A stretch of DNA of 64,000 nucleotides, taken from Modicisalibacter tunisiensis. Lineage in GTDB: Bacteria; Pseudomonadota; Gammaproteobacteria; Pseudomonadales; Halomonadaceae. The stretch lies in contig NZ_JAGXFD010000001.1 in NCBI RefSeq assembly GCF_020148005.1, positions 671,552 through 735,551 of the forward strand, read 5' to 3'. Below the pieces are notes generated by a model that ran no database searches, was not told the DNA's origin, and saw nothing but the letters and a program-made list of their open reading frames with translations. This document shows, one piece after another, positions 1 to 64,000 of the stretch. Within the stretch, counting starts at the first letter, position 1. The number at the start of each line of letters is the position of its first letter. Both the position numbers and the translations under genes were made by a program.

Positions 1-287
1 CGAGCGCCGAGACGACCGCCTGGCTGGACAGGCTCGGCCCGCACGAGATGGTGGCGATGGGCAGTTCGCTGAAGCTCTGCCTGGTCGCCGAGGGCGCCGC
101 CGACGTCTACCCGCGGCTGGGCCCCACCTGCCTGTGGGATACCGGCGCCGCCCAGGCCGTGGTCGAGCAGGCCGGCGGCCGCGTGGAAACCCTGCAGGGC
201 GAACCGCTGCGCTACGCGAATCCCGAAGAAACGCGCAACCCCCACTTCGTCGTGTGGGGTGGCGCGAGACGGCCAGATGCACCATAA
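1..287 (+). CDS. cysQ: 3'(2'),5'-bisphosphate nucleotidase CysQ, C-terminal part
   Basis: Only the last 95 codons are inside the window; the reading frame is open from base 3. The visible part contains SSLKLCLVAEGAADVYPR and CLWDTGAAQAV, the C-terminal signatures of the inositol-monophosphatase superfamily as seen in CysQ (the WDTGAAQ/WDxAAG motif carries a metal-binding Asp). CysQ hydrolyses 3'-phosphoadenosine 5'-phosphate to AMP during sulfate assimilation. It ends 30 bases before rfbB on the same strand. The family call is firm; the exact substrate is inferred from the CysQ-like motif spacing. Confidence 0.85.
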   Translation, partial: SAETTAWLDRLGPHEMVAMGSSLKLCLVAEGAADVYPRLGPTCLWDTGAAQAVVEQAGGRVETLQGEPLRYANPEETRNPHFVVWGGARRPDAP

Positions 288-317
288 GAAAACCATGCCG
301 CTTAACGGGAGGTCTCG

Positions 318-1577
318 ATGAACATCCTTGTCACCGGCGGTGCCGGTTTCATCGGCTCCGCCGTGGTGCGCGAGCTGATCCACCATACGTCGCATCACGT
401 CACCAACGTCGACAAGCTCACCTACGCCGGCAACCTGGAATCGCTGGCCGCGATCGAGGACAGCCCGCGCTATCGTTTCGTGCAGGCGGATATCGTCGAT
501 GCCGAGGCCATGCACCGCGTGTTTCGGGAATGCCAGCCGGACGTGGTGATGCACCTGGCCGCGGAAAGCCATGTGGACCGCTCCATCGATGGCCCGGCCA
601 CCTTCATCCAGACCAATGTGGTGGGCACCTCGGTATTGCTGGAAACCGCCCGGGCGTACTGGCAGGCGCTCAAGCAGGATGACCCGACGAAGGCGGCCGG
701 CTTCCGCTTCCATCATGTGTCCACCGACGAGGTGTATGGGGACCTGGGGGAGAGTGAGGCGTCAGGCGTGAGGGGTGAGGGGAGAAGCGGTGAGGCGTTA
801 GGCGTGAGGGGTGGGGGGAGAAACGGTGAGGCGTTAGGCGTGAGGGGTGAGGAGCCTCCCCTCACCAGCGAAGCGCTCACTCCTCACCCCTCACCGGCGA
901 AGCCGCTTTTCACTGAAACCACCCCCTATTCGCCCAGTTCGCCGTATTCCGCCAGCAAGGCGGGCTCGGACCACCTGGTCCGCGCCTGGCAGCGCACCTT
1001 CGGCCTGCCGACGCTGGTCACCAACTGCTCCAACAACTACGGGCCGTATCACTTTCCCGAGAAGCTGATCCCGCTGATGATCCTCAACGCCCTGGCCGGC
1101 AAGCCGCTGCCGGTGTATGGCGATGGCGGCCAGATCCGCGACTGGCTCTATGTGGAAGATCACGCCCGCGCGCTGGTCCAGGTCGCGACCCGGGGCACGA
1201 TCGGCGAGACCTACAACATCGGCGGCCACAACGAGAAGACCAACCTGGAAGTGGTCGAGGCGATCTGCGAGATCCTGGACGAGCTGGTCCCGGCTGAGGA
1301 GAGAGGGGTGAGGGGTGAGGCACATATCCCCTCACAAGCGAAGCGCTCCCCCCTCACCCCTCACAAGGAACTCATCACCTTTGTCACCGATCGCCCCGGC
1401 CACGACCGGCGCTACGCCATCGACGCCTCGAAGATCAAGCGCGAGCTGGGCTGGCACCCGCAGGAAACCTTCGAGACCGGCCTGCGCAAGACGGTGGCGT
1501 GGTACCTGGAAAACCGGGAATGGTGGCAGCGGGTGCAGGACGGCAGCTACCAGGGGGAACGGCTGGGTGTGGTGTGA
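318..1577 (+). CDS. rfbB: dTDP-glucose 4,6-dehydratase with two in-frame repeat insertions
   Basis: Second step of dTDP-L-rhamnose synthesis (dTDP-glucose to dTDP-4-keto-6-deoxyglucose). The N-terminal Rossmann motif TGGAGFIG binds NAD, the catalytic STDEVYG motif has Thr136-Asp137-Glu138, and YSASK supplies Tyr and Lys. A GGGAGG ribosome site precedes ATG 318. At 419 residues it is about 60 longer than E. coli RmlB. The excess is two low-complexity inserts encoded by GTGAGGG/CCCTCAC repeats: residues about 147-195, directly after the TDE motif in a loop that is normally about 13 residues, and about 327-351, between ILDELVP and ITFVTDRPG. No stop or frameshift results. All catalytic motifs are intact, so activity is plausible but not proven. 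Confidence 0.95.
754..904 (+). repeat. GTGAGG-type palindromic insertion A, inside rfbB
   Basis: Three tandem units start at 754, 790 and 826 with a period of exactly 36 bases (12 codons), each beginning GTGAGGCGT and containing GGCGTGAGGGGT. The opposite-polarity half follows: AGCGAAGCGCTCAC at 867 and GGCGAAGCC at 896, 29 bases apart. GTGAGGGGTGAGGAG at 840-854 is perfectly complementary to 880-894 (15 bp stem, 25-base loop). The whole block is translated within rfbB. Confidence 0.9.
1303..1366 (+). repeat. GTGAGG-type palindromic insertion B, inside rfbB
   Basis: GTGAGGGGTGAGG at 1308-1320 is the perfect reverse complement of CCTCACCCCTCAC at 1352-1364. The 31-base loop contains the same AGCGAAGCGCTC core (1337) seen in insertion A. 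It is translated in frame between two conserved blocks of RfbB. Confidence 0.88.
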
Positions 1578-1618
1578 GGAGGAGTGAGGAGTGAGGAGTG
1601 AGGAGTGAGGAGTGAGGA
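1574..1618 (+). repeat. GTGAGGA heptamer array between rfbB and the four-helix-bundle gene
   Basis: Five perfect tandem GTGAGGA heptamers occupy 1584-1618, with one more at 1574-1580 overlapping the rfbB stop codon. The array fills nearly the whole gap before ATG 1628. Its sequence is the same heptad that builds the insertions in rfbB and rfbD. Its purine-rich end (GGAGGAGAG) may also serve as ribosome-binding site for the next gene. Confidence 0.9.
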
Positions 1619-1627
1619 GGAGAGCCT

Positions 1628-1981
1628 ATGCGCAAGCACCAGCAGCTGCGAGCGTGGCAGGAATCGATGGAACTGGTTTCGACGATTTATGCTCTGACAG
1701 CCACCTTTCCTGCTGAAGAGCGATTCGGCCTGTCCAGTCAGATGCAGCGCGCCGCTGTGTCCGTACCCAGCAATATCGCGGAAGGAGCGGCGCGTGGAAG
1801 CAAGGCCGACTTTCTCCGGTTTCTCTACATCGCCAGAGGATCGCTCAGTGAAGTCGAAACCCAGCTGCTGATCGCCCAGCGCCTGGGCTATCTCAATGAC
1901 CTATCGACCACCGGCCCCCAGCTTGACTCCGTGTTCAATTTACTGGGCGGTCTTATCAAACACCTCAAGTTGACCTCATGA
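1628..1981 (+). CDS. four-helix-bundle protein, S23 / intervening-sequence (bAvd-like) family
   Basis: 117 residues that match the compact S23 family: an N-terminal RAWQESMELV helix, the hallmark RAAVSVPSNIAEGAARGS, then FLRFLYIARGSLSEVETQL and a C-terminal helix. Known members are encoded in intervening sequences of 23S rRNA genes or stand alone. The accessory protein Avd of diversity-generating retroelements has the same fold. Their molecular role is mostly unknown. Here the gene splits an otherwise ordinary rfb operon, is preceded by a GTGAGGA array, and its stop overlaps the rfbD start as ATGA. Its base composition looks less GC-rich than its neighbours, which suggests acquisition. No reverse transcriptase is present. 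Confidence 0.9.
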   Translation: MRKHQQLRAWQESMELVSTIYALTATFPAEERFGLSSQMQRAAVSVPSNIAEGAARGSKADFLRFLYIARGSLSEVETQLLIAQRLGYLNDLSTTGPQLDSVFNLLGGLIKHLKLTS

Positions 1982-2979
1982 CCTACAACGCCTCATCACT
2001 TTCTAGCGAAGCACCTGCCCCTCACCCCTCACCAGCGAAGCGCTTACCCCTCACGATCCTCGTGACCGGAAGTACCGGCCAGGTCGGTTTCGAACTGCAG
2101 CGCCAGCTTTGCCTGCTGGGCACGGTGCTGGCGCCGACGCGTCGGGAGCTCGACCTGGCGGATGCCGACGCCGTGGCGCAGTGGCTGGAAACCCACCAGC
2201 CGGACGTGATCGTCAACGCGGCAGCCTACACCGCCGTGGACAAGGCCGAGGACGATCCCGAGCTGGCCCGGCGGCTCAACGCCGAGCTGCCGGCGCAGTT
2301 GGCCGAGTACAGTGCCGAACGTGGCCAGTGGCTGGTGCATTACTCCAGCGATTACGTCTACCCCGGCAGTGGCGATGCCCCCTGGCAGGAACAGGATGCC
2401 ACCGGTCCGCTCAGCGTGTACGGCCGCACCAAGCTGGCCGGCGACGAGGCGGTGCAGGCCAGCGGCTGCCGGCACCTGATCTTTCGGACCAGCTGGGTGT
2501 ACAGTGCGCGCGGGCACAACTTCCTGAAGACCATGCTGCGCCTGGGCCACGAGCGCGAGGCTCTGAACGTGGTGGACGACCAGATCGGCGCGCCCACCCC
2601 GGCCCGCTTGATCGCCCAGGTCACGGCCTTGGCCCTTCACGCCTCACTCGTCACGCCGCACGCCTCACCCCTCACCAGCGAAGCACTCACCCCTCACCCG
2701 GCGTTAGCCGGTACCTACCATCTGGCCCCGCGCGGCGAGACCAGCTGGTGCGGCTTCGCCCGCGAGATCTTTCGCCAGGCCGCGGCCGCCGGGGTCCCCC
2801 TGGCGACCACGCCCGAGCGCGTCGCGGCCATTCCCACGGCGGACTACCCGACGCCCGCGACTCGGCCGCTCAACTCCCGGCTGGCGGTCGACAAGCTGGA
2901 AGAGACGCTGGGCGTGCGCTTCCCGGACTGGCGCACAGGGCTGGCGTTGACGCTGCAGGAAGTCATGGACCGCGGGTGA
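1978..2979 (+). CDS. rfbD: dTDP-4-dehydrorhamnose reductase with N-terminal and internal repeat insertions
   Basis: Last step of dTDP-L-rhamnose synthesis. TILVTGSTGQVG is the Rossmann motif, YGRTKLAGDE holds the catalytic Tyr and Lys, and RTSWVY is typical of RmlD. The family normally starts just before the ILVTG strand. Here about 25 residues encoded by the repeat precede it, and the ATG is borrowed from the end of the four-helix-bundle gene (ATGA overlap). The only other in-frame start near the motif is GTG 2062, inside ILVTG. A second insert at residues about 220-242 lies just before GTYHL. Without the inserts the length (about 286) is normal. Translation is probably coupled to the upstream gene. 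Confidence 0.93.
   Translation: MTYNASSLSSEAPAPHPSPAKRLPLTILVTGSTGQVGFELQRQLCLLGTVLAPTRRELDLADADAVAQWLETHQPDVIVNAAAYTAVDKAEDDPELARRLNAELPAQLAEYSAERGQWLVHYSSDYVYPGSGDAPWQEQDATGPLSVYGRTKLAGDEAVQASGCRHLIFRTSWVYSARGHNFLKTMLRLGHEREALNVVDDQIGAPTPARLIAQVTALALHASLVTPHASPLTSEALTPHPALAGTYHLAPRGETSWCGFAREIFRQAAAAGVPLATTPERVAAIPTADYPTPATRPLNSRLAVDKLEETLGVRFPDWRTGLALTLQEVMDRG
2005..2056 (+). repeat. repeat insertion C at the 5' end of rfbD
   Basis: AGCGAAGC occurs at 2005 and 2034, 29 bases apart, the same period as in insertion A, separated and followed by CCCCTCACCCCTCACC-type sequence. It ends at the first conserved codons of rfbD, so it appears to have displaced the original start codon. Confidence 0.85.
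2640..2700 (+). repeat. repeat insertion D inside rfbD
   Basis: CCTCACCCCTCACC precedes AGCGAAGC (2677), followed by ACTCACCCCTCACCC. This is the same core as insertions A-C. It is translated as [10 protein letters not shown], identical to the peptide made by insertion A. It lies in a loop just before the conserved GTYHL strand of RmlD. Confidence 0.85.
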
Positions 2980-3030
2980 ACCGCCGATACTGAAGCAAGG
3001 ACTGGGATAAAAAGGAGTGGAATACCGATC

Positions 3031-3606
3031 ATGGGCCTTTCCATCGAGACGCTGGCCATACCCGAGGTCAAGATCATCACGCCGGCTCGCCATGGCGATG
3101 AACGCGGCTTCTTCTCGGAGAGCTGGAGCCGCCCCAGATGGCACGAGGCGGGCATAACCCTCGACTTCGTTCAGGACAACCATGCCTATTCGGCGCAAGC
3201 AGGCACGCTGCGCGGGCTGCATTTTCAGGTTCCGCCCTTTGCCCAGGCCAAGCTGGTGCGCGTGGTCCGCGGCGCCATCCTGGACGTGGCCGTGGACCTG
3301 CGCCAGGGCTCGCCGACGTTTGGCCAGCATGTCAGTGCCGAAATCTCCGCGCGCCAGGGCAACCAGATCTTGATTCCCGAAGGGTTCGCCCATGGCCTGC
3401 TGACCCTGGAACCGGATACCGAAGTGCTCTACAAGGTCACCCAGGTCTATTCCCCGGCGCACGACAAGGGCCTGCGCTGGAACGACCCCGACCTGGCGAT
3501 CGACTGGCCGATCACCCGCCCGGTGTTATCCGAAAAGGATCGGCAGCAACCCTGGCTGCGGGACCTTCCACGCTATTTCGAATTACCCACCAGCGAGGCG
3601 CCATGA
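3031..3606 (+). CDS. rfbC: dTDP-4-dehydrorhamnose 3,5-epimerase
   Basis: 191 residues, a normal RmlC length. Family motifs include [27 protein letters not shown] (catalytic His region), [14 protein letters not shown] and IPEGFAHG. It converts dTDP-4-keto-6-deoxyglucose to the rhamno epimer, between RfbB and RfbD. It has no repeat insertion. The stop overlaps the rfbA start (ATGA), so the two are probably translationally coupled. Gene order B-(S23)-D-C-A differs from the common B-D-A-C order. Confidence 0.95.
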
Positions 3607-4478
3607 TCTCCAAGGGCATCATCCTGGCCGGCGGTTCGGGAACCCGGCTCTATCCCATCACCCGTGCCATTTCCAAGCAGCTGCTGCCGGTCTACGACAA
3701 GCCGATGATCTATTACCCGCTGAGCACGCTGATGCTGGCGGGGATTCGCGACATCCTGATCATCACCACACCCCATGATGCGGAAGGCTTCACTCGCCTG
3801 CTGGGCGATGGCAGTCAATGGGGGCTGTCGTTGCGCTATGCCGTTCAGGCCTCCCCTGGTGGTCTGGCCGAGGCGTTCATCATCGGGCACAACTTCATCG
3901 GTTCGGACGGCTGCGCCCTGGTACTGGGCGACAACATCTTCTTCGGCCACGGCCTCACGAGCACCTTGCAGCAGGCGGCGAGGCGCGACTCCGGCGCGAC
4001 GGTGTTCGGCTATCAGGTCCGCGATGCCCAGCGCTATGGCGTGGTCGAATTCGATGCGCAGGGCACGGCGCTGTCCATCGAGGAAAAGCCGTCGCGTCCG
4101 CGCTCCAACTGGGCCGTCACCGGGCTCTATTTCTACGACAACGCGGTGGTCGATATCGCCCGAGGCCTCCAGCCCAGCCCCCGCGGCGAGCTCGAGATCA
4201 CCGACGTCAATAACCACTATCTGCAGCATGGCGCCTTGCAGGTGGAACGACTCGGTCGCGGCTTCGCCTGGTTCGATACCGGCACCCATGACAGCCTGCT
4301 CGAGGCCAGCAGCTTCGTGCAGACGGTCGAGAATCGCCAGGGCCAGCATATTGCCGTTCCCGAGGAGATTGCCTTCCACCAGGGGTGGATCGACCGCGAA
4401 CACCTGGCGCGCCTGGCGGCGGGATTGAGCAAGAACGCCTATGGCACCTACCTGGCCGAGCTGGCCGGGGACACCTGA
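3603..4478 (+). CDS. rfbA: glucose-1-phosphate thymidylyltransferase
   Basis: 291 residues. ATG 3603 is chosen because it puts [17 protein letters not shown], the nucleotidyltransferase signature, at the N-terminus as in all RmlA proteins; the open frame upstream only shadows rfbC. Other motifs are [30 protein letters not shown] and [12 protein letters not shown]. It makes dTDP-glucose from dTTP and glucose-1-phosphate, the committed step of the pathway. It overlaps both neighbours by a few bases, indicating one operon. Confidence 0.95.
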
Positions 4479-4678
4479 TGCGCCGGCCTCGCGTGCCGCA
4501 CCCACGGTGGCTCTTTTACCGGGCCACCGTCATGATCAGCGCCTATGTGATCGCCGAGATCGCGCCGGGCCTGGCCGCTCCGTGGCAGTGGCCGGCTTAC
4601 GCCTTGGCGAGCCTGCTGCTGGCTTGGGCGCTGTCCGGCATGATTGCCCATGCCCGGCGGCATTGGCGGCGTCGCTGA
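4478..4678 (+). CDS. small two-helix membrane protein
   Basis: 66 residues starting at ATG 4478, which overlaps the rfbA stop (TGATG). It has basic ends (MRRPR and RRHWRRR) and two hydrophobic stretches, about residues 14-33 and 37-56, predicted as a helical hairpin. I do not recognise a family. The tight overlap with rfbA suggests it is co-translated in the polysaccharide operon. Function unknown. Confidence 0.6.
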   Translation: MRRPRVPHPRWLFYRATVMISAYVIAEIAPGLAAPWQWPAYALASLLLAWALSGMIAHARRHWRRR

Positions 4679-4717
4679 GCCGGATACTGTTTTTCTTTTC
4701 TGTCGGGAGCCGTCGCG

Positions 4718-5938
4718 GTGAAGCCCAATAGCCGAATCCTCTTTCTACATGTCAACTTCCCCGGGCAGTTTCGCCACCTGGCTCCGGCCCTTCACCAGGC
4801 CGGCCATGACGTACGCGCCGTTACCCTGAACGCGCCCCCCGAGAGCGCGTTTCCCGTCACCCGGGCGACGCTGCCACGCGGCAACCCGCCGGACATCGAC
4901 CCGCTCCTGCGCCAGCTGGACAGCAAGATCATTCGCGGGCGTGCCACCCAGGCCGTGCTGCAAGCCTGGCGCGACGAGGGCTGGGTACCGGACCTGGTCA
5001 TCGGCCACGCCGGCTGGGGCGACATGATGACGGTGCGCGAGCTCTTTCCGGACAGTCGCTGCCTGGGGTGGTTCGAGTTCTATTACCAGGCCACGGGGCT
5101 GGATGCGGACTTCGATGCGGAATTCCCCGTAAGCGAGGAGGCGCGTCTGCGGATTCGCCTGAAGAACCTGTGGCCGCTCTGGATGCTGGAGCACGTCGAT
5201 GCGGGGATCTGCTCGACCCACTTTCAGAAGGCCACCCATCCACAGGCCTATCACGACAGGCTGCATGTCATCCATGAAGGGATCGATACCCAACGCTTTC
5301 GGCCCAACGACAAGGTCAGGGTCTCGCTGGGGGACCGGCTGACCCTGACGCGCGACACGCCGGTGGTCACGTTCGTCAATCGCGACCTGGAACCCTATCG
5401 CGGCTATCACGTCTTCATGCGGGCACTGCCCGAGATCCTGACACGCAACCCTGACGCCCACGTGTTGATCGTGGGGGGCGATGGGGTGAGCTACGGCTCG
5501 GCACCCGGGGATGGCCGCCGCTGGAAGACGGTCTTTCTCGAGGAGGTCGCCGCCGGGCTCGACGAGCGCCGGGTGCATTTCCTGGGCAGGGTGCCGCACG
5601 ACACCCTGACGGCACTGATGCAGCTGTCCCGGGCGCATGTCTACCTGACCTACCCGTTCGTGCTTTCCTGGTCGCTGCTGGAGGCGATGAGTTGTGCGGC
5701 GCCGATCATCGGCTCCGACACGGCCCCGGTTCGCGAAGTCATCACCTCGGGCGAGAACGGGTATCTGGTGGATTTCTTCGATCGCCAGGCGCTGGTCGAT
5801 GCCGTCAGCGAGGCCCTGGCGCATCCCGAGGCGATGGCCCCGTTACGCGACCGGGCGCGTCGCACCATCCTCGATCACTACGACCTGCACACCCAGTGCC
5901 TGCCCCAACAGCTGGCCTTGATCGACAGCCTGCTGTGA
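4718..5938 (+). CDS. GT4-family glycosyltransferase
   Basis: 406 residues from GTG 4718, with CGGGAG as ribosome site. The N-terminal half (ILFLHVNFPGQFRHLA, then GHAGWGDMM and HEGIDTQRF) matches the group-4 glycosyltransferases whose N-terminal domain is Glyco_trans_4_3. The C-terminal half is a GT-B domain with PVVTFVNRDLEPYRGYH and SWSLLEAMSCAAPIIGSD, the nucleotide-sugar binding region. It probably transfers a sugar, possibly rhamnose given its neighbours, to a surface glycan. Donor and acceptor cannot be read from the sequence. It is last in the rfb block and followed by a terminator. Confidence 0.85.
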   Translation: MKPNSRILFLHVNFPGQFRHLAPALHQAGHDVRAVTLNAPPESAFPVTRATLPRGNPPDIDPLLRQLDSKIIRGRATQAVLQAWRDEGWVPDLVIGHAGWGDMMTVRELFPDSRCLGWFEFYYQATGLDADFDAEFPVSEEARLRIRLKNLWPLWMLEHVDAGICSTHFQKATHPQAYHDRLHVIHEGIDTQRFRPNDKVRVSLGDRLTLTRDTPVVTFVNRDLEPYRGYHVFMRALPEILTRNPDAHVLIVGGDGVSYGSAPGDGRRWKTVFLEEVAAGLDERRVHFLGRVPHDTLTALMQLSRAHVYLTYPFVLSWSLLEAMSCAAPIIGSDTAPVREVITSGENGYLVDFFDRQALVDAVSEALAHPEAMAPLRDRARRTILDHYDLHTQCLPQQLALIDSLL

Positions 5939-5954
5939 GGGGGCCTCCCGCGCA

Positions 5955-5981
5955 CGGGCCCGCCGAATCCCGGCGGGCCCG
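5955..5981. terminator. bidirectional terminator hairpin
   Basis: Perfect 11-bp stem CGGGCCCGCCG (5955-5965) with 5971-5981 and a 5-base loop, between the convergent glycosyltransferase and binding-protein genes. There is no clear T-run, so its strength is uncertain. Confidence 0.6.
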
Positions 5982-6029
5982 CTGACGAGCGACACGGCGC
6001 GGGCGTGCCCCGCGCCTGCTGTCAGGCCG

Positions 6030-6884
6030 TCACTTGGCCGCCAGCCATGTCTCGACCAGCTCGCGGTTGGCCGCCAGCCAGGCCTCGACGCCCTTGTCGG
6101 GATCGCCGGCGTCCTCGATGCTCAGCATCAGCTCGGCCAGCTGGGCGTGGCTCATGTGCCAGGCGTCGAGCATGGCGGTGACATCCGGGTGGGCATCGCC
6201 GAAGTCCTTGCGCGACATCCACTTGATGTCATCGCCGCCGCCGTAGGCCTGCTTCGGGTCCTTCAGGGGCTTGAGGTCGTACTGGGCGTAGGCCCAGTGG
6301 GGCTGCCAGAGCGTGACGGCGATCGGCGCCTCCTTGCGGTAGGCCTCGTCGAGCGCGGCGATCATCGCCGGGCCGGAGCTGTTCAGCTGGCGGAACGGCA
6401 GGTCGTAGGCCTCGATCGCGTCGTCGGTCTCGCCGGCGATCGCCGCGCCGGACTCGATGCCGATGACCGTCGGCTGGCCCTGATAGTCGAAGCGCTCGGC
6501 CGCGGCCTTGAGGTCCGCGATGGTGTTGATGTCGTCCAGATAGGCCGGCACCACCAGCTCGTCCTGCGCGCCCTCGTACCAGCTGTCGTGGACGTCGATG
6601 CGGTCCTTGTAGGGCCTGAGGTACTGGGCGTCGCCGTTGGGCAGCCAGACCTCCAGCGAGACGTCGATGTCGTCCTGCGCCAGGCCGCTGAAGATCACGC
6701 TCTTGCCGGTGGAGGTCAGCTCGACGTCGTAGCCCTGCTGCTCGAGCAGCTGCTGCCACAGGTGCGAGACGGCGATGTTCTCCGACCAGTTGTTGGTGCC
6801 GATGGTGATCGTGTCGGCCGCGGCAGCCGTGCCGGCGGCACCGGCCAGGGCCAGGGCGAGACAGGTGGTCTTGAGTGCGTTCAT
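6030..6884 (-). CDS. ABC transporter substrate-binding protein, glycine betaine/choline (OpuAC/ProX-like) type
   Basis: 284 residues with a clear signal peptide (MNALKTTCLALALAGAAGTAAAA). The mature part starts TITIGTNNWSENIAVSHLWQQLLEQQG, typical of the OpuAC domain that binds quaternary amines and sulfonium compounds in the periplasm. EVWLPNG, HDSWYEGAQDELVVPAYL and TLWQPHWAYAQYDLKPL are also family-like and Trp-rich, as expected for an aromatic binding box. No permease or ATPase gene is adjacent, so it must work with a transporter encoded elsewhere. It is last in the minus-strand run with the M24 and oxygenase genes, suggesting it captures their substrate. GAAGGAAG precedes the ATG. Confidence 0.88.
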   Translation of the reverse strand: MNALKTTCLALALAGAAGTAAAADTITIGTNNWSENIAVSHLWQQLLEQQGYDVELTSTGKSVIFSGLAQDDIDVSLEVWLPNGDAQYLRPYKDRIDVHDSWYEGAQDELVVPAYLDDINTIADLKAAAERFDYQGQPTVIGIESGAAIAGETDDAIEAYDLPFRQLNSSGPAMIAALDEAYRKEAPIAVTLWQPHWAYAQYDLKPLKDPKQAYGGGDDIKWMSRKDFGDAHPDVTAMLDAWHMSHAQLAELMLSIEDAGDPDKGVEAWLAANRELVETWLAAK

Positions 6885-6921
6885 GGGCTTCCTTCAGTGG
6901 GAGTGAACGGGAGGGACGGGA

Positions 6922-8199
6922 TCAGTCCAGCAGGTCGTCAGCGTAGCCGTAGGTCGAGAGCCGGTCGATGCCGCTTTCGGTGATCAGCACCTGCTCCTCG
7001 AGCTTGACGCCCTCGCTGCCGTCGCGGTGGCCGATGTAGGCCTCGACGCACAGCGTCATGCCCGGCTCGATGGCGCCGTCGTAGCCGACGTCGTCCCAGT
7101 CCATGTCGTGGGCGATCAGCGGCCATTCGCCGGTCATGCCGCAGCCGTGGACGATATCCAGATAACGGTTCTCGCGGTAGCCCTCGGGGATCGGCCAGGC
7201 GCGCCGCGAGTACTCGCGAAAGCTCATGCCCGGCCCGAGCAGGGCGATGTTGCTCTCCAGCTGGTCGGCGGCCATGCGATACAGCGCCTTCTGGGCCGCG
7301 CTCGGCGCGCCGGCGCCGGGAACATGGAAGGTCCGCGAGAAGTCGGTGTAGTAGCCGAAGCAGCCGACGATGTCGGTATCGAAGGCGACCAGCTCGCCGG
7401 GCGCGATGACCTTGTCGGAGCACTCCTGAAACCACGGGTTGGTGCGCGCGCCGGACGTCAGCAGGCGCGTCTCGGCGTATTCGCCGCCGGTCGCCAGCAC
7501 GTGCTGGTTGAAGATCGCCCACAGCTCGTTTTCGGTCATGCCGGGACGCAGGGCCGCCTCCATGCGCGTCATCGCGGCTTCGGTCAGCGTCACCGAGCGG
7601 TGGATCAGCGCCAGTTCGTCGAGGCTCTTGACCGATTTGGCGCCCTCCATGATGACGGCCGCGTCGGACACCGCGAAGCCGGCCTCACTCAACGCGGCGA
7701 ACGCCCCGGTGGGGGCCGACTCGACGCCGAGCCGTCGCCCCTGAGTGGCGGACTGCGCGAACAGCGCGCGGATGTCGTCGACGAACGCCGCGGTATGGCG
7801 GGCACAGTGCGGGCCACTGTACTGCGGCATCACCGCCCGCGCCGGGCGCACGTCGTCGAGCAGCGCGAGATCGCGGGCCAGGTGCAGGCAGGCGCTGAAC
7901 TCGAACAGCACCACCGGCCCCTCGGCGGCCACGTAGAGATAGCGCGCCGGGTTGCGCTGGGAATAGACCTGCATGTTGCGGGAACCGCAGGCGTAACGGA
8001 TGTTGATCGGGTCGAACAGGATCACGGCATCGAGGCCGTGGTGGCGCATCTGCTGGCGCAGCCGTTCGAGCCGATAGCGCTCGACACGTTCGATCAGGGC
8101 CGCGTCGATCGCGCGTTCGCGAAAGGCGCCGCTGGCGTAGCCATCGGCATCCAGGGTGTGGCCGGCGGGTTCGCCGGCCAGGGCAACGATCTGGGACAT
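6922..8199 (-). CDS. M24-family protein resembling DMSP lyase DddP
   Basis: 425 residues in a creatinase/aminopeptidase fold: a creatinase-like N-terminal domain (FDPINIRYACGSRNMQ) and a C-terminal M24 domain with GGEYAETRLLTSGARTNPWF. All six metal ligands of the M24 centre are present: Asp274, Asp276, Asp286, His351, Glu386 and Glu401. Their spacing nearly equals what I recall for DddP, and blocks such as RTNPWFQEC are near-identical to that family. DddP cleaves dimethylsulfoniopropionate to acrylate and DMS. Other M24 relatives are Xaa-Pro peptidases, creatinase and ectoine hydrolase (DoeA), which look more distant. The exact substrate is an inference. It lies 37 bases before the ProX-like gene in the same direction. 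Confidence 0.75.
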   Translation of the reverse strand: MSQIVALAGEPAGHTLDADGYASGAFRERAIDAALIERVERYRLERLRQQMRHHGLDAVILFDPINIRYACGSRNMQVYSQRNPARYLYVAAEGPVVLFEFSACLHLARDLALLDDVRPARAVMPQYSGPHCARHTAAFVDDIRALFAQSATQGRRLGVESAPTGAFAALSEAGFAVSDAAVIMEGAKSVKSLDELALIHRSVTLTEAAMTRMEAALRPGMTENELWAIFNQHVLATGGEYAETRLLTSGARTNPWFQECSDKVIAPGELVAFDTDIVGCFGYYTDFSRTFHVPGAGAPSAAQKALYRMAADQLESNIALLGPGMSFREYSRRAWPIPEGYRENRYLDIVHGCGMTGEWPLIAHDMDWDDVGYDGAIEPGMTLCVEAYIGHRDGSEGVKLEEQVLITESGIDRLSTYGYADDLLD

Positions 8200-8273
8200 G
8201 GAGTTCGCTCGGTCGCTTGCAAAAAGTCGGGAATCGCTTTACCCCCACAAATCGCCACTTGGGCGCTCTCACC

Positions 8274-8388
8274 GTGGGAGCGAATTCATTCGTGATGAAC
8301 CAGCCCTGCGGCCCCGCCATCGGGGATAAATCCCCTCCCACAAGTAGCCCATCGAGCCACTTTCCTGTGGGAGCGAATTCATTCGCGA
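8274..8388. repeat. REP-like cluster, three alternating elements
   Basis: Type 1 (GTGGGAGCGAATTCATTCG) lies at 8274-8292 and 8367-8385. Type 2, on the opposite strand, lies at 8317-8341 and reads TGTGGGAGGGGATTTATCCC. Each is a short imperfect palindrome with a GTGGGAG head. The head-to-tail alternation resembles BIME structures. They fill the gap between the oxygenase and M24 genes; a hairpin in the transcript could separate expression of the two. A matching pair is at 61392-61462. Confidence 0.85.
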
Positions 8389-8410
8389 GGCATCGCCGCC
8401 AACCGGGGCG

Positions 8411-9310
8411 TCAGCCCATCAGCCGGTCATGACGGCGCTGGTTGTCGGCGTCGATGTGCTGCTGGGTCACCCGGCCATAGATCTTCCGGGTGTGCTCCAG
8501 GCTGCCCATCATGTCCGGGGCTTTCGCATAGCCGAGCAGCGTGCACAGCCGCTGCCCCTTGGCGGCGGCGACGCGGTGCATCGAGTAGCGGCCCTTGAAC
8601 AGCTGCAGGTCGCCGGTGTTCAGCGTCAGCGAGCGGACCTCGTCGTGATCGCCCTCGAGCACACGCTGCACGCCGGCGAAGTTCTCGTCGCCGGGGCGGC
8701 GAATGTCCGGGCAGTACTGGAACTCGCCGCCGCTTTCCGGCCGCCGGGTCATCAGGCTGACGATGAATTCGTTGGTGTCGAAGTGCCAGGGCAGCTCGGT
8801 GTCCTCGGGCATGACATTGATCACCAGCCCGGCGATGGGGTCGGCGAACTCGTGGATCACCGGCTCCTCGAGGCAGTCGGCGATGAAGCGCTGGAAGGTC
8901 GCGTTGCGGTAGAGCCGCTTGACGATCGCCTGGTCCGGGATCAGGTCCTTGGCGACGAAGCCGTTGGTGTAGTGCTGGAAGCAGCGCACCGGGTGATCCT
9001 CGGGCAGGTCGGGATCGTCCGGGGTGACATAGGGATTGACGCTGTTGTCGGAAAAGAATGCCTGGGGCGAAAGCGCCTCGCTCTCCTCGCGCAGCGCCGC
9101 GAGCCGGTCCTCGCGAATGAAGCGCGCGAGCAGCGCACAGCCGTCATCATGGAGCTGGGAACGGACACGGGCGACGGCCTCGCGGTAGGCGTCGCTGCCC
9201 GGCTGATCGAGCGGGTAGCGCTCGAGATCGATCAGGTCGGCCAGGGCGTCGTCGACGGGGGTGGCGGCGGTACCGGATTCGGGGCGGACGGAAGATGGGG
9301 ACAGGGACAT
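8411..9310 (-). CDS. 2-oxoglutarate/Fe(II) oxygenase of the PhyH / HalD-BesD-like family
   Basis: 299 residues from ATG 9310, chosen because GAGAGG lies just upstream and the extra 16 codons before it lack family resemblance. A double-stranded beta-helix core is indicated by LPWHFDTNEF, giving iron ligands His176 and Asp178, then SMHRV (His245) and a downstream Arg for 2-oxoglutarate. In BesD-type halogenases the Asp is replaced by Gly; with Asp retained, hydroxylation is expected. The substrate is unknown. It lies between the LysR gene and the M24 gene on the same strand, so it probably oxidises the same small solute. Confidence 0.8.
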   Translation of the reverse strand: MSLSPSSVRPESGTAATPVDDALADLIDLERYPLDQPGSDAYREAVARVRSQLHDDGCALLARFIREDRLAALREESEALSPQAFFSDNSVNPYVTPDDPDLPEDHPVRCFQHYTNGFVAKDLIPDQAIVKRLYRNATFQRFIADCLEEPVIHEFADPIAGLVINVMPEDTELPWHFDTNEFIVSLMTRRPESGGEFQYCPDIRRPGDENFAGVQRVLEGDHDEVRSLTLNTGDLQLFKGRYSMHRVAAAKGQRLCTLLGYAKAPDMMGSLEHTRKIYGRVTQQHIDADNQRRHDRLMG

Positions 9311-9454
9311 GAAGACCTCTCGTGCTCCTCGGTTGGATGGCCACGTGACTGGCGCCATAACCTACGCGGCGCACCGCCCCGGGCTCCAATCGGAAATTCG
9401 CCGCCGATGTCACGAGATTTTTATCAATTGCCTTCCTCCGCACCGTCAGTCACC

Positions 9455-10339
9455 TCAATCCGCGTCCGAATACAGCGCGCGCAGTGTGGCGGCCAGCGGC
9501 TCGGCGACTTCGCGCACCCGCGGCTCGTCGGCAAACGCCAGGTACCAGGGAACCTGCGGCATCGCCACGTCCAGTGGCCGCATCACCACACGGCCGTCAC
9601 GGGCGGCATCGCGAACCGCCCAGCGCGAGAGAATGCTCACCCCCTTGCCCGCCGCGACCAGCTCGAGAATCAGCGACACCGACTCGATCTGCACCATGTG
9701 CGAGGGATAGACGCCGGCCGGCTGGAAGAAATATTCGAACTCGTGACCCGCCTCGGGAATCACGCTGTAGGTGAAGTGCCGCCCCCCATCGAACACCTCG
9801 GGCGGTACCGCCGATGCGTGCGCCGCCGGATGCCCGGGCGGCAGCACCGCCACGGGCGGCGCCTCGAACAGACGCTCGCAGGCCAGGCCGCGCTGCGTCG
9901 GCACCTCGATCATCACGGTCATGTCGACACGTCTCGACAGCAGCGCCGCGGTCATCTCGTCCAGGGGCAGGCGCACCAGGTCGATGTCCCGGTCATGGTG
10001 TTCATAGAGAAACGGCAGCGCCTTCGAGAAGGTGTCGTAGGGGCCGATGCCCAGGCGCAGCGCCGGCTCGCCGTGACGCGCCAGCTGCCAGGCCTCGAGC
10101 TCGGCACTGCGCACCCGGGGCAGGATCTCGCGCGCGGTTTCAACGAGCCGCTCGCCGGAGGCGGTCAGCACCAGCCGCCGCCCCTCGCGGGCGAACAGCG
10201 ACACCCCGAGGCGGCGCTCCATCTCGCGGATGCGGTGGGTCGCGGCGGGCTGGGTCAGGCCGATCGCGGCGGCGGCGTCGTGAACGGTGCCGTGCGTGGC
10301 GATGGCATCGATCAGCACATAGAACTTGATATCGAGCAT
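9455..10339 (-). CDS. LysR-family transcriptional regulator
   Basis: 294 residues. The N-terminal winged helix-turn-helix (HGTVHDAAAAIGLTQPAATHRIREMERRLGVSLF, residues about 16-49) is followed by the linker LVLTASGERLV and a periplasmic-binding-like effector domain with GIGPYDTFSKALPFL and a conserved KGVSILSRWAV block. It is the first gene of the minus-strand run and probably controls the oxygenase, M24 and binding-protein genes in response to a pathway compound. Unlike most LysR genes it is codirectional with its likely targets, not divergent. Confidence 0.9.
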   Translation of the reverse strand: MLDIKFYVLIDAIATHGTVHDAAAAIGLTQPAATHRIREMERRLGVSLFAREGRRLVLTASGERLVETAREILPRVRSAELEAWQLARHGEPALRLGIGPYDTFSKALPFLYEHHDRDIDLVRLPLDEMTAALLSRRVDMTVMIEVPTQRGLACERLFEAPPVAVLPPGHPAAHASAVPPEVFDGGRHFTYSVIPEAGHEFEYFFQPAGVYPSHMVQIESVSLILELVAAGKGVSILSRWAVRDAARDGRVVMRPLDVAMPQVPWYLAFADEPRVREVAEPLAATLRALYSDAD

Positions 10340-10525
10340 GGCGTGTTGAAGCGGCGGAAAACGGAGGTGGGATGATAACAGGCCCTCCCGGCACCACGCC
10401 GAAGCAATCCGATGGCTCGACTTAACACAGGTTCAGGCGTAGCAGGCTATGCAGGGCTATGCTGCGGGCGTTGCCGGTGAGTGACCCTTCACACCCGGCA
10501 CCTTCCGAGTTGCGATAAGGAGATC

Positions 10526-10990
10526 ATGATGACTCAGGAACATGGTTACTTCGGCCCGCAGTCTCGCCAGGTGGAACCCGGCGAGCTGCGCGCCTTCGGC
10601 GTGACGATCAACAGCCGGCACGGCCGTGCCGGTGAGCTCTGCGAGATGCTGCGCTTCGTGCAGGATGCCGCCACGCTGGGAGCGGCGGAGCACCTCCGGC
10701 GCGTCCACTTTGATTCCGACAGCGGTGTCTGCCATATCGATGTCGATGATCGGGCACCCCTGCATGGCAGTGTCGAGCACCGTCTCAATCAGGCGGCCCG
10801 CAAGCACCTGTCGCGCTTCACGCTGTGCGGTGCCAACGAGCTGGGCGAGGTGCTCGGCCGCCAGCTGGTGCCGCAGCCCGCACCGGAGGACTGGAACGCC
10901 CCGGCGGACGTGGCGACGGATGCCGCCACGACAGGCGACAGCGACGCAGTATCGGCGACGGCCGCCGGCGAGGCACCGGAATTGCGCTGA
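10526..10990 (+). CDS. conserved-looking protein of unknown function
   Basis: About 154 residues from ATG 10526 (or 10529), placed by AAGGAG at 10517-10522. An upstream ATG in the same frame (10481) has no ribosome site. Soluble and mildly acidic, with a folded-looking first 115 residues (HGRAGELCEMLRFVQDA, SGVCHIDVDDRAP) and a low-complexity Ala/Thr/Asp tail. No signal peptide, membrane segment or recognisable motif. It is divergent from the LysR gene and followed by a stem-loop. I do not recognise a family. Confidence 0.65.
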   Translation: MMTQEHGYFGPQSRQVEPGELRAFGVTINSRHGRAGELCEMLRFVQDAATLGAAEHLRRVHFDSDSGVCHIDVDDRAPLHGSVEHRLNQAARKHLSRFTLCGANELGEVLGRQLVPQPAPEDWNAPADVATDAATTGDSDAVSATAAGEAPELR

Positions 10991-11002
10991 GTGCCCTATC
11001 CC

Positions 11003-11027
11003 GACACCCTGCTGCGCACAGGGTGTC
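11003..11027 (+). terminator. stem-loop after the unknown gene
   Basis: GACACCCTG (11003-11011) pairs perfectly with CAGGGTGTC (11019-11027), loop 7 bases, 12 bases after the stop codon. There is no T-run, so it may protect the 3' end more than terminate. Confidence 0.5.
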
Positions 11028-11333
11028 AGAGATCGACCAGGCACCATTCAGCCGATGAGCAGCCCATATTCGGTCCACCGCTCTCGTGTTTACCCGATGG
11101 AGCTGATGGCTGCCTCCCCTGGAGGGAGAAGATTCCCAACTTACCGAGGACCGGACAGGGAGACTTGCCCAGGCCGTGGCCTCCTGTGTGAATTCACTTC
11201 CCCGAGCATGCCAGCCAGGCGGCCAATCGCTCGTTTCGGATATTGCGAATTTTGTTTATTTCGAATAGCCTGGCAAGTAACGCTAGAACACGAAACGGCA
11301 GCCAGCAGTAGCGGGCTGCGTGGAGGTCATGCC
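11028..11333 (+). promoter_or_regulatory. non-coding region with AT-rich promoter zone before the toxin-antitoxin pair
   Basis: About 300 bases with no supportable gene. It ends in a distinctly AT-rich stretch (about 11234-11270, TATTGCGAATTTTGTTTATT) in otherwise GC-rich DNA. This is a likely promoter and autoregulatory site for the downstream HTH/PIN pair. I could not fix -35/-10 boxes with confidence. Confidence 0.4.
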
Positions 11334-11786
11334 ATGAACACCGCCACCCAAGATACAGTGCCCGACAACCTCGAGCTCACCCGCCTGGCCAGGGCCAGCG
11401 CCACCGAGCTCAGCCAGCTGCTCCGCGAGCGTCCCGAGAGCGACCGGGCGCATATCAAGCTGGATGGGGCAGACCTGGTGCTGCCCCGTCAGGCGTTGGT
11501 GCTGCTGCGTGACCTGCTGACCGAGATGGCCCAAGGCAATGCCGTGACCATCCTCCCGACCCACGCCGAGGTGACCACCCAGGAAGCCGCCAACATGCTC
11601 AATGTCTCGCGGCCGCATCTGGTCAAGCTGCTCGAGGAGGGCGTGATACCCTTTACCCGGGTGGGCACGCATCGGCGGATTCGCCTGCAGGATCTGCTGG
11701 CCTACAAGCGCCAGCAGGAGGAGGCCTCCGAGGTCGCCCTGCAGGAACTGGCCGACCAGGCCCAGGATCTGGGCATGGGCTACTGA
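11334..11786 (+). CDS. helix-turn-helix (excisionase-like) antitoxin
   Basis: 150 residues from ATG 11334, with GGAGG at 11322-11326. A DNA-binding domain at about residues 82-125 reads EVTTQEAANMLNVSRPHLVKLLEEG then RVGTHRRIRLQDLLAYK, the MerR/excisionase-type fold found in antitoxins paired with PIN toxins. The N-terminal part is a helical segment probably used for dimerisation or toxin binding. The stop overlaps the PIN gene start (ATGA), the usual antitoxin-first organisation. It should repress its own promoter in the AT-rich zone upstream. Confidence 0.85.
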   Translation: MNTATQDTVPDNLELTRLARASATELSQLLRERPESDRAHIKLDGADLVLPRQALVLLRDLLTEMAQGNAVTILPTHAEVTTQEAANMLNVSRPHLVKLLEEGVIPFTRVGTHRRIRLQDLLAYKRQQEEASEVALQELADQAQDLGMGY

Positions 11787-12349
11787 TGCGCTTCGTGGTC
11801 GTCTACGACGCCTGCGTGCTCTATCCCGCGCCCTTGCGGGACCTGCTGATGCGCCTGGCCACCACGGGGCTGTTCGCCGCACGCTGGACCGAGCAGATCC
11901 ACGATGAGTGGACGCGCAACCTGCTCAAGAAGCGCCCCGAACTGGCGGAGGCGCTGCCGCGCACCGTCGAACTCATGGAGCGTGCGGTGCCGGACGCCCT
12001 GGTCACCGGGCACGAGCCACTGATCCCGGCGCTCGAGCTGCCCGATCCCGATGACCGCCACGTGCTGGCTGCGGCCATTCGCGCCGGAGCGCAACTAATC
12101 GTCACCTTCAACCTGAAGGACTTTCCCACCAACACCCTGGCCGATTTCGGGATTGAGGCCGTCCATCCCGATACCTTCCTGGAGCAGCAGTTCGAGCTGA
12201 GCGAGGGGCTGGTGCTCAGGACCGTCCATCGTCACCGCGCCAGCCTGCGCAAGCCGCCGAGAAGCGTCGATGAGTATCTCGATACCCTGGCCGCCTGTGG
12301 CCTGATCGTCACCGCAGACAGGCTGCGGGAATTCACCGATGTCCTGTAA
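11786..12349 (+). CDS. PIN-domain toxin (predicted endoribonuclease)
   Basis: 187 residues. The PIN fold is indicated by an N-terminal FVVVYDACVLYPAPLRDLL strand with the first catalytic Asp, conserved acidic residues around IHDEWTRNLL, LPDPDDRHVLAAAIRAGA, and the C-terminal LIVTFNLKDFP strand. PIN toxins cleave RNA with a metal-bound acidic cluster. Coupling to the HTH antitoxin through ATGA supports a type II toxin-antitoxin system. It lies beside a likely ssrA integration scar, so it may be the remnant cargo of an island. Confidence 0.87.
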   Translation: MRFVVVYDACVLYPAPLRDLLMRLATTGLFAARWTEQIHDEWTRNLLKKRPELAEALPRTVELMERAVPDALVTGHEPLIPALELPDPDDRHVLAAAIRAGAQLIVTFNLKDFPTNTLADFGIEAVHPDTFLEQQFELSEGLVLRTVHRHRASLRKPPRSVDEYLDTLAACGLIVTADRLREFTDVL

Positions 12350-12489
12350 CGGATAGGGAAGCGCTGATCAATTGGCTAAAGTGCTCAGAGTGGCGCAATC
12401 ATCGCGTCAGCGATCACATTCTGACCACCCCAGGTTGAAGTGGTCCAATTGAAGCCACGGCCCCGGCTGGCGCGGTTTCTGACGGAGTT

Positions 12490-12551
12490 GGGGGCATCAG
12501 GGTATCGACTTCGACGTTGTGCCCCCAGATATGCCCCCTTGGATGGGGGCA
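12490..12551. other. cluster of GGGGGCA sites next to ssrA, possible integration scar
   Basis: Four GGGGGCA motifs in both orientations: 12490-12496 (+), 12520-12526 (-), 12532-12538 (-) and 12545-12551 (+). They sit about 100 bases beyond the 3' end of ssrA, a common target of tyrosine integrases. Such clusters are the kind of arm or core sites found at att regions. No integrase gene remains, and no copy of the ssrA 3' end is visible elsewhere in the window. Confidence 0.35.
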
Positions 12552-12586
12552 TGTTAAGAAATGCTATGAAACGTCCAGACACAAGA

Positions 12587-12606
12587 AAGGGGCCCGGAGG
12601 CCCCTT
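12587..12606 (-). terminator. tmRNA terminator
   Basis: AAGGGGCC (12587-12594) pairs with GGCCCCTT (12599-12606), 4-base loop. On the minus strand it is followed by TTTCTTGT. It lies 46 bases past the tmRNA 3' end. Confidence 0.75.
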
Positions 12607-12652
12607 CTCATGCGGTTTCTGAAGTGTTGTGGCACCTTCTGAAACCCTTGTT

Positions 12653-13031
12653 TGGTGGAGGCGGCGGGAATTGAACCCGCGTCCGCCGGCACTCGCCCAT
12701 TGGCTCTACATGCTTAGTTCCGTCTTTTGTTTTAGCGTTACTGGCTCCGACGGGCAGGATCCAGCAACGCGAGCCTTCTTAAGTTTGACGATTGACGTGA
12801 AGGCGCCGCCAATCGCGATCCCATTACTTTGCGCTCATCTCCCGTCCACGATGAATGGGCACATCGCTTCGGGGCCAGGCTAACACCAGCAGGTTTTACG
12901 CTGCCAGTGCGCCCTGAGCGTAGTTTTCGTCGTTTGCGACTATTTAATCGTGATGTTGGATTTACGAGATACATCACGCTCTCGGCATGCACCGCAGGGA
13001 TTGCAACCGGCGTCGAAGCCATGTCGCCCCC
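12653..13031 (-). ncRNA. ssrA: transfer-messenger RNA (tmRNA)
   Basis: About 379 nt including CCA. The 5' end GGGGGCGACATGGCTTCGAC pairs with the 3' end CGCCTCC-ACCA to form the 7-bp acceptor stem, and the T-arm reads GGGTTCAATTCCC. The tag frame is at 12896-12937 on the minus strand, resuming at GCA and encoding ANDENYAQGALAA then TAA, the gammaproteobacterial degradation tag ending in LAA. It rescues stalled ribosomes together with SmpB, whose gene lies just upstream on the same strand. A TAGAGT box at 13045-13050 could be the -10 element. Confidence 0.97.
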
Positions 13032-13089
13032 GTTGAACTCTCGTACTCTAGCAGATGGGGACCCGGTCGCGCCAGTTCAAGGGGCGCGA

Positions 13090-13569
13090 TCAGTTGTTTT
13101 CACGCATGATCCGCGCCTTCTGGCGGTTCCAGTCGCGCTGCTTCTCGGTGGCGCGCTTGTCGTGGAGCTTCTTGCCCTGCACCAGCGCCAGCTCGCACTT
13201 GACGAGGTTCTTCTTCCAGTACAGCTTGAGGGGCACGCAGGTGTGGCCCTTGTCCTGGGTGCGCGAGAAGATCCTGGCGATCTCCTTGCGATGCAGCAGC
13301 AGCTTGCGGGTCCGCGTCGGGTCGGCCAGCACGTGGGTGCTGGCGGTGTTGAGCGGCGTGAAGTGGCTGCCCAGCAGCCAGGCCTCGCCATCCTTGATCA
13401 GGATGTAGGTATCGGTCAGCTGGGCCTTGCCGGCACGCAGACTCTTGACCTCCCAGCCAGCCAAGGCCAGGCCGGCCTCGAAGGTCTCTTCGATGTGATA
13501 CTCGAAGCGTGCCTTCTTGTTCAGGGCGATGGTGTTGCCGCCCGGCTTGTTGGCTTTTTTCTTGGCCAT
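13090..13569 (-). CDS. smpB: SsrA-binding protein SmpB
   Basis: 159 residues from ATG 13569 ([12 protein letters not shown]). The longer open frame upstream runs into a dispersed repeat and is not SmpB-like. Family motifs are [50 protein letters not shown] and a basic C-terminal tail ([18 protein letters not shown]) that enters the ribosome. It binds tmRNA, encoded 58 bases downstream on the same strand, for trans-translation. Confidence 0.96.
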
Positions 13570-13589
13570 GGGTCCTCTGTGTTCGCTAC

Positions 13590-13744
13590 GCTCTGCCTGA
13601 AAAATGCCTGCGCTCGCCCATACGGCGTTAAAAATTGACTCGGGCGCGAGTCCGATCAAAATGCTCGCTTAAGCCTTGTAAACTCCGCTTTTTCGTCAAT
13701 TTTTGCCTTGTCTGGCCATCGCTCGTCGATTCTTCAGGCAGCGC
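13590..13744. mobile_element. small inverted-repeat element, family 1 copy 1
   Basis: 155 bases bounded by GCTCTGCCTGAA (13590-13601) and TTCAGGCAGCGC (13733-13744), complementary at 11 of 12 positions. Inside are GCGCTCGCCCATA, TCAAAATGCTC, CCTTGTAAACTCCGC and AATTTTTGCCTTGTCTGG, which recur in the same order in the copy at 54947-55087. No coding capacity: MITE-like. It lies between smpB and ratA, which diverge, and so probably within their promoter region. Confidence 0.75.
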
Positions 13745-13857
13745 TTGGGTCCTGTCGACAGCCCTCCAACATGGGGCAAGGCGTGTTACCATTCAAGGGC
13801 TTGGCGTGATGATTCCCATGATACGCGCAAGCCCGAGTCAAGTCAGCGGAGAGGTGC

Positions 13858-14295
13858 ATGCCCACGGTCAATCGGTCCGCACTGGTGCGACATTCCGCCC
13901 AGGCCATGTTCGATCTGGTCAACGATTTCGAGCGTTACCCGGAGTTTCTGCCCGGCTGCCGCCGCGCGCGGCTGATCGAGTACGACCAGGAACACCTGGT
14001 CGGCGAGCTGACCCTGGCCAAGGCCGGTGTCGAGCAGAGCTTCACCACCCGCAACGACCTGTACGCGCCCGAGCGCATCGAGCTGTCGCTGGTCAGCGGC
14101 CCGTTCCGGCGCCTGCAGGGCCAGTGGCTGTTCATGCCCATGGGCGAACAGGCCTGCAAGGTGGCGCTGGAGATGAACTTCGAGTTTTCCAATCGCCTGC
14201 TCGGCATGGCCTTCGGCAAGCTGTTCAGCCAGATGGCCGGGCAACTGGTGGAGGCATTCACGCGCCGGGCCGACGAGGTCTACGGGCGTGGCTGA
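13858..14295 (+). CDS. ratA: RatA/Coq10-like START-fold protein
   Basis: 145 residues, the normal length. Motifs are SALVRHSAQAMFDLVNDFERYPEFLPGCRRARL, ELTLAKAGVEQSFTTRN, then FSNRLLGMAFGKLFSQMAGQLVEAFTRRADEVYG. The fold binds hydrophobic ligands and is homologous to the ubiquinone-binding Coq10. E. coli RatA was reported to block 70S formation and is often annotated as a toxin. Divergent from smpB and overlapping rnfH, the usual gammaproteobacterial arrangement. Confidence 0.93.
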   Translation: MPTVNRSALVRHSAQAMFDLVNDFERYPEFLPGCRRARLIEYDQEHLVGELTLAKAGVEQSFTTRNDLYAPERIELSLVSGPFRRLQGQWLFMPMGEQACKVALEMNFEFSNRLLGMAFGKLFSQMAGQLVEAFTRRADEVYGRG

Positions 14296-14587
14296 CGCCG
14301 TGCGGGTCGAGGTGGCCTTCGCCCTGCCGCAGCGCCAGGTGATCGTGCCGCTGAGCCTGCCGCCGGGCACCTCGGCACGCGAGGCGGTGCGACGGGCGCA
14401 TCTGGAACGCCATTTCCCCGACCTGCCCGCCGAGACGTTCGCGGAGTCCGAACTGGGCATTTTCGGAAAGCGCCTCGACGCCCCCGAGCAGTACACGCTG
14501 GCGGACGGCGATCGCGTCGAGCTCTATCGCCCGCTGCGCATCGATCCCAAGCAGGCGCGCCGCCTGCGCGCCGCCCGCAAGCGCTGA
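14288..14587 (+). CDS. rnfH: RnfH-family ubiquitin-like protein (RatB)
   Basis: 99 residues starting at GTG 14288, eight bases inside the end of ratA. VRVEVAFALPQRQVIVPLSLPPGTSAREAV and the C-terminal DGDRVELYRPLRIDPKQARRLRA are RnfH signatures with a beta-grasp fold. The overlap implies translational coupling with ratA. Its biochemical role is not settled. Confidence 0.92.
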   Translation: MADAVRVEVAFALPQRQVIVPLSLPPGTSAREAVRRAHLERHFPDLPAETFAESELGIFGKRLDAPEQYTLADGDRVELYRPLRIDPKQARRLRAARKR

Positions 14588-14588
14588 C

Positions 14589-15065
14589 TCACTGGGCGGG
14601 CGTGGCGCCCTCGACCGCCCCGGTCGCCGGCTCGCCGCCATGCGGCGCGCGGTTGGGCGTGGTGTCGAGCAGGTTGCCGGGCAGCGCGTCTTCCTCGATG
14701 GCCGGTCCCGCACTGGCATCCACCTTGAGGTCCACCTTCTTGTCGATGTCGCCGCTGGTGCGCATGTCGACCAGCCGATCGTCGGCGAAGGTCAGGGTCA
14801 GGCGCTTGTAGACCGTGCCGCCATAGGCCTTGTCGAGCAGGAAGACATAGTCCCACTGACTGGCGTCGAAGGGTGTCTCGAGCAGCGGGCTGCCCATCAC
14901 GTACTGGACCTGCTTGCGGGTCATGCCCGGCTTGAGCTGGGCCAGCATTTCCTGAGTAATGAGGTTGCCCTGCGGCAGGTCGCGCTTGTAGACGCCGAAG
15001 TAGCTGCAGCCGGCCAGCAGCCCCAGGGCGAGCGAAAAGATGACTATTTTGATCAGGTTTTGCAT
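14589..15065 (-). CDS. bamE: outer-membrane assembly lipoprotein BamE
   Basis: 158 residues from ATG 15065. The lipoprotein signal ends in LLAGC. The mature BamE domain contains GNLITQEMLAQLKPGMTRKQVQYVMGSPLLETPF and WDYVFLLDKAYG, with an extended acidic/Ala-rich tail (about residues 115-158) beyond the length of E. coli BamE (113). It is a subunit of the Bam beta-barrel insertion machine at the inner face of the outer membrane. Divergent from fur across 72 bases, a very common arrangement. Convergent with rnfH. Confidence 0.95.
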   Translation of the reverse strand: MQNLIKIVIFSLALGLLAGCSYFGVYKRDLPQGNLITQEMLAQLKPGMTRKQVQYVMGSPLLETPFDASQWDYVFLLDKAYGGTVYKRLTLTFADDRLVDMRTSGDIDKKVDLKVDASAGPAIEEDALPGNLLDTTPNRAPHGGEPATGAVEGATPAQ

Positions 15066-15137
15066 TTGGCCCCGTTCTTCACTATCGTTGCTCTGGCCGA
15101 TCATACCCGACCCACCACGATACTGCGAAGAGTTACC

Positions 15138-15569
15138 ATGGCCGATCAGAACCATGAACTGCGCCGTGCAGGCCTGAAGGTCACCCTGCCGCGCGTGAAG
15201 ATCCTGCAGATTCTCGAGCGATCGAAGGACATGGAAACCCACCTCAGCGCCGAGGACGTCTACAAGGCGCTGCTCGATGCCGGTGAGGATGTGGGTCTGG
15301 CCACGGTATACCGCGTACTGACCCAGTTCGAGGCCGCCGGCCTGGTGGTGCGCCACCACTTCGACGGCGGCCACGCCCTGTTCGAGGTCTCCCAGGAGGA
15401 ACACCACGACCACATGGTGTGCCTGGAAAGCGGCAAGATCGTCGAGTTCTTCGACGAGGCCATCGAGCGCCGCCAGCAGGAGATCGCCGAGGAACACGGC
15501 TACGAGCTGGTCGACCACGCCCTGGTGCTGTACGTGCGTCCCAAGGACGCCGAGGCCCCCCGCCAGTAG
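15138..15569 (+). CDS. fur: ferric uptake regulator Fur
   Basis: 143 residues: N-terminal winged helix (ELRRAGLKVTLPRVKILQIL), regulatory metal site HHFDGGHALFE plus HHDHMVCLESGKIVEFFD. It represses iron-uptake genes with Fe(II). E. coli Fur has a structural CxxC zinc site here; this protein has CLES, with a single Cys, and no C-terminal Cys pair, as in Pseudomonas Fur. Divergent from bamE. Confidence 0.95.
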   Translation: MADQNHELRRAGLKVTLPRVKILQILERSKDMETHLSAEDVYKALLDAGEDVGLATVYRVLTQFEAAGLVVRHHFDGGHALFEVSQEEHHDHMVCLESGKIVEFFDEAIERRQQEIAEEHGYELVDHALVLYVRPKDAEAPRQ

Positions 15570-15615
15570 GCCGGCCCATCCCCCGGCAGGACGGGCCGGC
15601 GCTGGAGCGCCCGCT

Positions 15616-16371
15616 TCAGGACCTGCCGGGATAGTTCTCGGAATGCCGCCCCACCCGATTGACCGATTCCCCGCCATCGACGAACAACACCTGCCCGGTG
15701 GCAAAGCGATTGTCGAGCAGATAGTCCAGCGCCTGCCCCAGCTCTTCCACCTCGCCCTGGCGCGCCAGCGGGATGCCCGCGTAGCGCCAGGCCAGGTAGT
15801 CGCTGGTGCGCTGCGCGGCCGGCAGGATGACGCCGGGGGCAATGGCGTTGACGCGGATGGCCGGCGCCAGCTCGATCGCCGCCATGCGCGTCAATTCGGC
15901 CAGCGACTTCTTCGCCAGCAGGTAGGCGGCATAGGCGTGCTGTTCGAAGGCGATCTTGTTGTCGACGATATTGATGATCTCGCCGGCATCCACCCGCCGG
16001 CCGAACGCCCGGGTGAGCAGGAAGGGCGCGAAGAGGTTGACCCCGAACTGGGTCTCGAGCTGCTCGCGGGCCGTCTCGCGAATGTCGCCGGGTGCATAGG
16101 TCGAGGCGCTGTTGACCAGCAGCGCCAGGGCAGGAAAGCGTGCGATAACCCGCTCGATCAGCCCCTCCACGTCGCCCGTGCGGAAGTCGCAGGCGAACGT
16201 CTCGCAGTCACGTCCCTGATGTCGAATCGTCGCCGCGGTTTCCCCGGCCGCCGCCGCGGAATGGTGGTAGTGCAACGCAATATCATAGCCGCGCCGGGCC
16301 AGATGCAGGGCGAAGAAGCGGCCGACGCGCGTGGCGCCGCCGGTAACGAGAGCGGCCTGGCGATCGGTCAC
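15616..16371 (-). CDS. short-chain reductase of the pteridine/dihydromonapterin reductase type (FolM-like)
   Basis: 251 residues from GTG 16371, preceded by AGGAGG at ideal spacing; the longer frame upstream has no family similarity. TGGATRVGRFFALHLARRGYDIALHY has the TGxxxRxG form typical of pteridine reductases. The usual catalytic Ser is replaced by Asp (INIVDNKI) before YAAYLLAKKS, again as in PTR1/FolM. It probably reduces dihydrofolate or dihydromonapterin with NADPH. The closing FVDGGESVNR strand is standard. Confidence 0.8.
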   Translation of the reverse strand: MTDRQAALVTGGATRVGRFFALHLARRGYDIALHYHHSAAAAGETAATIRHQGRDCETFACDFRTGDVEGLIERVIARFPALALLVNSASTYAPGDIRETAREQLETQFGVNLFAPFLLTRAFGRRVDAGEIINIVDNKIAFEQHAYAAYLLAKKSLAELTRMAAIELAPAIRVNAIAPGVILPAAQRTSDYLAWRYAGIPLARQGEVEELGQALDYLLDNRFATGQVLFVDGGESVNRVGRHSENYPGRS

Positions 16372-16453
16372 GAGCAGGACCTCCTGGATGACGGCAAGAG
16401 ACGGGAGACACCGCGCGTCGGCGGCGGTCCGCCACCAACATACGCAGCCGCCG

Positions 16454-16648
16454 TCAGCGCGACAAGTCCACGCCCAGCAGATGACCCAGCGCCTGAGTGG
16501 CGTAGGTCGCATGCGGTACCGTCACGCTCTCGAGATCCCCGGCCCGGCAGCGCGGGCAGGGCTGCACGCCTCGCGCGCCTCGGCGCTCCACATAGACCAG
16601 CGCCTGGCAGTGACGACATAGAAACAACGCACGGCGTGACTCGGCCAT
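16454..16648 (-). CDS. small zinc-ribbon protein
   Basis: 64 residues. Two CxxC pairs (CRHCQALVYVERRGARGVQPCPRC) make a zinc ribbon, followed by a helical tail. GGGGAGGGG lies upstream of the ATG. It is upstream of the FolM-like gene on the same strand, 82 bases apart. Function unknown; such small ribbons may bind nucleic acid or another protein. Confidence 0.65.
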   Translation of the reverse strand: MAESRRALFLCRHCQALVYVERRGARGVQPCPRCRAGDLESVTVPHATYATQALGHLLGVDLSR

Positions 16649-16899
16649 GACACCCCTCCCCTGACACCATCCCTTGCTCGTGCCGGTCTCGGCCGGCTTG
16701 ATGTCTTCAGTGTGTCAGGGCCCACGCGGGCGTCTAGATGAAAACCATGACGCCGGCAGCATGAACCGAACCGGCCTCTCGCCTGTCGCAGGACTGAGAA
16801 AGGTGGCGCCGGCGGCACGATGGCGAGTCGCCCGGCATTCAACCACCCTCGAGGGATATGCCACACTGATCCTGAACCGTCACGCAAGGAGCCTGCCTC

Positions 16900-17112
16900 A
16901 TGATCAAGCAGACCATTACCTGGCGCGAGGTGCCGGGCGAAGGCGACAACGGACCGCGCTACGAGGTCTACGACAGCGATACCGGCACCGTCATCGGCAC
17001 CTATGACAGCCGCGAGGCCGCTCAGGAAGAAGTGGATGCCATGAACCGGTCCGACGTGGAAGGCCGCGGGAGCGGCCATCGCAAGCAGGAAGCCGATCCC
17101 GCCGGCGGTTGA
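16900..17112 (+). CDS. small hydrophilic protein of unknown function
   Basis: 70 residues. AAGGAG sits 9 bases before ATG 16900. The first 50 residues look folded (TITWREVPGEGDNGPRYEVYDSDTG, then GTYDSREAAQEEVDAMN) and the tail is charged and Gly-rich. No known motif. Convergent with the zinc-ribbon gene at 17160. Confidence 0.6.
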   Translation: MIKQTITWREVPGEGDNGPRYEVYDSDTGTVIGTYDSREAAQEEVDAMNRSDVEGRGSGHRKQEADPAGG

Positions 17113-17159
17113 CGGCGGTCAGGCGGTCTCTTCGTATCTCACGACACGTCACGGCGCGA

Positions 17160-17357
17160 TCAACAGGCGGCACGCTCCGCCCGGTCGCGCCAGGAGTTTC
17201 CGGCCGCCGCCATGAGCCTTTCCAGGTCATCGCCATGGCACTTGAAGGCCCGGCAGTCGGCACAGTGAATCGCCTGCTCGCTGTCCGCGGGCATCGGCAG
17301 CAGAAAGCGCTCCCCGCCGCACACGTGGCATTGCAGTTCCAGCGTTACCGTCAGCAT
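17160..17357 (-). CDS. small Cys-rich zinc-ribbon-like protein
   Basis: 65 residues from ATG 17357, preceded by AAAGGGA; the 10 codons upstream are unlikely to be translated. LQCHVCGGERFLLP and IHCADCRAFKC give two CxxC pairs plus one extra Cys, and a helix with GDDLERLMAAAG follows. Probable zinc ribbon of unknown role. Divergent from the mechanosensitive channel gene, with a palindromic operator between them. Confidence 0.6.
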   Translation of the reverse strand: MLTVTLELQCHVCGGERFLLPMPADSEQAIHCADCRAFKCHGDDLERLMAAAGNSWRDRAERAAC

Positions 17358-17462
17358 GGTCGTCCCTTTCCGTTGTTTGCTCCGCACTCCCGGCCTCGGA
17401 CGGCCCGGCCGTGCTCCCCCTGCGGGAGGCCCATGGCGTGCCGGGTTGATCTCGGCACTCTT

Positions 17463-17481
17463 GTGTACAAGAATTGTACAC
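17463..17481. promoter_or_regulatory. perfect palindromic operator-like site
   Basis: GTGTACAA-N3-TTGTACAC, an 8-bp perfect inverted repeat, sits in a short AT-rich stretch (through TATATAGC at 17482-17489) in the intergenic region upstream of both the zinc-ribbon gene and the channel gene. TTGTGT (17461) and TATAGC (17484) at 17-base spacing could be a promoter overlapping it. The binding protein is unknown. Confidence 0.5.
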
Positions 17482-17654
17482 TATATAGCTATCCGGGCCC
17501 CTGCGCCATCGCCGGCATTATTCCGCCACGCCGTGACAGGGTCGTGAAAGCCACCACGACGCGCGGCTCGGGCCGCGAAGGCGGCGATGTTATCATCAGG
17601 GCCTGCTAATTCCACAAGAATGGCGAGACGCGCCACATCACATGGAGGTTCGAC

Positions 17655-20012
17655 GTGCTGAAACCATCCCCGCGCTCCTGGCTGGGGTACGGCCTATGGC
17701 TGGCCCTGGTCCTGTTCACGCTGCCGGCGCTGGCTCAGCCGTCGGCGTCGGCATCCCCCGATGCCGATTCCGGCCCGGCCTACGCCACGCTGGCCGATCT
17801 GCTCGAGAACGACGCCTCGCGCCACCAGCTGATCGAGGAGCTGCGCCGCCTCGCCGACACCACCGGCACCGCCGGCCAGGCCGCGGACACGTCAGCCCCC
17901 GCCGCCCCGGCGCCCGAGAACATCAGCCTGGCCCGACACATCGCCGAGATGACCAGCGACATCGCCAGCGACGCCGGCACCCAGCTCCACAACCTGGGCC
18001 GGGCGCTGATGGGCATCGTCTCGCCGCAGGATCACGCCGGCCCGGGGATCGACCTGGCGGCATTGAGCAGCGCGGCGATCAACCTGACCCTGGTGATCGT
18101 CGCCACCTTCGTGGTGTTCTTCCTGCTGCGCCGGCTGATGCACCCGCTGTTCGTGCGCATCAGTCACTGGTCCCGCCAGGGCGAGACGCGCAGCGCCCTG
18201 CTGCGCCTGGTGGTGGCCGTCGCCATCGCGGCGCTGATCGACGTGGTGGTGATCGCCCTGGCCTATGTCGGCGGCAACCTGATCGCCACCTTCGCCATCG
18301 GCGAGAGCGGCAGCCTCTCCACCCAGGCCTCGCTGTTCCTCAATGCCTTCCTGGTCATCGAACTGGTCAAGGCGGCCCTGCGCATGCTGCTGTCGTCGCA
18401 CTATGACGGCCTGCGGCTGATTCCCACCGATGCCGCCAACGCCGCGCACTGGAACCGCTGGCTGGCCACACTGACCGGCTTCGTCGGCTACGGCATGCTG
18501 GTGCTGGTGCCGATCGTCAACTTCAACCTGTCGCCGGCGCTGGGCAAGGGCATCGGCCTGCTGGTCATGATCCTGGCCTTCATCTATGCCACCACCATGG
18601 TGCTGCGCAATCGTCAGGCGGTGCGCGAGGCGCTCGACGCCAAGGCCGAACAGGCCACCATGAGTCCCAGCCGGGTCGGCCTGCGGCTGCTCGGCCGCGT
18701 CTGGCACTGGCTGGCCATCGCCTACTGCCTGATGGTGCTGCTGGTGAGCATCGTGCGCCCCGAGTCCGCCCTGCCCGACGTCGCCGTCGCGACGCTGCAG
18801 TCGCTGATCATCGTCGGCGTGGGCATGCTGCTTTCGGGCAGCCTGACCCAGATCATCGGCCGGCGCATCACCCTCTCCGACGAGCTGCGCCGCCGGCTGC
18901 CGCTGCTCGAGGTCCGCCTCAACGCCTACATCCCCACCTTCCTCAAGGTGATCCGCACGATCATCCTGGTCGTGGTGGCCATGCTGGTGCTCAACGCCTG
19001 GGGCGCCTTCGACCTGGCCGCCTGGTACGCCACCGCGGCGGGCCGCGACATCGTCAGCAAGGTCATCGACGTCATCGTCATCCTCGCCGTCGCCGCGGCG
19101 GTGTGGATCGCCCTGGCCAGCCTGATCGAGCACCGCCTCAATCCGGAAACCGGCAGCGGCGAGCCCTCGGCCCGCGCCAAGACCCTGCTCAGCCTGTTCC
19201 GCAACGCCCTGGCCATCGCTCTGGTGACCATGACCGCGATGATCGTGCTCTCCGAGATCGGCATCAACATCGGTCCGCTGATCGCCGGCGCCGGGGTGAT
19301 CGGCCTGGCCATCGGTTTCGGTGCCCAGAAGCTGGTGCAGGACATCATCACCGGGGTGTTCATCCAGGTGGAGAACGCCATGAATACCGGCGACGTGGTC
19401 ACCGTGGGCGGGGTGACCGGCACCGCCGAGCGCCTGAGCATCCGCTCGGTGGGCATCCGCGACCTGGCCGGCACCTATCACATCGTGCCCTTCTCCAGCG
19501 TCGACACCGTCTCCAACTACATGCGCGAGTTCGGCAACCACGTCGGCGAGTACGGCATCGCCTACCGCGAGAGCATCGACGACGCCATCGCCCAGCTGGA
19601 GCTGGCCTTCGAGGACCTCAAGGCCGGCGAGCACGGCCACAAGCTGCTGGCGCCGCTCACCGTGGCCGGCGTGACCGCCCTGGCCGACAGCTCGGTGAAC
19701 ATCCGCGTGGTGATCAAGACCACCCCGGGCGACCAGTGGGGCGTGGGCCGGGCCTACAACCGCCTGGTCAAGCTGCGCTTCGATGCCGCCGGCATCGAGA
19801 TCCCCTTCCCGCATACCACGCTGTACTTCGGCGAGGACAAGGACGGCAGCGCCCCGGCGGCCAACATCCGCCTGGTCGAGAATCGTCGCCAGGCCGCGGA
19901 CACCACCCGCAGCGAGCCCGTGGCCGACGGCGAGGCCCCGGTCTACCGGGTCAGCGATCCCTCGCACAGGAAGCCCGACGAGGACGACGTCGACGCGCCG
20001 CAGGAGCGCTGA
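17655..20012 (+). CDS. mechanosensitive ion channel, MscS superfamily, YbiO-like
   Basis: 785 residues from GTG 17655 with GGAGG upstream. Signal peptide, then a periplasmic region (about residues 29-140), many membrane helices, and the MscS pore and beta domain: AGVIGLAIGFGAQKLVQDIITGVFIQVENAMNTGDVVTVGG with its Gly/Ala-rich pore helix. The C-terminal IPFPHTTLYF closes the cytoplasmic vestibule. Length and topology fit the YbiO/MscM-type channels that release solutes on hypo-osmotic shock, apt for a halophile. The last 60 residues are charged and poorly conserved. Terminator follows. Confidence 0.9.
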   Translation: MLKPSPRSWLGYGLWLALVLFTLPALAQPSASASPDADSGPAYATLADLLENDASRHQLIEELRRLADTTGTAGQAADTSAPAAPAPENISLARHIAEMTSDIASDAGTQLHNLGRALMGIVSPQDHAGPGIDLAALSSAAINLTLVIVATFVVFFLLRRLMHPLFVRISHWSRQGETRSALLRLVVAVAIAALIDVVVIALAYVGGNLIATFAIGESGSLSTQASLFLNAFLVIELVKAALRMLLSSHYDGLRLIPTDAANAAHWNRWLATLTGFVGYGMLVLVPIVNFNLSPALGKGIGLLVMILAFIYATTMVLRNRQAVREALDAKAEQATMSPSRVGLRLLGRVWHWLAIAYCLMVLLVSIVRPESALPDVAVATLQSLIIVGVGMLLSGSLTQIIGRRITLSDELRRRLPLLEVRLNAYIPTFLKVIRTIILVVVAMLVLNAWGAFDLAAWYATAAGRDIVSKVIDVIVILAVAAAVWIALASLIEHRLNPETGSGEPSARAKTLLSLFRNALAIALVTMTAMIVLSEIGINIGPLIAGAGVIGLAIGFGAQKLVQDIITGVFIQVENAMNTGDVVTVGGVTGTAERLSIRSVGIRDLAGTYHIVPFSSVDTVSNYMREFGNHVGEYGIAYRESIDDAIAQLELAFEDLKAGEHGHKLLAPLTVAGVTALADSSVNIRVVIKTTPGDQWGVGRAYNRLVKLRFDAAGIEIPFPHTTLYFGEDKDGSAPAANIRLVENRRQAADTTRSEPVADGEAPVYRVSDPSHRKPDEDDVDAPQER

Positions 20013-20043
20013 CACACGTCTCGGTCATTTCCCGACCGACGCA

Positions 20044-20073
20044 AAAAGGGGCTGCCTGCGGGCAGCCCCTTTT
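20044..20073. terminator. bidirectional Rho-independent terminator
   Basis: AAAAGGGGCTGCC (20044-20056) pairs with GGCAGCCCCTTTT (20061-20073), loop TGCG. A- and T-runs on both sides serve the convergent channel and purine-permease genes. Confidence 0.9.
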
Positions 20074-20106
20074 GCGTCGTACCCCAGTCAGTCGCGGCTC
20101 GCGGGG

Positions 20107-21474
20107 TTATTGCGTGGTCACCAGCATCACCGCGCTGAGAATCGCGGTGACCCACATCGCCGGCCGGATCGCCTCCAGCCGCCCGGTGCACAGCTTGATG
20201 ATCACGAAGCTCAGGAAGCCGAAGGCGATCCCCAGGGTGATCGAGTAGGTCAGCGGCATCAGGATGATCGCCAGGAAGGCGGGGAAGGCCTGGTCGAACT
20301 TTTCCCACTCGATCTGGCGCACCGGCGCCATCATGAACAGCCCGACCATTACCAGCGCCGGCGCGGTGGCGACCGCCGGCACCAGCGACAGCAGCGGCGA
20401 GAGGAACAGGAACGGCAGGAACAGCAGGCCGATGACCACCGCCACCAGCCCGGTGCGCCCGCCCTGGGCCACGCCGGCGCCGGACTCGATGAAGGTCTGG
20501 GCGGCGCTGGTGCCCAGCGGCGCGGCGATCATCGAGGCGAAGGCATCGACGGTCATCGAGCGCTTGAGGTTGCGCGGATTGCCGTCCGCGTCCTTGAGAT
20601 CGGCGGACTCCGCCAGCGCCAGGAAGCACGACAGCGAATCGAAGAAGTTGGTGAACAGCATGACGAAGATGAACGGCAGGTAGGCCACCTTCAGTGCGCC
20701 CCAGACATCGACCTGCAGCACCGCGCTGAAGTCCGGCAACGATGCCAGGCCGTTCCACTGCACGACGACCTCGTCGCCCCACAGCCGCCCCATCGGCAGC
20801 GCCAGCAGGGTGGTGAAGGCGATGCCCAGGATCAGCGCGCCGTTGAGGCGCAGGATGGTGAAGATCGCCGTGGCCATCATGCCCAGGAAGAAGGTGATCA
20901 GCGCCGGATCGAGATCCCCCAACGAGACCAGCGTCGCCGGGTTGGCGACCACGAAGCCGGCGTTCTTGAAGCCGATGAAGGTGATGAACAGCCCGATGCC
21001 GCAGGTGATGGCGAAGCGCAGCGAGTCGGGGATCGCCTCGATGATCGCCTTGCGCACATTGAACATCGCCAGCACCGCAAACATCACTCCCGACCAGAAC
21101 ACGCAGCCCAGCGCGGTCTGCCAGGGCAGCCCCGCGCCCTGCACCAGGGTGTAGGTGAACAGCGCGTTCATGCCCATTCCCGGCGCGACGAGGATCGGGT
21201 TGCGGGCATAGAGCCCCATCGCCAGGCTGCTCATGAAGCTGATCATCACGGTGGCGGACAGCGCCGCCGAGAAGGGAATCCCGGCATCGCTGAGGATCGC
21301 CGGGTTGACGACGATGATGTACATCCCCGCCAGGAAGGTCGCCAGGCCGGCCAGCAGCTCGGTCCTGAGCGTCGAGCCGCGACGCTCGATGTTGAAGTAG
21401 CGCACCAGCCAGGGCGTGCGCGGCGAGTCGGAGGGACGAGACGCCTCGAGGGACGCCGAAGTGCCTTGTTGCAT
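20107..21474 (-). CDS. NCS2-family purine permease (AzgA type)
   Basis: 455 residues from ATG 21474 (MQQGTSASLEASRPSD); the 60 codons open upstream are not family-like. About 13 membrane helices. Signature blocks include FNIERRGSTLRTELLAGLATFLAGMYIIVVNP, APGMGMNALFTYTLV and TFIESGAGVAQGGRTGL, typical of AzgA adenine/guanine/hypoxanthine transporters rather than the UraA branch. It imports purines with protons. I looked for a purine riboswitch in the leader and saw none. Confidence 0.92.
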   Translation of the reverse strand: MQQGTSASLEASRPSDSPRTPWLVRYFNIERRGSTLRTELLAGLATFLAGMYIIVVNPAILSDAGIPFSAALSATVMISFMSSLAMGLYARNPILVAPGMGMNALFTYTLVQGAGLPWQTALGCVFWSGVMFAVLAMFNVRKAIIEAIPDSLRFAITCGIGLFITFIGFKNAGFVVANPATLVSLGDLDPALITFFLGMMATAIFTILRLNGALILGIAFTTLLALPMGRLWGDEVVVQWNGLASLPDFSAVLQVDVWGALKVAYLPFIFVMLFTNFFDSLSCFLALAESADLKDADGNPRNLKRSMTVDAFASMIAAPLGTSAAQTFIESGAGVAQGGRTGLVAVVIGLLFLPFLFLSPLLSLVPAVATAPALVMVGLFMMAPVRQIEWEKFDQAFPAFLAIILMPLTYSITLGIAFGFLSFVIIKLCTGRLEAIRPAMWVTAILSAVMLVTTQ

Positions 21475-21636
21475 GGGTCGGGTTCCATTGTTGTTGTCGA
21501 TCGGATGCAAGAGCGCCTTACAGCGTATGCGATATTTGACCATTTGGACAAACAAAGACGACAGACTTTCGTATACAAACCCTGGAACCCACGCCGTGGC
21601 GACGAGGCGGCATGTCGCCCGGAGAACCCGGCCATC

Positions 21637-21664
21637 ATAAAAAAGGGCGCCCATGTGGGCGCCC
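21637..21664 (-). terminator. terminator of the hemCDXY operon
   Basis: GGGCGCCCA (21645-21653) pairs with TGGGCGCCC (21656-21664). On the minus strand the stem is followed by TTTTTTAT. It lies 23 bases past the hemY stop. Confidence 0.9.
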
Positions 21665-21687
21665 AGGAGAGCAAATCGCGTGTCGCG

Positions 21688-22911
21688 TCAGGGGTTCTGG
21701 TCGCTGGGCTGCGGCAGTGCCGGCAGCGACTTGTCGAGCAGCTCGACGCTCTGGCGATAGTAGAGCTGGCTCTTGTCGTGGTCGCCGAGGTTGGCGTAGA
21801 GCCGCGCCAGTTCGGCGCACACCACGCCGCTGGGGCGCTGGCGCTGGCTGGCCTCGAAGTACTCCTGCGCCTTGCCCCAGTAGGCGTTGCGCAGCGACAG
21901 GCGACCCAGGGTCAGCAGCAGGTCGGGGTCGTTGGGCCGCTCCTGCAGCCATTTCTCGGCATAGGCCAGCTGGCGGCCGGCATCGACGTTGAGCAGGCCG
22001 TAGCGCAACACCAGGCGGCTGTCCCAGTGCTCCTTGAGGGTCTGGCGCAGCAGGCGCTCGGCGACGCCCTCTTCCTTGCCGCGAACCAGCGCCTCGGCAT
22101 ACAGGCCGACCAGCTCCACGTCGCCGCGCAGGTAGTCGGGCATCTCCGCCCACAGGTTGCGCACCCGCTCGACATCGCCGGGCCGCCGCGCCGTCTGCAG
22201 GATCAGCTCGCGATAGGCGCGCTGCTCCAGGTCGCGGCGCTCGTCGTCGCCAATCAGCTGCTGGCGCGCCAGGCGCGGCATCAGCCGGCGGATGCCGTCC
22301 CAGTCGTTGACGCTCAGGTAGGCCTGCTTGAGCAGCTTGAGCACCTGCGGGTGATCGGGCAGCTGCTTCTCCAGGCGCGTCAGGGTGGCCAGCGCCTCCT
22401 CGAACTGCTGGCGGTCGAGCCTCAGTTGCGCCTGCACCAGCCCCACGGCGGCATCCGAGCCTTCGGTACTGAAATGGGCCCGCTTGAGCAGGGCATCGGC
22501 CTGGTCGTGGCGCCCCTGGTAGTGAGCCGCCAGGGCCGCCGAGAGGTAGTTGACCAGCGGCGTACTGGAGTCGTCGGCGGCCTTGGTCAGGGCCTTTTCG
22601 GCGCGCTTCCAGCGGCCCTCGGCGAGCGCCACCAGGCCGCGCACGGTACGACGCATGGCGTTGCGCTGGCGGGTGCGGGTGTTCCACACCTTGAGCCGGC
22701 TGACCGGACGCCGCAGGCGCATCAGCAGGCGCAGCACGAAATGCAGCACCACGAACACGGCGAACAGCAGCACCAGGCCGAACCAGAACGAGGTCTGGAA
22801 GGAGGTATCACCCACGCGCACCAGCCAGTAGCCGGGCACCGACTGCATCAGCTGGCCGAACAGCGCACCGATCGCCAGGCCGAAGACGACGACGAGAATC
22901 AGTTTCCTCAT
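21688..22911 (-). CDS. hemY: HemY-family tetratricopeptide membrane protein
   Basis: 407 residues. Two N-terminal membrane helices (about 3-22 and 42-64), the HemY_N signature VRVGDTSFQTSFWFGLVLL, then TPR-like helical repeats through FEASQRQRPSGVVCAELARLYANLG. This is the gammaproteobacterial hemCDXY protein, not protoporphyrinogen oxidase. It is linked to heme synthesis by operon position; its mechanism is unclear. The start overlaps the hemX stop (4 bases). Last gene of the operon. Confidence 0.93.
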   Translation of the reverse strand: MRKLILVVVFGLAIGALFGQLMQSVPGYWLVRVGDTSFQTSFWFGLVLLFAVFVVLHFVLRLLMRLRRPVSRLKVWNTRTRQRNAMRRTVRGLVALAEGRWKRAEKALTKAADDSSTPLVNYLSAALAAHYQGRHDQADALLKRAHFSTEGSDAAVGLVQAQLRLDRQQFEEALATLTRLEKQLPDHPQVLKLLKQAYLSVNDWDGIRRLMPRLARQQLIGDDERRDLEQRAYRELILQTARRPGDVERVRNLWAEMPDYLRGDVELVGLYAEALVRGKEEGVAERLLRQTLKEHWDSRLVLRYGLLNVDAGRQLAYAEKWLQERPNDPDLLLTLGRLSLRNAYWGKAQEYFEASQRQRPSGVVCAELARLYANLGDHDKSQLYYRQSVELLDKSLPALPQPSDQNP

Positions 22912-24323
22912 GCCGCGCCGCTCCCGGCGTCATGACGACGCTCCATGAAATCGCGCAGCTTCTGCAGCGAGGCGCTGATGTCCGGCAGTTCCGGGCGAAT
23001 GGTCTTGTCGCCGAGCGAGCCGAGCTGATCCAGCGCGCTGCTCACGCCCTGGTTGCCGGTGTCGTAGTAGCCCTGAATCAGCGAGCGCGCCTTGTCCAGG
23101 CTGGCGCGGTACAGCTTGGGATCGCTCTGCAGCAGGGCCAGCTGGGCCTGCTCGAGCTGGAGACGCACGTTCTGGCGCAGGTAGGACTCCTGCTCCGGCG
23201 TGATCAGCGCCTCGAGTGCCTGATCGTGCTTGCGCACCACCACCAGGTCCTTGAGCTCCTTGCCGAAGTGCACCAGTTGCTGCTGCCAGCCGCCCTTCAC
23301 CGGCGAGGTGTCGCCGGCCTGAGCCGCCTGCTGCTGGATATCCTGTTCCAGCGGCAGCTTGGCCAGCTGCTCCTGCAGCGCCATCAGCGTCAGGTAGACA
23401 CCGGTGCGGTCGATCTGCGGCACCGAGTTCAGTTCACCGAGCTCCGACTGGATGGCGCGACGCACCGGGGTCAGCGCCGGATTGTCGAGCTGGGCGAGGC
23501 GCTTGTCGGCGGTCTGCAGCAGCGAGACGGCGCCCTTCACGTCACGCTCGAGCTGCAGGCGCTGATTGGCCAGGCCCAGCAGGTATTCCACCTCGGCGAA
23601 GCGCCACTCGCTGGCGTCGGTCTGCTGCTTGCTGGCCAGCTGGGCCAGCACCTTGTCGAGGGTGGCGTTCATTTCCTGACGGTACTGCTGGAAGTCGTCG
23701 CGGATCGCCTGCACGGCCTGGCCGCGCTGGCTGTCGCGCTGCTCGAGCTGGCTGCGCAGATCATCGAGCCCCTGGCGGTTCTGCGACACCTGGTCGAGCG
23801 CACTCAGACGCTGCTGCTGTTGCTGAAGCTGCTGCCAGCCCCACCAGCCGCCGACGCCCACACCGGCCGCCAGCACCACCACCAGCGCCAGGGCGATGCC
23901 GCCGGCCTTGCCGCCGCTTCCGCCGCCCGAAGACCGCGCAGTACCGCCATTGCCGGTAGGCGGCGGCGTAGCCTTGCCGTTGCCGGCGGTCTTGCCGCTC
24001 TCGCCCTTCGCCGGGGTCTGTTTCGCGCCCTGCGATGAGCCGCTGGACTTGCCGCCCGATGCCTTGTCCGCGGCGGCTTTTCCGTTCGAGGCGCTCTTGG
24101 CGTTGTTCGTCTTGCCCGCGGCAGACGTGTTCGTCGAGGCCGGCTTCGTCGACGACGACGCGGCGGCCTTGTCGCGACCACGGTCGGACGAGGCCCGCTC
24201 GGCCTTGCCATTGCCCGGCGCGGCGGACGTGTCGCCGGACGGCTGGTCACCGCCGGCCGCCGTGTCCTTGCCCCCGCCGGACGGCGAACGCGGTTCGTCC
24301 TGATCGTGTTCTTGCTTGCTCAT
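22908..24323 (-). CDS. hemX: HemX-family membrane protein
   Basis: 471 residues. The first about 140 are cytoplasmic, low in complexity and rich in Ser, Ala, Gly, Lys and Thr. One membrane helix follows (GGIALALVVVLAAGVGVGGWW), then a coiled-coil (LQQQQQRLSALDQV...) and the HemX domain with EWRFAEVEYLLGLANQRLQLERD. Often named uroporphyrinogen-III methyltransferase, but it lacks the SAM-binding motifs of CysG, so the name is doubtful. E. coli HemX is about 80 residues shorter, mainly through a shorter tail. 7-base gap from hemD. Confidence 0.93.
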   Translation of the reverse strand: MSKQEHDQDEPRSPSGGGKDTAAGGDQPSGDTSAAPGNGKAERASSDRGRDKAAASSSTKPASTNTSAAGKTNNAKSASNGKAAADKASGGKSSGSSQGAKQTPAKGESGKTAGNGKATPPPTGNGGTARSSGGGSGGKAGGIALALVVVLAAGVGVGGWWGWQQLQQQQQRLSALDQVSQNRQGLDDLRSQLEQRDSQRGQAVQAIRDDFQQYRQEMNATLDKVLAQLASKQQTDASEWRFAEVEYLLGLANQRLQLERDVKGAVSLLQTADKRLAQLDNPALTPVRRAIQSELGELNSVPQIDRTGVYLTLMALQEQLAKLPLEQDIQQQAAQAGDTSPVKGGWQQQLVHFGKELKDLVVVRKHDQALEALITPEQESYLRQNVRLQLEQAQLALLQSDPKLYRASLDKARSLIQGYYDTGNQGVSSALDQLGSLGDKTIRPELPDISASLQKLRDFMERRHDAGSGAA

Positions 24324-24329
24324 CTGTCG

Positions 24330-25118
24330 CTAGCCCTTTTCAAGATCATCATGATCGGCGCCATTGAGGTTGCAGACGTCGGCCACGGCGGCTGCCAGCG
24401 CGGCCGGCGAGGCGCCTTTCGCCATCACGGGGCGCAGGAAACCCAGGTTGTCGGCCAGTGTAGCCAAACGTCGACTGGAAACGATTAGCGGTTGGTTCAA
24501 CGCTGCCTTGTGACACCATCCTGCCAGATGTTCGAGCAGTTCGCCGCTGGTCACAACCAGCGCCGCGAAATCCCCCTCGCGCAGTCGTGCCTGCATCGCC
24601 GGCTCGGGCGGCCGTAACTCGCGGCGATACAGCGCCAGCCGGGTGACCCGCGCCCCGCGCTGCGACAAGGTGTCGCCCAGGGTGGGCCGACCGCCCTCCC
24701 CGGCCGCCAGCAGCACCCGCTGGCCCTCGAGAGAAGCCAGCGAGGGCAGCGCCAGCAGTGCCTCACTGGTAGTGCCCGCCGCGGCCGGCGGCAGGTGGAC
24801 GCGCACCCCGAGCTCGCGATGCAACACCTCGGCACTGCCGGCGCCGAGGGCATAGAAGCGCGGCCCCAGCGGCAGCTGCGGCCAGTAGCGGTCGAGCCCC
24901 TCGGCCAGGCAGCGGGCGGCGAAGGGGCTGACCACGATCACCCGGTCCAAGTTGTCGAAATCGAGCCAGGCCTGGCGGATCGCCGGCGACTCGGGCAACG
25001 GCTCCAGGCGCATCGCCTCGAGCTCGAGCGGCTCGGCCCCCCGCGCCTCGAGCGCTCGCGCCAGCGGCACCGCGCGCTCCCCCGGGCGGGTGATCAGCAC
25101 ACGCGGGCGCGCCGCCAT
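24330..25118 (-). CDS. hemD: uroporphyrinogen-III synthase
   Basis: 262 residues from ATG 25118, which overlaps the hemC stop (TGATG). PRVLITRPGERAVPLARALEARGAEPLELEAM at the N-terminus, VIVVSPFAARCLAEGL, LLAAGEGGRPTLGDTLSQRGARVTRLALYRR and VVTSGELLEHLAGWC are the poorly conserved but recognisable two-domain HemD motifs. It cyclises hydroxymethylbilane with inversion of ring D. Translational coupling to hemC fits the unstable intermediate handed between the enzymes. Confidence 0.92.
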   Translation of the reverse strand: MAARPRVLITRPGERAVPLARALEARGAEPLELEAMRLEPLPESPAIRQAWLDFDNLDRVIVVSPFAARCLAEGLDRYWPQLPLGPRFYALGAGSAEVLHRELGVRVHLPPAAAGTTSEALLALPSLASLEGQRVLLAAGEGGRPTLGDTLSQRGARVTRLALYRRELRPPEPAMQARLREGDFAALVVTSGELLEHLAGWCHKAALNQPLIVSSRRLATLADNLGFLRPVMAKGASPAALAAAVADVCNLNGADHDDLEKG

Positions 25119-26065
25119 CAGGAATCGGCGTCGCCGTAGACCTGGGCCAGGATCTCGCCGGCGCCCAGGTCGAGCAGTTCCTCGGCGATGCGAATGCCCA
25201 GGGTCTCGGGCTCGGCGGCCGCGCCACGCCCCTCGGCACGCAGCACCCGGGTGCCGTCCGGCGTGCCCACCAGGGCGCGCAGCCACAGGGTACGGCCGTC
25301 ATCCTCGAGCACCGCGTGACCGGCGATGGGCACCTGGCAGCCGCCCTCGAGGCGAGTGTTCATGGCCCGCTCGGCGCGCACCCGGGTGGCCGTCTCGGCA
25401 TGGTCGAGCGGCGTCAGCAGCGCCAGCAGGTCCGGGTCGTTGGTGCGGCATTCGATGCCCAGCGCCCCCTGGCCGCAGGCCGGCAGGCTCACCTCGGGGG
25501 GCAGCTCGCGGGTGATCCGCTCGCCGAGCCCCAGCCGACGCAGCCCGGAAGTGGCGAGGATGATGGCGTCGAACTCGCCGGCATCCAGCTTGCCCAGGCG
25601 CGTCTGCACATTGCCGCGCAGGTTGTGGATCTCGAGATCGGGACGCGCCTCGCGGACCTGCAGGCCGCGCCGCAGGCTGGAGGTCCCCACGCGGGCGCCC
25701 TCGGGCAGGGCGTCGAGGTCGGCATGGTCGTTGGAGACGAAGGCGTCGGTGGGCTCGGCGCCCTCGAGGATCACCGACAGCCCCAGCCCCTCGGGGAAGT
25801 GCATCGGCACATCCTTCATCGAGTGCACGGCGATGTCGGCGCGGCCGTCGAGCATGGCGTCTTCCAGTTCCTTGACGAACAGCCCCTTGCCGCCGACCTT
25901 GGCCAGCGGCGCGTCGAGGATCTTGTCGCCCCGGGTGGTCATCGCCACCAGCTCGACGTCGAGCCCCGGGTGCAGCGCCTGGAGCCGATCGCGCACATGC
26001 TCGGCCTGCCACAGGGCCAACCGGCTCTGGCGTGTGGCGATGCGAAGGGTCTGGATGGCGGGCAC
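25118..26065 (-). CDS. hemC: hydroxymethylbilane synthase (porphobilinogen deaminase)
   Basis: 315 residues from GTG 26065; AGGGAG lies just upstream and the protein then begins close to the universal [39 protein letters not shown] (catalytic Asp), SSLRRGLQ and [16 protein letters not shown], whose Cys anchors the dipyrromethane cofactor, are all present. It joins four porphobilinogens. First gene of hemCDXY and divergent from argH. A TATGAT box at 26160-26165 (minus) is a possible -10. Confidence 0.96.
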
Positions 26066-26381
26066 GGTGATCTCCCTGAAAGTCGGCATGATTCGGTGGG
26101 CAATCCGGCGGTCACGGCGGCACGATCGGGGCCATGCCGCCACCTCGGCCTTGGGTGTCATCATAAAGCAGTCGCGAGACAAGGAAAAATGCGCCGTGGC
26201 GAGCGGCCCGTCAACGCCCGCCTATCGCGGCCGAGCAGTCGGGGCGATCGCGGCTGTCGCCAGGCCAGCCCCGAGTCCTGCCTGCCATCCTCGACAGCCC
26301 GCGGGGCGCGCTCGCCAGGCGCGCTGACTCTGGTACACTCGGTGCCAGACTTTCACGCAATCAAGCAGGATCGCATCCCCG
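26066..26381. promoter_or_regulatory. divergent promoter region hemC / argH
   Basis: 316 bases with no supportable gene. On the minus strand TATGAT at 26160-26165 has TTTTCC 17 bases upstream. On the plus strand TACACT at 26334-26339 is a candidate -10 for argH without a good -35. No repeat element seen. Confidence 0.4.
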
Positions 26382-27788
26382 ATGAGTCAGCAGACCAATC
26401 AATCCTGGGGGGGGCGCTTCAGCGAACCCACCGACGCCTTCGTCGAGCAGTTCACCGCCTCGGTGAACTTCGATCGCCGCCTCTTCCATCACGACATTCG
26501 CGGCTCGATCGCCCACGCGACCATGCTCGCGCGGGTCGGCGTGCTGACCCTCGACGAACGCGACGCGATCATCCAGGGCCTCGGCGAGATCGAGCGCGAG
26601 ATCGAGGAGGGCGCCTTCCCCTGGTCGGTGGCGCTCGAGGACGTGCACATGAACATCGAGGCACGCCTGACCGAGAAGATCGGCATCACCGGCAAGAAGC
26701 TGCACACCGGGCGCTCGCGCAACGACCAGATCGCCACCGACATCCGCCTCTACCTGCGCGACGAGATCGACGCCATCGATGCCGAGCTGGCGCGCCTGCG
26801 TGACGGGCTGATCGAGCTGGCCACCCGCGAGGCGGACACCATCATGCCCGGCTTCACCCACCTGCAGACCGCCCAGCCGGTGACCTTCGGCCACCACCTG
26901 CTCGCCTGGCAGGAGATGGTGGCCCGCGACCACGAGCGCCTGCGCGACTGCCGCAAGCGGGTCAACGTCATGCCGCTGGGTGCCGCGGCACTGGCCGGCA
27001 CCACCTACCCCATCGACCGCCACGTCACCGCCGAACTGCTGGGCTTCGAGCGTCCGGCCGAGAATTCGCTGGATGCGGTCTCGGATCGCGACTTCGCCAT
27101 CGAGTTCGCCGCGCTGGCCAGCCTGCTGCTGATGCACCTGTCGCGGATGAGCGAGGAGCTGGTGCTGTGGACCAGTGCCCAGTTCGACTTCATCGACCTG
27201 CCGGATCGCTTCTGCACCGGCAGCTCGATCATGCCGCAGAAGAAGAACCCCGACGTGCCCGAACTGGTACGCGGCAAGAGCGGCCGGGTCTACGGCCACC
27301 TGATGAGCCTGCTGACGCTGATGAAGTCGCAGCCGCTGGCCTACAACAAGGACAATCAGGAGGACAAGGAGCCGCTGTTCGACACCCTCGACACCGTCAA
27401 GGGCTGCCTGCGCGCCTTCGCCGACATGATTCCGGCGATCGAGGCCCGGGCCGACAGCATGTACGAGGCGGCTCGCCGCGGCTTCTCCACCGCCACCGAC
27501 CTGGCGGACTACCTGGTGCGCGCCGGCGTGGCCTTCCGCGACGCCCACGAGATCGTCGGCCAGTCGGTGGCCTACGGCATCGAGCAGGGCAAGGACCTCT
27601 CCGAGATGACCCTCGACGAGCTGCGCCAGTTCTCGGCGGCGATCGACGAGGATGTCTTCGAGGTGCTGACGCTGGAAGGCTCGGTGGCCGCGCGCAACCA
27701 CATCGGCGGCACCGCGCCGGATCAGGTGCGTGCCGCCGCCCAGCGCGCCCGCGACGCCCTGAGCGCGCTCATGGAGGCGCGGGCGTGA
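26382..27788 (+). CDS. argH: argininosuccinate lyase
   Basis: 468 residues. [23 protein letters not shown] starts the protein. [27 protein letters not shown]-like [18 protein letters not shown] and the fumarase-superfamily signature [12 protein letters not shown] (with the catalytic Ser) are intact. It splits argininosuccinate into arginine and fumarate, the final step of arginine synthesis. First gene of the plus-strand run; its stop overlaps lptM. Confidence 0.97.
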
Positions 27789-28000
27789 CGGCCCGTCGCC
27801 GGCCCGGGGCGCTGCCGGCGCTGCTGCTGGCCGCCGGGGTGCTGGCAGGCTGCGGCCAGAAGGGGCCGCTGTACCACCCCGGCGACGAGCAGGCCGCCCG
27901 GCAGTACGACCCGGCGGATGCCTACACCCCGGACGACGCGACCCAGACGCCGGACGCCGCGCCGGACTCCGATGCACCGAGCGAACACAGCGGGACATAA
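27785..28000 (+). CDS. lptM: LptM-like lipoprotein (YifL family)
   Basis: 71 residues from GTG 27785, overlapping the argH stop. The signal [14 protein letters not shown] ends in a lipobox, directly followed by GQKGPLYHP, the invariant CGxKGPLY motif of YifL/LptM. E. coli LptM helps LptD fold and acquire its disulfides. The remaining 40 residues are acidic and disordered. Its place before lysA and dapF matches other gammaproteobacteria. Confidence 0.9.
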
Positions 28001-28005
28001 GCAGC

Positions 28006-29274
28006 ATGGATCATTTCGACTACCGTGACGGCCAGCTTCATGGCGAGGACGTGCCGCTGGCGACGATCGCCCAGCGCTTCGGCACGCCCTGCTACGTCTA
28101 TTCCCGGGCCACGCTGGAGCGCCACTTCCGCGCCTACAGCGAGGCGCTGGCCGGGCACCCGCACCTGATCTGCTACGCGGTGAAGGCCAACTCCAACCTG
28201 GCGGTACTCGACGTGCTGGCACGGCTCGGCGCCGGTTTCGACATCGTCTCGGTGGGCGAGCTGGAGCGGGTGCTGGCCGCCGGCGGCGACCCGGCCCGGG
28301 TGGTGTTCTCCGGCGTCGCCAAGGAACGCCACGAGATGGCCCGCGCGCTGGAAGTGGGCATCAAGTGCTTCAACGTCGAGTCGCTGCCCGAGCTGGAGCG
28401 TCTCGACGAGGTCGCCGGCGAGTGCGGCGCGATCGCGCCGGTGTCGCTGCGCGTCAATCCCGATGTCGACGCCCGCACCCATCCGTACATCTCCACCGGG
28501 CTCAAGGCCAACAAGTTCGGCATCCCCGTCGACGACGCGCCGGCGGTCTACGCCCGCGCCGCCGAGCTGCCCAACCTGCGGGTGGTGGGGCTGGACTGCC
28601 ACATCGGCTCGCAGCTCACCGAGCTCGCCCCCTTCCTCGACGCCCTCGACCGGCTGCTGGTGCTGCTCGAGCGGCTCGAGGCCCAGGGCATCACCATCGA
28701 GCATCTCGACCTGGGCGGCGGCCTGGGCGTCCCCTACCAGGGTGAGCAGCCCCCGGCCCCGTTCGACTATGCCCGTGCCCTGCTCGAGCGCCTGGCCACC
28801 TGGAAGGAAGGCCGGGACCTGACCCTGCTGTTCGAGCCGGGGCGCTCCATCGCCGCCAACGCCGGCGTGCTGCTGACCCGCATCGAGTACCTCAAGCCCG
28901 GCGAGACCAAGCATTTCGCGATCGTCGACGCCGGCATGAACGACCTGATCCGCCCGGCGCTGTACCAGGCCTGGCAGGCGATCCTGCCGGTGGATACCCG
29001 GCAGCCGCGCGAGACGGCCATCTACGACGTGGTCGGCCCGGTCTGCGAGACCGGCGACTTCCTGGGCAAGGACCGCGAGCTCGCCGTGGCCCCGGGCGAC
29101 CTGCTGGCGGTACGCTCCGCCGGGGCCTATGGCTTCGTCATGGCCTCCAACTACAACAGCCGCCCGCGCCCGCCCGAGGTCATGGTCGACGGCGACCGGA
29201 GCTATCTGGTGCGGCGCCGCGAGACCCTCGAGGAGCTGTGGGCGGGCGAGGCACGACTGCCGGAGAATCGCTGA
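28006..29274 (+). CDS. lysA: diaminopimelate decarboxylase
   Basis: 422 residues. PLP-binding Lys in [42 protein letters not shown], the active-site Cys loop [11 protein letters not shown] and the C-terminal [19 protein letters not shown]. It converts meso-diaminopimelate to lysine. Followed without a gap by dapF, which makes its substrate, so the pair forms the end of lysine synthesis. Start at ATG 28006, 5 bases after lptM. Confidence 0.97.
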
Positions 29275-30110
29275 TGCGGGTGTACTTCACCAAGATGCAC
29301 GGCCTGGGCAATGACTTCATGGTGGTCGACCTGGTCACCCAGCGGGCACGCTTCGACGCCGAGCAGATCCGCCGGCTCGCCGACCGCCACTTCGGCATCG
29401 GCTTCGACCAGCTGCTGCTGGTCGAGCCGCCGCGCAATCCGGAGATGGACTTCCGCTACCGGATCTACAACGCCGACGGCAGCGAGGTGGAGAACTGCGG
29501 CAACGGCGCGCGCTGCTTCGCCCGCTTCGTGCGCGACCAGCAGCTGACCCACAAGCACAAGATCCGCGTCGAGACCCTCGGCGGTCCGCTGACGCTGCTG
29601 GTCACCGAGGACGAGCGCGTGCAGGTCGACATGGGCGCCCCGCGCTTCGCCCCCGAGGCGCTGCCCTTCACGGCCGACGCCGACCGGGTGCTGCATGCCC
29701 TCGAGGTGGACGGCGAGCGTCTCGAGATCGGCGCGGTCTCCATGGGCAATCCCCACGCCGTGCTGCGGGTCGATGACGTCGACAGCGCACCGGTGGCCCG
29801 CCTGGGGCCCCGGATCGAGCATCACCCGCACTTCCCGCGCCAGGTCAACGTCGGCTTCATGCAGGTGGCCTCGCGCCACGAGATCCGCCTGCGCGTGCAT
29901 GAGCGCGGCGCCGGCGAGACCCTGGCCTGTGGCACCGGCGCCTGTGCCGCCGTGGCCAGCGGCATCCGCCAGGGCCTGCTGGAGAGCCCCGTGACGGTAC
30001 ACCTGCCGGGCGGATCGCTGACCATCGAATGGACCGGCGACGAAGCGGCGCCGCTGCTGATGACCGGGCCCGCCGAACGGGTGTTCGACGGCCGCGTGAA
30101 CCTGCGCTGA
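29274..30110 (+). CDS. dapF: diaminopimelate epimerase
   Basis: 278 residues from ATG 29274 (TGATG overlap with lysA). [15 protein letters not shown] opens the protein, and both catalytic cysteines are present: ENCGNGARC and LACGTGACA. It interconverts LL- and meso-diaminopimelate for lysine and peptidoglycan. The open frame extends upstream but is lysA shadow. Confidence 0.97.
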
Positions 30111-30166
30111 TCCTGCGCGGCGCACGCCACGCCCTGATTTCCGCGTAACTGACGAGGACGCCACCC

Positions 30167-30886
30167 ATGCCTCCCGCGAAAGCGCCCGAACCCCGGCAGA
30201 CCCTCGACCCCGAGATGGTGGCGCAGTGGCTGGCCCGCCATCCCGACTTCTTCATCGGCCGCGAGGGCCTGCTGCAGCAGCTCAAGGTGCCGCACCCGGA
30301 CGCCCGTCACGGCGCCGTCTCGCTGCTCCAGCGGCTGGTGCACGACCTGCGCGAGCGGGCCGAGGGTGCCGAGCGCCATCTCGAGCAGCTGCTCGACTCG
30401 GCCCGCCACAACGAGTCGCAGTACCGGCGGACCCGCGAGCTGATCCTGGCGCTGCTCGAGGCCGAGGACAGCGATGCCCTGGGCGAGACCCTGGCCACCC
30501 AGCTGGCCGAGCGCTTCCGCACCCAGGCCGTGGCGCTGTGGTGCGCCCCCTCGCTCACCGACTGTGACCCCGCACCGCCGCAGCCGCCGCGCTTCGTGCT
30601 CGACGAGGCCAGCGGCGCCCGCCTGGCGGCGCTGCTCGACGGACGGGCCAGCCGCTGCCGGCGCCTCTCGCGCACCGACTGGAAGCGCCTGCTGCCGCAC
30701 GTCGACCCGCCCTCGCAGGCCGGCTCCTGTGCCGTCACCCGGCTGACGCTGGGCGAGCCGCAGGGCTACCTGATCCTCGCCAGCCATGATGCCGAGCACT
30801 TCCGCGCCAGCCTGGACACCCTGTTCACCGAGTACCTCGGCGAGGTCGTCACACGCCTGATGGTGACCCATGCCCGCCCCGACTGA
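30167..30886 (+). CDS. DUF484-family GAF-like protein
   Basis: 239 residues. LDPEMVAQWLARHPDFFIGREGLLQQLKVPHP, the characteristic opening, is followed by a coiled helix and a GAF-like domain (TRELILALLEAEDSDALGETLA). DUF484 genes lie between dapF and xerC in many gammaproteobacteria. Function unknown. Its end overlaps xerC by 17 bases. Confidence 0.9.
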   Translation: MPPAKAPEPRQTLDPEMVAQWLARHPDFFIGREGLLQQLKVPHPDARHGAVSLLQRLVHDLRERAEGAERHLEQLLDSARHNESQYRRTRELILALLEAEDSDALGETLATQLAERFRTQAVALWCAPSLTDCDPAPPQPPRFVLDEASGARLAALLDGRASRCRRLSRTDWKRLLPHVDPPSQAGSCAVTRLTLGEPQGYLILASHDAEHFRASLDTLFTEYLGEVVTRLMVTHARPD

Positions 30887-31790
30887 CCGCCTGGACGCCG
30901 CCGTCGAGGCCTTCCTGCAGACCCTGGCCCAGGAGGCCAGCCCGGCCACGGTGGATGCCTATCGGCGCGACCTGGCGGCGCTGACCGCCTGCGTCCGCGA
31001 GGCCGGGCTCGCCGACTGGGCCGAACTGGACCGCGAGCAGGTCCGCCGCTTCCTGGGCCGCGAGCGCGCCCGCGGCCTGGCACCGCGCAGCCTGGCCCGG
31101 CGCCGCGCGGCGCTGTCGCGCTTCACCCGCGCCCTGCACGACCAGGGCGTGCTGCACCACGACCCGGTGCGCCTGACGCGCACGCCCCGCGCCCCCGCGT
31201 CGCTGCCCCGGCCGCTGGACGTCGACCAGCTGGCGCGGTTTCTCGATACCCCGCACGACGGCTCGCCGCTGGCGTGTCGCGACCAGGCGATGTGCGAGCT
31301 GTTCTACTCCAGCGGCCTGCGCCTGGCCGAGCTGGCCGGCCTCGACCTCGACCACCTCGCCGCGCACCGGGTGCGCGTGATCGGCAAGGGCGCCAAGCCC
31401 CGCCAGGTCCCGGTGGGCCAGCGCGCCAGCCAGACCCTCGACGCCTGGCTGGCGGCCCGCCCGTCCCTGGCGGCGAGCGGGGAGCCGGCGCTGTTCGTCG
31501 GTCGCCGCGGCACCCGCCTGGGCCACCGTGCCATCCAGCAGCGCCTGGCGCGGCTCGCCGTCGAGCGCGGCCTGCCGGAACACCTGCACCCGCATCGCCT
31601 GCGCCACTCGTTCGCCAGCCACCTGCTGGAATCCAGCCAGGACCTGCGCGCCGTCCAGGAACTGCTCGGCCACGTCAACCTGTCGACCACCCAGATCTAC
31701 ACCCGGCTGGACTGGCAGCACCTGGCGGGCGTCTACGATGCCGCCCATCCCCGGGCGCGCCGCCGCACGCCGGATACCGACGACTCATAG
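30870..31790 (+). CDS. xerC: tyrosine recombinase XerC
   Basis: 306 residues. N-terminal SAM-like domain (VEAFLQTLAQEASPATVDAYRRDL) and catalytic domain with Arg in SSGLRLAELAGL, HRLRHSFASHLLESSQDLRAVQELLGH (His-x2-Arg and the second His) and nucleophile Tyr in TTQIYTRL. With XerD it resolves chromosome dimers at dif. The chromosomal dapF-DUF484-xerC-yigB order marks it as the housekeeping enzyme and not a phage integrase. Confidence 0.95.
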   Translation: MPAPTDRLDAAVEAFLQTLAQEASPATVDAYRRDLAALTACVREAGLADWAELDREQVRRFLGRERARGLAPRSLARRRAALSRFTRALHDQGVLHHDPVRLTRTPRAPASLPRPLDVDQLARFLDTPHDGSPLACRDQAMCELFYSSGLRLAELAGLDLDHLAAHRVRVIGKGAKPRQVPVGQRASQTLDAWLAARPSLAASGEPALFVGRRGTRLGHRAIQQRLARLAVERGLPEHLHPHRLRHSFASHLLESSQDLRAVQELLGHVNLSTTQIYTRLDWQHLAGVYDAAHPRARRRTPDTDDS

Positions 31791-31818
31791 CCGGACCGCC
31801 CCCCAAGGAGCCCCACCG

Positions 31819-32523
31819 ATGCGCCCCATCACCGCTTTGACCTTCGACCTGGACGACACCTTCTGGGACAACGCGCCGGTCATGGCGCGCACCGAGACCG
31901 GCCACTACGACTGGCTCCACGAGCGCGTCGGCCATGCCGAGCACTTTCCGCTGGAGGAGTATCAGCGTCGCCGGCTGGCCTTCGCCGCCCGCCACCCCGT
32001 GCGCCGCGGCGACTTCACCTGGGTGCGTCGCGAGACGCTGCGCGAGATGCTCGTCGAGTTCGGCCTGGAGGCGGCCGACGCGGCGCACTGGGCCGAGGCC
32101 GCCATCGAGCGGATGCTGGCCCTGCGCCACGAGATCGAGGTATTCGAGGAGGTACCGGCGATGCTCGACGCCCTGGGGCAACGCTATCGGCTCGGCGCGA
32201 TCACCAACGGCAACGTGGACCTGACGCGCCTGGCGATCGGCCGGCATTTCCCGGTGATCATCAACGCCGGCGAGAGCCTGGCGCCCAAGCCCGATGCCCG
32301 GCCCTTCCTCGCCGCGCTGGCGCGACTCGGCCCGGTGCCGCCCTCGCAGGGGCTGCATGTCGGCGACTCCTGGCGCGAGGACGTGCTGCCGGCACGACGG
32401 CTGGGCATGCGGGTGGCCTGGATCGACAAGGACGACGAGCGCCCGGCGTCGCTGCCCGAGGGCGTGTATCGCCTGGGGCATATCCGCGAGCTGCCGGCGC
32501 TGCTGGACGGCCTGGAAGGCTGA
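31819..32523 (+). CDS. yigB: HAD-superfamily hydrolase YigB
   Basis: 234 residues from ATG 31819, with AAGGAG at 31805-31810; the upstream open frame is xerC shadow. HAD motif I LTFDLDDTFWDN, motif II AITNGN, motif III region APKPDARPF and motif IV VGDSWREDVLPARR. The E. coli homologue dephosphorylates 5-amino-6-ribitylamino uracil phosphate (flavin pathway) and FMN. Usual location after xerC. Confidence 0.92.
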   Translation: MRPITALTFDLDDTFWDNAPVMARTETGHYDWLHERVGHAEHFPLEEYQRRRLAFAARHPVRRGDFTWVRRETLREMLVEFGLEAADAAHWAEAAIERMLALRHEIEVFEEVPAMLDALGQRYRLGAITNGNVDLTRLAIGRHFPVIINAGESLAPKPDARPFLAALARLGPVPPSQGLHVGDSWREDVLPARRLGMRVAWIDKDDERPASLPEGVYRLGHIRELPALLDGLEG

Positions 32524-32565
32524 GACACCCGCATGGACGGGCATCGGCGTCCGGTCGTGCCGCTC

Positions 32566-33183
32566 TCAGGCCTCGGCGGTGTCGAGCAGCCAGGCGTCGA
32601 GGCGGGCCTCCAGGGTCTCCAGCCCCTGGCGCTTGAGCGACGAGAACAGCTGGATGCTGACCAGATCCTCCCACTCGCGCAGCTGCGAGCGGACCTTGGC
32701 CAGCGCGCTCTTCGCCGCCCCGGGCTTGAGCTTGTCGGCCTTGGTCAGCAGGATGTGCACCGGCATGTCCTGCTCGTCGGCCCAGCCCAGCATCATCTCG
32801 TCGAACTCGCTGAGCGGGTGGCGCACGTCCATCAGCAGCACCACGCCCTGCAATGAACCGCGCCGCTGCAGGTAGTCGGCCAGGTGGCGCTGCCACTCGC
32901 GCTTGACCGCTTCCGGCACCTTGGCATAGCCGTACCCCGGCAGGTCGACCAGCCGGCAGGCCTCGTCGCCGGCAAGGCTGAAGAAGTTGATCAGCTGGGT
33001 GCGCCCCGGCGTCCGGGAGGTCCGGGCCAGCGCCTTCTGTCGGGATAGCGTATTGATGGCACTCGACTTGCCGGCGTTGGAGCGGCCGGCGAAGGCCACC
33101 TCGCGGCCCTGGTCGGCCGGGCACTGGCCCAGCGTCGGCGCGCTGGTCATGAAACGGGCGGTCTGGTAGTTGAGACGGGTCAC
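32566..33183 (-). CDS. engB: ribosome-biogenesis GTPase EngB (YihA)
   Basis: 205 residues. P-loop [12 protein letters not shown], switch [24 protein letters not shown] (G3) and TKADKL (G4). EngB assists assembly of the large ribosomal subunit. Convergent with yigB and divergent from dsbA. Confidence 0.95.
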
Positions 33184-33539
33184 GGCTTGCCTCGTCGGGC
33201 TGGGCGGAAATCGACTGGACCGGCGATTGTAGCACTCCCTCCGGCGGCTGTGAGCCTCGCACCCGGCTCGCCAAGGCCATCGCCGTTGGCTCTGACGAGG
33301 GCGCCGGGGGCAGGTTGGAGAGGGGGTTTTTGGCCATGGATGGCTAAAGTAGCGCCCATGGAGGGGTCTATAGCGCCCCTCGGAAACCTGCCGACGGATC
33401 AGCCCGAGTCATGCTGCAGCTATCTACGATTGCCCCACCCGCCGGCCTTGCCGGAACCTCCGCGCCCGCGACGACTCCAACACGCCGACGAATCTGATAC
33501 CTTTAGACGCATTGCCATCATCGAAAGGAGAGTGGGCGC
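33184..33539. other. engB-dsbA intergenic region
   Basis: 356 bases with no supportable gene. It contains the short family-2 inverted-repeat element (33309-33392). The dsbA ribosome site GAAAGGAG lies about 12 bases before its ATG. Confidence 0.5.
33309..33392. mobile_element. small inverted-repeat element, family 2 short copy
   Basis: 84 bases bounded by GGCAGGTT (33309-33316) and AACCTGCC (33385-33392), a perfect 8-bp inverted repeat. Inside are GGGGGTTTTTGGCCATGG, AAAGTAGCGCCCA and TAGCGCCCC. The same blocks occur in the same order, inverted, at 53807-53942, where about 50 extra bases lie in the middle. Non-coding. Confidence 0.7.
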
Positions 33540-34172
33540 ATGTTGAAACAGTGGATCGCGGCCGTCGCCGGCCTGGGCTTTTCCGCGCTGGTCATGGCCG
33601 CGCCCCCGGTGGCCGGCGAGGACTACAAGGTGCTCGACACGCCGGTGGAAACCTCGGTGCCCGACGGCCAGATCGAGGTGACCGAGGTCTTCTGGTACGG
33701 CTGCCCGCACTGCTACGCCTTCGAGAAGCCGCTCAACGCCTGGGTCGCCGAGCTGCCCGACGATGTCACCTTCATGCGCGTGCCGGCCACCATGGGCGAC
33801 ACCTGGACGGCCCATGCCCGCGCCTTCTATGCCGCCAAGTCGCTGGGCATCCTCGACAAGGTCCACGACGACTTCTTCGACGCCATCCACAAGGATGGCC
33901 GGCACCTGACCGACCCGGAGAAGGTGGCCGAGTTCTTCAGCCACTACGGCGTCACCAAGGACGAGGCGCTCAAGGCGCTCGACTCCTTCGGCGTGAAGAG
34001 CGAGCTCAACCAGGCCCATGCGCGGATGCGCGGCTACCAGATCATGGGCGTGCCGGCGCTGATCGTCGACGGCCACTACGTCGTCACGCCGCAGTCCGCC
34101 GGCAGCCTGGAAAACATGCCCAGGGTCGCCGACGCGCTGATCGACAAGGTTCGCGAGCAACGCAGCCAGTAA
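33540..34172 (+). CDS. dsbA: periplasmic thiol:disulfide interchange protein DsbA
   Basis: 210 residues with a signal peptide (MLKQWIAAVAGLGFSALVMA). The thioredoxin-fold active site is VFWYGCPHCYAFE (CPHC, the DsbA dipeptide), and the cis-Pro loop is IMGVPALIVDG. It introduces disulfides into secreted proteins and is reoxidised by DsbB. GAAAGGAG precedes the ATG. Confidence 0.95.
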   Translation: MLKQWIAAVAGLGFSALVMAAPPVAGEDYKVLDTPVETSVPDGQIEVTEVFWYGCPHCYAFEKPLNAWVAELPDDVTFMRVPATMGDTWTAHARAFYAAKSLGILDKVHDDFFDAIHKDGRHLTDPEKVAEFFSHYGVTKDEALKALDSFGVKSELNQAHARMRGYQIMGVPALIVDGHYVVTPQSAGSLENMPRVADALIDKVREQRSQ

Positions 34173-34252
34173 GGGCTTCTTGCGCGACCGGCAAACGAGG
34201 TGGGCGTTTCCGGCGCCCGCCCAATCGGGAGTCTGGAAATGACCGCCAAGCC

Positions 34253-35062
34253 ATGACACAGGTGCACGCCTTCCACGCCGGCCCCACCGCGACGCTGCGC
34301 CTGCTGACCTTCAACCTGCAGGTGGGCATCTCGACGTCGGCCTATCATCACTACCTGACGCGCAGCTGGCAGCACCTGCTGCCTCACCCCCGGCGTCAGC
34401 GCCGGCTCGACCTGATGAGCGAGGTGCTCAAGGGCTATGACATCGTCGGCCTGCAGGAGGCCGATGGCGGCAGCTTTCGCTCGGGCAACGTCAATCAGGT
34501 GGACTACCTGGCGCAGCACGCCGGCTTCCCCCATCACTACCAGCAGCTCAACCGCAACCTGGGCCGCTTCGCCCAGCACAGCAACGGCCTGCTGTCGCGC
34601 CTGGCGCCCGCCCACATCGAGGAGCACCGCCTGCCGGGCACCCTGCCCGGTCGTGGCGCCCTGCACGCCCGCTACGGCGACGGCCCGGACGCCCTGCACA
34701 TCTTCATCGCCCACCTGGCGCTCAGCCATCGCGGCCGGGTACGCCAGCTCGACTACCTGAGCGAGGTGGTCGCGCCGCTCAGGCACGTGGTGGTGATGGG
34801 CGATCTCAACTGCACCCCCGAGCAGCTCCACAGCCACTCGCGCTTCTGCAGCGCCCTGCCGCTGCGCCCGGTTCGCACCTTATTGAGTTATCCTTCCTGG
34901 CAGCCACGCCGGGCACTGGATCACATCCTGCTGTCGTCGTCGCTGGAGGCGGACAACCTGCAGGTCCTCGACCAGCTGTTCTCCGACCACCTCCCCCTGG
35001 CCATCGACATCCACCTGCCGCCCCGTTGTCAGCAGGCGCTGGGCCTCCCGTCGGACCGATGA
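34253..35062 (+). CDS. endonuclease/exonuclease/phosphatase-family protein
   Basis: 269 residues from ATG 34253. LRLLTFNLQVGI, IVGLQEADGG (metal-binding Glu), HIFIAHLALSHRGRVRQLDYL, VVMGDLNCTP (Asp-Leu-Asn) and FSDHLPLAIDI (Asp-His) are the EEP catalytic motifs. Substrate unknown: this fold covers nucleases, phosphodiesterases and lipid phosphatases. Same strand as dsbA, 80 bases downstream, an arrangement also seen in Pseudomonas. Confidence 0.87.
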   Translation: MTQVHAFHAGPTATLRLLTFNLQVGISTSAYHHYLTRSWQHLLPHPRRQRRLDLMSEVLKGYDIVGLQEADGGSFRSGNVNQVDYLAQHAGFPHHYQQLNRNLGRFAQHSNGLLSRLAPAHIEEHRLPGTLPGRGALHARYGDGPDALHIFIAHLALSHRGRVRQLDYLSEVVAPLRHVVVMGDLNCTPEQLHSHSRFCSALPLRPVRTLLSYPSWQPRRALDHILLSSSLEADNLQVLDQLFSDHLPLAIDIHLPPRCQQALGLPSDR

Positions 35063-35220
35063 GTCCTTGCCGCCGGCCCTGCCCCGGGCACGGCTGAGCG
35101 TCGGTCCGGCGGCCCGGCGTTCCGGCGTTCCGGCGTGGCCGTCACGCCGCCGCTCAAGTTAACGGCCGGCGTGTCGATACCACAGCAACCGACAAACATC
35201 GCCACGCAAGCGAGGGTTCC

Positions 35221-35778
35221 ATGAATCGAGGTCCGTCCCTGCCAGCCCCGCTGGCCTGGATCGACGCCATCACCGAACGGCTGGGCAAGGCGCTCGCCTG
35301 GCTGGTCATGGCGATGATGCTGATCCAGTTCCTGATAGTCGTGCTGCGCTATCTCTTCAACTTCAACAGCATCCCCATGCAGGAATCGGTGATGTACATG
35401 CACGCCACTCTCTTCCTGCTCGCCGCCGGCTACACGCTCAAGCATGACGGGCATGTGCGGGTGGATATCTTCTATCGCACCTTCTCGCCGCGAAAGCAGG
35501 CCTGGGTCGACCTGCTCGGCACCCTGCTGCTGCTGCTGCCGTTCATGGTCTTCGTGATCGCCACCAGCCTGGGTTATGTGGGCAAGTCCTGGGCGATTCT
35601 CGAGGGCTCGCCGGATACCGGCGGCATCCACGGGGTCTTCCTGCTCAAGACGCTGATCCCGCTGTTCGCCGGCCTGATGATCCTGCAGGGCATCGGCGAG
35701 GTCATTCGCAAGAGCCTAATCATCGGCGGCCGACTGCCGCCGCAGGAAGGCCACGACCATGCCGAGGAGCGCCTCTGA
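35221..35778 (+). CDS. TRAP transporter small permease subunit (DctQ type)
   Basis: 185 residues with four hydrophobic helices (about 22-42, 57-75, 98-118 and 137-160). IQFLIVVLRYLFNFNSIPMQESVMYMHATLFLLAAGYTLKHDGHVRVD is the DctQ signature. It pairs with the large subunit that starts inside its stop codon. No binding-protein gene is adjacent, so the substrate is unknown. Confidence 0.9.
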   Translation: MNRGPSLPAPLAWIDAITERLGKALAWLVMAMMLIQFLIVVLRYLFNFNSIPMQESVMYMHATLFLLAAGYTLKHDGHVRVDIFYRTFSPRKQAWVDLLGTLLLLLPFMVFVIATSLGYVGKSWAILEGSPDTGGIHGVFLLKTLIPLFAGLMILQGIGEVIRKSLIIGGRLPPQEGHDHAEERL

Positions 35779-37184
35779 TGCTGGAATTCATGCCACTGGT
35801 GCTCTTCGCGCTGATCTGCCTGGTGCTGATGGCCGGCTTCCCGGTCGCCCTGACGCTGGCCGGCACCTCGCTGGCCTTCGCCGGGGTGGGCATGGGCCTG
35901 CAGTCGCTGGGTATCGACGCCAACTTCGATGCCAGCTTCCTGGCGGCCTTCCCCAACCGCCTCTTCGGCACCATGACCAACCAGACGCTGCTCGCCGTGC
36001 CGCTGTTCGTTCTCATGGGCGTGCTGCTGGAAAAGTCCAAGGTCGCCGAGACCCTGCTCGACGCCATGGCGCTGCTGTTCGGCTCGCTGCGCGGCGGCCT
36101 GGGCATCTCGGTGACGATCGTCGGCATGCTGCTGGCCGCCTCCACCGGCATCGTCGGCGCCACCGTGGTGACCATGGGCCTGCTGTCGTTGCCGACCATG
36201 CTCAAGCGCGGCTACAGCCAGTCGCTGGCCACCGGCACGATCTGCGCCACCGGCACCCTGGGCCAGATCATCCCGCCGTCGATCGCCCTGGTGCTGCTCG
36301 GCGACGTGCTTTCCTCCGCCTACCAGCAGGCCCAGCTGTCGATGGGCATCTGGAGTCCCAAGACCGTCTCGGTGGGCGACCTGTTCATCGGCGCGCTGAT
36401 CCCCGGGCTGATCCTGGTGGTGCTGTACATCGCCTACGTGGCGTTCATCGCCTGGCTCAAGCCCGAGTCCGCCCCGCCGGCCGATCGGCGCGAACTGATG
36501 AACGAGCTCGGCCATCAGGGCGGGCTGACCACGCTGCTGCTCAAGGGGCTGGTGCCGCCGCTGGCGCTGATCGTCGCCGTGCTCGGCTCGATCCTCGGCG
36601 GCTTCGCCACGCCCACCGAGGCCTCGGCGGTGGGCGCCTTCGGCGCGCTGGTACTGGCGCTGGCCTACCGCAAGCTGGATCGCGCCACGCTCACCGACGT
36701 GGTACGCGCGACCACCCACGTCACCACCATGGTGTTCTTGATCCTGGTGGGCGCGGCGCTGTTCTCGCTGGTCTTTCGTGCCTACGGCGGCGAGGCGCTG
36801 GTCAAGGACATCTTCAACGACATGCCCGGCGGGGTGGTGGGCGCGACATTCATCGTCATGCTGGTGATCTTCTTCCTGGGCTTCATCCTCGACTTCATCG
36901 AGATCACCTTCGTGGTGGTGCCGATCGTCGGCCCGGTGCTGCTGGCCATGGGCCTCGACCCGGTGTGGCTGGGCATCATGATCGCCATCAACCTGCAGAC
37001 CTCCTTCCTGACACCCCCCTTCGGCTTCGCGCTGTTCTATCTGCGTGGCGTGGCCCCGGAGTCGGTGCCCACCACGGCGATCTACCGCGGCGTGATCCCG
37101 TTCATCGTGCTGCAGGTCGCCATGCTCATCGCGCTGTCCTTCATTCCCGAGCTGGCCACCTGGCTGCCGGCACAGTTCAGGTAG
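35778..37184 (+). CDS. TRAP transporter large permease subunit (DctM type)
   Basis: 468 residues, about 40 more than classical DctM, with a hydrophilic insert near residues 220-245. The long form is common in the mannitol/chloroaromatic-type branch. Around 12 helices. TLAGTSLAFAGVGMGL, TNQTLLAVPLFVLMGVLLE, LGQIIPPSIALVLLGDVL, FATPTEASAVGAFGALVLAL and IAINLQTSFLTPPFGFALFYL are family motifs. Sodium-driven uptake of an unidentified acid, requiring a periplasmic binding protein encoded elsewhere. Confidence 0.92.
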   Translation: MLEFMPLVLFALICLVLMAGFPVALTLAGTSLAFAGVGMGLQSLGIDANFDASFLAAFPNRLFGTMTNQTLLAVPLFVLMGVLLEKSKVAETLLDAMALLFGSLRGGLGISVTIVGMLLAASTGIVGATVVTMGLLSLPTMLKRGYSQSLATGTICATGTLGQIIPPSIALVLLGDVLSSAYQQAQLSMGIWSPKTVSVGDLFIGALIPGLILVVLYIAYVAFIAWLKPESAPPADRRELMNELGHQGGLTTLLLKGLVPPLALIVAVLGSILGGFATPTEASAVGAFGALVLALAYRKLDRATLTDVVRATTHVTTMVFLILVGAALFSLVFRAYGGEALVKDIFNDMPGGVVGATFIVMLVIFFLGFILDFIEITFVVVPIVGPVLLAMGLDPVWLGIMIAINLQTSFLTPPFGFALFYLRGVAPESVPTTAIYRGVIPFIVLQVAMLIALSFIPELATWLPAQFR

Positions 37185-37228
37185 GCGTTGAAGGATTCCG
37201 GGACAGCCCGGGTCGGGTGAACGTCCTG

Positions 37229-37250
37229 CCCCGCGCCGGCCGGCGCGGGG
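37229..37250. terminator. palindromic hairpin between dctM and nuoN
   Basis: CCCCGCGCCGG (37229-37239) is the exact reverse complement of 37240-37250. It sits between two convergent genes and probably terminates both. No T-run. Confidence 0.6.
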
Positions 37251-37264
37251 CTCGCGTCACCCGC

Positions 37265-38713
37265 TCAGCCCACCATCATCGCGCTGACCAGCCGCACGCC
37301 GTCGATCATCGGCGCCGGATAGATCCCCAGCACGATCACCAGCACCGCCACGACCAGCACCATCAGCCCGCCGGCCTGGACCGCCCAGTCCTCGGGGGCG
37401 TCGCGGCGCTGCATGCCGGCCTCGGCCAGGTACAGGGTGACCATCACCCGCAGGTAGTAGAACAGGCCGATGGCGCTGCCCGCGATCACCGCGCCGACCA
37501 GCCACCAGCGGCCGGCCTCGACGCCCAGCGCGACGATGTAGAACTTGCCGATGAAGCCGGCGGTGAAGGGAATGCCCGCCATCGACAGCATGGTGATGGT
37601 CAGCACCGCCGTCAGGTAGGGGCGCCGCCAGAACAGCCCGCGATAGTGGTGCAGCGCCGCCGCGTCCGAGCCGCCGTAGGGGCTCGAGATCAGCGTCACC
37701 ACGCCGAAGGCCCCCAGGGTGGTGAGCATGTAGGTGACCAGATAGACCCCGGTGGCCTCCACGGAAAGGCCGTCGCCGATCACCAGCGCGGTCAGCAGGT
37801 AGCCGAAGTGGGCGATCGACGAATAGCCCAGCAGCCGCTTGAGGTTGGACTGGGTCAGTGCCAGCAGGTTGCCCACCAGCATGGTGAGCACGGCGAGCAC
37901 CGCCAGCACCTCGTGCAGGGCACTGGCCTGGAAGGCCGGCGAGGCCATCACCAGGCGCAGCAGCACGGTGAACACCGCCACCTTGCTGGCGGTTGCCAGG
38001 AAGGTGGCGGCCGGCCCCGGGCCGCCCTCGTAGACGTCCGGCGTCCACATGTGGAAGGGCACCACCGACAGCTTGAAGCCTAGGCCGATGATCATCATCG
38101 CGGCCCCCGCCAGCCCCCAGACACCGATGTCATCGCCGAGCGCGGAGGTCAGGCCGGCAAAGTCCAGGTGGCCGGTCTCGGCGAACAGCAGGGCCATGCC
38201 GAACAGCAGGAAGGCGGTCGCCGCCGCCGACAGCACCAGGTACTTGATCCCCGCCTCCAGCGAACGGCGCTCCCGGTAGATATAGGCGAGCATCCCGTAG
38301 AGCGGCATGGACACCAGCTCCAGGCCGAAGAACAGCGTCGCCAGGTGGGTGCTGGCCGACAGCACCAGCCCGCCCGCCGTGGCACACAGCAGCAGCAGGT
38401 AGAACTCCTCGCGCGGGCCGTCGTAATGGACCAGGTAGGCGTGCGCCAGGGTGGTGCAGGCCAGTGCCGCGATCAGGATCAGCGCCGCCGAGAACAGCGC
38501 CAGGCCATCGATGGCCAGCAGCGGCGTGGTCAGCGGCGCCATGAACCACACCCCGATCAGCGCCAGCAGGGCCAGGTTGAGCCCCACCGCGGTGAAGGTG
38601 GCGATGCCGGTATGGTGGCGCCGCCAGGCGATCGCCAGCATCACCCCGATGGCCGTGGCGCAGACCAGGATCAGCGGCATCAGCGCCAGCAGTTGCGTCG
38701 CGGTCAACGTCAT
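37265..38713 (-). CDS. nuoN: NADH-quinone oxidoreductase subunit N
   Basis: 482 residues from ATG 38713, which overlaps the nuoM stop (ATGA). About 14 helices of the antiporter-like fold; GLGFKLSVVPFHMWTPDVYEGGP carries the conserved Lys and His, and LLGYSSIAHFGYLL the second helix break. Membrane-arm proton channel of complex I. Last gene of the operon. Confidence 0.95.
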   Translation of the reverse strand: MTLTATQLLALMPLILVCATAIGVMLAIAWRRHHTGIATFTAVGLNLALLALIGVWFMAPLTTPLLAIDGLALFSAALILIAALACTTLAHAYLVHYDGPREEFYLLLLCATAGGLVLSASTHLATLFFGLELVSMPLYGMLAYIYRERRSLEAGIKYLVLSAAATAFLLFGMALLFAETGHLDFAGLTSALGDDIGVWGLAGAAMMIIGLGFKLSVVPFHMWTPDVYEGGPGPAATFLATASKVAVFTVLLRLVMASPAFQASALHEVLAVLAVLTMLVGNLLALTQSNLKRLLGYSSIAHFGYLLTALVIGDGLSVEATGVYLVTYMLTTLGAFGVVTLISSPYGGSDAAALHHYRGLFWRRPYLTAVLTITMLSMAGIPFTAGFIGKFYIVALGVEAGRWWLVGAVIAGSAIGLFYYLRVMVTLYLAEAGMQRRDAPEDWAVQAGGLMVLVVAVLVIVLGIYPAPMIDGVRLVSAMMVG

Positions 38714-40257
38714 GGGGCCCCCGTCAGCAGAAGAGTGGTCGACTGTGAAACGACACCGAACAGGCGCTGCACTTCGCCCATGGCCGCGCCCGTGGTATCC
38801 AGCAGGGGCTGGGGATAGAGCCCGAACAGCAGGACCAGGCCCACCAGCGACAGCATCATCAGGTATTCGCGCCGATCCAGGTCGGCAAACACGCCCTCGC
38901 CCTGGGCCGGGCCGAAGTACACGCGCTGCATCAGCAGCAGCGAGTAGACGGCCGCCAGCACGAAGCCGAAGCTGGCGACCGCCACGAAACCGGGCGCCAC
39001 CGGGAAGCTGCCGAACAGGATCAGGAACTCGCCGAGGAAGTTGGCGGTGCCCGGCATGCCCAGCGAGGCGGCGACGAAACACAGCGAGAAGCCCGGCAGG
39101 CTGCCCAGGCGCCCCCAGAGCCCGCCCATCTGACGCATGTCACGCGTGCTCAGGCGCTCGTAGAGCTGACCGCTGAGGATGAACAGTCCGGCCGCCGAGA
39201 AGGCGTGGGCCACCATCATCACCACCACGCCCTGCAGCGCCAGCTCGGTGCCGGCGTAGATGCCGATCAGCACGAAGCCCATGTGGGCAATGCTGGTATA
39301 GGCGATCAGCCGCTTCATGTCCTGCTGGCCGCAGGCCAGGATCGCGCCGTAGAAGATGCCGATCACCCCCAGGGTCATCGCCACCGGGGCGAACGCCTGG
39401 GAGGCCTCGGGGAACAGCGGCAGGGCGAAGCGCAGCATGCCGTAGGCCGCGGTCTTGAGCAGGATCCCCGCCAGGTCGACGCTGCCGGCGGTGGGTGCCT
39501 GGGCATGGGCGTCGGGCAGCCAGCCGTGCACCGGTACCACCGGCAGCTTGACGGCGAAGGCGACGAAGAAGCCCAGCATCAGCCACATCGCCGTGCTCTC
39601 CGACAGCGAGGTCTGCATCAGGGTGGCGTAATCGAAGGAATACTCGCCGGTATTGGCGTGGTGGACGAACACCAGCCCGAGGATCGACACCAGCATCAGC
39701 AGCCCGCTGGCCTGGGTGTAGATGAAGAACTTGGTCGCCGCGCGGATGCGGGTCCGCCCTTCCGAACCGCTGTGCCCCCACAGCGCGATCAGGAAGTACA
39801 TCGGTACCAGCATCATTTCCCAGAAGAAGAAGAACAGAAACAGGTCGATCGACAGGAACACCCCGACCACGCCGCCGAGGATCCACAGCAGGTTGAGGTG
39901 GAAGAAGCCGACCCGCTTGACGATCTCGTTCCAGGAACACAGCACGGCGAGCATGCCCAGGAAACCGGTCAGGGCGATCAGCACCAGCGACAGGCCGTCG
40001 AGCGCCAGGTGCACGTCGATGCCGAAGCGCGGAATCCACGGCATGCGCCACTCCATCGACCAGCGTACCGCCTCGCTGGCCGTGCCGGCGTTGGCCAGGT
40101 GGTATTCCCCCTGGAACCACAGCCCCAGCGTGATCAGCAGTTCGATCAGCATCGTCCCCAGGGCGATCCAGCGAGGGGGCATGGGGCCGAAGCGTTCGGC
40201 CTGCCAGCACAGCAAGCCCCCGATGAAGGGGATCAGGATCAGCCAGAGCAGCGTCAT
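38710..40257 (-). CDS. nuoM: NADH-quinone oxidoreductase subunit M
   Basis: 515 residues. Antiporter-like subunit. FFWEMMLVPMYFLIALWG has the key channel Glu, FAVKLPVVPVHGWLPDAHAQAPT is the universal motif with Lys, and LIAYTSIAHMGFVLIG follows. Proton-pumping unit between NuoL and NuoN. 67 bases separate it from nuoL. Confidence 0.96.
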   Translation of the reverse strand: MTLLWLILIPFIGGLLCWQAERFGPMPPRWIALGTMLIELLITLGLWFQGEYHLANAGTASEAVRWSMEWRMPWIPRFGIDVHLALDGLSLVLIALTGFLGMLAVLCSWNEIVKRVGFFHLNLLWILGGVVGVFLSIDLFLFFFFWEMMLVPMYFLIALWGHSGSEGRTRIRAATKFFIYTQASGLLMLVSILGLVFVHHANTGEYSFDYATLMQTSLSESTAMWLMLGFFVAFAVKLPVVPVHGWLPDAHAQAPTAGSVDLAGILLKTAAYGMLRFALPLFPEASQAFAPVAMTLGVIGIFYGAILACGQQDMKRLIAYTSIAHMGFVLIGIYAGTELALQGVVVMMVAHAFSAAGLFILSGQLYERLSTRDMRQMGGLWGRLGSLPGFSLCFVAASLGMPGTANFLGEFLILFGSFPVAPGFVAVASFGFVLAAVYSLLLMQRVYFGPAQGEGVFADLDRREYLMMLSLVGLVLLFGLYPQPLLDTTGAAMGEVQRLFGVVSQSTTLLLTGAP

Positions 40258-40324
40258 AAGCGGTGGATTCCCTGTCGTTGAAACATCAGCGGCGTTGTCC
40301 CGCGCGCGCGGACCGATGGCATCG

Positions 40325-42184
40325 TCATCCCCCCAGCACCAGTACCAGCAGAATCAGTGTCGCCCCGGCCGCCATGGTGGTGGCGTAGAGCCGCAGCTTG
40401 CCGGACTGGGTCAGGCTCAGGCCGCGATGCAGCGCCCACGAGAGCCAGGCCGGCAGCAGCAGGGCACGGTCGATGAAGTCGCTGCGCAGCAGCCGGACCA
40501 GCACGCGATAGGGCCGCACGAACAGCCAGTCGTAGGCGATGTCGAAGCCCCAGGCCTGATTCCAGAACCACCACAGGCGCGCCTCCCAGCCGCCGGCCAC
40601 GCGCTCGGCCAGCCAGCGCTGGCGCCGCAGGAACAGCCAGGCGGCGACGACCAGCCCGCCCAGCGACACCAGCGCCGCGACGACGCCCAGCACGGTATGG
40701 CCGGCGCCGTGGGCATCGGCCCCGGGGCCGGCCGGCAGCACGCCCTCGAGCGGCGGGTGGATCCATGCCCCGATGAAGGTGGAGAGCACCGCCAGCACCA
40801 CCAGCGGCAGGCCGTGGACCGGCCCGCGCCCCGGCTCGGCATGGCGGGCATTGTCGCTGCCCGGCTCGCCGTGGAAGGTGCCGATGATCAGGCGCAGCGT
40901 GTACAGCGAGGTGAGGAAGGCGCCGACCAGCCCGGCCAGCATCAGTCCGCCATGGCCGGAGGCCAGCTCCTGCCAGAGGATCTCGTCCTTGCTGAAGAAA
41001 CCGGCCGAGACCAGCGGCAGCGCCGAGAGCGCCGCCCCGCCGATCACGAAGCCGGCGTAGGTAAGCGGCAGCTTGCGCCACAGCCCGCCCAGCCGGCGCA
41101 TGTCCTGCTCGTGGTGGGTACAGACGATGACCGAGCCGGCGGAGAGGAACAGCAGCGCCTTGAAGAAGGCGTGGGTCATCAGGTGGAAGATCGCCGCATC
41201 GTAGGCACCGACACCCAGCGCCAGGAACATGTAGCCGATCTGGCTCATCGTCGAGTAGGCCAGCACGCGCTTGATGTCGGTCTGCGCCAGCGCGGCGAAG
41301 CCGGCGAGCAGCAGGGTCAGCGCGCCGATCACGCCGACCAGGTAGAGCACCGCGGGGGCCAGCTCGAAGACGCCGTGCAGCCGGGCGATCAGGTAGACCC
41401 CGGCGGTGACCATGGTCGCCGCATGGATCAGCGCCGAGACCGGAGTCGGGCCGGCCATGGCGTCGGCCAGCCAGGTATGCAGCGGCAGCTGCGCCGACTT
41501 GCCCAGCGCCCCGCCGAGGATCAGCAGCGACGCGACCTGGGCCTGCCAGGCGCCCTCGGCCCACACGTCGGGGGCCCGGGCGAGGATCTCGGTGATGTCC
41601 AGCGTGCCCAGTTCGCGGAACATCAAAAACAGGCCGATCGCCAGGAAGACGTCACCCAGCCGGGTGATGATGAAGGCCTTGAAGGCCGCCCAGCCGTTGG
41701 CCGCGGTCTCGAAGTAGTAGCCGATCAGCAGATAGCTGCACAGCCCCACGCCTTCCCAGCCCAGGTAGAGCAGCAGCACGTTGTCGCCGAGCACCAGCAG
41801 CAGCATGCTGAACACGAACAGGTTCATGTAGGCGAAGAAGCGAAGCCTCCCGGCCTCGTCCTGCATGTACCAGGCGGCGAACAGATGGATCAAAAAGCCG
41901 ACGCCGGTGATGATGCCCATGAGCGTCAGCGACAGCCCGTCCAGGTGCAGCCCGATGGTCGGCCGGAAGTCGCCGACCGTCACCCAGGTCCACAGGGTCA
42001 TGTCGATGCTCGTCTCGCCGGACGCCAGGAAGCGCCAGCCGACCCAGGCGGCGACCAGCGCCGCCAGGCCCACGCTGGTCACCCCGACCACCGAGCTGGC
42101 GCGCGGCGACAGCCGGCCTCGCGACAGCGACAGGATCAGGGTGCCGGCCAGCGGCAGCAGGAAGGTCCAGGGCAGTAACGTCAT
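40325..42184 (-). CDS. nuoL: NADH-quinone oxidoreductase subunit L
   Basis: 619 residues. [51 protein letters not shown] and [17 protein letters not shown] are the NuoL signatures. It forms the distal proton channel plus the long lateral helix that runs along the membrane arm (C-terminal region). Confidence 0.97.
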
Positions 42185-42194
42185 TGGCGGCTCC

Positions 42195-42503
42195 TCATCC
42201 GTTCATGCGGCTGGCCGCATCCACGTCCAGCGTCTTGAAGCGATGGTGCAACTGGATCAGCAGCGCCAGGCCGATGCTGGCCTCGGCCGCGGCCAGGGTG
42301 ATCACCAGCAGGAACATCGCCTGGCCCTCGGGCTTGCCCCAGCCGGTGCCGGCGACGATGAAGGCCAGCGCCGCGGCGTTGAGCATGATCTCCAGGCTCA
42401 TCAGCACGAACACCATGTTGCGCCGGCAGACCAGCCCGGCCAGACCCAGGGTGAAGAGCATCGCGGCCAGCACCAGGCCGTGCTCCATGGGGATACCGCT
42501 CAT
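42195..42503 (-). CDS. nuoK: NADH-quinone oxidoreductase subunit K
   Basis: 102 residues, three helices. [41 protein letters not shown] contains the buried channel Glu, and [19 protein letters not shown] the second. The start overlaps the nuoJ stop by 4 bases. Confidence 0.96.
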
Positions 42504-43045
42504 GAGGCCTCCTTCCGGGCTCCGGATTCACGACTGACGGCGGGCTTGTCCGGCTCCGGCAGCCGCCCCACGTGCGACGCGGTGACCAGCGCCGCCAGCA
42601 GCAGCATGGCCGCCAGCTCGACCACCAGCAGCCAGGGGCCGAACAGCAGGCTGCCCACGGCCCGGGCGGTCAGCGTCTCGCCGCCGATCACCCGCCCGGC
42701 ATCGCCGCCCCACAGCGTGGCGATCAGGGTCAGCAGCAGGATTCCCGACAGCACCGACGGCCCCAGCCAGACCCGGGGGCGCATCCAGGCGCGCTCCTGG
42801 GCGACCACCGTCTCGCCGAGATTGAGCATCATCACCACGAACACGAACAGCACCATGATCGCCCCGGCGTAGACGATCACTTCCAGGGCCCCGGCGAAGG
42901 GCGCCCCCAGGGCGAAGAACACCATCGCCACGCTGATCAGCGAGATGATCAGGTAGAGCAGCGCATGCACCGGGTTGGGGTTGGTGATCACGCCGAGGGT
43001 CGCCAGCACCGCGACCAGAGCACTCAGATAAAAGGCGATTTCCAT
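42500..43045 (-). CDS. nuoJ: NADH-quinone oxidoreductase subunit J
   Basis: 181 residues, five helices. [51 protein letters not shown] is the NuoJ core, including the flexible third helix implicated in coupling. The C-terminal tail is short and charged. Confidence 0.96.
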
Positions 43046-43066
43046 GTCATTCCCTTCGCGTGCGGT

Positions 43067-43612
43067 TCAGGGGAGCAGCGTCTTGACGTCGATCGGCTCG
43101 GCCTCGTTGCGCGCCTTGCCCTTGTCCTTGCCGGCGATCGCCAGCCCCGCGACCTTGTAGAAGTGATAGTCATGGTCCTTGCCGGGGCCGTTGATCAGCA
43201 GATCGTCCTTCTCGTAGACCAGCTCCTGGCGCCGGTACTCGCCCATCTCGAAGTCCGGGGTGAGCTGGATCGCCGAGGTCGGACAGGCTTCCTCGCACAT
43301 GCCGCAGAAGATGCAGCGCGAGAAGTTGATGCGAAAGAATTCGGGATACCAGCGGCCATCCTCGCGCTCGCCCTTCTGCAGCGAGATGCAGGCCACCGGG
43401 CAGGCCACCGCACACAGGTTGCAGGCCACGCAGCGTTCCTCGCCGTCCGGGTCGCGGGTCAGCACGATGCGCCCCCGGTAGCGCGGCGGCAGCGGCACCG
43501 GCTCGTCGGGGTAATTGAGCGTCTCCCGCTTGCGGAAGCTGTGCATGAAGACCATGCCCAGCGTGCGCAGTTGGGAAACGGTGCCTTTGATCACGTTCAT
43601 CAGCATGGCCAT
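43067..43612 (-). CDS. nuoI: NADH-quinone oxidoreductase subunit I
   Basis: 181 residues with two ferredoxin-type [4Fe-4S] motifs, [16 protein letters not shown] and [16 protein letters not shown], which hold clusters N6a and N6b that feed electrons to N2 in NuoB. An N-terminal amphipathic helix lies against the membrane. Confidence 0.97.
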
Positions 43613-43622
43613 CGCTCCTCGG

Positions 43623-44603
43623 TCACAGCGGGTCGGCGATCAGGATCACCGCCCCGGTCACCAGCAGATTGATCAGGGTCAGCGGCAGGCAGACCTTCCA
43701 GCCGAAGCTCATCACCCGGTCGTAGCGCGGTCGCGGCAACGAGGCGCGCAGCAGCACGAACAGCACCAGGAAGGCCGCCGTCTTGAGGGAGAACCAGACG
43801 ATCGGCGGCAGCCAGGGGCCGTGCCAGCCGCCGAAGAACAGCGTGACGATCAGCGCCGAGACCAGCACCATGCCCACGTACTCGCCGATGAAGAACATGC
43901 CGAACTTCATGCTCGAGTACTCGACATGGTAGCCGTCGGCGAGCTCCTGCTCGGCCTCGGGCTGGTCGAACGGATGGCGGTGGGTCACCGCGATGCCGGC
44001 GATCAGGAAGGTGCAGAAGCCGAAGAACTGCGGCACCACGAACCACAGCCCCTCCTGGGCGTTGACGATCTCGCGCATGTTGAACGAGCCGGCCATGGCC
44101 ACCACGCCCATCAGCGCCAGCCCCATGAATACCTCGTAGGAGAGCGTCTGCGCCGAGGCGCGCATGGCGCCGAGCAGGGCGTACTTGTTGCCGCTCGCCC
44201 AGCCGCCGAACAGCACCGCGTAGACGTTGATGCCGGCCAGGGCGAGGAAGAACAGCAGCCCGATGTTGAAGTCGGCCACGCCCCAGCCCGGGGTGATGGG
44301 AATGATCATGAACGACAGCAGCAGCGAGGCCATGGCGATGCCCGGGGCCAGCACATACAGCGTGCGGTCGGCGAAGGGCGGGATCCAGTCTTCCTTGAAG
44401 AAGATCTTGATCATGTCGGCGATCAGCTGCAGCGAGCCGAAGGGCCCCACCCGGTTGGGCCCGTAGCGGTCCTGCCACAGCCCCAGCAGACGGCGCTCGA
44501 CCACCGTCATCACCGCCCCCAGCAGTACCGCGCCCAGCAGGATCACCAGCGCCTGGAGCATGGCGATCAGGCTGGCGGCGACGGGCTCCGACAACCAGTT
44601 CAT
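43623..44603 (-). CDS. nuoH: NADH-quinone oxidoreductase subunit H
   Basis: 326 residues, eight helices. [38 protein letters not shown] (quinone-site region), [26 protein letters not shown] and the acidic loop [30 protein letters not shown] are diagnostic. It links the quinone chamber to the proton path. The start overlaps the nuoG stop. Confidence 0.97.
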
Positions 44604-47347
44604 GCGCGCCCCTCCTCGTTGGCTTGCGTTGCGGCCACGGCCAGACTCACCGCTTCACCGCCGGCCGGCCAGGGTCCGATCCCCGCCGGCACCCCGATGG
44701 TGCCGGCCGGCCAGCGCGCCTCGCAGCGCACCGGCAGCACGAGTGCTCCGTGCTCGCCCGCGACACGCAGCGGCTGGCCGTCGCTCACGCCCAGCCGGGC
44801 CGCGTCATCGACCGCGAGCCTGACCACCGGTGCGTCCGCCCGGGCCTGGATCGGTGCGGCGCGGGCCGAGGTCTCGTCACCGCCGAACAGCCGCGGCAGC
44901 CGCACTACCTGCCACGCATCGCCTGCGGCGCGGTGGGCGGCGGGGATGACGTCGGTGTAGCGGTAGCCGCCGGGCCGGGGCGCCAGCAGGCGCACGCCCG
45001 GATCGCCGGCGCGCAGATGGCCGCCGACCTCGTCAGTGAACTTGTTCCAGGCCTGGGGCGAGTTCCAGCCCGGCGCCCAGGCGAAGGCGACCTCCTCGCG
45101 GGGCCGGTCGAAGCCGTTGTAGCCCTCCATCGAGAAGGTGAAGGCCGAATCCGGGTCCTGGGGGGCGCGCGGCTCGCTGACGCTGATGTGGGCGCGCATG
45201 GCGGTGCGCCCGCTGTAGCGCTGCGGCTCGCGGGCCAGCTTGAGCCCGCGGACCCGGTAGTCGGCCCCCGGCGCGGCATCGACGATGGCGGCCAGATCCG
45301 GGTAGTGGCGGGCGCAGTCAAGGGTCACCGCATCCAGGGCGATGTCGCCGACGTCATGGCGCAGCACGTCGGCCCGCAGCACGTGCAGCCAGCGCCAGCT
45401 CTCGCGGATGCGTGTCTCGGGGCGCATATAGGCCGGGTCGAAGACCTGGAAGAAGCGCTGGGCGCGCCCCTCGAGGCTGACCAGGGTGCCGTCGGCCTCG
45501 GTGAAGGCCGCCGCCGGCAGGCCCAGGTGGGCCCGCTCCCAGGTGGCGGTGCGCTGATGATCGAGCACCACCACGGTCTCCGCGGCCTCCAGCGCCGACT
45601 CGATGCGGGCGCCCGGCAGGCGCTGATAGAGGTCGTTCTCCAGGACCACCACGGCGTCGGCGCGCCGGCTCTCGAGCTCGTCGAGCGCCCATTCCAGCGG
45701 TGCGCCGCCCATCAGCGTCAGCCCGGTGCTGTTGGCCTCGCGGCGTACCAGCATCAGGCTGCCCCGACGCGCCCGGCGGGCCAGGGCGCGGGCCACGTTG
45801 CCGGCGGCCTCGACGATGGCTTCCGAACCCAGCGAGCCGCCGCTGATCACCAGCGGCCGCTCGGCGGCCAGCAGGCGTGCGGCGATGTCGCGGGCCGCCT
45901 CGCGGGTGGCGGCGTCGAGGTGGTCGACCGCCGGCGCGCCGGGGTCGATCTCGTGGGCCACGGCGAAGCCCAGCCGGGCGATGTCGTCCGGCGCCAGCGT
46001 CCAGCCGGCCTCGGCGATGTCGTCCAGCTCGGTGGGAGTCGGGTAGGCGATGAACACCGGATGGTAGCGGTCCTGGCCCAGGGTGCGCACCGCGGCGTCG
46101 TTCCAGGCGGGGATGCCGCGCTCGGCGGCCAGCGCCTCGCGCCGTGCCTGGGCGGCCTGGCGCACGGCCAGGGCGACCCGGGCGGCGCTGGCGATCAGGT
46201 CCTCGCCGAGAATCAGCACCGCATCGTGATGCTCGACGTCACGCAGCGTCGGCGTGGGCAGGCCGCATTCACGGTTGAGCGTCTGCATGCGCGCCAGCAG
46301 GCGCTGCTCGGCGGCGGCGATGCCGGTCGAGAAATTGCCCTCGCCGACCAGAGCACGCAGCTGGTGGTTGCTCTCCAGGCTGGCGCGCGGCGAGCCGATG
46401 CCGATCACCCGGCGGGCGCTGCGCAGGCGGTCGGCCCCCCGGTCCAGGGCGGCATCCACTTCCAGGGTGACGCGCTCGTCGCCCCGGTCGCTGCGCCATT
46501 CCGGCAGGCGCGGCCGGTCGTCGCGGTTGACGTAGCCGTAGCCGAAGCGCCCGCGGTCGCAGAGGAAATAGCGATTGACCTCGCCGTGGTAGCGGTTCTC
46601 GATGCGCCGGATGTCGCCGTAGCGCTCGCCGGGGCTGATGTTGCAGCCCACCGCGCACTGATGGCAGAGGCTCGGCGCAAACTGCAGGTCCCACTTGCGG
46701 GTGTAGCGCTCGGAGTGGGTCTGGTCGGTGAACACCCCGGTCGGGCAGACCTCGGTCAGGTTGCCGGCGAAGGGGCTTTCCAGCACGCCCTCCTGATGGC
46801 GGCCGAAGTAGATGTTGTCGTTGGCGCCGAAGGCGCCCAGGTCGGTGCCCCCGGCGTAGTCCCGGTAGAAGCGCACGCAACGGTAGCAGGTGATGCAGCG
46901 GTTCATCTCGTGGGCGATGAACGGCCCCAGGTACTGGTTGCGGTGGGTGCGCTTGCGGAAGCGGTAGCGCCGCCGGTCGTGACCGGTCATCACCGTCATG
47001 TCCTGCAGGTGGCAGTGGCCGCCCTCCTCGCAGACCGGGCAGTCGTGGGGGTGGTTGATCATCAGCCACTCGACGACGCTGGCGCGGAACTCACGGGCCT
47101 CGTCATCGTCGATCGAGATCCAGGAACCGTCGGACGCCGGCGTCATGCACGACATCACCAGCTTGCCCCGGGTGTCGTCTTCATCCTTGAACTGCTTGAC
47201 CGCGCACTGGCGGCAGGCGCCGACGCTGCCCATCGCCGGGTGCCAGCAGAAGTAGGGCACGTCGAGGCCCAGCGACAGGCAGGCGTCCAGCAGGTTGTCC
47301 GCCCCGTCCACGTCGTAGCGCTGCCCGTCCACGTGAATCGTCGCCAT
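44600..47347 (-). CDS. nuoG: NADH-quinone oxidoreductase subunit G
   Basis: 915 residues. N-terminal [2Fe-2S] domain ([22 protein letters not shown]) and a His-Cys motif ([17 protein letters not shown]). [17 protein letters not shown] supplies a [4Fe-4S] site. [18 protein letters not shown] with a later Cys forms N7, retained as in E. coli. The remaining 600 residues are a molybdopterin-oxidoreductase-like domain without cofactor function in this family. Confidence 0.96.
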
Positions 47348-47392
47348 GCCCTTACCTCGCCTCGCAGTGAATGGATCGATGCCGGTAACGCC

Positions 47393-48751
47393 TCATATCT
47401 GGCCCACCGGGATGGGGTCGGCGTGCGCGGTACGCGGCGGATGCGTCACGCCGCGCTCGAACTCGTCGCGGAAGTACTGGAGCGCCGACGCCAGCGGCAT
47501 CGCCGCCCCCGGGGCGTGGGCGCAGAAGGTCTTGCCCGGCCCCAGGTCGTCGGCCAGCTTGTCGAGCAGCTCGACATCGCCGCGCTCGCCCTCGCCGCGC
47601 TCCAGCGCCTGGAGGAGCTTCACCGTCCACGGCAGGCCGTCGCGGCAGGGGGTGCACCAGCCACAGGACTCGCGGGCAAAGAACTGCTCCAGGTTGCGCA
47701 CCAGCGACAGCACGCTCTGGTCCTCGTTGACCACGGTCAGCAGTCCGGTGCCCAGGCGGCTGCCCAGCTTGCCGATGGTGTCGAAGTCGAGTGCCGAATC
47801 GAGATGCTCGGGCAGCAGGAAACCGGTACTCCCGCCGCCGGGCAGCCAGGTCTTCAGCGCCTTGCCGTCGCGCAGGCCGCCGGCGCGCTCGAGCAGCTCG
47901 CGCCCCGGGGTGCCGATCGGCAGCTCCCACAGCCCGGTGCGCTCGACCTTGCCCGAGACACCGAACAGCTTGGTGCCGCCGTCGTTGCTCAGCTCGCCGG
48001 ACAGATCCTGGTACCACTTGGCGCCGTGGGCCATCACCGCCGGGGCATTGCAGAACGTCTCGACGTTGTTGACCACGGTCGGCTTGCCCCAGGCGCCGGA
48101 CTGGCCGGGAAACGGCGGCTTGGCGCGGGGGTTGGCGCGCTTGCCCTCCAGCGAGCTGATCAGCGCGGTCTCCTCGCCGCAGATGTAGCGCCCGGCGCCG
48201 GTATGCAGGGCGATGTCGAAGTCGAAGCCGCTGCCGGCGATGTCGTCGCCCAGCCAGCCGGCGCCGCGGGCCTCGTCGAGGGCCTGCTGCACGGCGCGGG
48301 CGGCCTCGACATACTCGCCGCGCAGGAAGATGTAGCCGTAACGGGAGTGGTTGGCGTAGGCGCCGAGGATCATGCCCTCGATCAGCAGGTGCGGCTGCTG
48401 CTCGAGCAGCAGGCGGTCCTTGAAGGTGCCGGGCTCCATTTCGTCGGCGTTGCACACCAGGTAGCCGCGCGGGATACCCGGCCCCTTCATGGTCAGGCTC
48501 CACTTCATGCCCGCCGAGAAGCCGGCGCCGCCGCGCCCGCGCACGTTGGCCTCCTTCATGGTGGCGATCACGTCGTCCGGGGACTGCCGGTTGAGCACCT
48601 CGCGCACCGCGGCATAGCCGTCCTTGTCGACGTACTCGTCGAGCCCGATCCGGGCGCCGTCGTCACGCAGCCGCCAGGTCAGCGGGTGCGTCTCGGCGCG
48701 GCGCTCGGCGGCGCTCTGGCGAAGCTGGCTGTGATAGCGCGTCACGCTCAT
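47393..48751 (-). CDS. nuoF: NADH-quinone oxidoreductase subunit F
   Basis: 452 residues from ATG 48751 ([10 protein letters not shown]), which overlaps the nuoE stop. NADH/FMN site in [15 protein letters not shown] and [14 protein letters not shown]. The N3 [4Fe-4S] cluster is bound by [13 protein letters not shown] plus the Cys of [10 protein letters not shown]. It is the electron entry site of complex I. Confidence 0.97.
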
Positions 48752-49251
48752 GCGAAGCCCTCCAGCAGGTCGGCCACGTCGCCGGGGGCGACGGGGCCGT
48801 AGGTGCAGTCGTCGATCATCAGCGCCGGGCCGCGATCGCAGGCCCCCAGACAGCACACCGGCAGCAGCGTGAAGCGGCCGTCGGCGGTGGTCTGGCCGAA
48901 GCCGATGCCGAGCTCGGCCGACAGCGCGTCGCGCAGCTCCTCGTAATCGTTGAGAAAGCAGGAGCTGCTGTCGCAGACCAGGATCACGTGGCGCCCCACC
49001 GGCTGGCGGAAGATCAGGCTGTAGAAGGTCGCCACGCCCTCGACATCGGCGGGCCCCACGCCGAGCACCTCGGCGATCGCCGGGATCGCCGCGTCGGGTA
49101 CCCAGCCATGGCGGCGCTGGACGATCTTGAGCGCCTCGATGCAGGCCGCCTGGGGCTGCTCGTAGTGGTCGCGTTCGTGTTCGATGGCGCGGCGGTCCTC
49201 GGGCTCGATGACGAAGCCGTCGCTGGCGATGGTGCGTGCGGTGTCGTTCAT
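48748..49251 (-). CDS. nuoE: NADH-quinone oxidoreductase subunit E
   Basis: 167 residues, as in E. coli. Thioredoxin-like fold with the N1a [2Fe-2S] ligands CDSSSC and [28 protein letters not shown] and [17 protein letters not shown] are conserved. It partners with NuoF. Confidence 0.96.
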
Positions 49252-49253
49252 GT

Positions 49254-51032
49254 TCAGCGATCCACGTCGGCCATGACGAAGTCGATACTCCCCAGGTGGG
49301 CGATCAGGTCGGGCACGAAGCCGCCGCGCATTACCGCCGGGATCTGCTGCAGGTGCGGGAAGCTCGGCGTGCGAATGCGCGTGCGATAGCTCATGGTGTT
49401 GCCGTCACTGGTCAGGTAGTAGCTGTTGATGCCCTTGGTCGCCTCGATCATCTGCAGCGACTCGTTGGGCTTGAGCACCGGCCCCCAGGAGACCTGCAGG
49501 AAGTGGGTGATCAGCGTCTCGATGTGCTGCAGCATCTTCTCGCGCGGCGGCGGCGTGGTCAGCGGATGGTCGGCCTTGTAATCGCCGGCGGGCATGTGGT
49601 CGACGCACTGCTGGATGATCCGCAGGCTCTGGCGCATCTCCTCGATGCGGATCTGGCCGCGGTCGAAGACGTCGCCGTTGCTGCCCAGCGGCACCTCGAA
49701 GTCGAAGTTCTCGTAGCCGCCGTAGGGGCGCTTCTTGCGCAGGTCGAAGTCGCAGCCGGTGGCGCGCAGGTTGGGCCCGGTGACGCCCCAGGCCAGCGCC
49801 TCGCGGGTGGTGTAGGCGGCGATGTGCCGGGTGCGCTCGCGGACGATGGCGTTCTCCATCATCGCCCGCTCGTACTCGACGAGCCGCCTGGGCATCCAGT
49901 CGAGAAAGCCCTGGACCAGGGTATCCCAGCCCCTGGGCAGGTCCATCGCCGTGCCGCCGATGCGGTACCACGCCGGGTGCATGCGGAAGCCGGTGATCGC
50001 CTCGATCACCTCGTAGGCCTTCTGGCGGTCGGTGAAGGTGAAGAACACCGGGGTCATCGCCCCCAGGTCCTGCAGGTAGGTGCCCAGGAACAGCAGGTGG
50101 CTGGTGATGCGGAACATCTCGGCCATCATCACTCGAATGGTCTTGGCGCGCTCGGGCACCTCGATGCCGGCGAGCTTCTCCACGGCGAGGATGTAGGGCA
50201 GGTTGTTCATCACCCCGCCGGTGTAGTCGATGCGGTCGGTGTAGGGGATGAAGCTGTGCCAGGACTGGCGCTCGGCCATCTTCTCGGCACCGCGGTGGTG
50301 GTAGCCGATGTCCGGCACGCAGTCGACGATCTCCTCGCCGTCGAGCTGCAGCACGAGGCGAAACGCCCCGTGCGCCGAGGGGTGGTTGGGCCCGAGGTTG
50401 AGGAACATGAACTCGGTGTCCTCGTTCTCGCGGCGCATGCCCCACTCCTCGGGCTTGAACTGCAGCGCCTTCTGCTCGACGTCCTGGCCCTCGACGGTGA
50501 GCGTGTAGGGGTCGAACTCGGTGGCCCGGGCGCCGTGGTCCTTGCGCAGCGGGTGACCGTTCCAGGTCGGCGGCATGAGCAGCCGCGTGAGGTGCGGATG
50601 CCCGGCGAAATCGATGCCGAACATGTCCCACACCTCGCGCTCGTACCAGTTGGCGTTGGGGTAGAGCGAGACCACGCTGGGGATCTTCAGGTCGCTCTCG
50701 GCGAGCGCCACCTTGAGCATCACGTCGCGGTTCCGCGCGATCGACATCAGGTGATAGAAGACCGTGAAGTCCGATGCCGGCAGGCCACGGCGGTTGGCCC
50801 GCAGTCGCTCGTCGGTCGCCGACAGGTCGTAGAGCATCTCGAACGGCTCGGGCATGTCGCGCAGGAACTTGAGCACCTCGCTGAGCGACTCGCGGGGAAT
50901 CCACACCACCGGCATGCCGGTGAGCGTGGCCTGCTCGAGAACGGCGTGGTCGCCGAGGCGCTGGCGGAGCGCGCCGACGACCGGGTCGTCGGCGGCGGCC
51001 GCGTGATCGGGGGTCGGTGTGTCAGCGCTCAT
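49254..51032 (-). CDS. nuoCD: NADH-quinone oxidoreductase fused subunit C/D
   Basis: 592 residues from ATG 51032. Residues 1 to about 190 are NuoC (ending [33 protein letters not shown]); the rest is NuoD ([39 protein letters not shown]) with the quinone-site His and Tyr. The fusion is typical of E. coli and Pseudomonas relatives. Confidence 0.97.
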
Positions 51033-51076
51033 GAGCGTCGGCAAACTCCTGCGGCGGAAGAAGAAACGATCACCTG

Positions 51077-51757
51077 TCAGATGCTGTCGGGCGTGCGCAG
51101 CTCGGTGGCCTGGATGCGCCGGTCGTGGTGCTTCTCGCGCTGCGAGGGCATCTCGGCGCGGTAGACGCCCTGATCGCCGACCACCCAGGACAGCGGGCGG
51201 CGCTCCTCCTGGATCGAGTCCTGCAGCAGCTGCAGCCCCTGAAGGAAGGCCTCGGGACGCGGCGGGCAGCCCGGCACGTAGACGTCCACCGGCAGGAACT
51301 TGTCGACGCCCTGCACCACCGAGTAGATATCGTACATGCCGCCCGAGTTGGCGCAGGAGCCCATCGAGATCACCCACTTGGGCTCGAGCATCTGGTCGTA
51401 GAGCTGCTGGATCACCGGGGCCATCTTGATGAAGCAGGTGCCGGCGATGACCATGAAGTCGGCCTGGCGCGGGGAGGCGCGAATGACCTCGGAGCCGAAG
51501 CGGGCGATGTCATGGGGCGACGTAAAGGCCGTGGTCATCTCCACGTAGCAGCAGGAAAGTCCGAAGTTGTAGGGCCACAGGGAGTTCTTGCGTCCCCAGT
51601 TGACCGTCGCGTTGAGCACCTCGTCGAGCTTGCCCATGAAGACGTTGCGATGCACCTGCTGCTTCATCGGGTCTTCCTCGAGGCGCTTGCGCTCGCCGAG
51701 CGGGTAGCGGGCGTCCGCTGCCACAGCGTCTTCTGCACGCGTCAGGGTGTAGGGCAT
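51077..51757 (-). CDS. nuoB: NADH-quinone oxidoreductase subunit B
   Basis: 226 residues from ATG 51757, with GGAGG just upstream; the nine codons before it are unlikely to be used. The N2 cluster ligands are present: GLSCCYVEM with the unusual tandem Cys, then GSCANSGG and PGCPPRPEA. It passes electrons to quinone. Confidence 0.96.
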
Positions 51758-51844
51758 GCGTTTCCTCCAGCGAACGTTGTGCAACTACGTACTGCGTGTT
51801 GGACGGCCGGGACATGCAACCTCCCGGCCGGAGCGGCCGGCCAC

Positions 51845-52252
51845 TCAGGAGCCGGGGTCGCGCATCTTGCGCTTGGGCGCCCATTCCAGCGCCCCCACAC
51901 GGCTGTCGTAGACCAGGCCGGCCAGCAGGATGACGATGAACACCGCCGCCCCGGCGAAGCCGGCCCAGCCCACCTCGCGAACCGACACGGCCCAGGCGAA
52001 CAGGAACACGGCTTCGATATCGAAGATCACGAACAGCATCGCGACCAGGTAGAACTTGACGGAAAAACGCTGGCGAGCGCTGCCGGCACCGATGATGCCG
52101 GACTCGAAAGGCAGGGATTTGCTGCGCCCCTTGCTGCGACCACCCAGCAGGCTGGAGGCGCCCATCATGAAGACGCACAGACCAAAGACGGCAATGACGA
52201 ACAGGGCCACGGCCCAGTGCTGCGCGATGCTCGAAGCGGCGTCCTGGCTCAT
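51845..52252 (-). CDS. nuoA: NADH-quinone oxidoreductase subunit A
   Basis: 135 residues from ATG 52252 (MSQDAASS). Three helices; [43 protein letters not shown] is the NuoA core with the conserved acidic residues. First gene of the 13-gene operon. Confidence 0.95.
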
Positions 52253-52345
52253 ACACTCCCTCGTCCGGACCATGAACGGTCGGCGGGCCGCACTGCCACG
52301 ACACGGGTGAGTGCCGGGGCCGGCCTGACCAACCAGTACGCGTTA

Positions 52346-52374
52346 AGCATAGGAGAGCATTAGATAAATGTCAG
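52346..52374 (-). promoter_or_regulatory. nuo: candidate sigma-70 promoter of the nuo operon
   Basis: Read on the minus strand: CTGACA (52374-52369), 17-base spacer, TATGCT (52351-52346), about 95 bases before the nuoA ATG. The only well-spaced pair seen in this leader, which is also more AT-rich than its surroundings. Confidence 0.55.
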
Positions 52375-52455
52375 AAACAAGCCGTACTTTTGGCGTACCG
52401 GGGTGAAGTGAGAATCGTTTCCGCAGTGCAGCAAAGGCGTAGCGCCGTGACCGCC

Positions 52456-52887
52456 TCACTGGCAATACCCGCCCAGCCAGTGTTCCGCCAGCCAAAGCAC
52501 CACGGCATAGCGTGCCCCCTTGCCGGCCAGGATCAGCAGCGTCGCCTGCCCGAAGGGCAGCCGCAGCAGCCCGGCGACCACGGTCAGGGCATCGCCCACC
52601 ACCGGCAGCCAGGCCAGCAGCAGGCTGAATCGCCCCAGCCGGGCGTAGGTGCGCTCGCCGCGCGCCAGTGCCGGCGCCGACACCGGAAACCAGCGGCGTC
52701 CGGCCAGGTGGCGGGCGTAGCGCCCCAGGGCGACGTTGACCAGGCTGCCCAGGGTATTGCCGAGAGTGGCCACGGCCCACAGCAGCCCCACGGCCTCGCC
52801 CTGGCACCACTGGCGGGCCAGCCAGACCTCCGAGCCGCCGGGCAGCAGCGTGGCGCTGGCCAGGGCGACGAGAAACAGGCTCAGCAT
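52456..52887 (-). CDS. yqaA: YqaA/SNARE-associated (DedA-like) membrane protein
   Basis: 143 residues, near E. coli YqaA (142). Helices around 1-20, 30-53, 86-106 and 115-135. [25 protein letters not shown] and [27 protein letters not shown] carry the DedA-family reentrant motifs with conserved Glu, Asn and Asp. Probable lipid or small-molecule transport; no specific role known. Divergent from thiD. Confidence 0.87.
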
Positions 52888-52944
52888 GGCCGCCCCGCCG
52901 CCGGATCGGCTAGGCTGTAGCCCCGTTCACAGTTGAGGATCCGC

Positions 52945-53763
52945 GTGACGATGTCCGATGCCTCCCGCATTGCCAATGTCCTGACCATCGCCGGCTCCGA
53001 CCCGTCGGGCGGCGCCGGCATCCAGGCCGATCTCAAGACCTTCTCGGCCCACGGCACCTACGGTACCAGCGTGATCACCGCGCTGACCGCCCAGAACACC
53101 TGCGGCGTCACCGGCGTGCATCCGGTGCCGGTCGACTTCATCGCCGCCCAGCTCGAGACCCTGCTCGACGACGTGGCGATCGACGCGGTGAAGATCGGCA
53201 TGGTCGCCAGTCGCGAGGTTGCCGAGACGATTCGCGAGCGCCTCGAGCGCCGCCGGCCGCGCTGGATCGTGCTCGACCCGGTGATGGTCGCCAAGAGCGG
53301 CGACCTGCTGGTCGACGACGCCGGCATCCGCGCGGTGCGTGACATTATCGTGCCCCTGGCCGACCTCATCACCCCCAACCTGCCCGAGGCCGCGGTGCTG
53401 CTGGGGGACTCCGAGGTGACCTCGGCCGAGGCGATGGAAGCCCTGCAGCCCGCCCTGCGCCGGCTCGGCGCGCCCCACGTGCTGCTCAAGGGCGGCCATC
53501 TGGCCGGCGAGCGCTGCCCCGACCTGCTGATCTCGCCCGAGGGCGCCAGCTGGCTCGAGGCCGAGCGCATCGCCACCGACAACCTGCACGGCACCGGCTG
53601 CTCGCTGTCGTCGGCGATCACCGCGCGCCTGGCCCGCGGCGATTCGCTCGTCGGCGCCGTGCAGCACGCCAAGGTGTGGCTCAGCCAGGCACTGCACGAC
53701 AGCCACCGCCTCGACGTCGGCCGGGGGCGCGGGCCGGTCCATCACTTCCACGCCTGGTGGTAG
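52945..53763 (+). CDS. thiD: hydroxymethylpyrimidine/phosphomethylpyrimidine kinase
   Basis: 272 residues from GTG 52945 (GAGGA 5 bases upstream); ATG 52951 is the alternative. [51 protein letters not shown] and [14 protein letters not shown] (ribokinase-family anion hole with catalytic Asp-Gly-Cys region). Two phosphorylations of HMP for thiamine synthesis or salvage. The short leader shows no TPP riboswitch. Confidence 0.95.
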
Positions 53764-53780
53764 ACGGAACGATACGGGCT

Positions 53781-53800
53781 AGCCCGGCTGCGCGGGCTTT
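53781..53800 (+). terminator. short hairpin after thiD
   Basis: AGCCCG (53781-53786) pairs with CGGGCT (53793-53798), followed by TTT. Modest stem; probable terminator. Confidence 0.5.
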
Positions 53801-53806
53801 CCCGTC

Positions 53807-53942
53807 GACAGGTCTACGCGGGGCGCTATGCCCCCCCTCCCTGGGCGCTACTTTGGCCATCTGACCGCCATGGATGGCGGAAATGCCGGAATGGAAAGGA
53901 ACACTTTCCGGCCATGGCCAAAAACCCCCACTACGACCTGTC
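53807..53942. mobile_element. small inverted-repeat element, family 2 long copy
   Basis: 136 bases bounded by GACAGGTC (53807-53814) and GACCTGTC (53935-53942), a perfect inverted repeat. In reverse complement it reads GGGGGTTTTTGGCCATGG, then AAAGTAGCGCCCA and TAGCGCCCC, the blocks of the copy at 33309-33392. The extra middle contains a GGAAAGTGTTCCTTTCC palindrome. Located between thiD and uspA. Confidence 0.72.
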
Positions 53943-54092
53943 CCCGGGCGCCTAGCCCCATGGCCGACTGAGAGTATCCTGCCACCACGCCGCACTTGCG
54001 GGGGTCGGCGGGGCGCACCATGCTGCAGTGACGGGTAACGTCCGCTTCGGCAGCCGGGTCTGCCGGAGCCAACTTCACGGGAGGATACCGCC

Positions 54093-54938
54093 ATGTCCCG
54101 GACGCTGCTCTTCGCCTGCGACCTGTCCGCCGAAAATCGCGCCGGCTTCGCCCGGGCCATTCGCCTGGCCGGGGAAACCGGCGCCCGTCTCGACGTGCTG
54201 CATGTCCTCGACCCCCACCTGCCCCGCCAGGCACTACATGACCTGGAAAGCGCGGTGGTGGCCGAGATGGAGCGCACCCTGACCGACCTGCGCGAGGACT
54301 ATGCCCTCCCCTCGCCGGACACCCTGATCCAGACGGTGGCCGGCACCCCCTATGCGGAGATCGTCCGCGAGGCCCACGAGCGGCATGCCGACCTGATCGT
54401 GCTCGGCACGCATCGCAAGCGCGGGCAGCCCGACCTGGTGGCGGGCACCACGCTGGCCCGGGTGATGCGCAACGCCCCCTGCCCGGTGTTCTCGATCAGC
54501 CATCCGGCCCATCAGGAATGGCACGACATCCTGGTGCCCATGGACTTCTCGCTGCCCTGCCGGCACACCCTGCGCGAGGTCATCACCCGCTTCCCGGAGG
54601 CCCGCCTGACCCTGCTGCATGCCTGGTGCATCCCCGGCGAGCGCGAGCTGGCCTCGCACAGCGACTACGCCCGCTGGCGCGAGCACGAGGTCGCACGGCT
54701 GCGCGAGCGCCTGGAGAGCGAGGTCGACCAGCTGATGAACGAGGTCGGTGGCGTTCCCGAGCTCGAGCTGGTGCTCGAGCAGGGCGAGCCGCTCGAGGTG
54801 CTGATGGGCCGCCTGCGGCGCCAGCCGCCCGACCTGCTGGCGCTGAGCAGCCAGTCCCGGCTGGGCCGCCAGAGCCCGCTGACCGAGCAGCTGCTCGCCG
54901 AGCCGCACTGCGACCTGATGGTGTGCCGTGCCTGGTAG
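54093..54938 (+). CDS. tandem universal stress protein (two UspA domains)
   Basis: 281 residues. Domain 1 (about 1-140) has LLFACDLSAENRAGFARAIRLA and LIVLGTHRKRGQPDLVAGTTLARVMRNAPCPVFSI, close to the ATP-binding GxxG-x9-G(S/T) pattern. Domain 2 (about 145-281) starts ILVPMDFSLPCRHTL and ends LTEQLLAEPHCDLMVCRAW, with a weaker motif. Predicted cytoplasmic stress protein. It has its own ribosome site (GGGAGG) and is isolated between two repeat elements. Confidence 0.9.
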   Translation: MSRTLLFACDLSAENRAGFARAIRLAGETGARLDVLHVLDPHLPRQALHDLESAVVAEMERTLTDLREDYALPSPDTLIQTVAGTPYAEIVREAHERHADLIVLGTHRKRGQPDLVAGTTLARVMRNAPCPVFSISHPAHQEWHDILVPMDFSLPCRHTLREVITRFPEARLTLLHAWCIPGERELASHSDYARWREHEVARLRERLESEVDQLMNEVGGVPELELVLEQGEPLEVLMGRLRRQPPDLLALSSQSRLGRQSPLTEQLLAEPHCDLMVCRAW

Positions 54939-54946
54939 CAATCCTA

Positions 54947-55087
54947 GGCACTGTCTGAACACTGTCTGCGCTCGGCCATACTGCGTGAAAAATCAGCTCA
55001 AAATGCTCATTTACACCCCGTAAACTCCGCCTTTTCGCTGATTTTTGCCTTGTCTGACCTTCGCTCGTCGACTTTTCAGACAGTGCC
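54947..55087. mobile_element. small inverted-repeat element, family 1 copy 2
   Basis: 141 bases bounded by GGCACTGTCTGAA (54947-54959) and TTCAGACAGTGCC (55075-55087), a perfect 13-bp inverted repeat. A second inverted pair, AAAAATCAGC and GCTGATTTTT, lies inside. Internal blocks GCGCTCGGCCATA, CAAAATGCTC, TAAACTCCGCC and TTTTTGCCTTGTCTG match 13590-13744. Non-coding, in the leader of dtd. Confidence 0.82.
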
Positions 55088-55155
55088 CAGCCTTGCGCCC
55101 GCGCGGCGTCTGGGGCAGCGTAACCCCCGACCCAGACACACAGGACGACACTCGC

Positions 55156-55593
55156 ATGCGGGCACTCATCCAGCGCGTCACCCACGCCGGTGTCAGCGTC
55201 GACGGCCACACGATCGGCGCCATCGACCACGGCCTGCTCGCCCTGATCGGAGTGGAACGCGGCGACGACGAGGCGCGCGCCGACCGGCTGCTGCACAAGC
55301 TGTTGCACTACCGGGTCTTCGCCGACGCTACGGGGCGCATGAACCACAACCTGCAGCAGGCCGACGGCGGCCTGCTGCTGGTGTCGCAGTTCACCCTGGC
55401 CGCCGACACCCGCAAGGGGCTGCGTCCCGGCTTCTCCAGCGCCGCCGCCCCCGAGGAGGGCGACCGGCTCTTCCACTACCTGCTCGACCGTGCCCGGGCC
55501 GCCTGGCCGCGCGTCGCCAGCGGCGAGTTCGGCGCCAACATGCAGGTCGAGCTGGTCAACGACGGCCCGGTAACCTTCCTGCTGGAGACCTGA
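55156..55593 (+). CDS. dtd: D-aminoacyl-tRNA deacylase
   Basis: 145 residues, exactly the family length. [17 protein letters not shown] at the start, [25 protein letters not shown] (SQFTL, catalytic Thr) and the cross-subunit Gly-cisPro region [10 protein letters not shown]. It frees D-amino acids (and Gly mischarged on tRNA-Ala) from tRNA. Start ATG 55156; the upstream open frame lies in the repeat. Confidence 0.96.
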
Positions 55594-55610
55594 CCCGAGG
55601 AGCCCACTCC

Positions 55611-56390
55611 ATGACCCCTCCCCGTCTCGCCCTGATCACCGGCGGCGCCCAGGGCATCGGCCGCGGCATCGTCGAGGACCTGCTGGCCCGCGGCTGGCGG
55701 GTCGCCGCCCTGGATCGCGACGCCGAGGCACTGGCCGAGCTGGACGGCGCCCATCCCGAGACGGCGCTGCTGGCGCTGCGCGCCGACGTGGCCCGCGAAA
55801 CCGAGGTGGATGCCGCCCTCGCCGGCCTGCGCGACTGGCAGGCCGCCGCCGGCGAACCGCCCGGTCTCGACCTGCTGGTCAACAACGCCGGCATTGCCGA
55901 CCCGGTCTCGGGTCCTGTCGAGTCGCTGTCGCTCGCCGACTGGCGGCGCTGGCAGGACAGCCACCTGACCGGCGCCTTCCTGTGCACCCGTGCCGCGGTC
56001 GCCGACCTGCGCGCACGCCACGGCAGCATCGTCAACATCGCCTCGACCCGGGCCCTGCAGTCGGAACCCGACTGCGAGGCCTACGCCGCCGCCAAGGGCG
56101 GCCTGCTGGCGATGACCCACGCCCTGGCGGTGAGCCTCGGCCCCGAGGTGCGCGTCAACGCGATCTGCCCCGGCTGGATCGAGACCGGCCCCTGGCAGAA
56201 GGCCGCACGCCGCGAGACGCCCGAGCACCGCGCCATCGACCGCGACCAGCACCCGGCGGGGCGCGTCGGCGAGCCCGCCGACATCGCCGCCACGGTGGCC
56301 TTCCTGGCCAGCGAGGAAGCCGGCTTCATCACCGGCCAGCAACTGCCGGTGGACGGCGGCATGACCCGCAGGATGATCTACGCCGAGTGA
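55611..56390 (+). CDS. short-chain dehydrogenase/reductase
   Basis: 259 residues from ATG 55611 with GAGGAG upstream. LALITGGAQGIGRGIVEDLLARG (NAD(P) site TGGAQGIG), LVNNAGIADP, catalytic Ser in IVNIASTRALQ, YAAAKGG (Tyr and Lys) and a C-terminal FITGQQLPVDGGMTRRMIY. The Asp after the second strand (ALDRD) suggests NAD. Substrate not identifiable. 17 bases after dtd, probably co-transcribed. Confidence 0.9.
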   Translation: MTPPRLALITGGAQGIGRGIVEDLLARGWRVAALDRDAEALAELDGAHPETALLALRADVARETEVDAALAGLRDWQAAAGEPPGLDLLVNNAGIADPVSGPVESLSLADWRRWQDSHLTGAFLCTRAAVADLRARHGSIVNIASTRALQSEPDCEAYAAAKGGLLAMTHALAVSLGPEVRVNAICPGWIETGPWQKAARRETPEHRAIDRDQHPAGRVGEPADIAATVAFLASEEAGFITGQQLPVDGGMTRRMIYAE

Positions 56391-56415
56391 GCGCCCGCTC
56401 GCCGCGAGGCGCGGG

Positions 56416-56691
56416 CTACTTGAGCCCCCTGTACTGGAACGACAGCGCCTTGCCGTCGATGAACTGGGCCTGGATGAAGCGACGCTCGTCGCCCCAGCGG
56501 CAGTAGTCGAAGAGGACGGCGCCGGAGCAGCCGGCGGGCTCGCCGAGTATCGCCTCGACCTCGGCGCGGGTCATCCCGGGGGCCAGCCGGTCGTAGTTGT
56601 CCAGGGTCAGGGCGGTGTTGCCGCAGGCGCTCAGCACCAGCATCAGCCCCCCGATCCCGCTCCAGCGTGCCCAGAACCTGGCAAGGCGCAT
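56416..56691 (-). CDS. small BamE/OmlA-like lipoprotein
   Basis: 91 residues. Lipobox LVLSAC, then LDNYDRLAPGMTRAEVEAILGEPAGCSGAVLFDYCRWGD, the SmpA/OmlA-type motif (GMTxxEVExILGxP), and FIDGKALSFQYRGL. Two extra cysteines could form a periplasmic disulfide. Starts 2 bases after the ABC-F stop, so co-transcribed. Role unknown; not the housekeeping bamE, which is at 14589. Confidence 0.85.
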   Translation of the reverse strand: MRLARFWARWSGIGGLMLVLSACGNTALTLDNYDRLAPGMTRAEVEAILGEPAGCSGAVLFDYCRWGDERRFIQAQFIDGKALSFQYRGLK

Positions 56692-56693
56692 CG

Positions 56694-58613
<1,920 letters not shown>

Positions 58614-58661
58614 GCCTGTCTCCCATCGTTTCGTCGCTGAAGGCCGCGCCGCTCGTCGACC

Positions 58662-59213
58662 ATGACCGCCCATTCTACCCAATCCGACACCGCCCTGGCC
58701 GCCCCCGGGGCTCTCTGGCGTTTCGCCTGCACCTGCTACGGCGCCCCCGGCGTCGCCGGCGCCTGCCTCGCCGCCCAGGAGAGCCTGGACGCCGATGTCT
58801 GCGAGCTGCTGTGGCTCGCCTGGCTGTATCGGCTCGGGCTGACCGCGGCGGACGATGCCCCCCGCGCCCTGGCGCCGGTGCGTGCACTCCAGGCCCGCCA
58901 CACCCGGCCCCTGCGCGCCCGGCGGCGGGCGCTCAAGCCCCTGGCCCGGCCGGGCTCGCCACTCGAGGCATGGCGCGAATACCTCAAGCGCGCGGAGCTC
59001 GAGGCCGAACATGCCACCCTTGATGCGTTGCAGGCACTCGCTCGACGCGGCGACGGCGTGCGTGCGCGCCGCGCCGAGGACGGCGATCTCGTCGCGATCT
59101 TCCAGCACCATCTGGAAACGCCGGCCACCAGTGCCGAATCCTTCCTGATGCCACTGGCACGGGCGCTGGAGCACGCAGCCACAAGGCCCGTGCTTCCCCC
59201 TCGAGGCGAGTAG
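58662..59213 (+). CDS. TIGR02444-family protein
   Basis: 183 residues. ALWRFACTCYGAPGVAGACLAAQESLDADVCELLWLAWLYR is the hallmark of this uncharacterised family, whose genes often sit beside the YheS-type ATPase gene as here (divergent). All-helical, Ala/Leu/Arg rich. Function unknown. Confidence 0.85.
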   Translation: MTAHSTQSDTALAAPGALWRFACTCYGAPGVAGACLAAQESLDADVCELLWLAWLYRLGLTAADDAPRALAPVRALQARHTRPLRARRRALKPLARPGSPLEAWREYLKRAELEAEHATLDALQALARRGDGVRARRAEDGDLVAIFQHHLETPATSAESFLMPLARALEHAATRPVLPPRGE

Positions 59214-59351
59214 CACTGGCGTTGCAAAGCCTGTAAGTTCGAAAGTAGAGCGAGGTGCCTGGTCAGGGCTACGCTTGTCTGTAACAACTCGAAACGAGGG
59301 CTCGCCATCCTCGGCTAGCGAATCCCTGTAAAAATAAGGAAAGCTTGCGAC

Positions 59352-59978
59352 ATGACCCAATCCTCTTCTTCCTCCGGCGAACGCGCGAAGCGCCCCAACG
59401 GCGTGCTGCGCGCCCTGAACACGCTCGATCGCATACTGGGCATCATCGAGCGCGTCATCGTGGCCGGCAGCATCCTCGTCATGGCCGCGCTGATGAGCGC
59501 CCACGTCGTCGGCAACCTCCTGTTCCAGCAGGGCATCAGCGGGACCTATGAGGTCACCGAGATGCTGATCGTCATCATCACCTTCGTCGGCGTCGGCTAC
59601 GCGACCCGCAATGCCCGTCACATCAGCATGTCGGCGATCTACGACCAGCTCGGCGGCCACCTGCGCAAGGGGCTGCTGATCATCATCTGCCTCGGTACCG
59701 CGGTGCTGATGTTCTACTTCGCCTACAAGTCCGCCGAATACGTCATGACCATCTATGGCCGCGGCCGCGCCAGCGCGTCGCTGCACATCCCGCTGTGGAT
59801 CATCTATCTCGCCCTGCCGGTCGGCTTCACCCTGGCGGGCGTGCAGTACCTGCTGACGGTGGCCCGCAATCTCGTCAGCCAGGACATCTACCGCTCCTTC
59901 AACGAGAAGGAAGCCTATTCCGAGGTGCCCGACGACCTCGACACCTCCGGCGACGACGACGCATCACGCGGCGCCTGA
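59352..59978 (+). CDS. TRAP transporter small permease subunit (DctQ type)
   Basis: 208 residues. N-terminal cytoplasmic extension, then four helices; ERVIVAGSILVMAALMSAHVVGNLLFQQGISGTYEVTEMLIVIITFVGVGYATRNARHISMSAIYD is the DctQ core. Followed by the large subunit after 33 bases, and a binding-protein gene converges from the far side. Confidence 0.92.
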   Translation: MTQSSSSSGERAKRPNGVLRALNTLDRILGIIERVIVAGSILVMAALMSAHVVGNLLFQQGISGTYEVTEMLIVIITFVGVGYATRNARHISMSAIYDQLGGHLRKGLLIIICLGTAVLMFYFAYKSAEYVMTIYGRGRASASLHIPLWIIYLALPVGFTLAGVQYLLTVARNLVSQDIYRSFNEKEAYSEVPDDLDTSGDDDASRGA

Positions 59979-60011
59979 CGTTTCAACAAGACCAAGACGA
60001 GGACTTTCTTC

Positions 60012-61295
60012 ATGCTGATCTGGCTAGGCGTGATCATGCTCGTGCTGCTGCTGCTGGGATTCCCGATGATGGTTCCCCTGGCCGCGGGCACGCTCTACAT
60101 GATGTTCACCGGGATGACGTTCTTCGGCCCCGACCAGGCCGTGAGCTGGATGATCAACGGCGTCGGCAGCTGGGTGCTGGCGGCGGTGCCGATGTTCATC
60201 TTCGCCGCCGATATCCTCACCAAGGGCCATACCGCCAACCGGCTGCTGGACGTGGTCGATGTCTTCACCCGCCACGTGCGCGGCGGCCTGCCCATCACCA
60301 CCGCCGCCTCCTGCGCGCTGTTCGGCGCGGTGTCCGGCTCCACCCAGGCCACGGTGGTGGCGATGGGCGGGCCGATGCGCCCGCGCCTGCTGGCCAAGGG
60401 CTACAGCGACGACTTCACGCTGGGGCTGATCATCAACGCCAGTGACATCGCGCTGCTGATTCCGCCGAGCATCGGCTTCATCATCTACGGCGTGGTGATG
60501 AAGACCTCGATCGGTGACCTGTTCCTGGCGGGCATCCTGCCGGGCCTGCTGATCCTGGCGATGTTCGCCCTGTACTGCTACATCTACTCGCGCATCAAGG
60601 GCATCGAGGCGGAATCCAAGGCCTCCTGGAGCGAGCGCCTGCGCGCCATCCGTCGCGTGATCCTGCCCATGGGCTTCCCGGTGCTGGTGGTCGGCGGCAT
60701 CTACGGCGGCTTCTTCAGTGCCGTCGAGGCCTCGGCGGTGGCGGTGGCCTACGCGCTGATCCTCGAGGTCATCATCTATCGTCAGGTATCGATCCGCGAC
60801 CTGTGGGGCCTGGCCCTGTCCACCGGCATGATCACCGCGGTGGTGTTCATCCTGGTGGCCATCGGCGCGGCCTTCTCCCAGACCCTGGGCACGGCCGGCG
60901 TCCCGGAGAAGATCCTCGGCCCGCTGATCGACGGCATCGGCGACAGTCAGTTCCTGGCGCTGCTGCTGATCGCCGCGTCCTTCTTCATCGGCTGCATGTT
61001 CGTCGACCCGATCGTGGTCATCCTGATCCTGGTGCCGATCTTCAAGCCGCTCGTGCAGTCCACCGGCCTGGATCCGGTGCACGTCGGCGTCATCGTCACC
61101 CTGCAGGCGGCCATCGGTTCGGCCACGCCGCCCTTCGGCTGCGACATCTTCACGGCCATCGCCGTGTTCCGCCGCCCCTACATGGACGTGGTCCGTGGCA
61201 CGCCGCCGTTCATCGCCATCCTGGTCGTGGCGACCTTCGTGCTCATCCTCTTCCCGCAGATCTCGCTGCTGCTGCCCTCTCTGGGCGGCGACTGA
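60012..61295 (+). CDS. TRAP transporter large permease subunit (DctM type)
   Basis: 427 residues, the classical DctM length, about 12 helices. FIFAADILTKGHTANRLLDVVD, GAVSGSTQATVVAMGGPMRP, DIALLIPPSIGFIIYGVVMKTSIGDLFLAGILPG, FFSAVEASAVAVAYALILE and AIGSATPPFGCDIFTAIAVF match the family. Probably Na+-coupled uptake together with the binding protein at 61649. Confidence 0.94.
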   Translation: MLIWLGVIMLVLLLLGFPMMVPLAAGTLYMMFTGMTFFGPDQAVSWMINGVGSWVLAAVPMFIFAADILTKGHTANRLLDVVDVFTRHVRGGLPITTAASCALFGAVSGSTQATVVAMGGPMRPRLLAKGYSDDFTLGLIINASDIALLIPPSIGFIIYGVVMKTSIGDLFLAGILPGLLILAMFALYCYIYSRIKGIEAESKASWSERLRAIRRVILPMGFPVLVVGGIYGGFFSAVEASAVAVAYALILEVIIYRQVSIRDLWGLALSTGMITAVVFILVAIGAAFSQTLGTAGVPEKILGPLIDGIGDSQFLALLLIAASFFIGCMFVDPIVVILILVPIFKPLVQSTGLDPVHVGVIVTLQAAIGSATPPFGCDIFTAIAVFRRPYMDVVRGTPPFIAILVVATFVLILFPQISLLLPSLGGD

Positions 61296-61314
61296 GCTTG
61301 CGGTTCCGCCCCGC

Positions 61315-61341
61315 CGGCCCGGCTACTCGCCGGGCCGTTTT
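61315..61341 (+). terminator. Rho-independent terminator of the TRAP dctQM pair
   Basis: CGGCCCGG (61315-61322) pairs with CCGGGCCG (61330-61337), then TTTT. 19 bases past the stop codon. Confidence 0.9.
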
Positions 61342-61391
61342 CATTGCCACCGGCTTGCTCGGCGGGCTACCGGTCACGAGCGGGAGGGCCT

Positions 61392-61462
61392 GGTGGGAGG
61401 GAATTTATTCCCGATGGCGGAGACTCGAGGCTGATTCGTCGCGAATGAATTCGCTCCCACAG
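61392..61462. repeat. REP-like pair
   Basis: Type 2 element at 61392-61415 (GGTGGGAGGGAATTTATTCC) and type 1 on the opposite strand at 61438-61462 (TGTGGGAGCGAATTCATTCG in reverse complement). Same two types as at 8274-8388, again in inverted alternation, between convergent genes. Confidence 0.85.
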
Positions 61463-61548
61463 AAGTGTGGTTGGATGGGCTTTCGGGGAGGGGCATTGCC
61501 GATGGTACCGTAGGGTGCCGTGGCTCGTGGCTCAGCAGCCCGACACAC

Positions 61549-61579
61549 AAAAACGCCCGGAAGCGCAGGCTCCCGGGCG
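61549..61579 (-). terminator. Rho-independent terminator of the TRAP binding-protein gene
   Basis: CGCCCGG (61554-61560) pairs with CCGGGCG (61573-61579). On the minus strand the stem is followed by TTTTTG. Confidence 0.88.
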
Positions 61580-61648
61580 ATCACAGCGATAAGCAGGGGG
61601 GCGGCGCCGAGGCGGAGGCCTTGGTTGCCCCCACCCCGGCCGTCGGAC

Positions 61649-62677
61649 TTACTGGCTCTTCTTGCTGTCGGCCTTGTCGATCTGGTCGAGCAGAATGTTC
61701 AGGGATTCCTTGCCACGCTCGCCGACCATGTCGATGTAGGTCTGGCGCACCGGCTTGGCCAGCTTGCGGAAGGCATCACGCTCCTGCTCGTTCAGGTGAA
61801 TGATCTTGATGTCGCTCTTTTCCTTGATGGTGTCGAGGCGCTCGGAATTGAACTGGGTCTGGATGTCATGCCCCTTCTGGACCATTTCACCGAGCACCGA
61901 GTCCAGCATCTTGTGCTGCTCGTCGGACAGCCCCTCGTACCAGTCCTGGTTGCCGATCAGGTTGGCCACGAACTGCGACTGATCGGCGAAGATCATGTAG
62001 TCCTGCACTTCGTAGAAGCCCATGTTCTCGTGGGCGAAGACCGGCTGGATGTTGCCCTCCGCCTGGCCCTGCTGCAGGGCGCTGTAGAGCTCGCCGTAGG
62101 CGATGGTGATCGGCGCGGCGCCGTAGGCCTCGTAGGTGGCGCGCAGCAGGCTGTTGTCCATGACGCGGATCTGCAGCCCCTTCATGTCCTCGGGGGTACG
62201 GATTTCCTTGTTGGCCGTCCACACCTGATAGCCTTCGGGCAGCGCGCCCAGGGGAACCAGCCCGCGCTTGCGGAACGACTGCTGCCAGGGATCGCTCTTC
62301 AGGAAGGCATCGGAGTTGAGGATCTTCGCCGTCTCGAGCTGGTCGTTCGGCATGACGAAGTTGAGGCTCATCAGCTGACTTTCCGGCACGGTGCCGCCCA
62401 GGAAGCCGGAGCCGAAACCGATCTGGATGGCGCCGTTCTGGATGGCGTCGTAGAGCGCCGAATAGTTCGACCCCCAGGTGCCGTAGGGAAGCAGCTGCAC
62501 GGTGACGTCGCCGTCGCTCTTCTCCTCGATCAGCTTCTTGAATTCCTCGGCGTAACCGTACTGGACGCTGCCTTCGGTTTCCTCGAGGCCGAAGCGCCAG
62601 GTCTCGGCAAAGGCCGACGAGGCCACCCCGACCAGACCCATGGCGGTAACACCGATCACGATATTGCGCAGTTGCAT
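61649..62677 (-). CDS. TRAP transporter substrate-binding protein (DctP type)
   Basis: 342 residues from ATG 62677; the 64 codons open upstream are not protein-like. Signal peptide MQLRNIVIGVTAMGLVGVASSAFA, then ETWRFGLEETEGSVQYGYAEEFKKLIEEKSDGDV. GLQIRVMDNSLLRATYEAYGAAPITIAYGELYSALQQGQAEGNIQP contains the conserved Arg that clamps the ligand carboxylate. It resembles the ectoine-binding TeaA in general layout but I cannot claim the ligand. Convergent with the permease genes, so transcribed separately. Confidence 0.92.
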   Translation of the reverse strand: MQLRNIVIGVTAMGLVGVASSAFAETWRFGLEETEGSVQYGYAEEFKKLIEEKSDGDVTVQLLPYGTWGSNYSALYDAIQNGAIQIGFGSGFLGGTVPESQLMSLNFVMPNDQLETAKILNSDAFLKSDPWQQSFRKRGLVPLGALPEGYQVWTANKEIRTPEDMKGLQIRVMDNSLLRATYEAYGAAPITIAYGELYSALQQGQAEGNIQPVFAHENMGFYEVQDYMIFADQSQFVANLIGNQDWYEGLSDEQHKMLDSVLGEMVQKGHDIQTQFNSERLDTIKEKSDIKIIHLNEQERDAFRKLAKPVRQTYIDMVGERGKESLNILLDQIDKADSKKSQ

Positions 62678-62867
62678 TGTGCTTGTTCCCCTTGTTGTCG
62701 ATGTGAGTCCAGAAAAGAGCAAAGGCCCTGCAATGTCAAGATTCCACATGGCGCATGCCGGATGCGGAACACGAGGGCCCCTGTTAGAGTCACAATAGGC
62801 GTTTGGCGCCGTTTCCGCTCGCCAACCGACAAGAACATTGGCCGTATCCACAATTCGAGGAGTTTTC

Positions 62868-63620
62868 ATGAAAACACGGTTAACCGCCGTTGCTCTGACA
62901 CTGCTGTCGACCGCTCCGCTGGCGCTCGCCGCCCCGCAGAGCGACCAGGAAAAGCTCAGCTACAGCATCGGCGTGACGCTCGGCCAGAGCCTGTCCCAGG
63001 ACATCAAGAACCTGGATATCGACAGCTTCACGCAGGCCATTCAGGACGTCTATGGCGGCAATGACCTGCAGATGAGCAAGAAGGCGATGACCGAAGCGCT
63101 CACCACCTTCCAGAAGCAGAAGATGGCCGAGCGCAAGGCCGAGGCGGAGAAGGTCGCCAAGCAGAACAAGGCCAAGGGCGAGAAGTTCCTGGCCGAGAAC
63201 GCCAAGAAGGACGGCGTCAAGGTCACCGATTCCGGCCTGCAGTACAAGGTCATCGAGTCCGGTGACGGCGCCAGCCCCGACGCCAACGACCAGGTCAAGG
63301 TCAACTACGAGGGCAAGCTGATCGACGGCACCGTCTTCGACAGCTCCTACAAGCGCGGCGAGCCGGTCGAGTTCCAGGTCGACCAGGTCATCCCCGGCTG
63401 GCAGGAAGCGCTGAAGAAGATGCACGTCGGCGATACCTGGATGATCTACCTGCCCTCCGACCTGGCCTATGGACCGGCCGGCACCGGCGGCCCGATCGGC
63501 CCCAACGAGGCGCTGACCTTCAAGGTCGAGCTGCTCGACGTCACCAAGAAGCCCAACGACGCCAAGGCCGACGCGGGCGCCAAGGCCACCCAGCAGGCCA
63601 CCGACACCGCGAAGAACTGA
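62868..63620 (+). CDS. FKBP-type peptidyl-prolyl isomerase (Mip/FkpA-like)
   Basis: 250 residues from ATG 62868 with GAGGA upstream. Signal peptide ending LALAAP, N-terminal helical dimerisation domain (LSYSIGVTLGQSLSQD) and long Lys/Ala/Glu helix, FKBP domain at about 120-227 (VKVNYEGKLIDGTVFDSS, VIPGWQEALKKMHVGDTWMIYLPSDLAYG). An Ala/Lys/Asp-rich tail follows. Periplasmic folding helper. Confidence 0.94.
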   Translation: MKTRLTAVALTLLSTAPLALAAPQSDQEKLSYSIGVTLGQSLSQDIKNLDIDSFTQAIQDVYGGNDLQMSKKAMTEALTTFQKQKMAERKAEAEKVAKQNKAKGEKFLAENAKKDGVKVTDSGLQYKVIESGDGASPDANDQVKVNYEGKLIDGTVFDSSYKRGEPVEFQVDQVIPGWQEALKKMHVGDTWMIYLPSDLAYGPAGTGGPIGPNEALTFKVELLDVTKKPNDAKADAGAKATQQATDTAKN

Positions 63621-63674
63621 TCCCCCGCACCACCGGCCGCCCGAGGGCGGCCGGGCCCTCGCGCCAGCGGCGCG

Positions 63675-63998
63675 TCAGGCGCCGTTGCCGGCCCCCGGCC
63701 GGCGCACATCGAAGTCGAACCAGCTGCCTCGCCGCCCTTCCGGGGTGGTCACGATCACCTCCGCCCGCCAGCGCGTGACCGACTCGTCGTCGACGCTGTT
63801 GACGCTCAACACCCCTTCCCCGTGAAAGTCGCCGTCGCCCCGGTCCTGAAGCACGTAGCGGCGCAGCCCCATGTTGCGGTTGCGGCCGATGAAGGCCACC
63901 ACGACCCGCTCGGGGCTCAGGCCGTCGACATGCACGTCGAGCGGCAACGGGTGCAGGGGGACGACCGCGCTGCCCAGCGAGAGCGTGACCCGCACGTC
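63675..63998 (-). CDS. unknown protein, N-terminal part beyond window
   Basis: The frame is open to the right edge; 107 codons are visible, so the start is probably outside. Beta-rich-looking sequence (VHVDGLSPERVVVAFIGRNRNMGLRRYVLQ, then RWRAEVIVTTPEGRRGSWFDFDV). It hints at an immunoglobulin-like or FixH-like small domain but I cannot assign it. Convergent with the FKBP gene. Confidence 0.5.
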   Translation of the reverse strand, partial: DVRVTLSLGSAVVPLHPLPLDVHVDGLSPERVVVAFIGRNRNMGLRRYVLQDRGDGDFHGEGVLSVNSVDDESVTRWRAEVIVTTPEGRRGSWFDFDVRRPGAGNGA

Positions 63999-64000
63999 AC

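Follow-up and report, generated by a model that had tools for sequence, protein, structure and literature searches.

The stretch of DNA that was analysed (64,000 nucleotides of Modicisalibacter tunisiensis, referred to below as the window) carries, on the forward strand, an rfbB gene and an rfbD gene separated by a small third gene. The rfbB gene (positions 318-1577; TIGR01181, E 7.1e-151) codes for a dTDP-glucose 4,6-dehydratase of 419 amino acids, and an alignment of 30 loci from the family, including that of the window, revealed two inserts in it. Insert 1 (747-905), located between YGDL and LFTE of RfbB, is 159 nt long versus 15 nt in 24 of the 30 loci, and consists of forward heptamers, including a 36-bp array of 2.8 copies (754-852), followed by an inverted array with a AGCGAAGCGCT motif. 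Insert 2 (1287-1373; 87 nt versus 30-45 nt in 23 of the 30 loci) is made of forward GTGAGGG heptamers, the AGCGAAGCGCT motif, and inverted CCCTCAC heptamers. Directly 3' of the rfbB stop codon, Tandem Repeats Finder (TRF) detected an array of (GAGGAGT) x 5.9 (1579-1619). It is followed by a gene for a four-helix-bundle protein (1628-1981), identified by profile search (PF05635, E 2.1e-37; TIGR02436), whose product has 2gsc (XCC0516) as a relative in the PDB (E 8.6e-34). PF05635 is the "23S rRNA-intervening sequence protein" family, abbreviated here as IVP. The stop codon of the IVP gene overlaps the start codon of rfbD (ATGA), and the array to its right (1985-2055), composed of reverse-orientation heptamers broken by AGCGAAGCR motifs, is read through by the RfbD frame, to which it contributes approximately 24 residues at the N-terminus. 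The rfbD gene itself (1978-2979; profile search) codes for a dTDP-4-dehydrorhamnose reductase of 333 amino acids and harbors a further insert (2633-2701; TRF) with reverse-oriented heptamers only and no inverted partner. Heptamer blocks between positions 747 and 2701 thus number five: two in rfbB, one in rfbD, and one on either side of the IVP gene. This 2 kb contains 11 of the 18 TGAGGNGTGAGG sites of the genome (overlapping matches counted).

Elsewhere in the same genome, another copy of rfbB (C1:660765-661811) lacks both inserts, and a second IVP gene, whose product is 36% identical to the first, lies between cysD and cysN, behind an array of (GGCTGCG) x 9.4. At a separate location far from both IVP genes (locus L015, positions 1200-1560; C1:1158533), TGAGGCG heptamers directly follow a tandem repeat of approximately 119 bp.

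The first-pass annotation had described the repeat of insert 1 as 36-base units starting at 754, 790, and 826 and encoding 12-residue repeats. TRF and translation confirmed the array, which lies in frame within an intact rfbB, and the 12-residue translations given were correct. TRF reports period 36 over 754-852 (2.8 copies, 93% matches). The units at 754-789 and 790-825 are identical at 33 of 36 positions, while the third (826-861) agrees with each of them at 28 of 36, because at this point the sequence turns into the inverted arm. It had been overlooked that TRF gives a second description of 754-852, with period 7 (13.9 copies, 71%), and that the block extends as inverted heptamers up to approximately position 902; the four other heptamer blocks within 2 kb and the IVP gene among them had also escaped notice. 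The elementary period is not 36 but 7: the 36-bp units are made of GTGAGGG/GTGAGGC heptamers, in the order GTGAGGC GTTAGGC GTGAGGG GTGAGGG and then an 8-mer. Uninterrupted (GTGAGGG)n brings in a TGA within 21 nt in all frames (its reverse complement is stop-free in all frames), and the 8-mer moves the phase at the point where the next heptamer would put TGA in frame. A unit of four heptamers and an 8-mer thus escapes the in-frame stop, and the proposal that the unit length was selected to keep the frame open is well founded in this part, though with 36 bp as what an open reading frame permits and not as the basic period. The unit was presumably tripled later. As regards a phase-variable simple-repeat (contingency) locus, in which copy changes would switch the frame, internal stops were present in none of the 30 rfbB loci compared, which are the best-scoring ones; their inserts were excised in whole codons, which makes lengths in "multiples of three" a matter of construction.

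Insert 1 begins approximately 8 residues past Thr136-Asp-Glu and ends approximately 14 residues ahead of YSASK (210), and so lies near the active site, as first noted. The accompanying view, that the array belongs to the loop covering the active site, stands as far as the adjacency to Thr-Asp-Glu goes. However, similar blocks occur at the second RfbB site, within RfbD and at its start, and next to the IVP gene, and in relatives the RfbB sites hold different repeats. We therefore conclude that the array has no particular tie to the active site. In an AlphaFold2 model, the RfbB core was of high confidence, residues 146-193 of insert 1 (pLDDT below 50) formed a disordered excursion, and the second insert had a pLDDT of approximately 52. 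Both inserts are accordingly predicted to be flexible, and the results lend no support to an effect of insert 1 on catalysis. RNA folding of insert 1 yielded a z-score of -2.28, with 4 of 200 shuffled sequences equally good, and that of insert 2 a z-score of -2.99 (1 of 200). Compared with shuffled sequences, the fold of the whole cassette was not exceptional (z -1.37), and the rfbD insert, in which the inverted arm is absent, gave a z-score of 0.45; the unexceptional cassette fold and the missing arm count against the reading of these blocks as parts of an element.

Of the 30 rfbB loci, 6 have more than 15 nt at site 1 and 7 have more than 45 nt at site 2. GTGAGGR blocks are found at these sites in the window, in L081 (GTGAGGA at site 1, GTGAATA at site 2), and in L082. 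L085 has AGCTTCC at both sites, a unit that also flanks cysD-cysN cassettes, and L080 (the rfbB of genome G065) has a GTCATTGCGAG...GCAATC repeat in frame at both sites and once more downstream of the stop codon. An IVP gene adjoins rfbB in three loci; all three have an insert at site 2, and two have one at site 1. Among the 27 loci with no adjoining IVP gene, four have an insert at site 1 and four at site 2. This distribution indicates that the two sites are tolerant and recurrently occupied, and that inserts are possible without a neighboring IVP gene.

To characterize IVP loci generally, three sets of best-scoring, hence not random, matches were used: a named set (the best 80 of 585 IVP loci, drawn from genomes with a name and spread over many phyla, forming 77 groups at more than 50% shared 4-mers), a family set of 29 related loci from the family of the window, and a phylum set of 28 loci. 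Outside the named set, each search contributed at most 30 loci. Loci of ParE (PF05016) served as a negative control. Flanks that contained N or were too short were left out, hence the differing n. Because the rule for assigning start codons was simple, it is possible that some flanks start inside genes. In the named set, autocorrelation of the flanks was raised at lags 7, 14, 21, and 28. At lag 7 it was 0.38 upstream (n = 77) and 0.35 downstream (n = 79), versus a flat 0.26-0.27 at 2.5 and 4 kb, and the codon signal at multiples of three was small and equal near and far. The corresponding upstream and downstream values were 0.39 and 0.38 in the family set (where lag 28 was not raised), 0.36 and 0.41 in the phylum set, and 0.26 and 0.27 at ParE. 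Lag-7 arrays were present in 144 of 269 IVP flanks (named 72/157, family 39/57, phylum 33/55) versus none of 59 ParE flanks, and at least one such array was found at 49 of 80 named, 27 of 29 family, and 22 of 28 phylum loci. Their absence from 31 of the 80 named loci counts against the element reading. Period-8 arrays occurred in 19/157 named, 1/57 family, and 4/55 phylum flanks; the IVP loci L139, L146, L149, L154, L155, and L166 have exact flanking arrays of period 8 instead of 7.

The lag-7 arrays have a median length of 32 nt, and 89 of the 144 contain four or five copies. The preference holds for units lacking GGG (72 of 120 arrays) as well as for those containing it (17 of 24), and G-quadruplexes are therefore not needed to explain it. 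When the strand that leads into the gene is considered, the arrays contain much G and little C (0.36 versus 0.14-0.15). The two flanks are inverted copies of each other in 79 of 127 testable loci (137 were taken; named 39/74, family 19/26, phylum 21/27), at a threshold of 13.5, the 99th percentile of mismatched pairs in the named set. Among the controls, no ParE locus (of 29) and a single displaced position (of 370) passed; in direct orientation, 10 of 74 named loci did. The 35 of 74 named loci that miss the threshold also count against the element reading. Where arrays are present on both sides, the upstream unit is the reverse complement of the downstream unit at six or more of seven bases in 36 of 46 loci (6% for swapped pairs), and a direct match across the gene was seen in 5 of the 46. 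Array units, then, vary between loci but match within a locus. Exact arrays numbered 45 in the 23.8 kb within 150 bp of an IVP gene (nine of them from a single locus, L163) versus 34 in 444.8 kb; at 1.5-5 kb from IVP genes period 7 still leads, with 34 of 69 exact arrays of periods 5-24. Neighbors on both sides, called mechanically, are co-directional with the IVP gene at 52/80 named, 19/29 family, and 19/28 phylum loci versus 6/30 for ParE, which is a poor control for this count, its partner gene possibly falling under the 100-amino-acid limit. Among six plasmid-borne IVP genes inspected by eye (of 20 matches), two (L341 and L344) have direct arrays, a further observation against the element reading.

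The insertion sites of the cassettes were examined in the family set, where cysN is the next gene after IVP in 24 of 29 loci (14 by script, 10 by eye) and rfbD in three, leaving L026 and L027 unassigned. In a comparison of empty and filled sites across species, 16 of 21 cysD-cysN junctions devoid of IVP had a 2-nt gap, i.e., a stop/start overlap; other gaps were 5, 15, 170, and 197 nt, and one junction (L236) was not parsed. Eleven intact cassettes measure 471-695 nt and lie exactly between the stop and start codons. In shortened cassettes of 376, 299, and 293 nt, part of the gene is gone and both arrays are kept, and one of 197 nt (L231) appears by eye to consist of arrays only. Two IVP subfamilies, distinguished by alignment and associated with different arrays, occupy this one site. 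Inspection by eye of L044, L245, L249, and other cysD-cysN cassettes showed a left end formed by a GC-rich hairpin that takes in the cysD stop codon, so that the end of the element mirrors its target; cassettes of the other subfamily (L241, L243, L247) have no such left hairpin. Neighbors recognized by eye place IVP genes between accB and accC in Xanthomonadaceae, after an S-adenosylhomocysteinase gene, between GDP-mannose dehydratase and epimerase genes (L125 and L137, from two phyla), and in defence operons, between pglZ and brxL (BREX; L176) and between cas6 and cas4 (L341). In one case, the IVP gene lies in antisense orientation among ribonucleotide reductase genes. In X. vasicola and at related loci, the IVP gene has GGGAATC-type arrays at its flanks.

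Over 151 genomes, an IVP gene was present in 43 (42 over the cut-off). Reverse transcriptase (PF00078) was found in 20 of these 43 and in 55 of the 108 others, and the Y1 transposase PF01797 in 17/43 and 39/108; neither co-occurs with IVP, and links to retroelements and to REP/RAYT systems were rejected in this set. No helper enzyme for movement was found among these two, which counts against the element reading. The only PF00078 match in the M. tunisiensis genome is at C1:1623890, approximately 950 kb away, and its only PF01797 match is at C1:80171. Triple TGAGGNG arrays do not track IVP either: they were present in 10/43 genomes with IVP and 14/108 without (p 0.14), and 14 of the 24 array-bearing genomes have no IVP, an observation against the element reading. 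Arrays can thus persist in a genome that has no IVP of its own. A search for known RNA families returned three microRNA matches only, all far under gathering scores. The family PF13366 (GxxExxY) was met by chance at two rfbB-rfbD junctions and was rejected as a period-7 class, with no period 7 in 30 loci. Inverted flanks were nevertheless seen in 13 of these 30 loci; they are not unique to IVP, which counts against the element reading. PF13366 loci (L259-L288) carry inverted repeats such as CCACGAAG...CTTCGTGG, with period 9-10 in a few and 7 never; by eye, L287 follows an apparent rfbB end, and L082 and L095 have a similar open reading frame between rfbB and rfbD. These loci may represent a sister class of element.

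The nearest known system to the heptamer-flanked IVP element is the rRNA intervening sequence (IVS). According to the accessible text of PMC4990558, the Coxiella 23S rRNA IVS has tandem heptamers before an S23p gene, terminal inverted repeats, and RNase III cuts. The cassette of the window likewise contains a PF05635 open reading frame between inverted terminal repeats, its left and right heptamer arrays. Unlike an S23p-type IVS, it lies between rfbB and rfbD and not in a 23S rRNA gene. More generally, IVP elements sit in protein operons and, as putative gene-less copies, inside reading frames; their heptamer arrays are themselves the inverted arms, and they occur in many phyla. IVSs with no open reading frame exist as well, for example in Salmonella. 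MITEs, REPs, and Rickettsia palindromic elements are known as in-frame inserts, and IVP elements are similarly small, inverted, and partly in frame, but differ in having tandem heptamers that change from locus to locus and are linked to IVP genes. PF05635 resembles Avd of diversity-generating retroelements (PMC10053308, in the part available), from which IVP loci differ in that reverse transcriptase is not linked to IVP. In the available text of PMC4692102, Xanthomonas and Nostoc GGGAATC / GGGGA(C/T)T repeats have period 7, prefer four units, and lie between aligned ORFs. The Xanthomonas repeats are in the same place in two species in 90% of cases and are generally not found with mobile elements, a positional stability that counts against a mobile-element reading. 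G-quadruplexes are proposed there for these heptamers, whereas in our loci units without GGG also prefer 4-5 copies. That text, as accessible, does not contain "four helix", "IVP", or "XCC0516". Heptamers in one rRNA IVS (PMC4990558) and repeats studied without the gene (PMC4692102) are thus already known, as far as the accessible portions of both papers go; a literature search that largely did not cover subscription journals and preprints returned no paper tying heptamer arrays to the PF05635 family in general.

We consider that the rfbB array is probably an array-only, in-frame relative of the heptamer-flanked IVP element. A full element would comprise forward tandem heptamers (mostly 4-5 copies), a PF05635 gene, and the same heptamers reversed, and would be inserted between neighboring operon genes, here rfbB and rfbD. 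Were the gene lost, the two arrays would remain face to face as a hairpin, and such an array-only remnant could persist inside a gene if the loop were tolerant and the frame stayed open. Inserts 1 and 2 would then derive from the cassette of the window or from a relative of it. Since presence is patchy (43/151 genomes) and two subfamilies occupy one site, the IVP element may be mobile. The arrays may pair in the transcript.

A plain slippage minisatellite is a rather unlikely alternative. Here, the heptamer would be a favored length of polymerase slippage, persisting in tolerant loops and operon gaps, with IVP as a bystander. Earlier work quoted in the accessible text of PMC4679880 found heptamers to be the most abundant 5-11-nt class in most genomes and proposed slippage, and both the TGAGGNG arrays of IVP-less genomes and the lead of period 7 far from IVP agree with this. 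Slippage does not, however, predict inverted arms with matched units around one gene family (36/46), the step in array density within 150 bp of IVP, or the complete lack of arrays at ParE (0/59). A device acting at the RNA level, and not mobile, deserves somewhat more weight, though we still regard it as doubtful: the facing arrays would form a stem that sets the IVP open reading frame apart within the operon transcript and controls downstream translation or processing by RNase III, with IVP binding the stem to regulate it. Inverted arms with mostly co-directional neighbors fit such a device, as do the RNase III cleavage of the rRNA IVS (PMC4990558, accessible text) and the fold of insert 2, beaten or equalled by only 1 of 200 shuffles. 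Yet the fold of the cassette is unexceptional, presence is patchy, and array-only copies within reading frames would get translated. Finally, selection of the insert for tuning of RfbB activity would account for its position in the loop adjoining Thr-Asp-Glu and for the kept frame, but is very improbable given the predicted disorder of the insert, the unrelated repeats at the same site in L080 and L085, and like blocks in rfbD and outside genes.

The preferred reading, an array-only relative of the IVP element, leads to a possible reason for the period. In 2gsc (XCC0516), five four-helix bundles form a ring (cited in the accessible parts of PMC4990558 and PMC10053308). The ring-shaped IVP pentamer may recognize tandem heptamers as RNA or DNA; a ring binding tandem units would fix their spacing and not their sequence, in agreement with variable units at a constant period. 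TRAP, for comparison, reads spaced triplets. As a tentative conjecture, which we think more likely wrong than right, many bacterial heptamer arrays (the Xanthomonas GGGAATC repeats, the cyanobacterial ones, and those described here) would be the ends and leftovers of a single ancient class of mobile elements whose sole gene is IVP. The pentamer ring would read one 7-nt unit per subunit, fixing the period and the 4-5 copies and leaving the unit sequence free, and array-only copies would seed new disordered loops in host proteins.

We know of no settled account of the origin of bacterial heptamers beyond proposed slippage. If the link to IVP is true, it would provide a testable source for them in a single small family of proteins whose structure has been solved (2gsc), and would give a function to seek in a family named after the place of its first sighting. 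It would also show a route from repeat debris to new protein segments.
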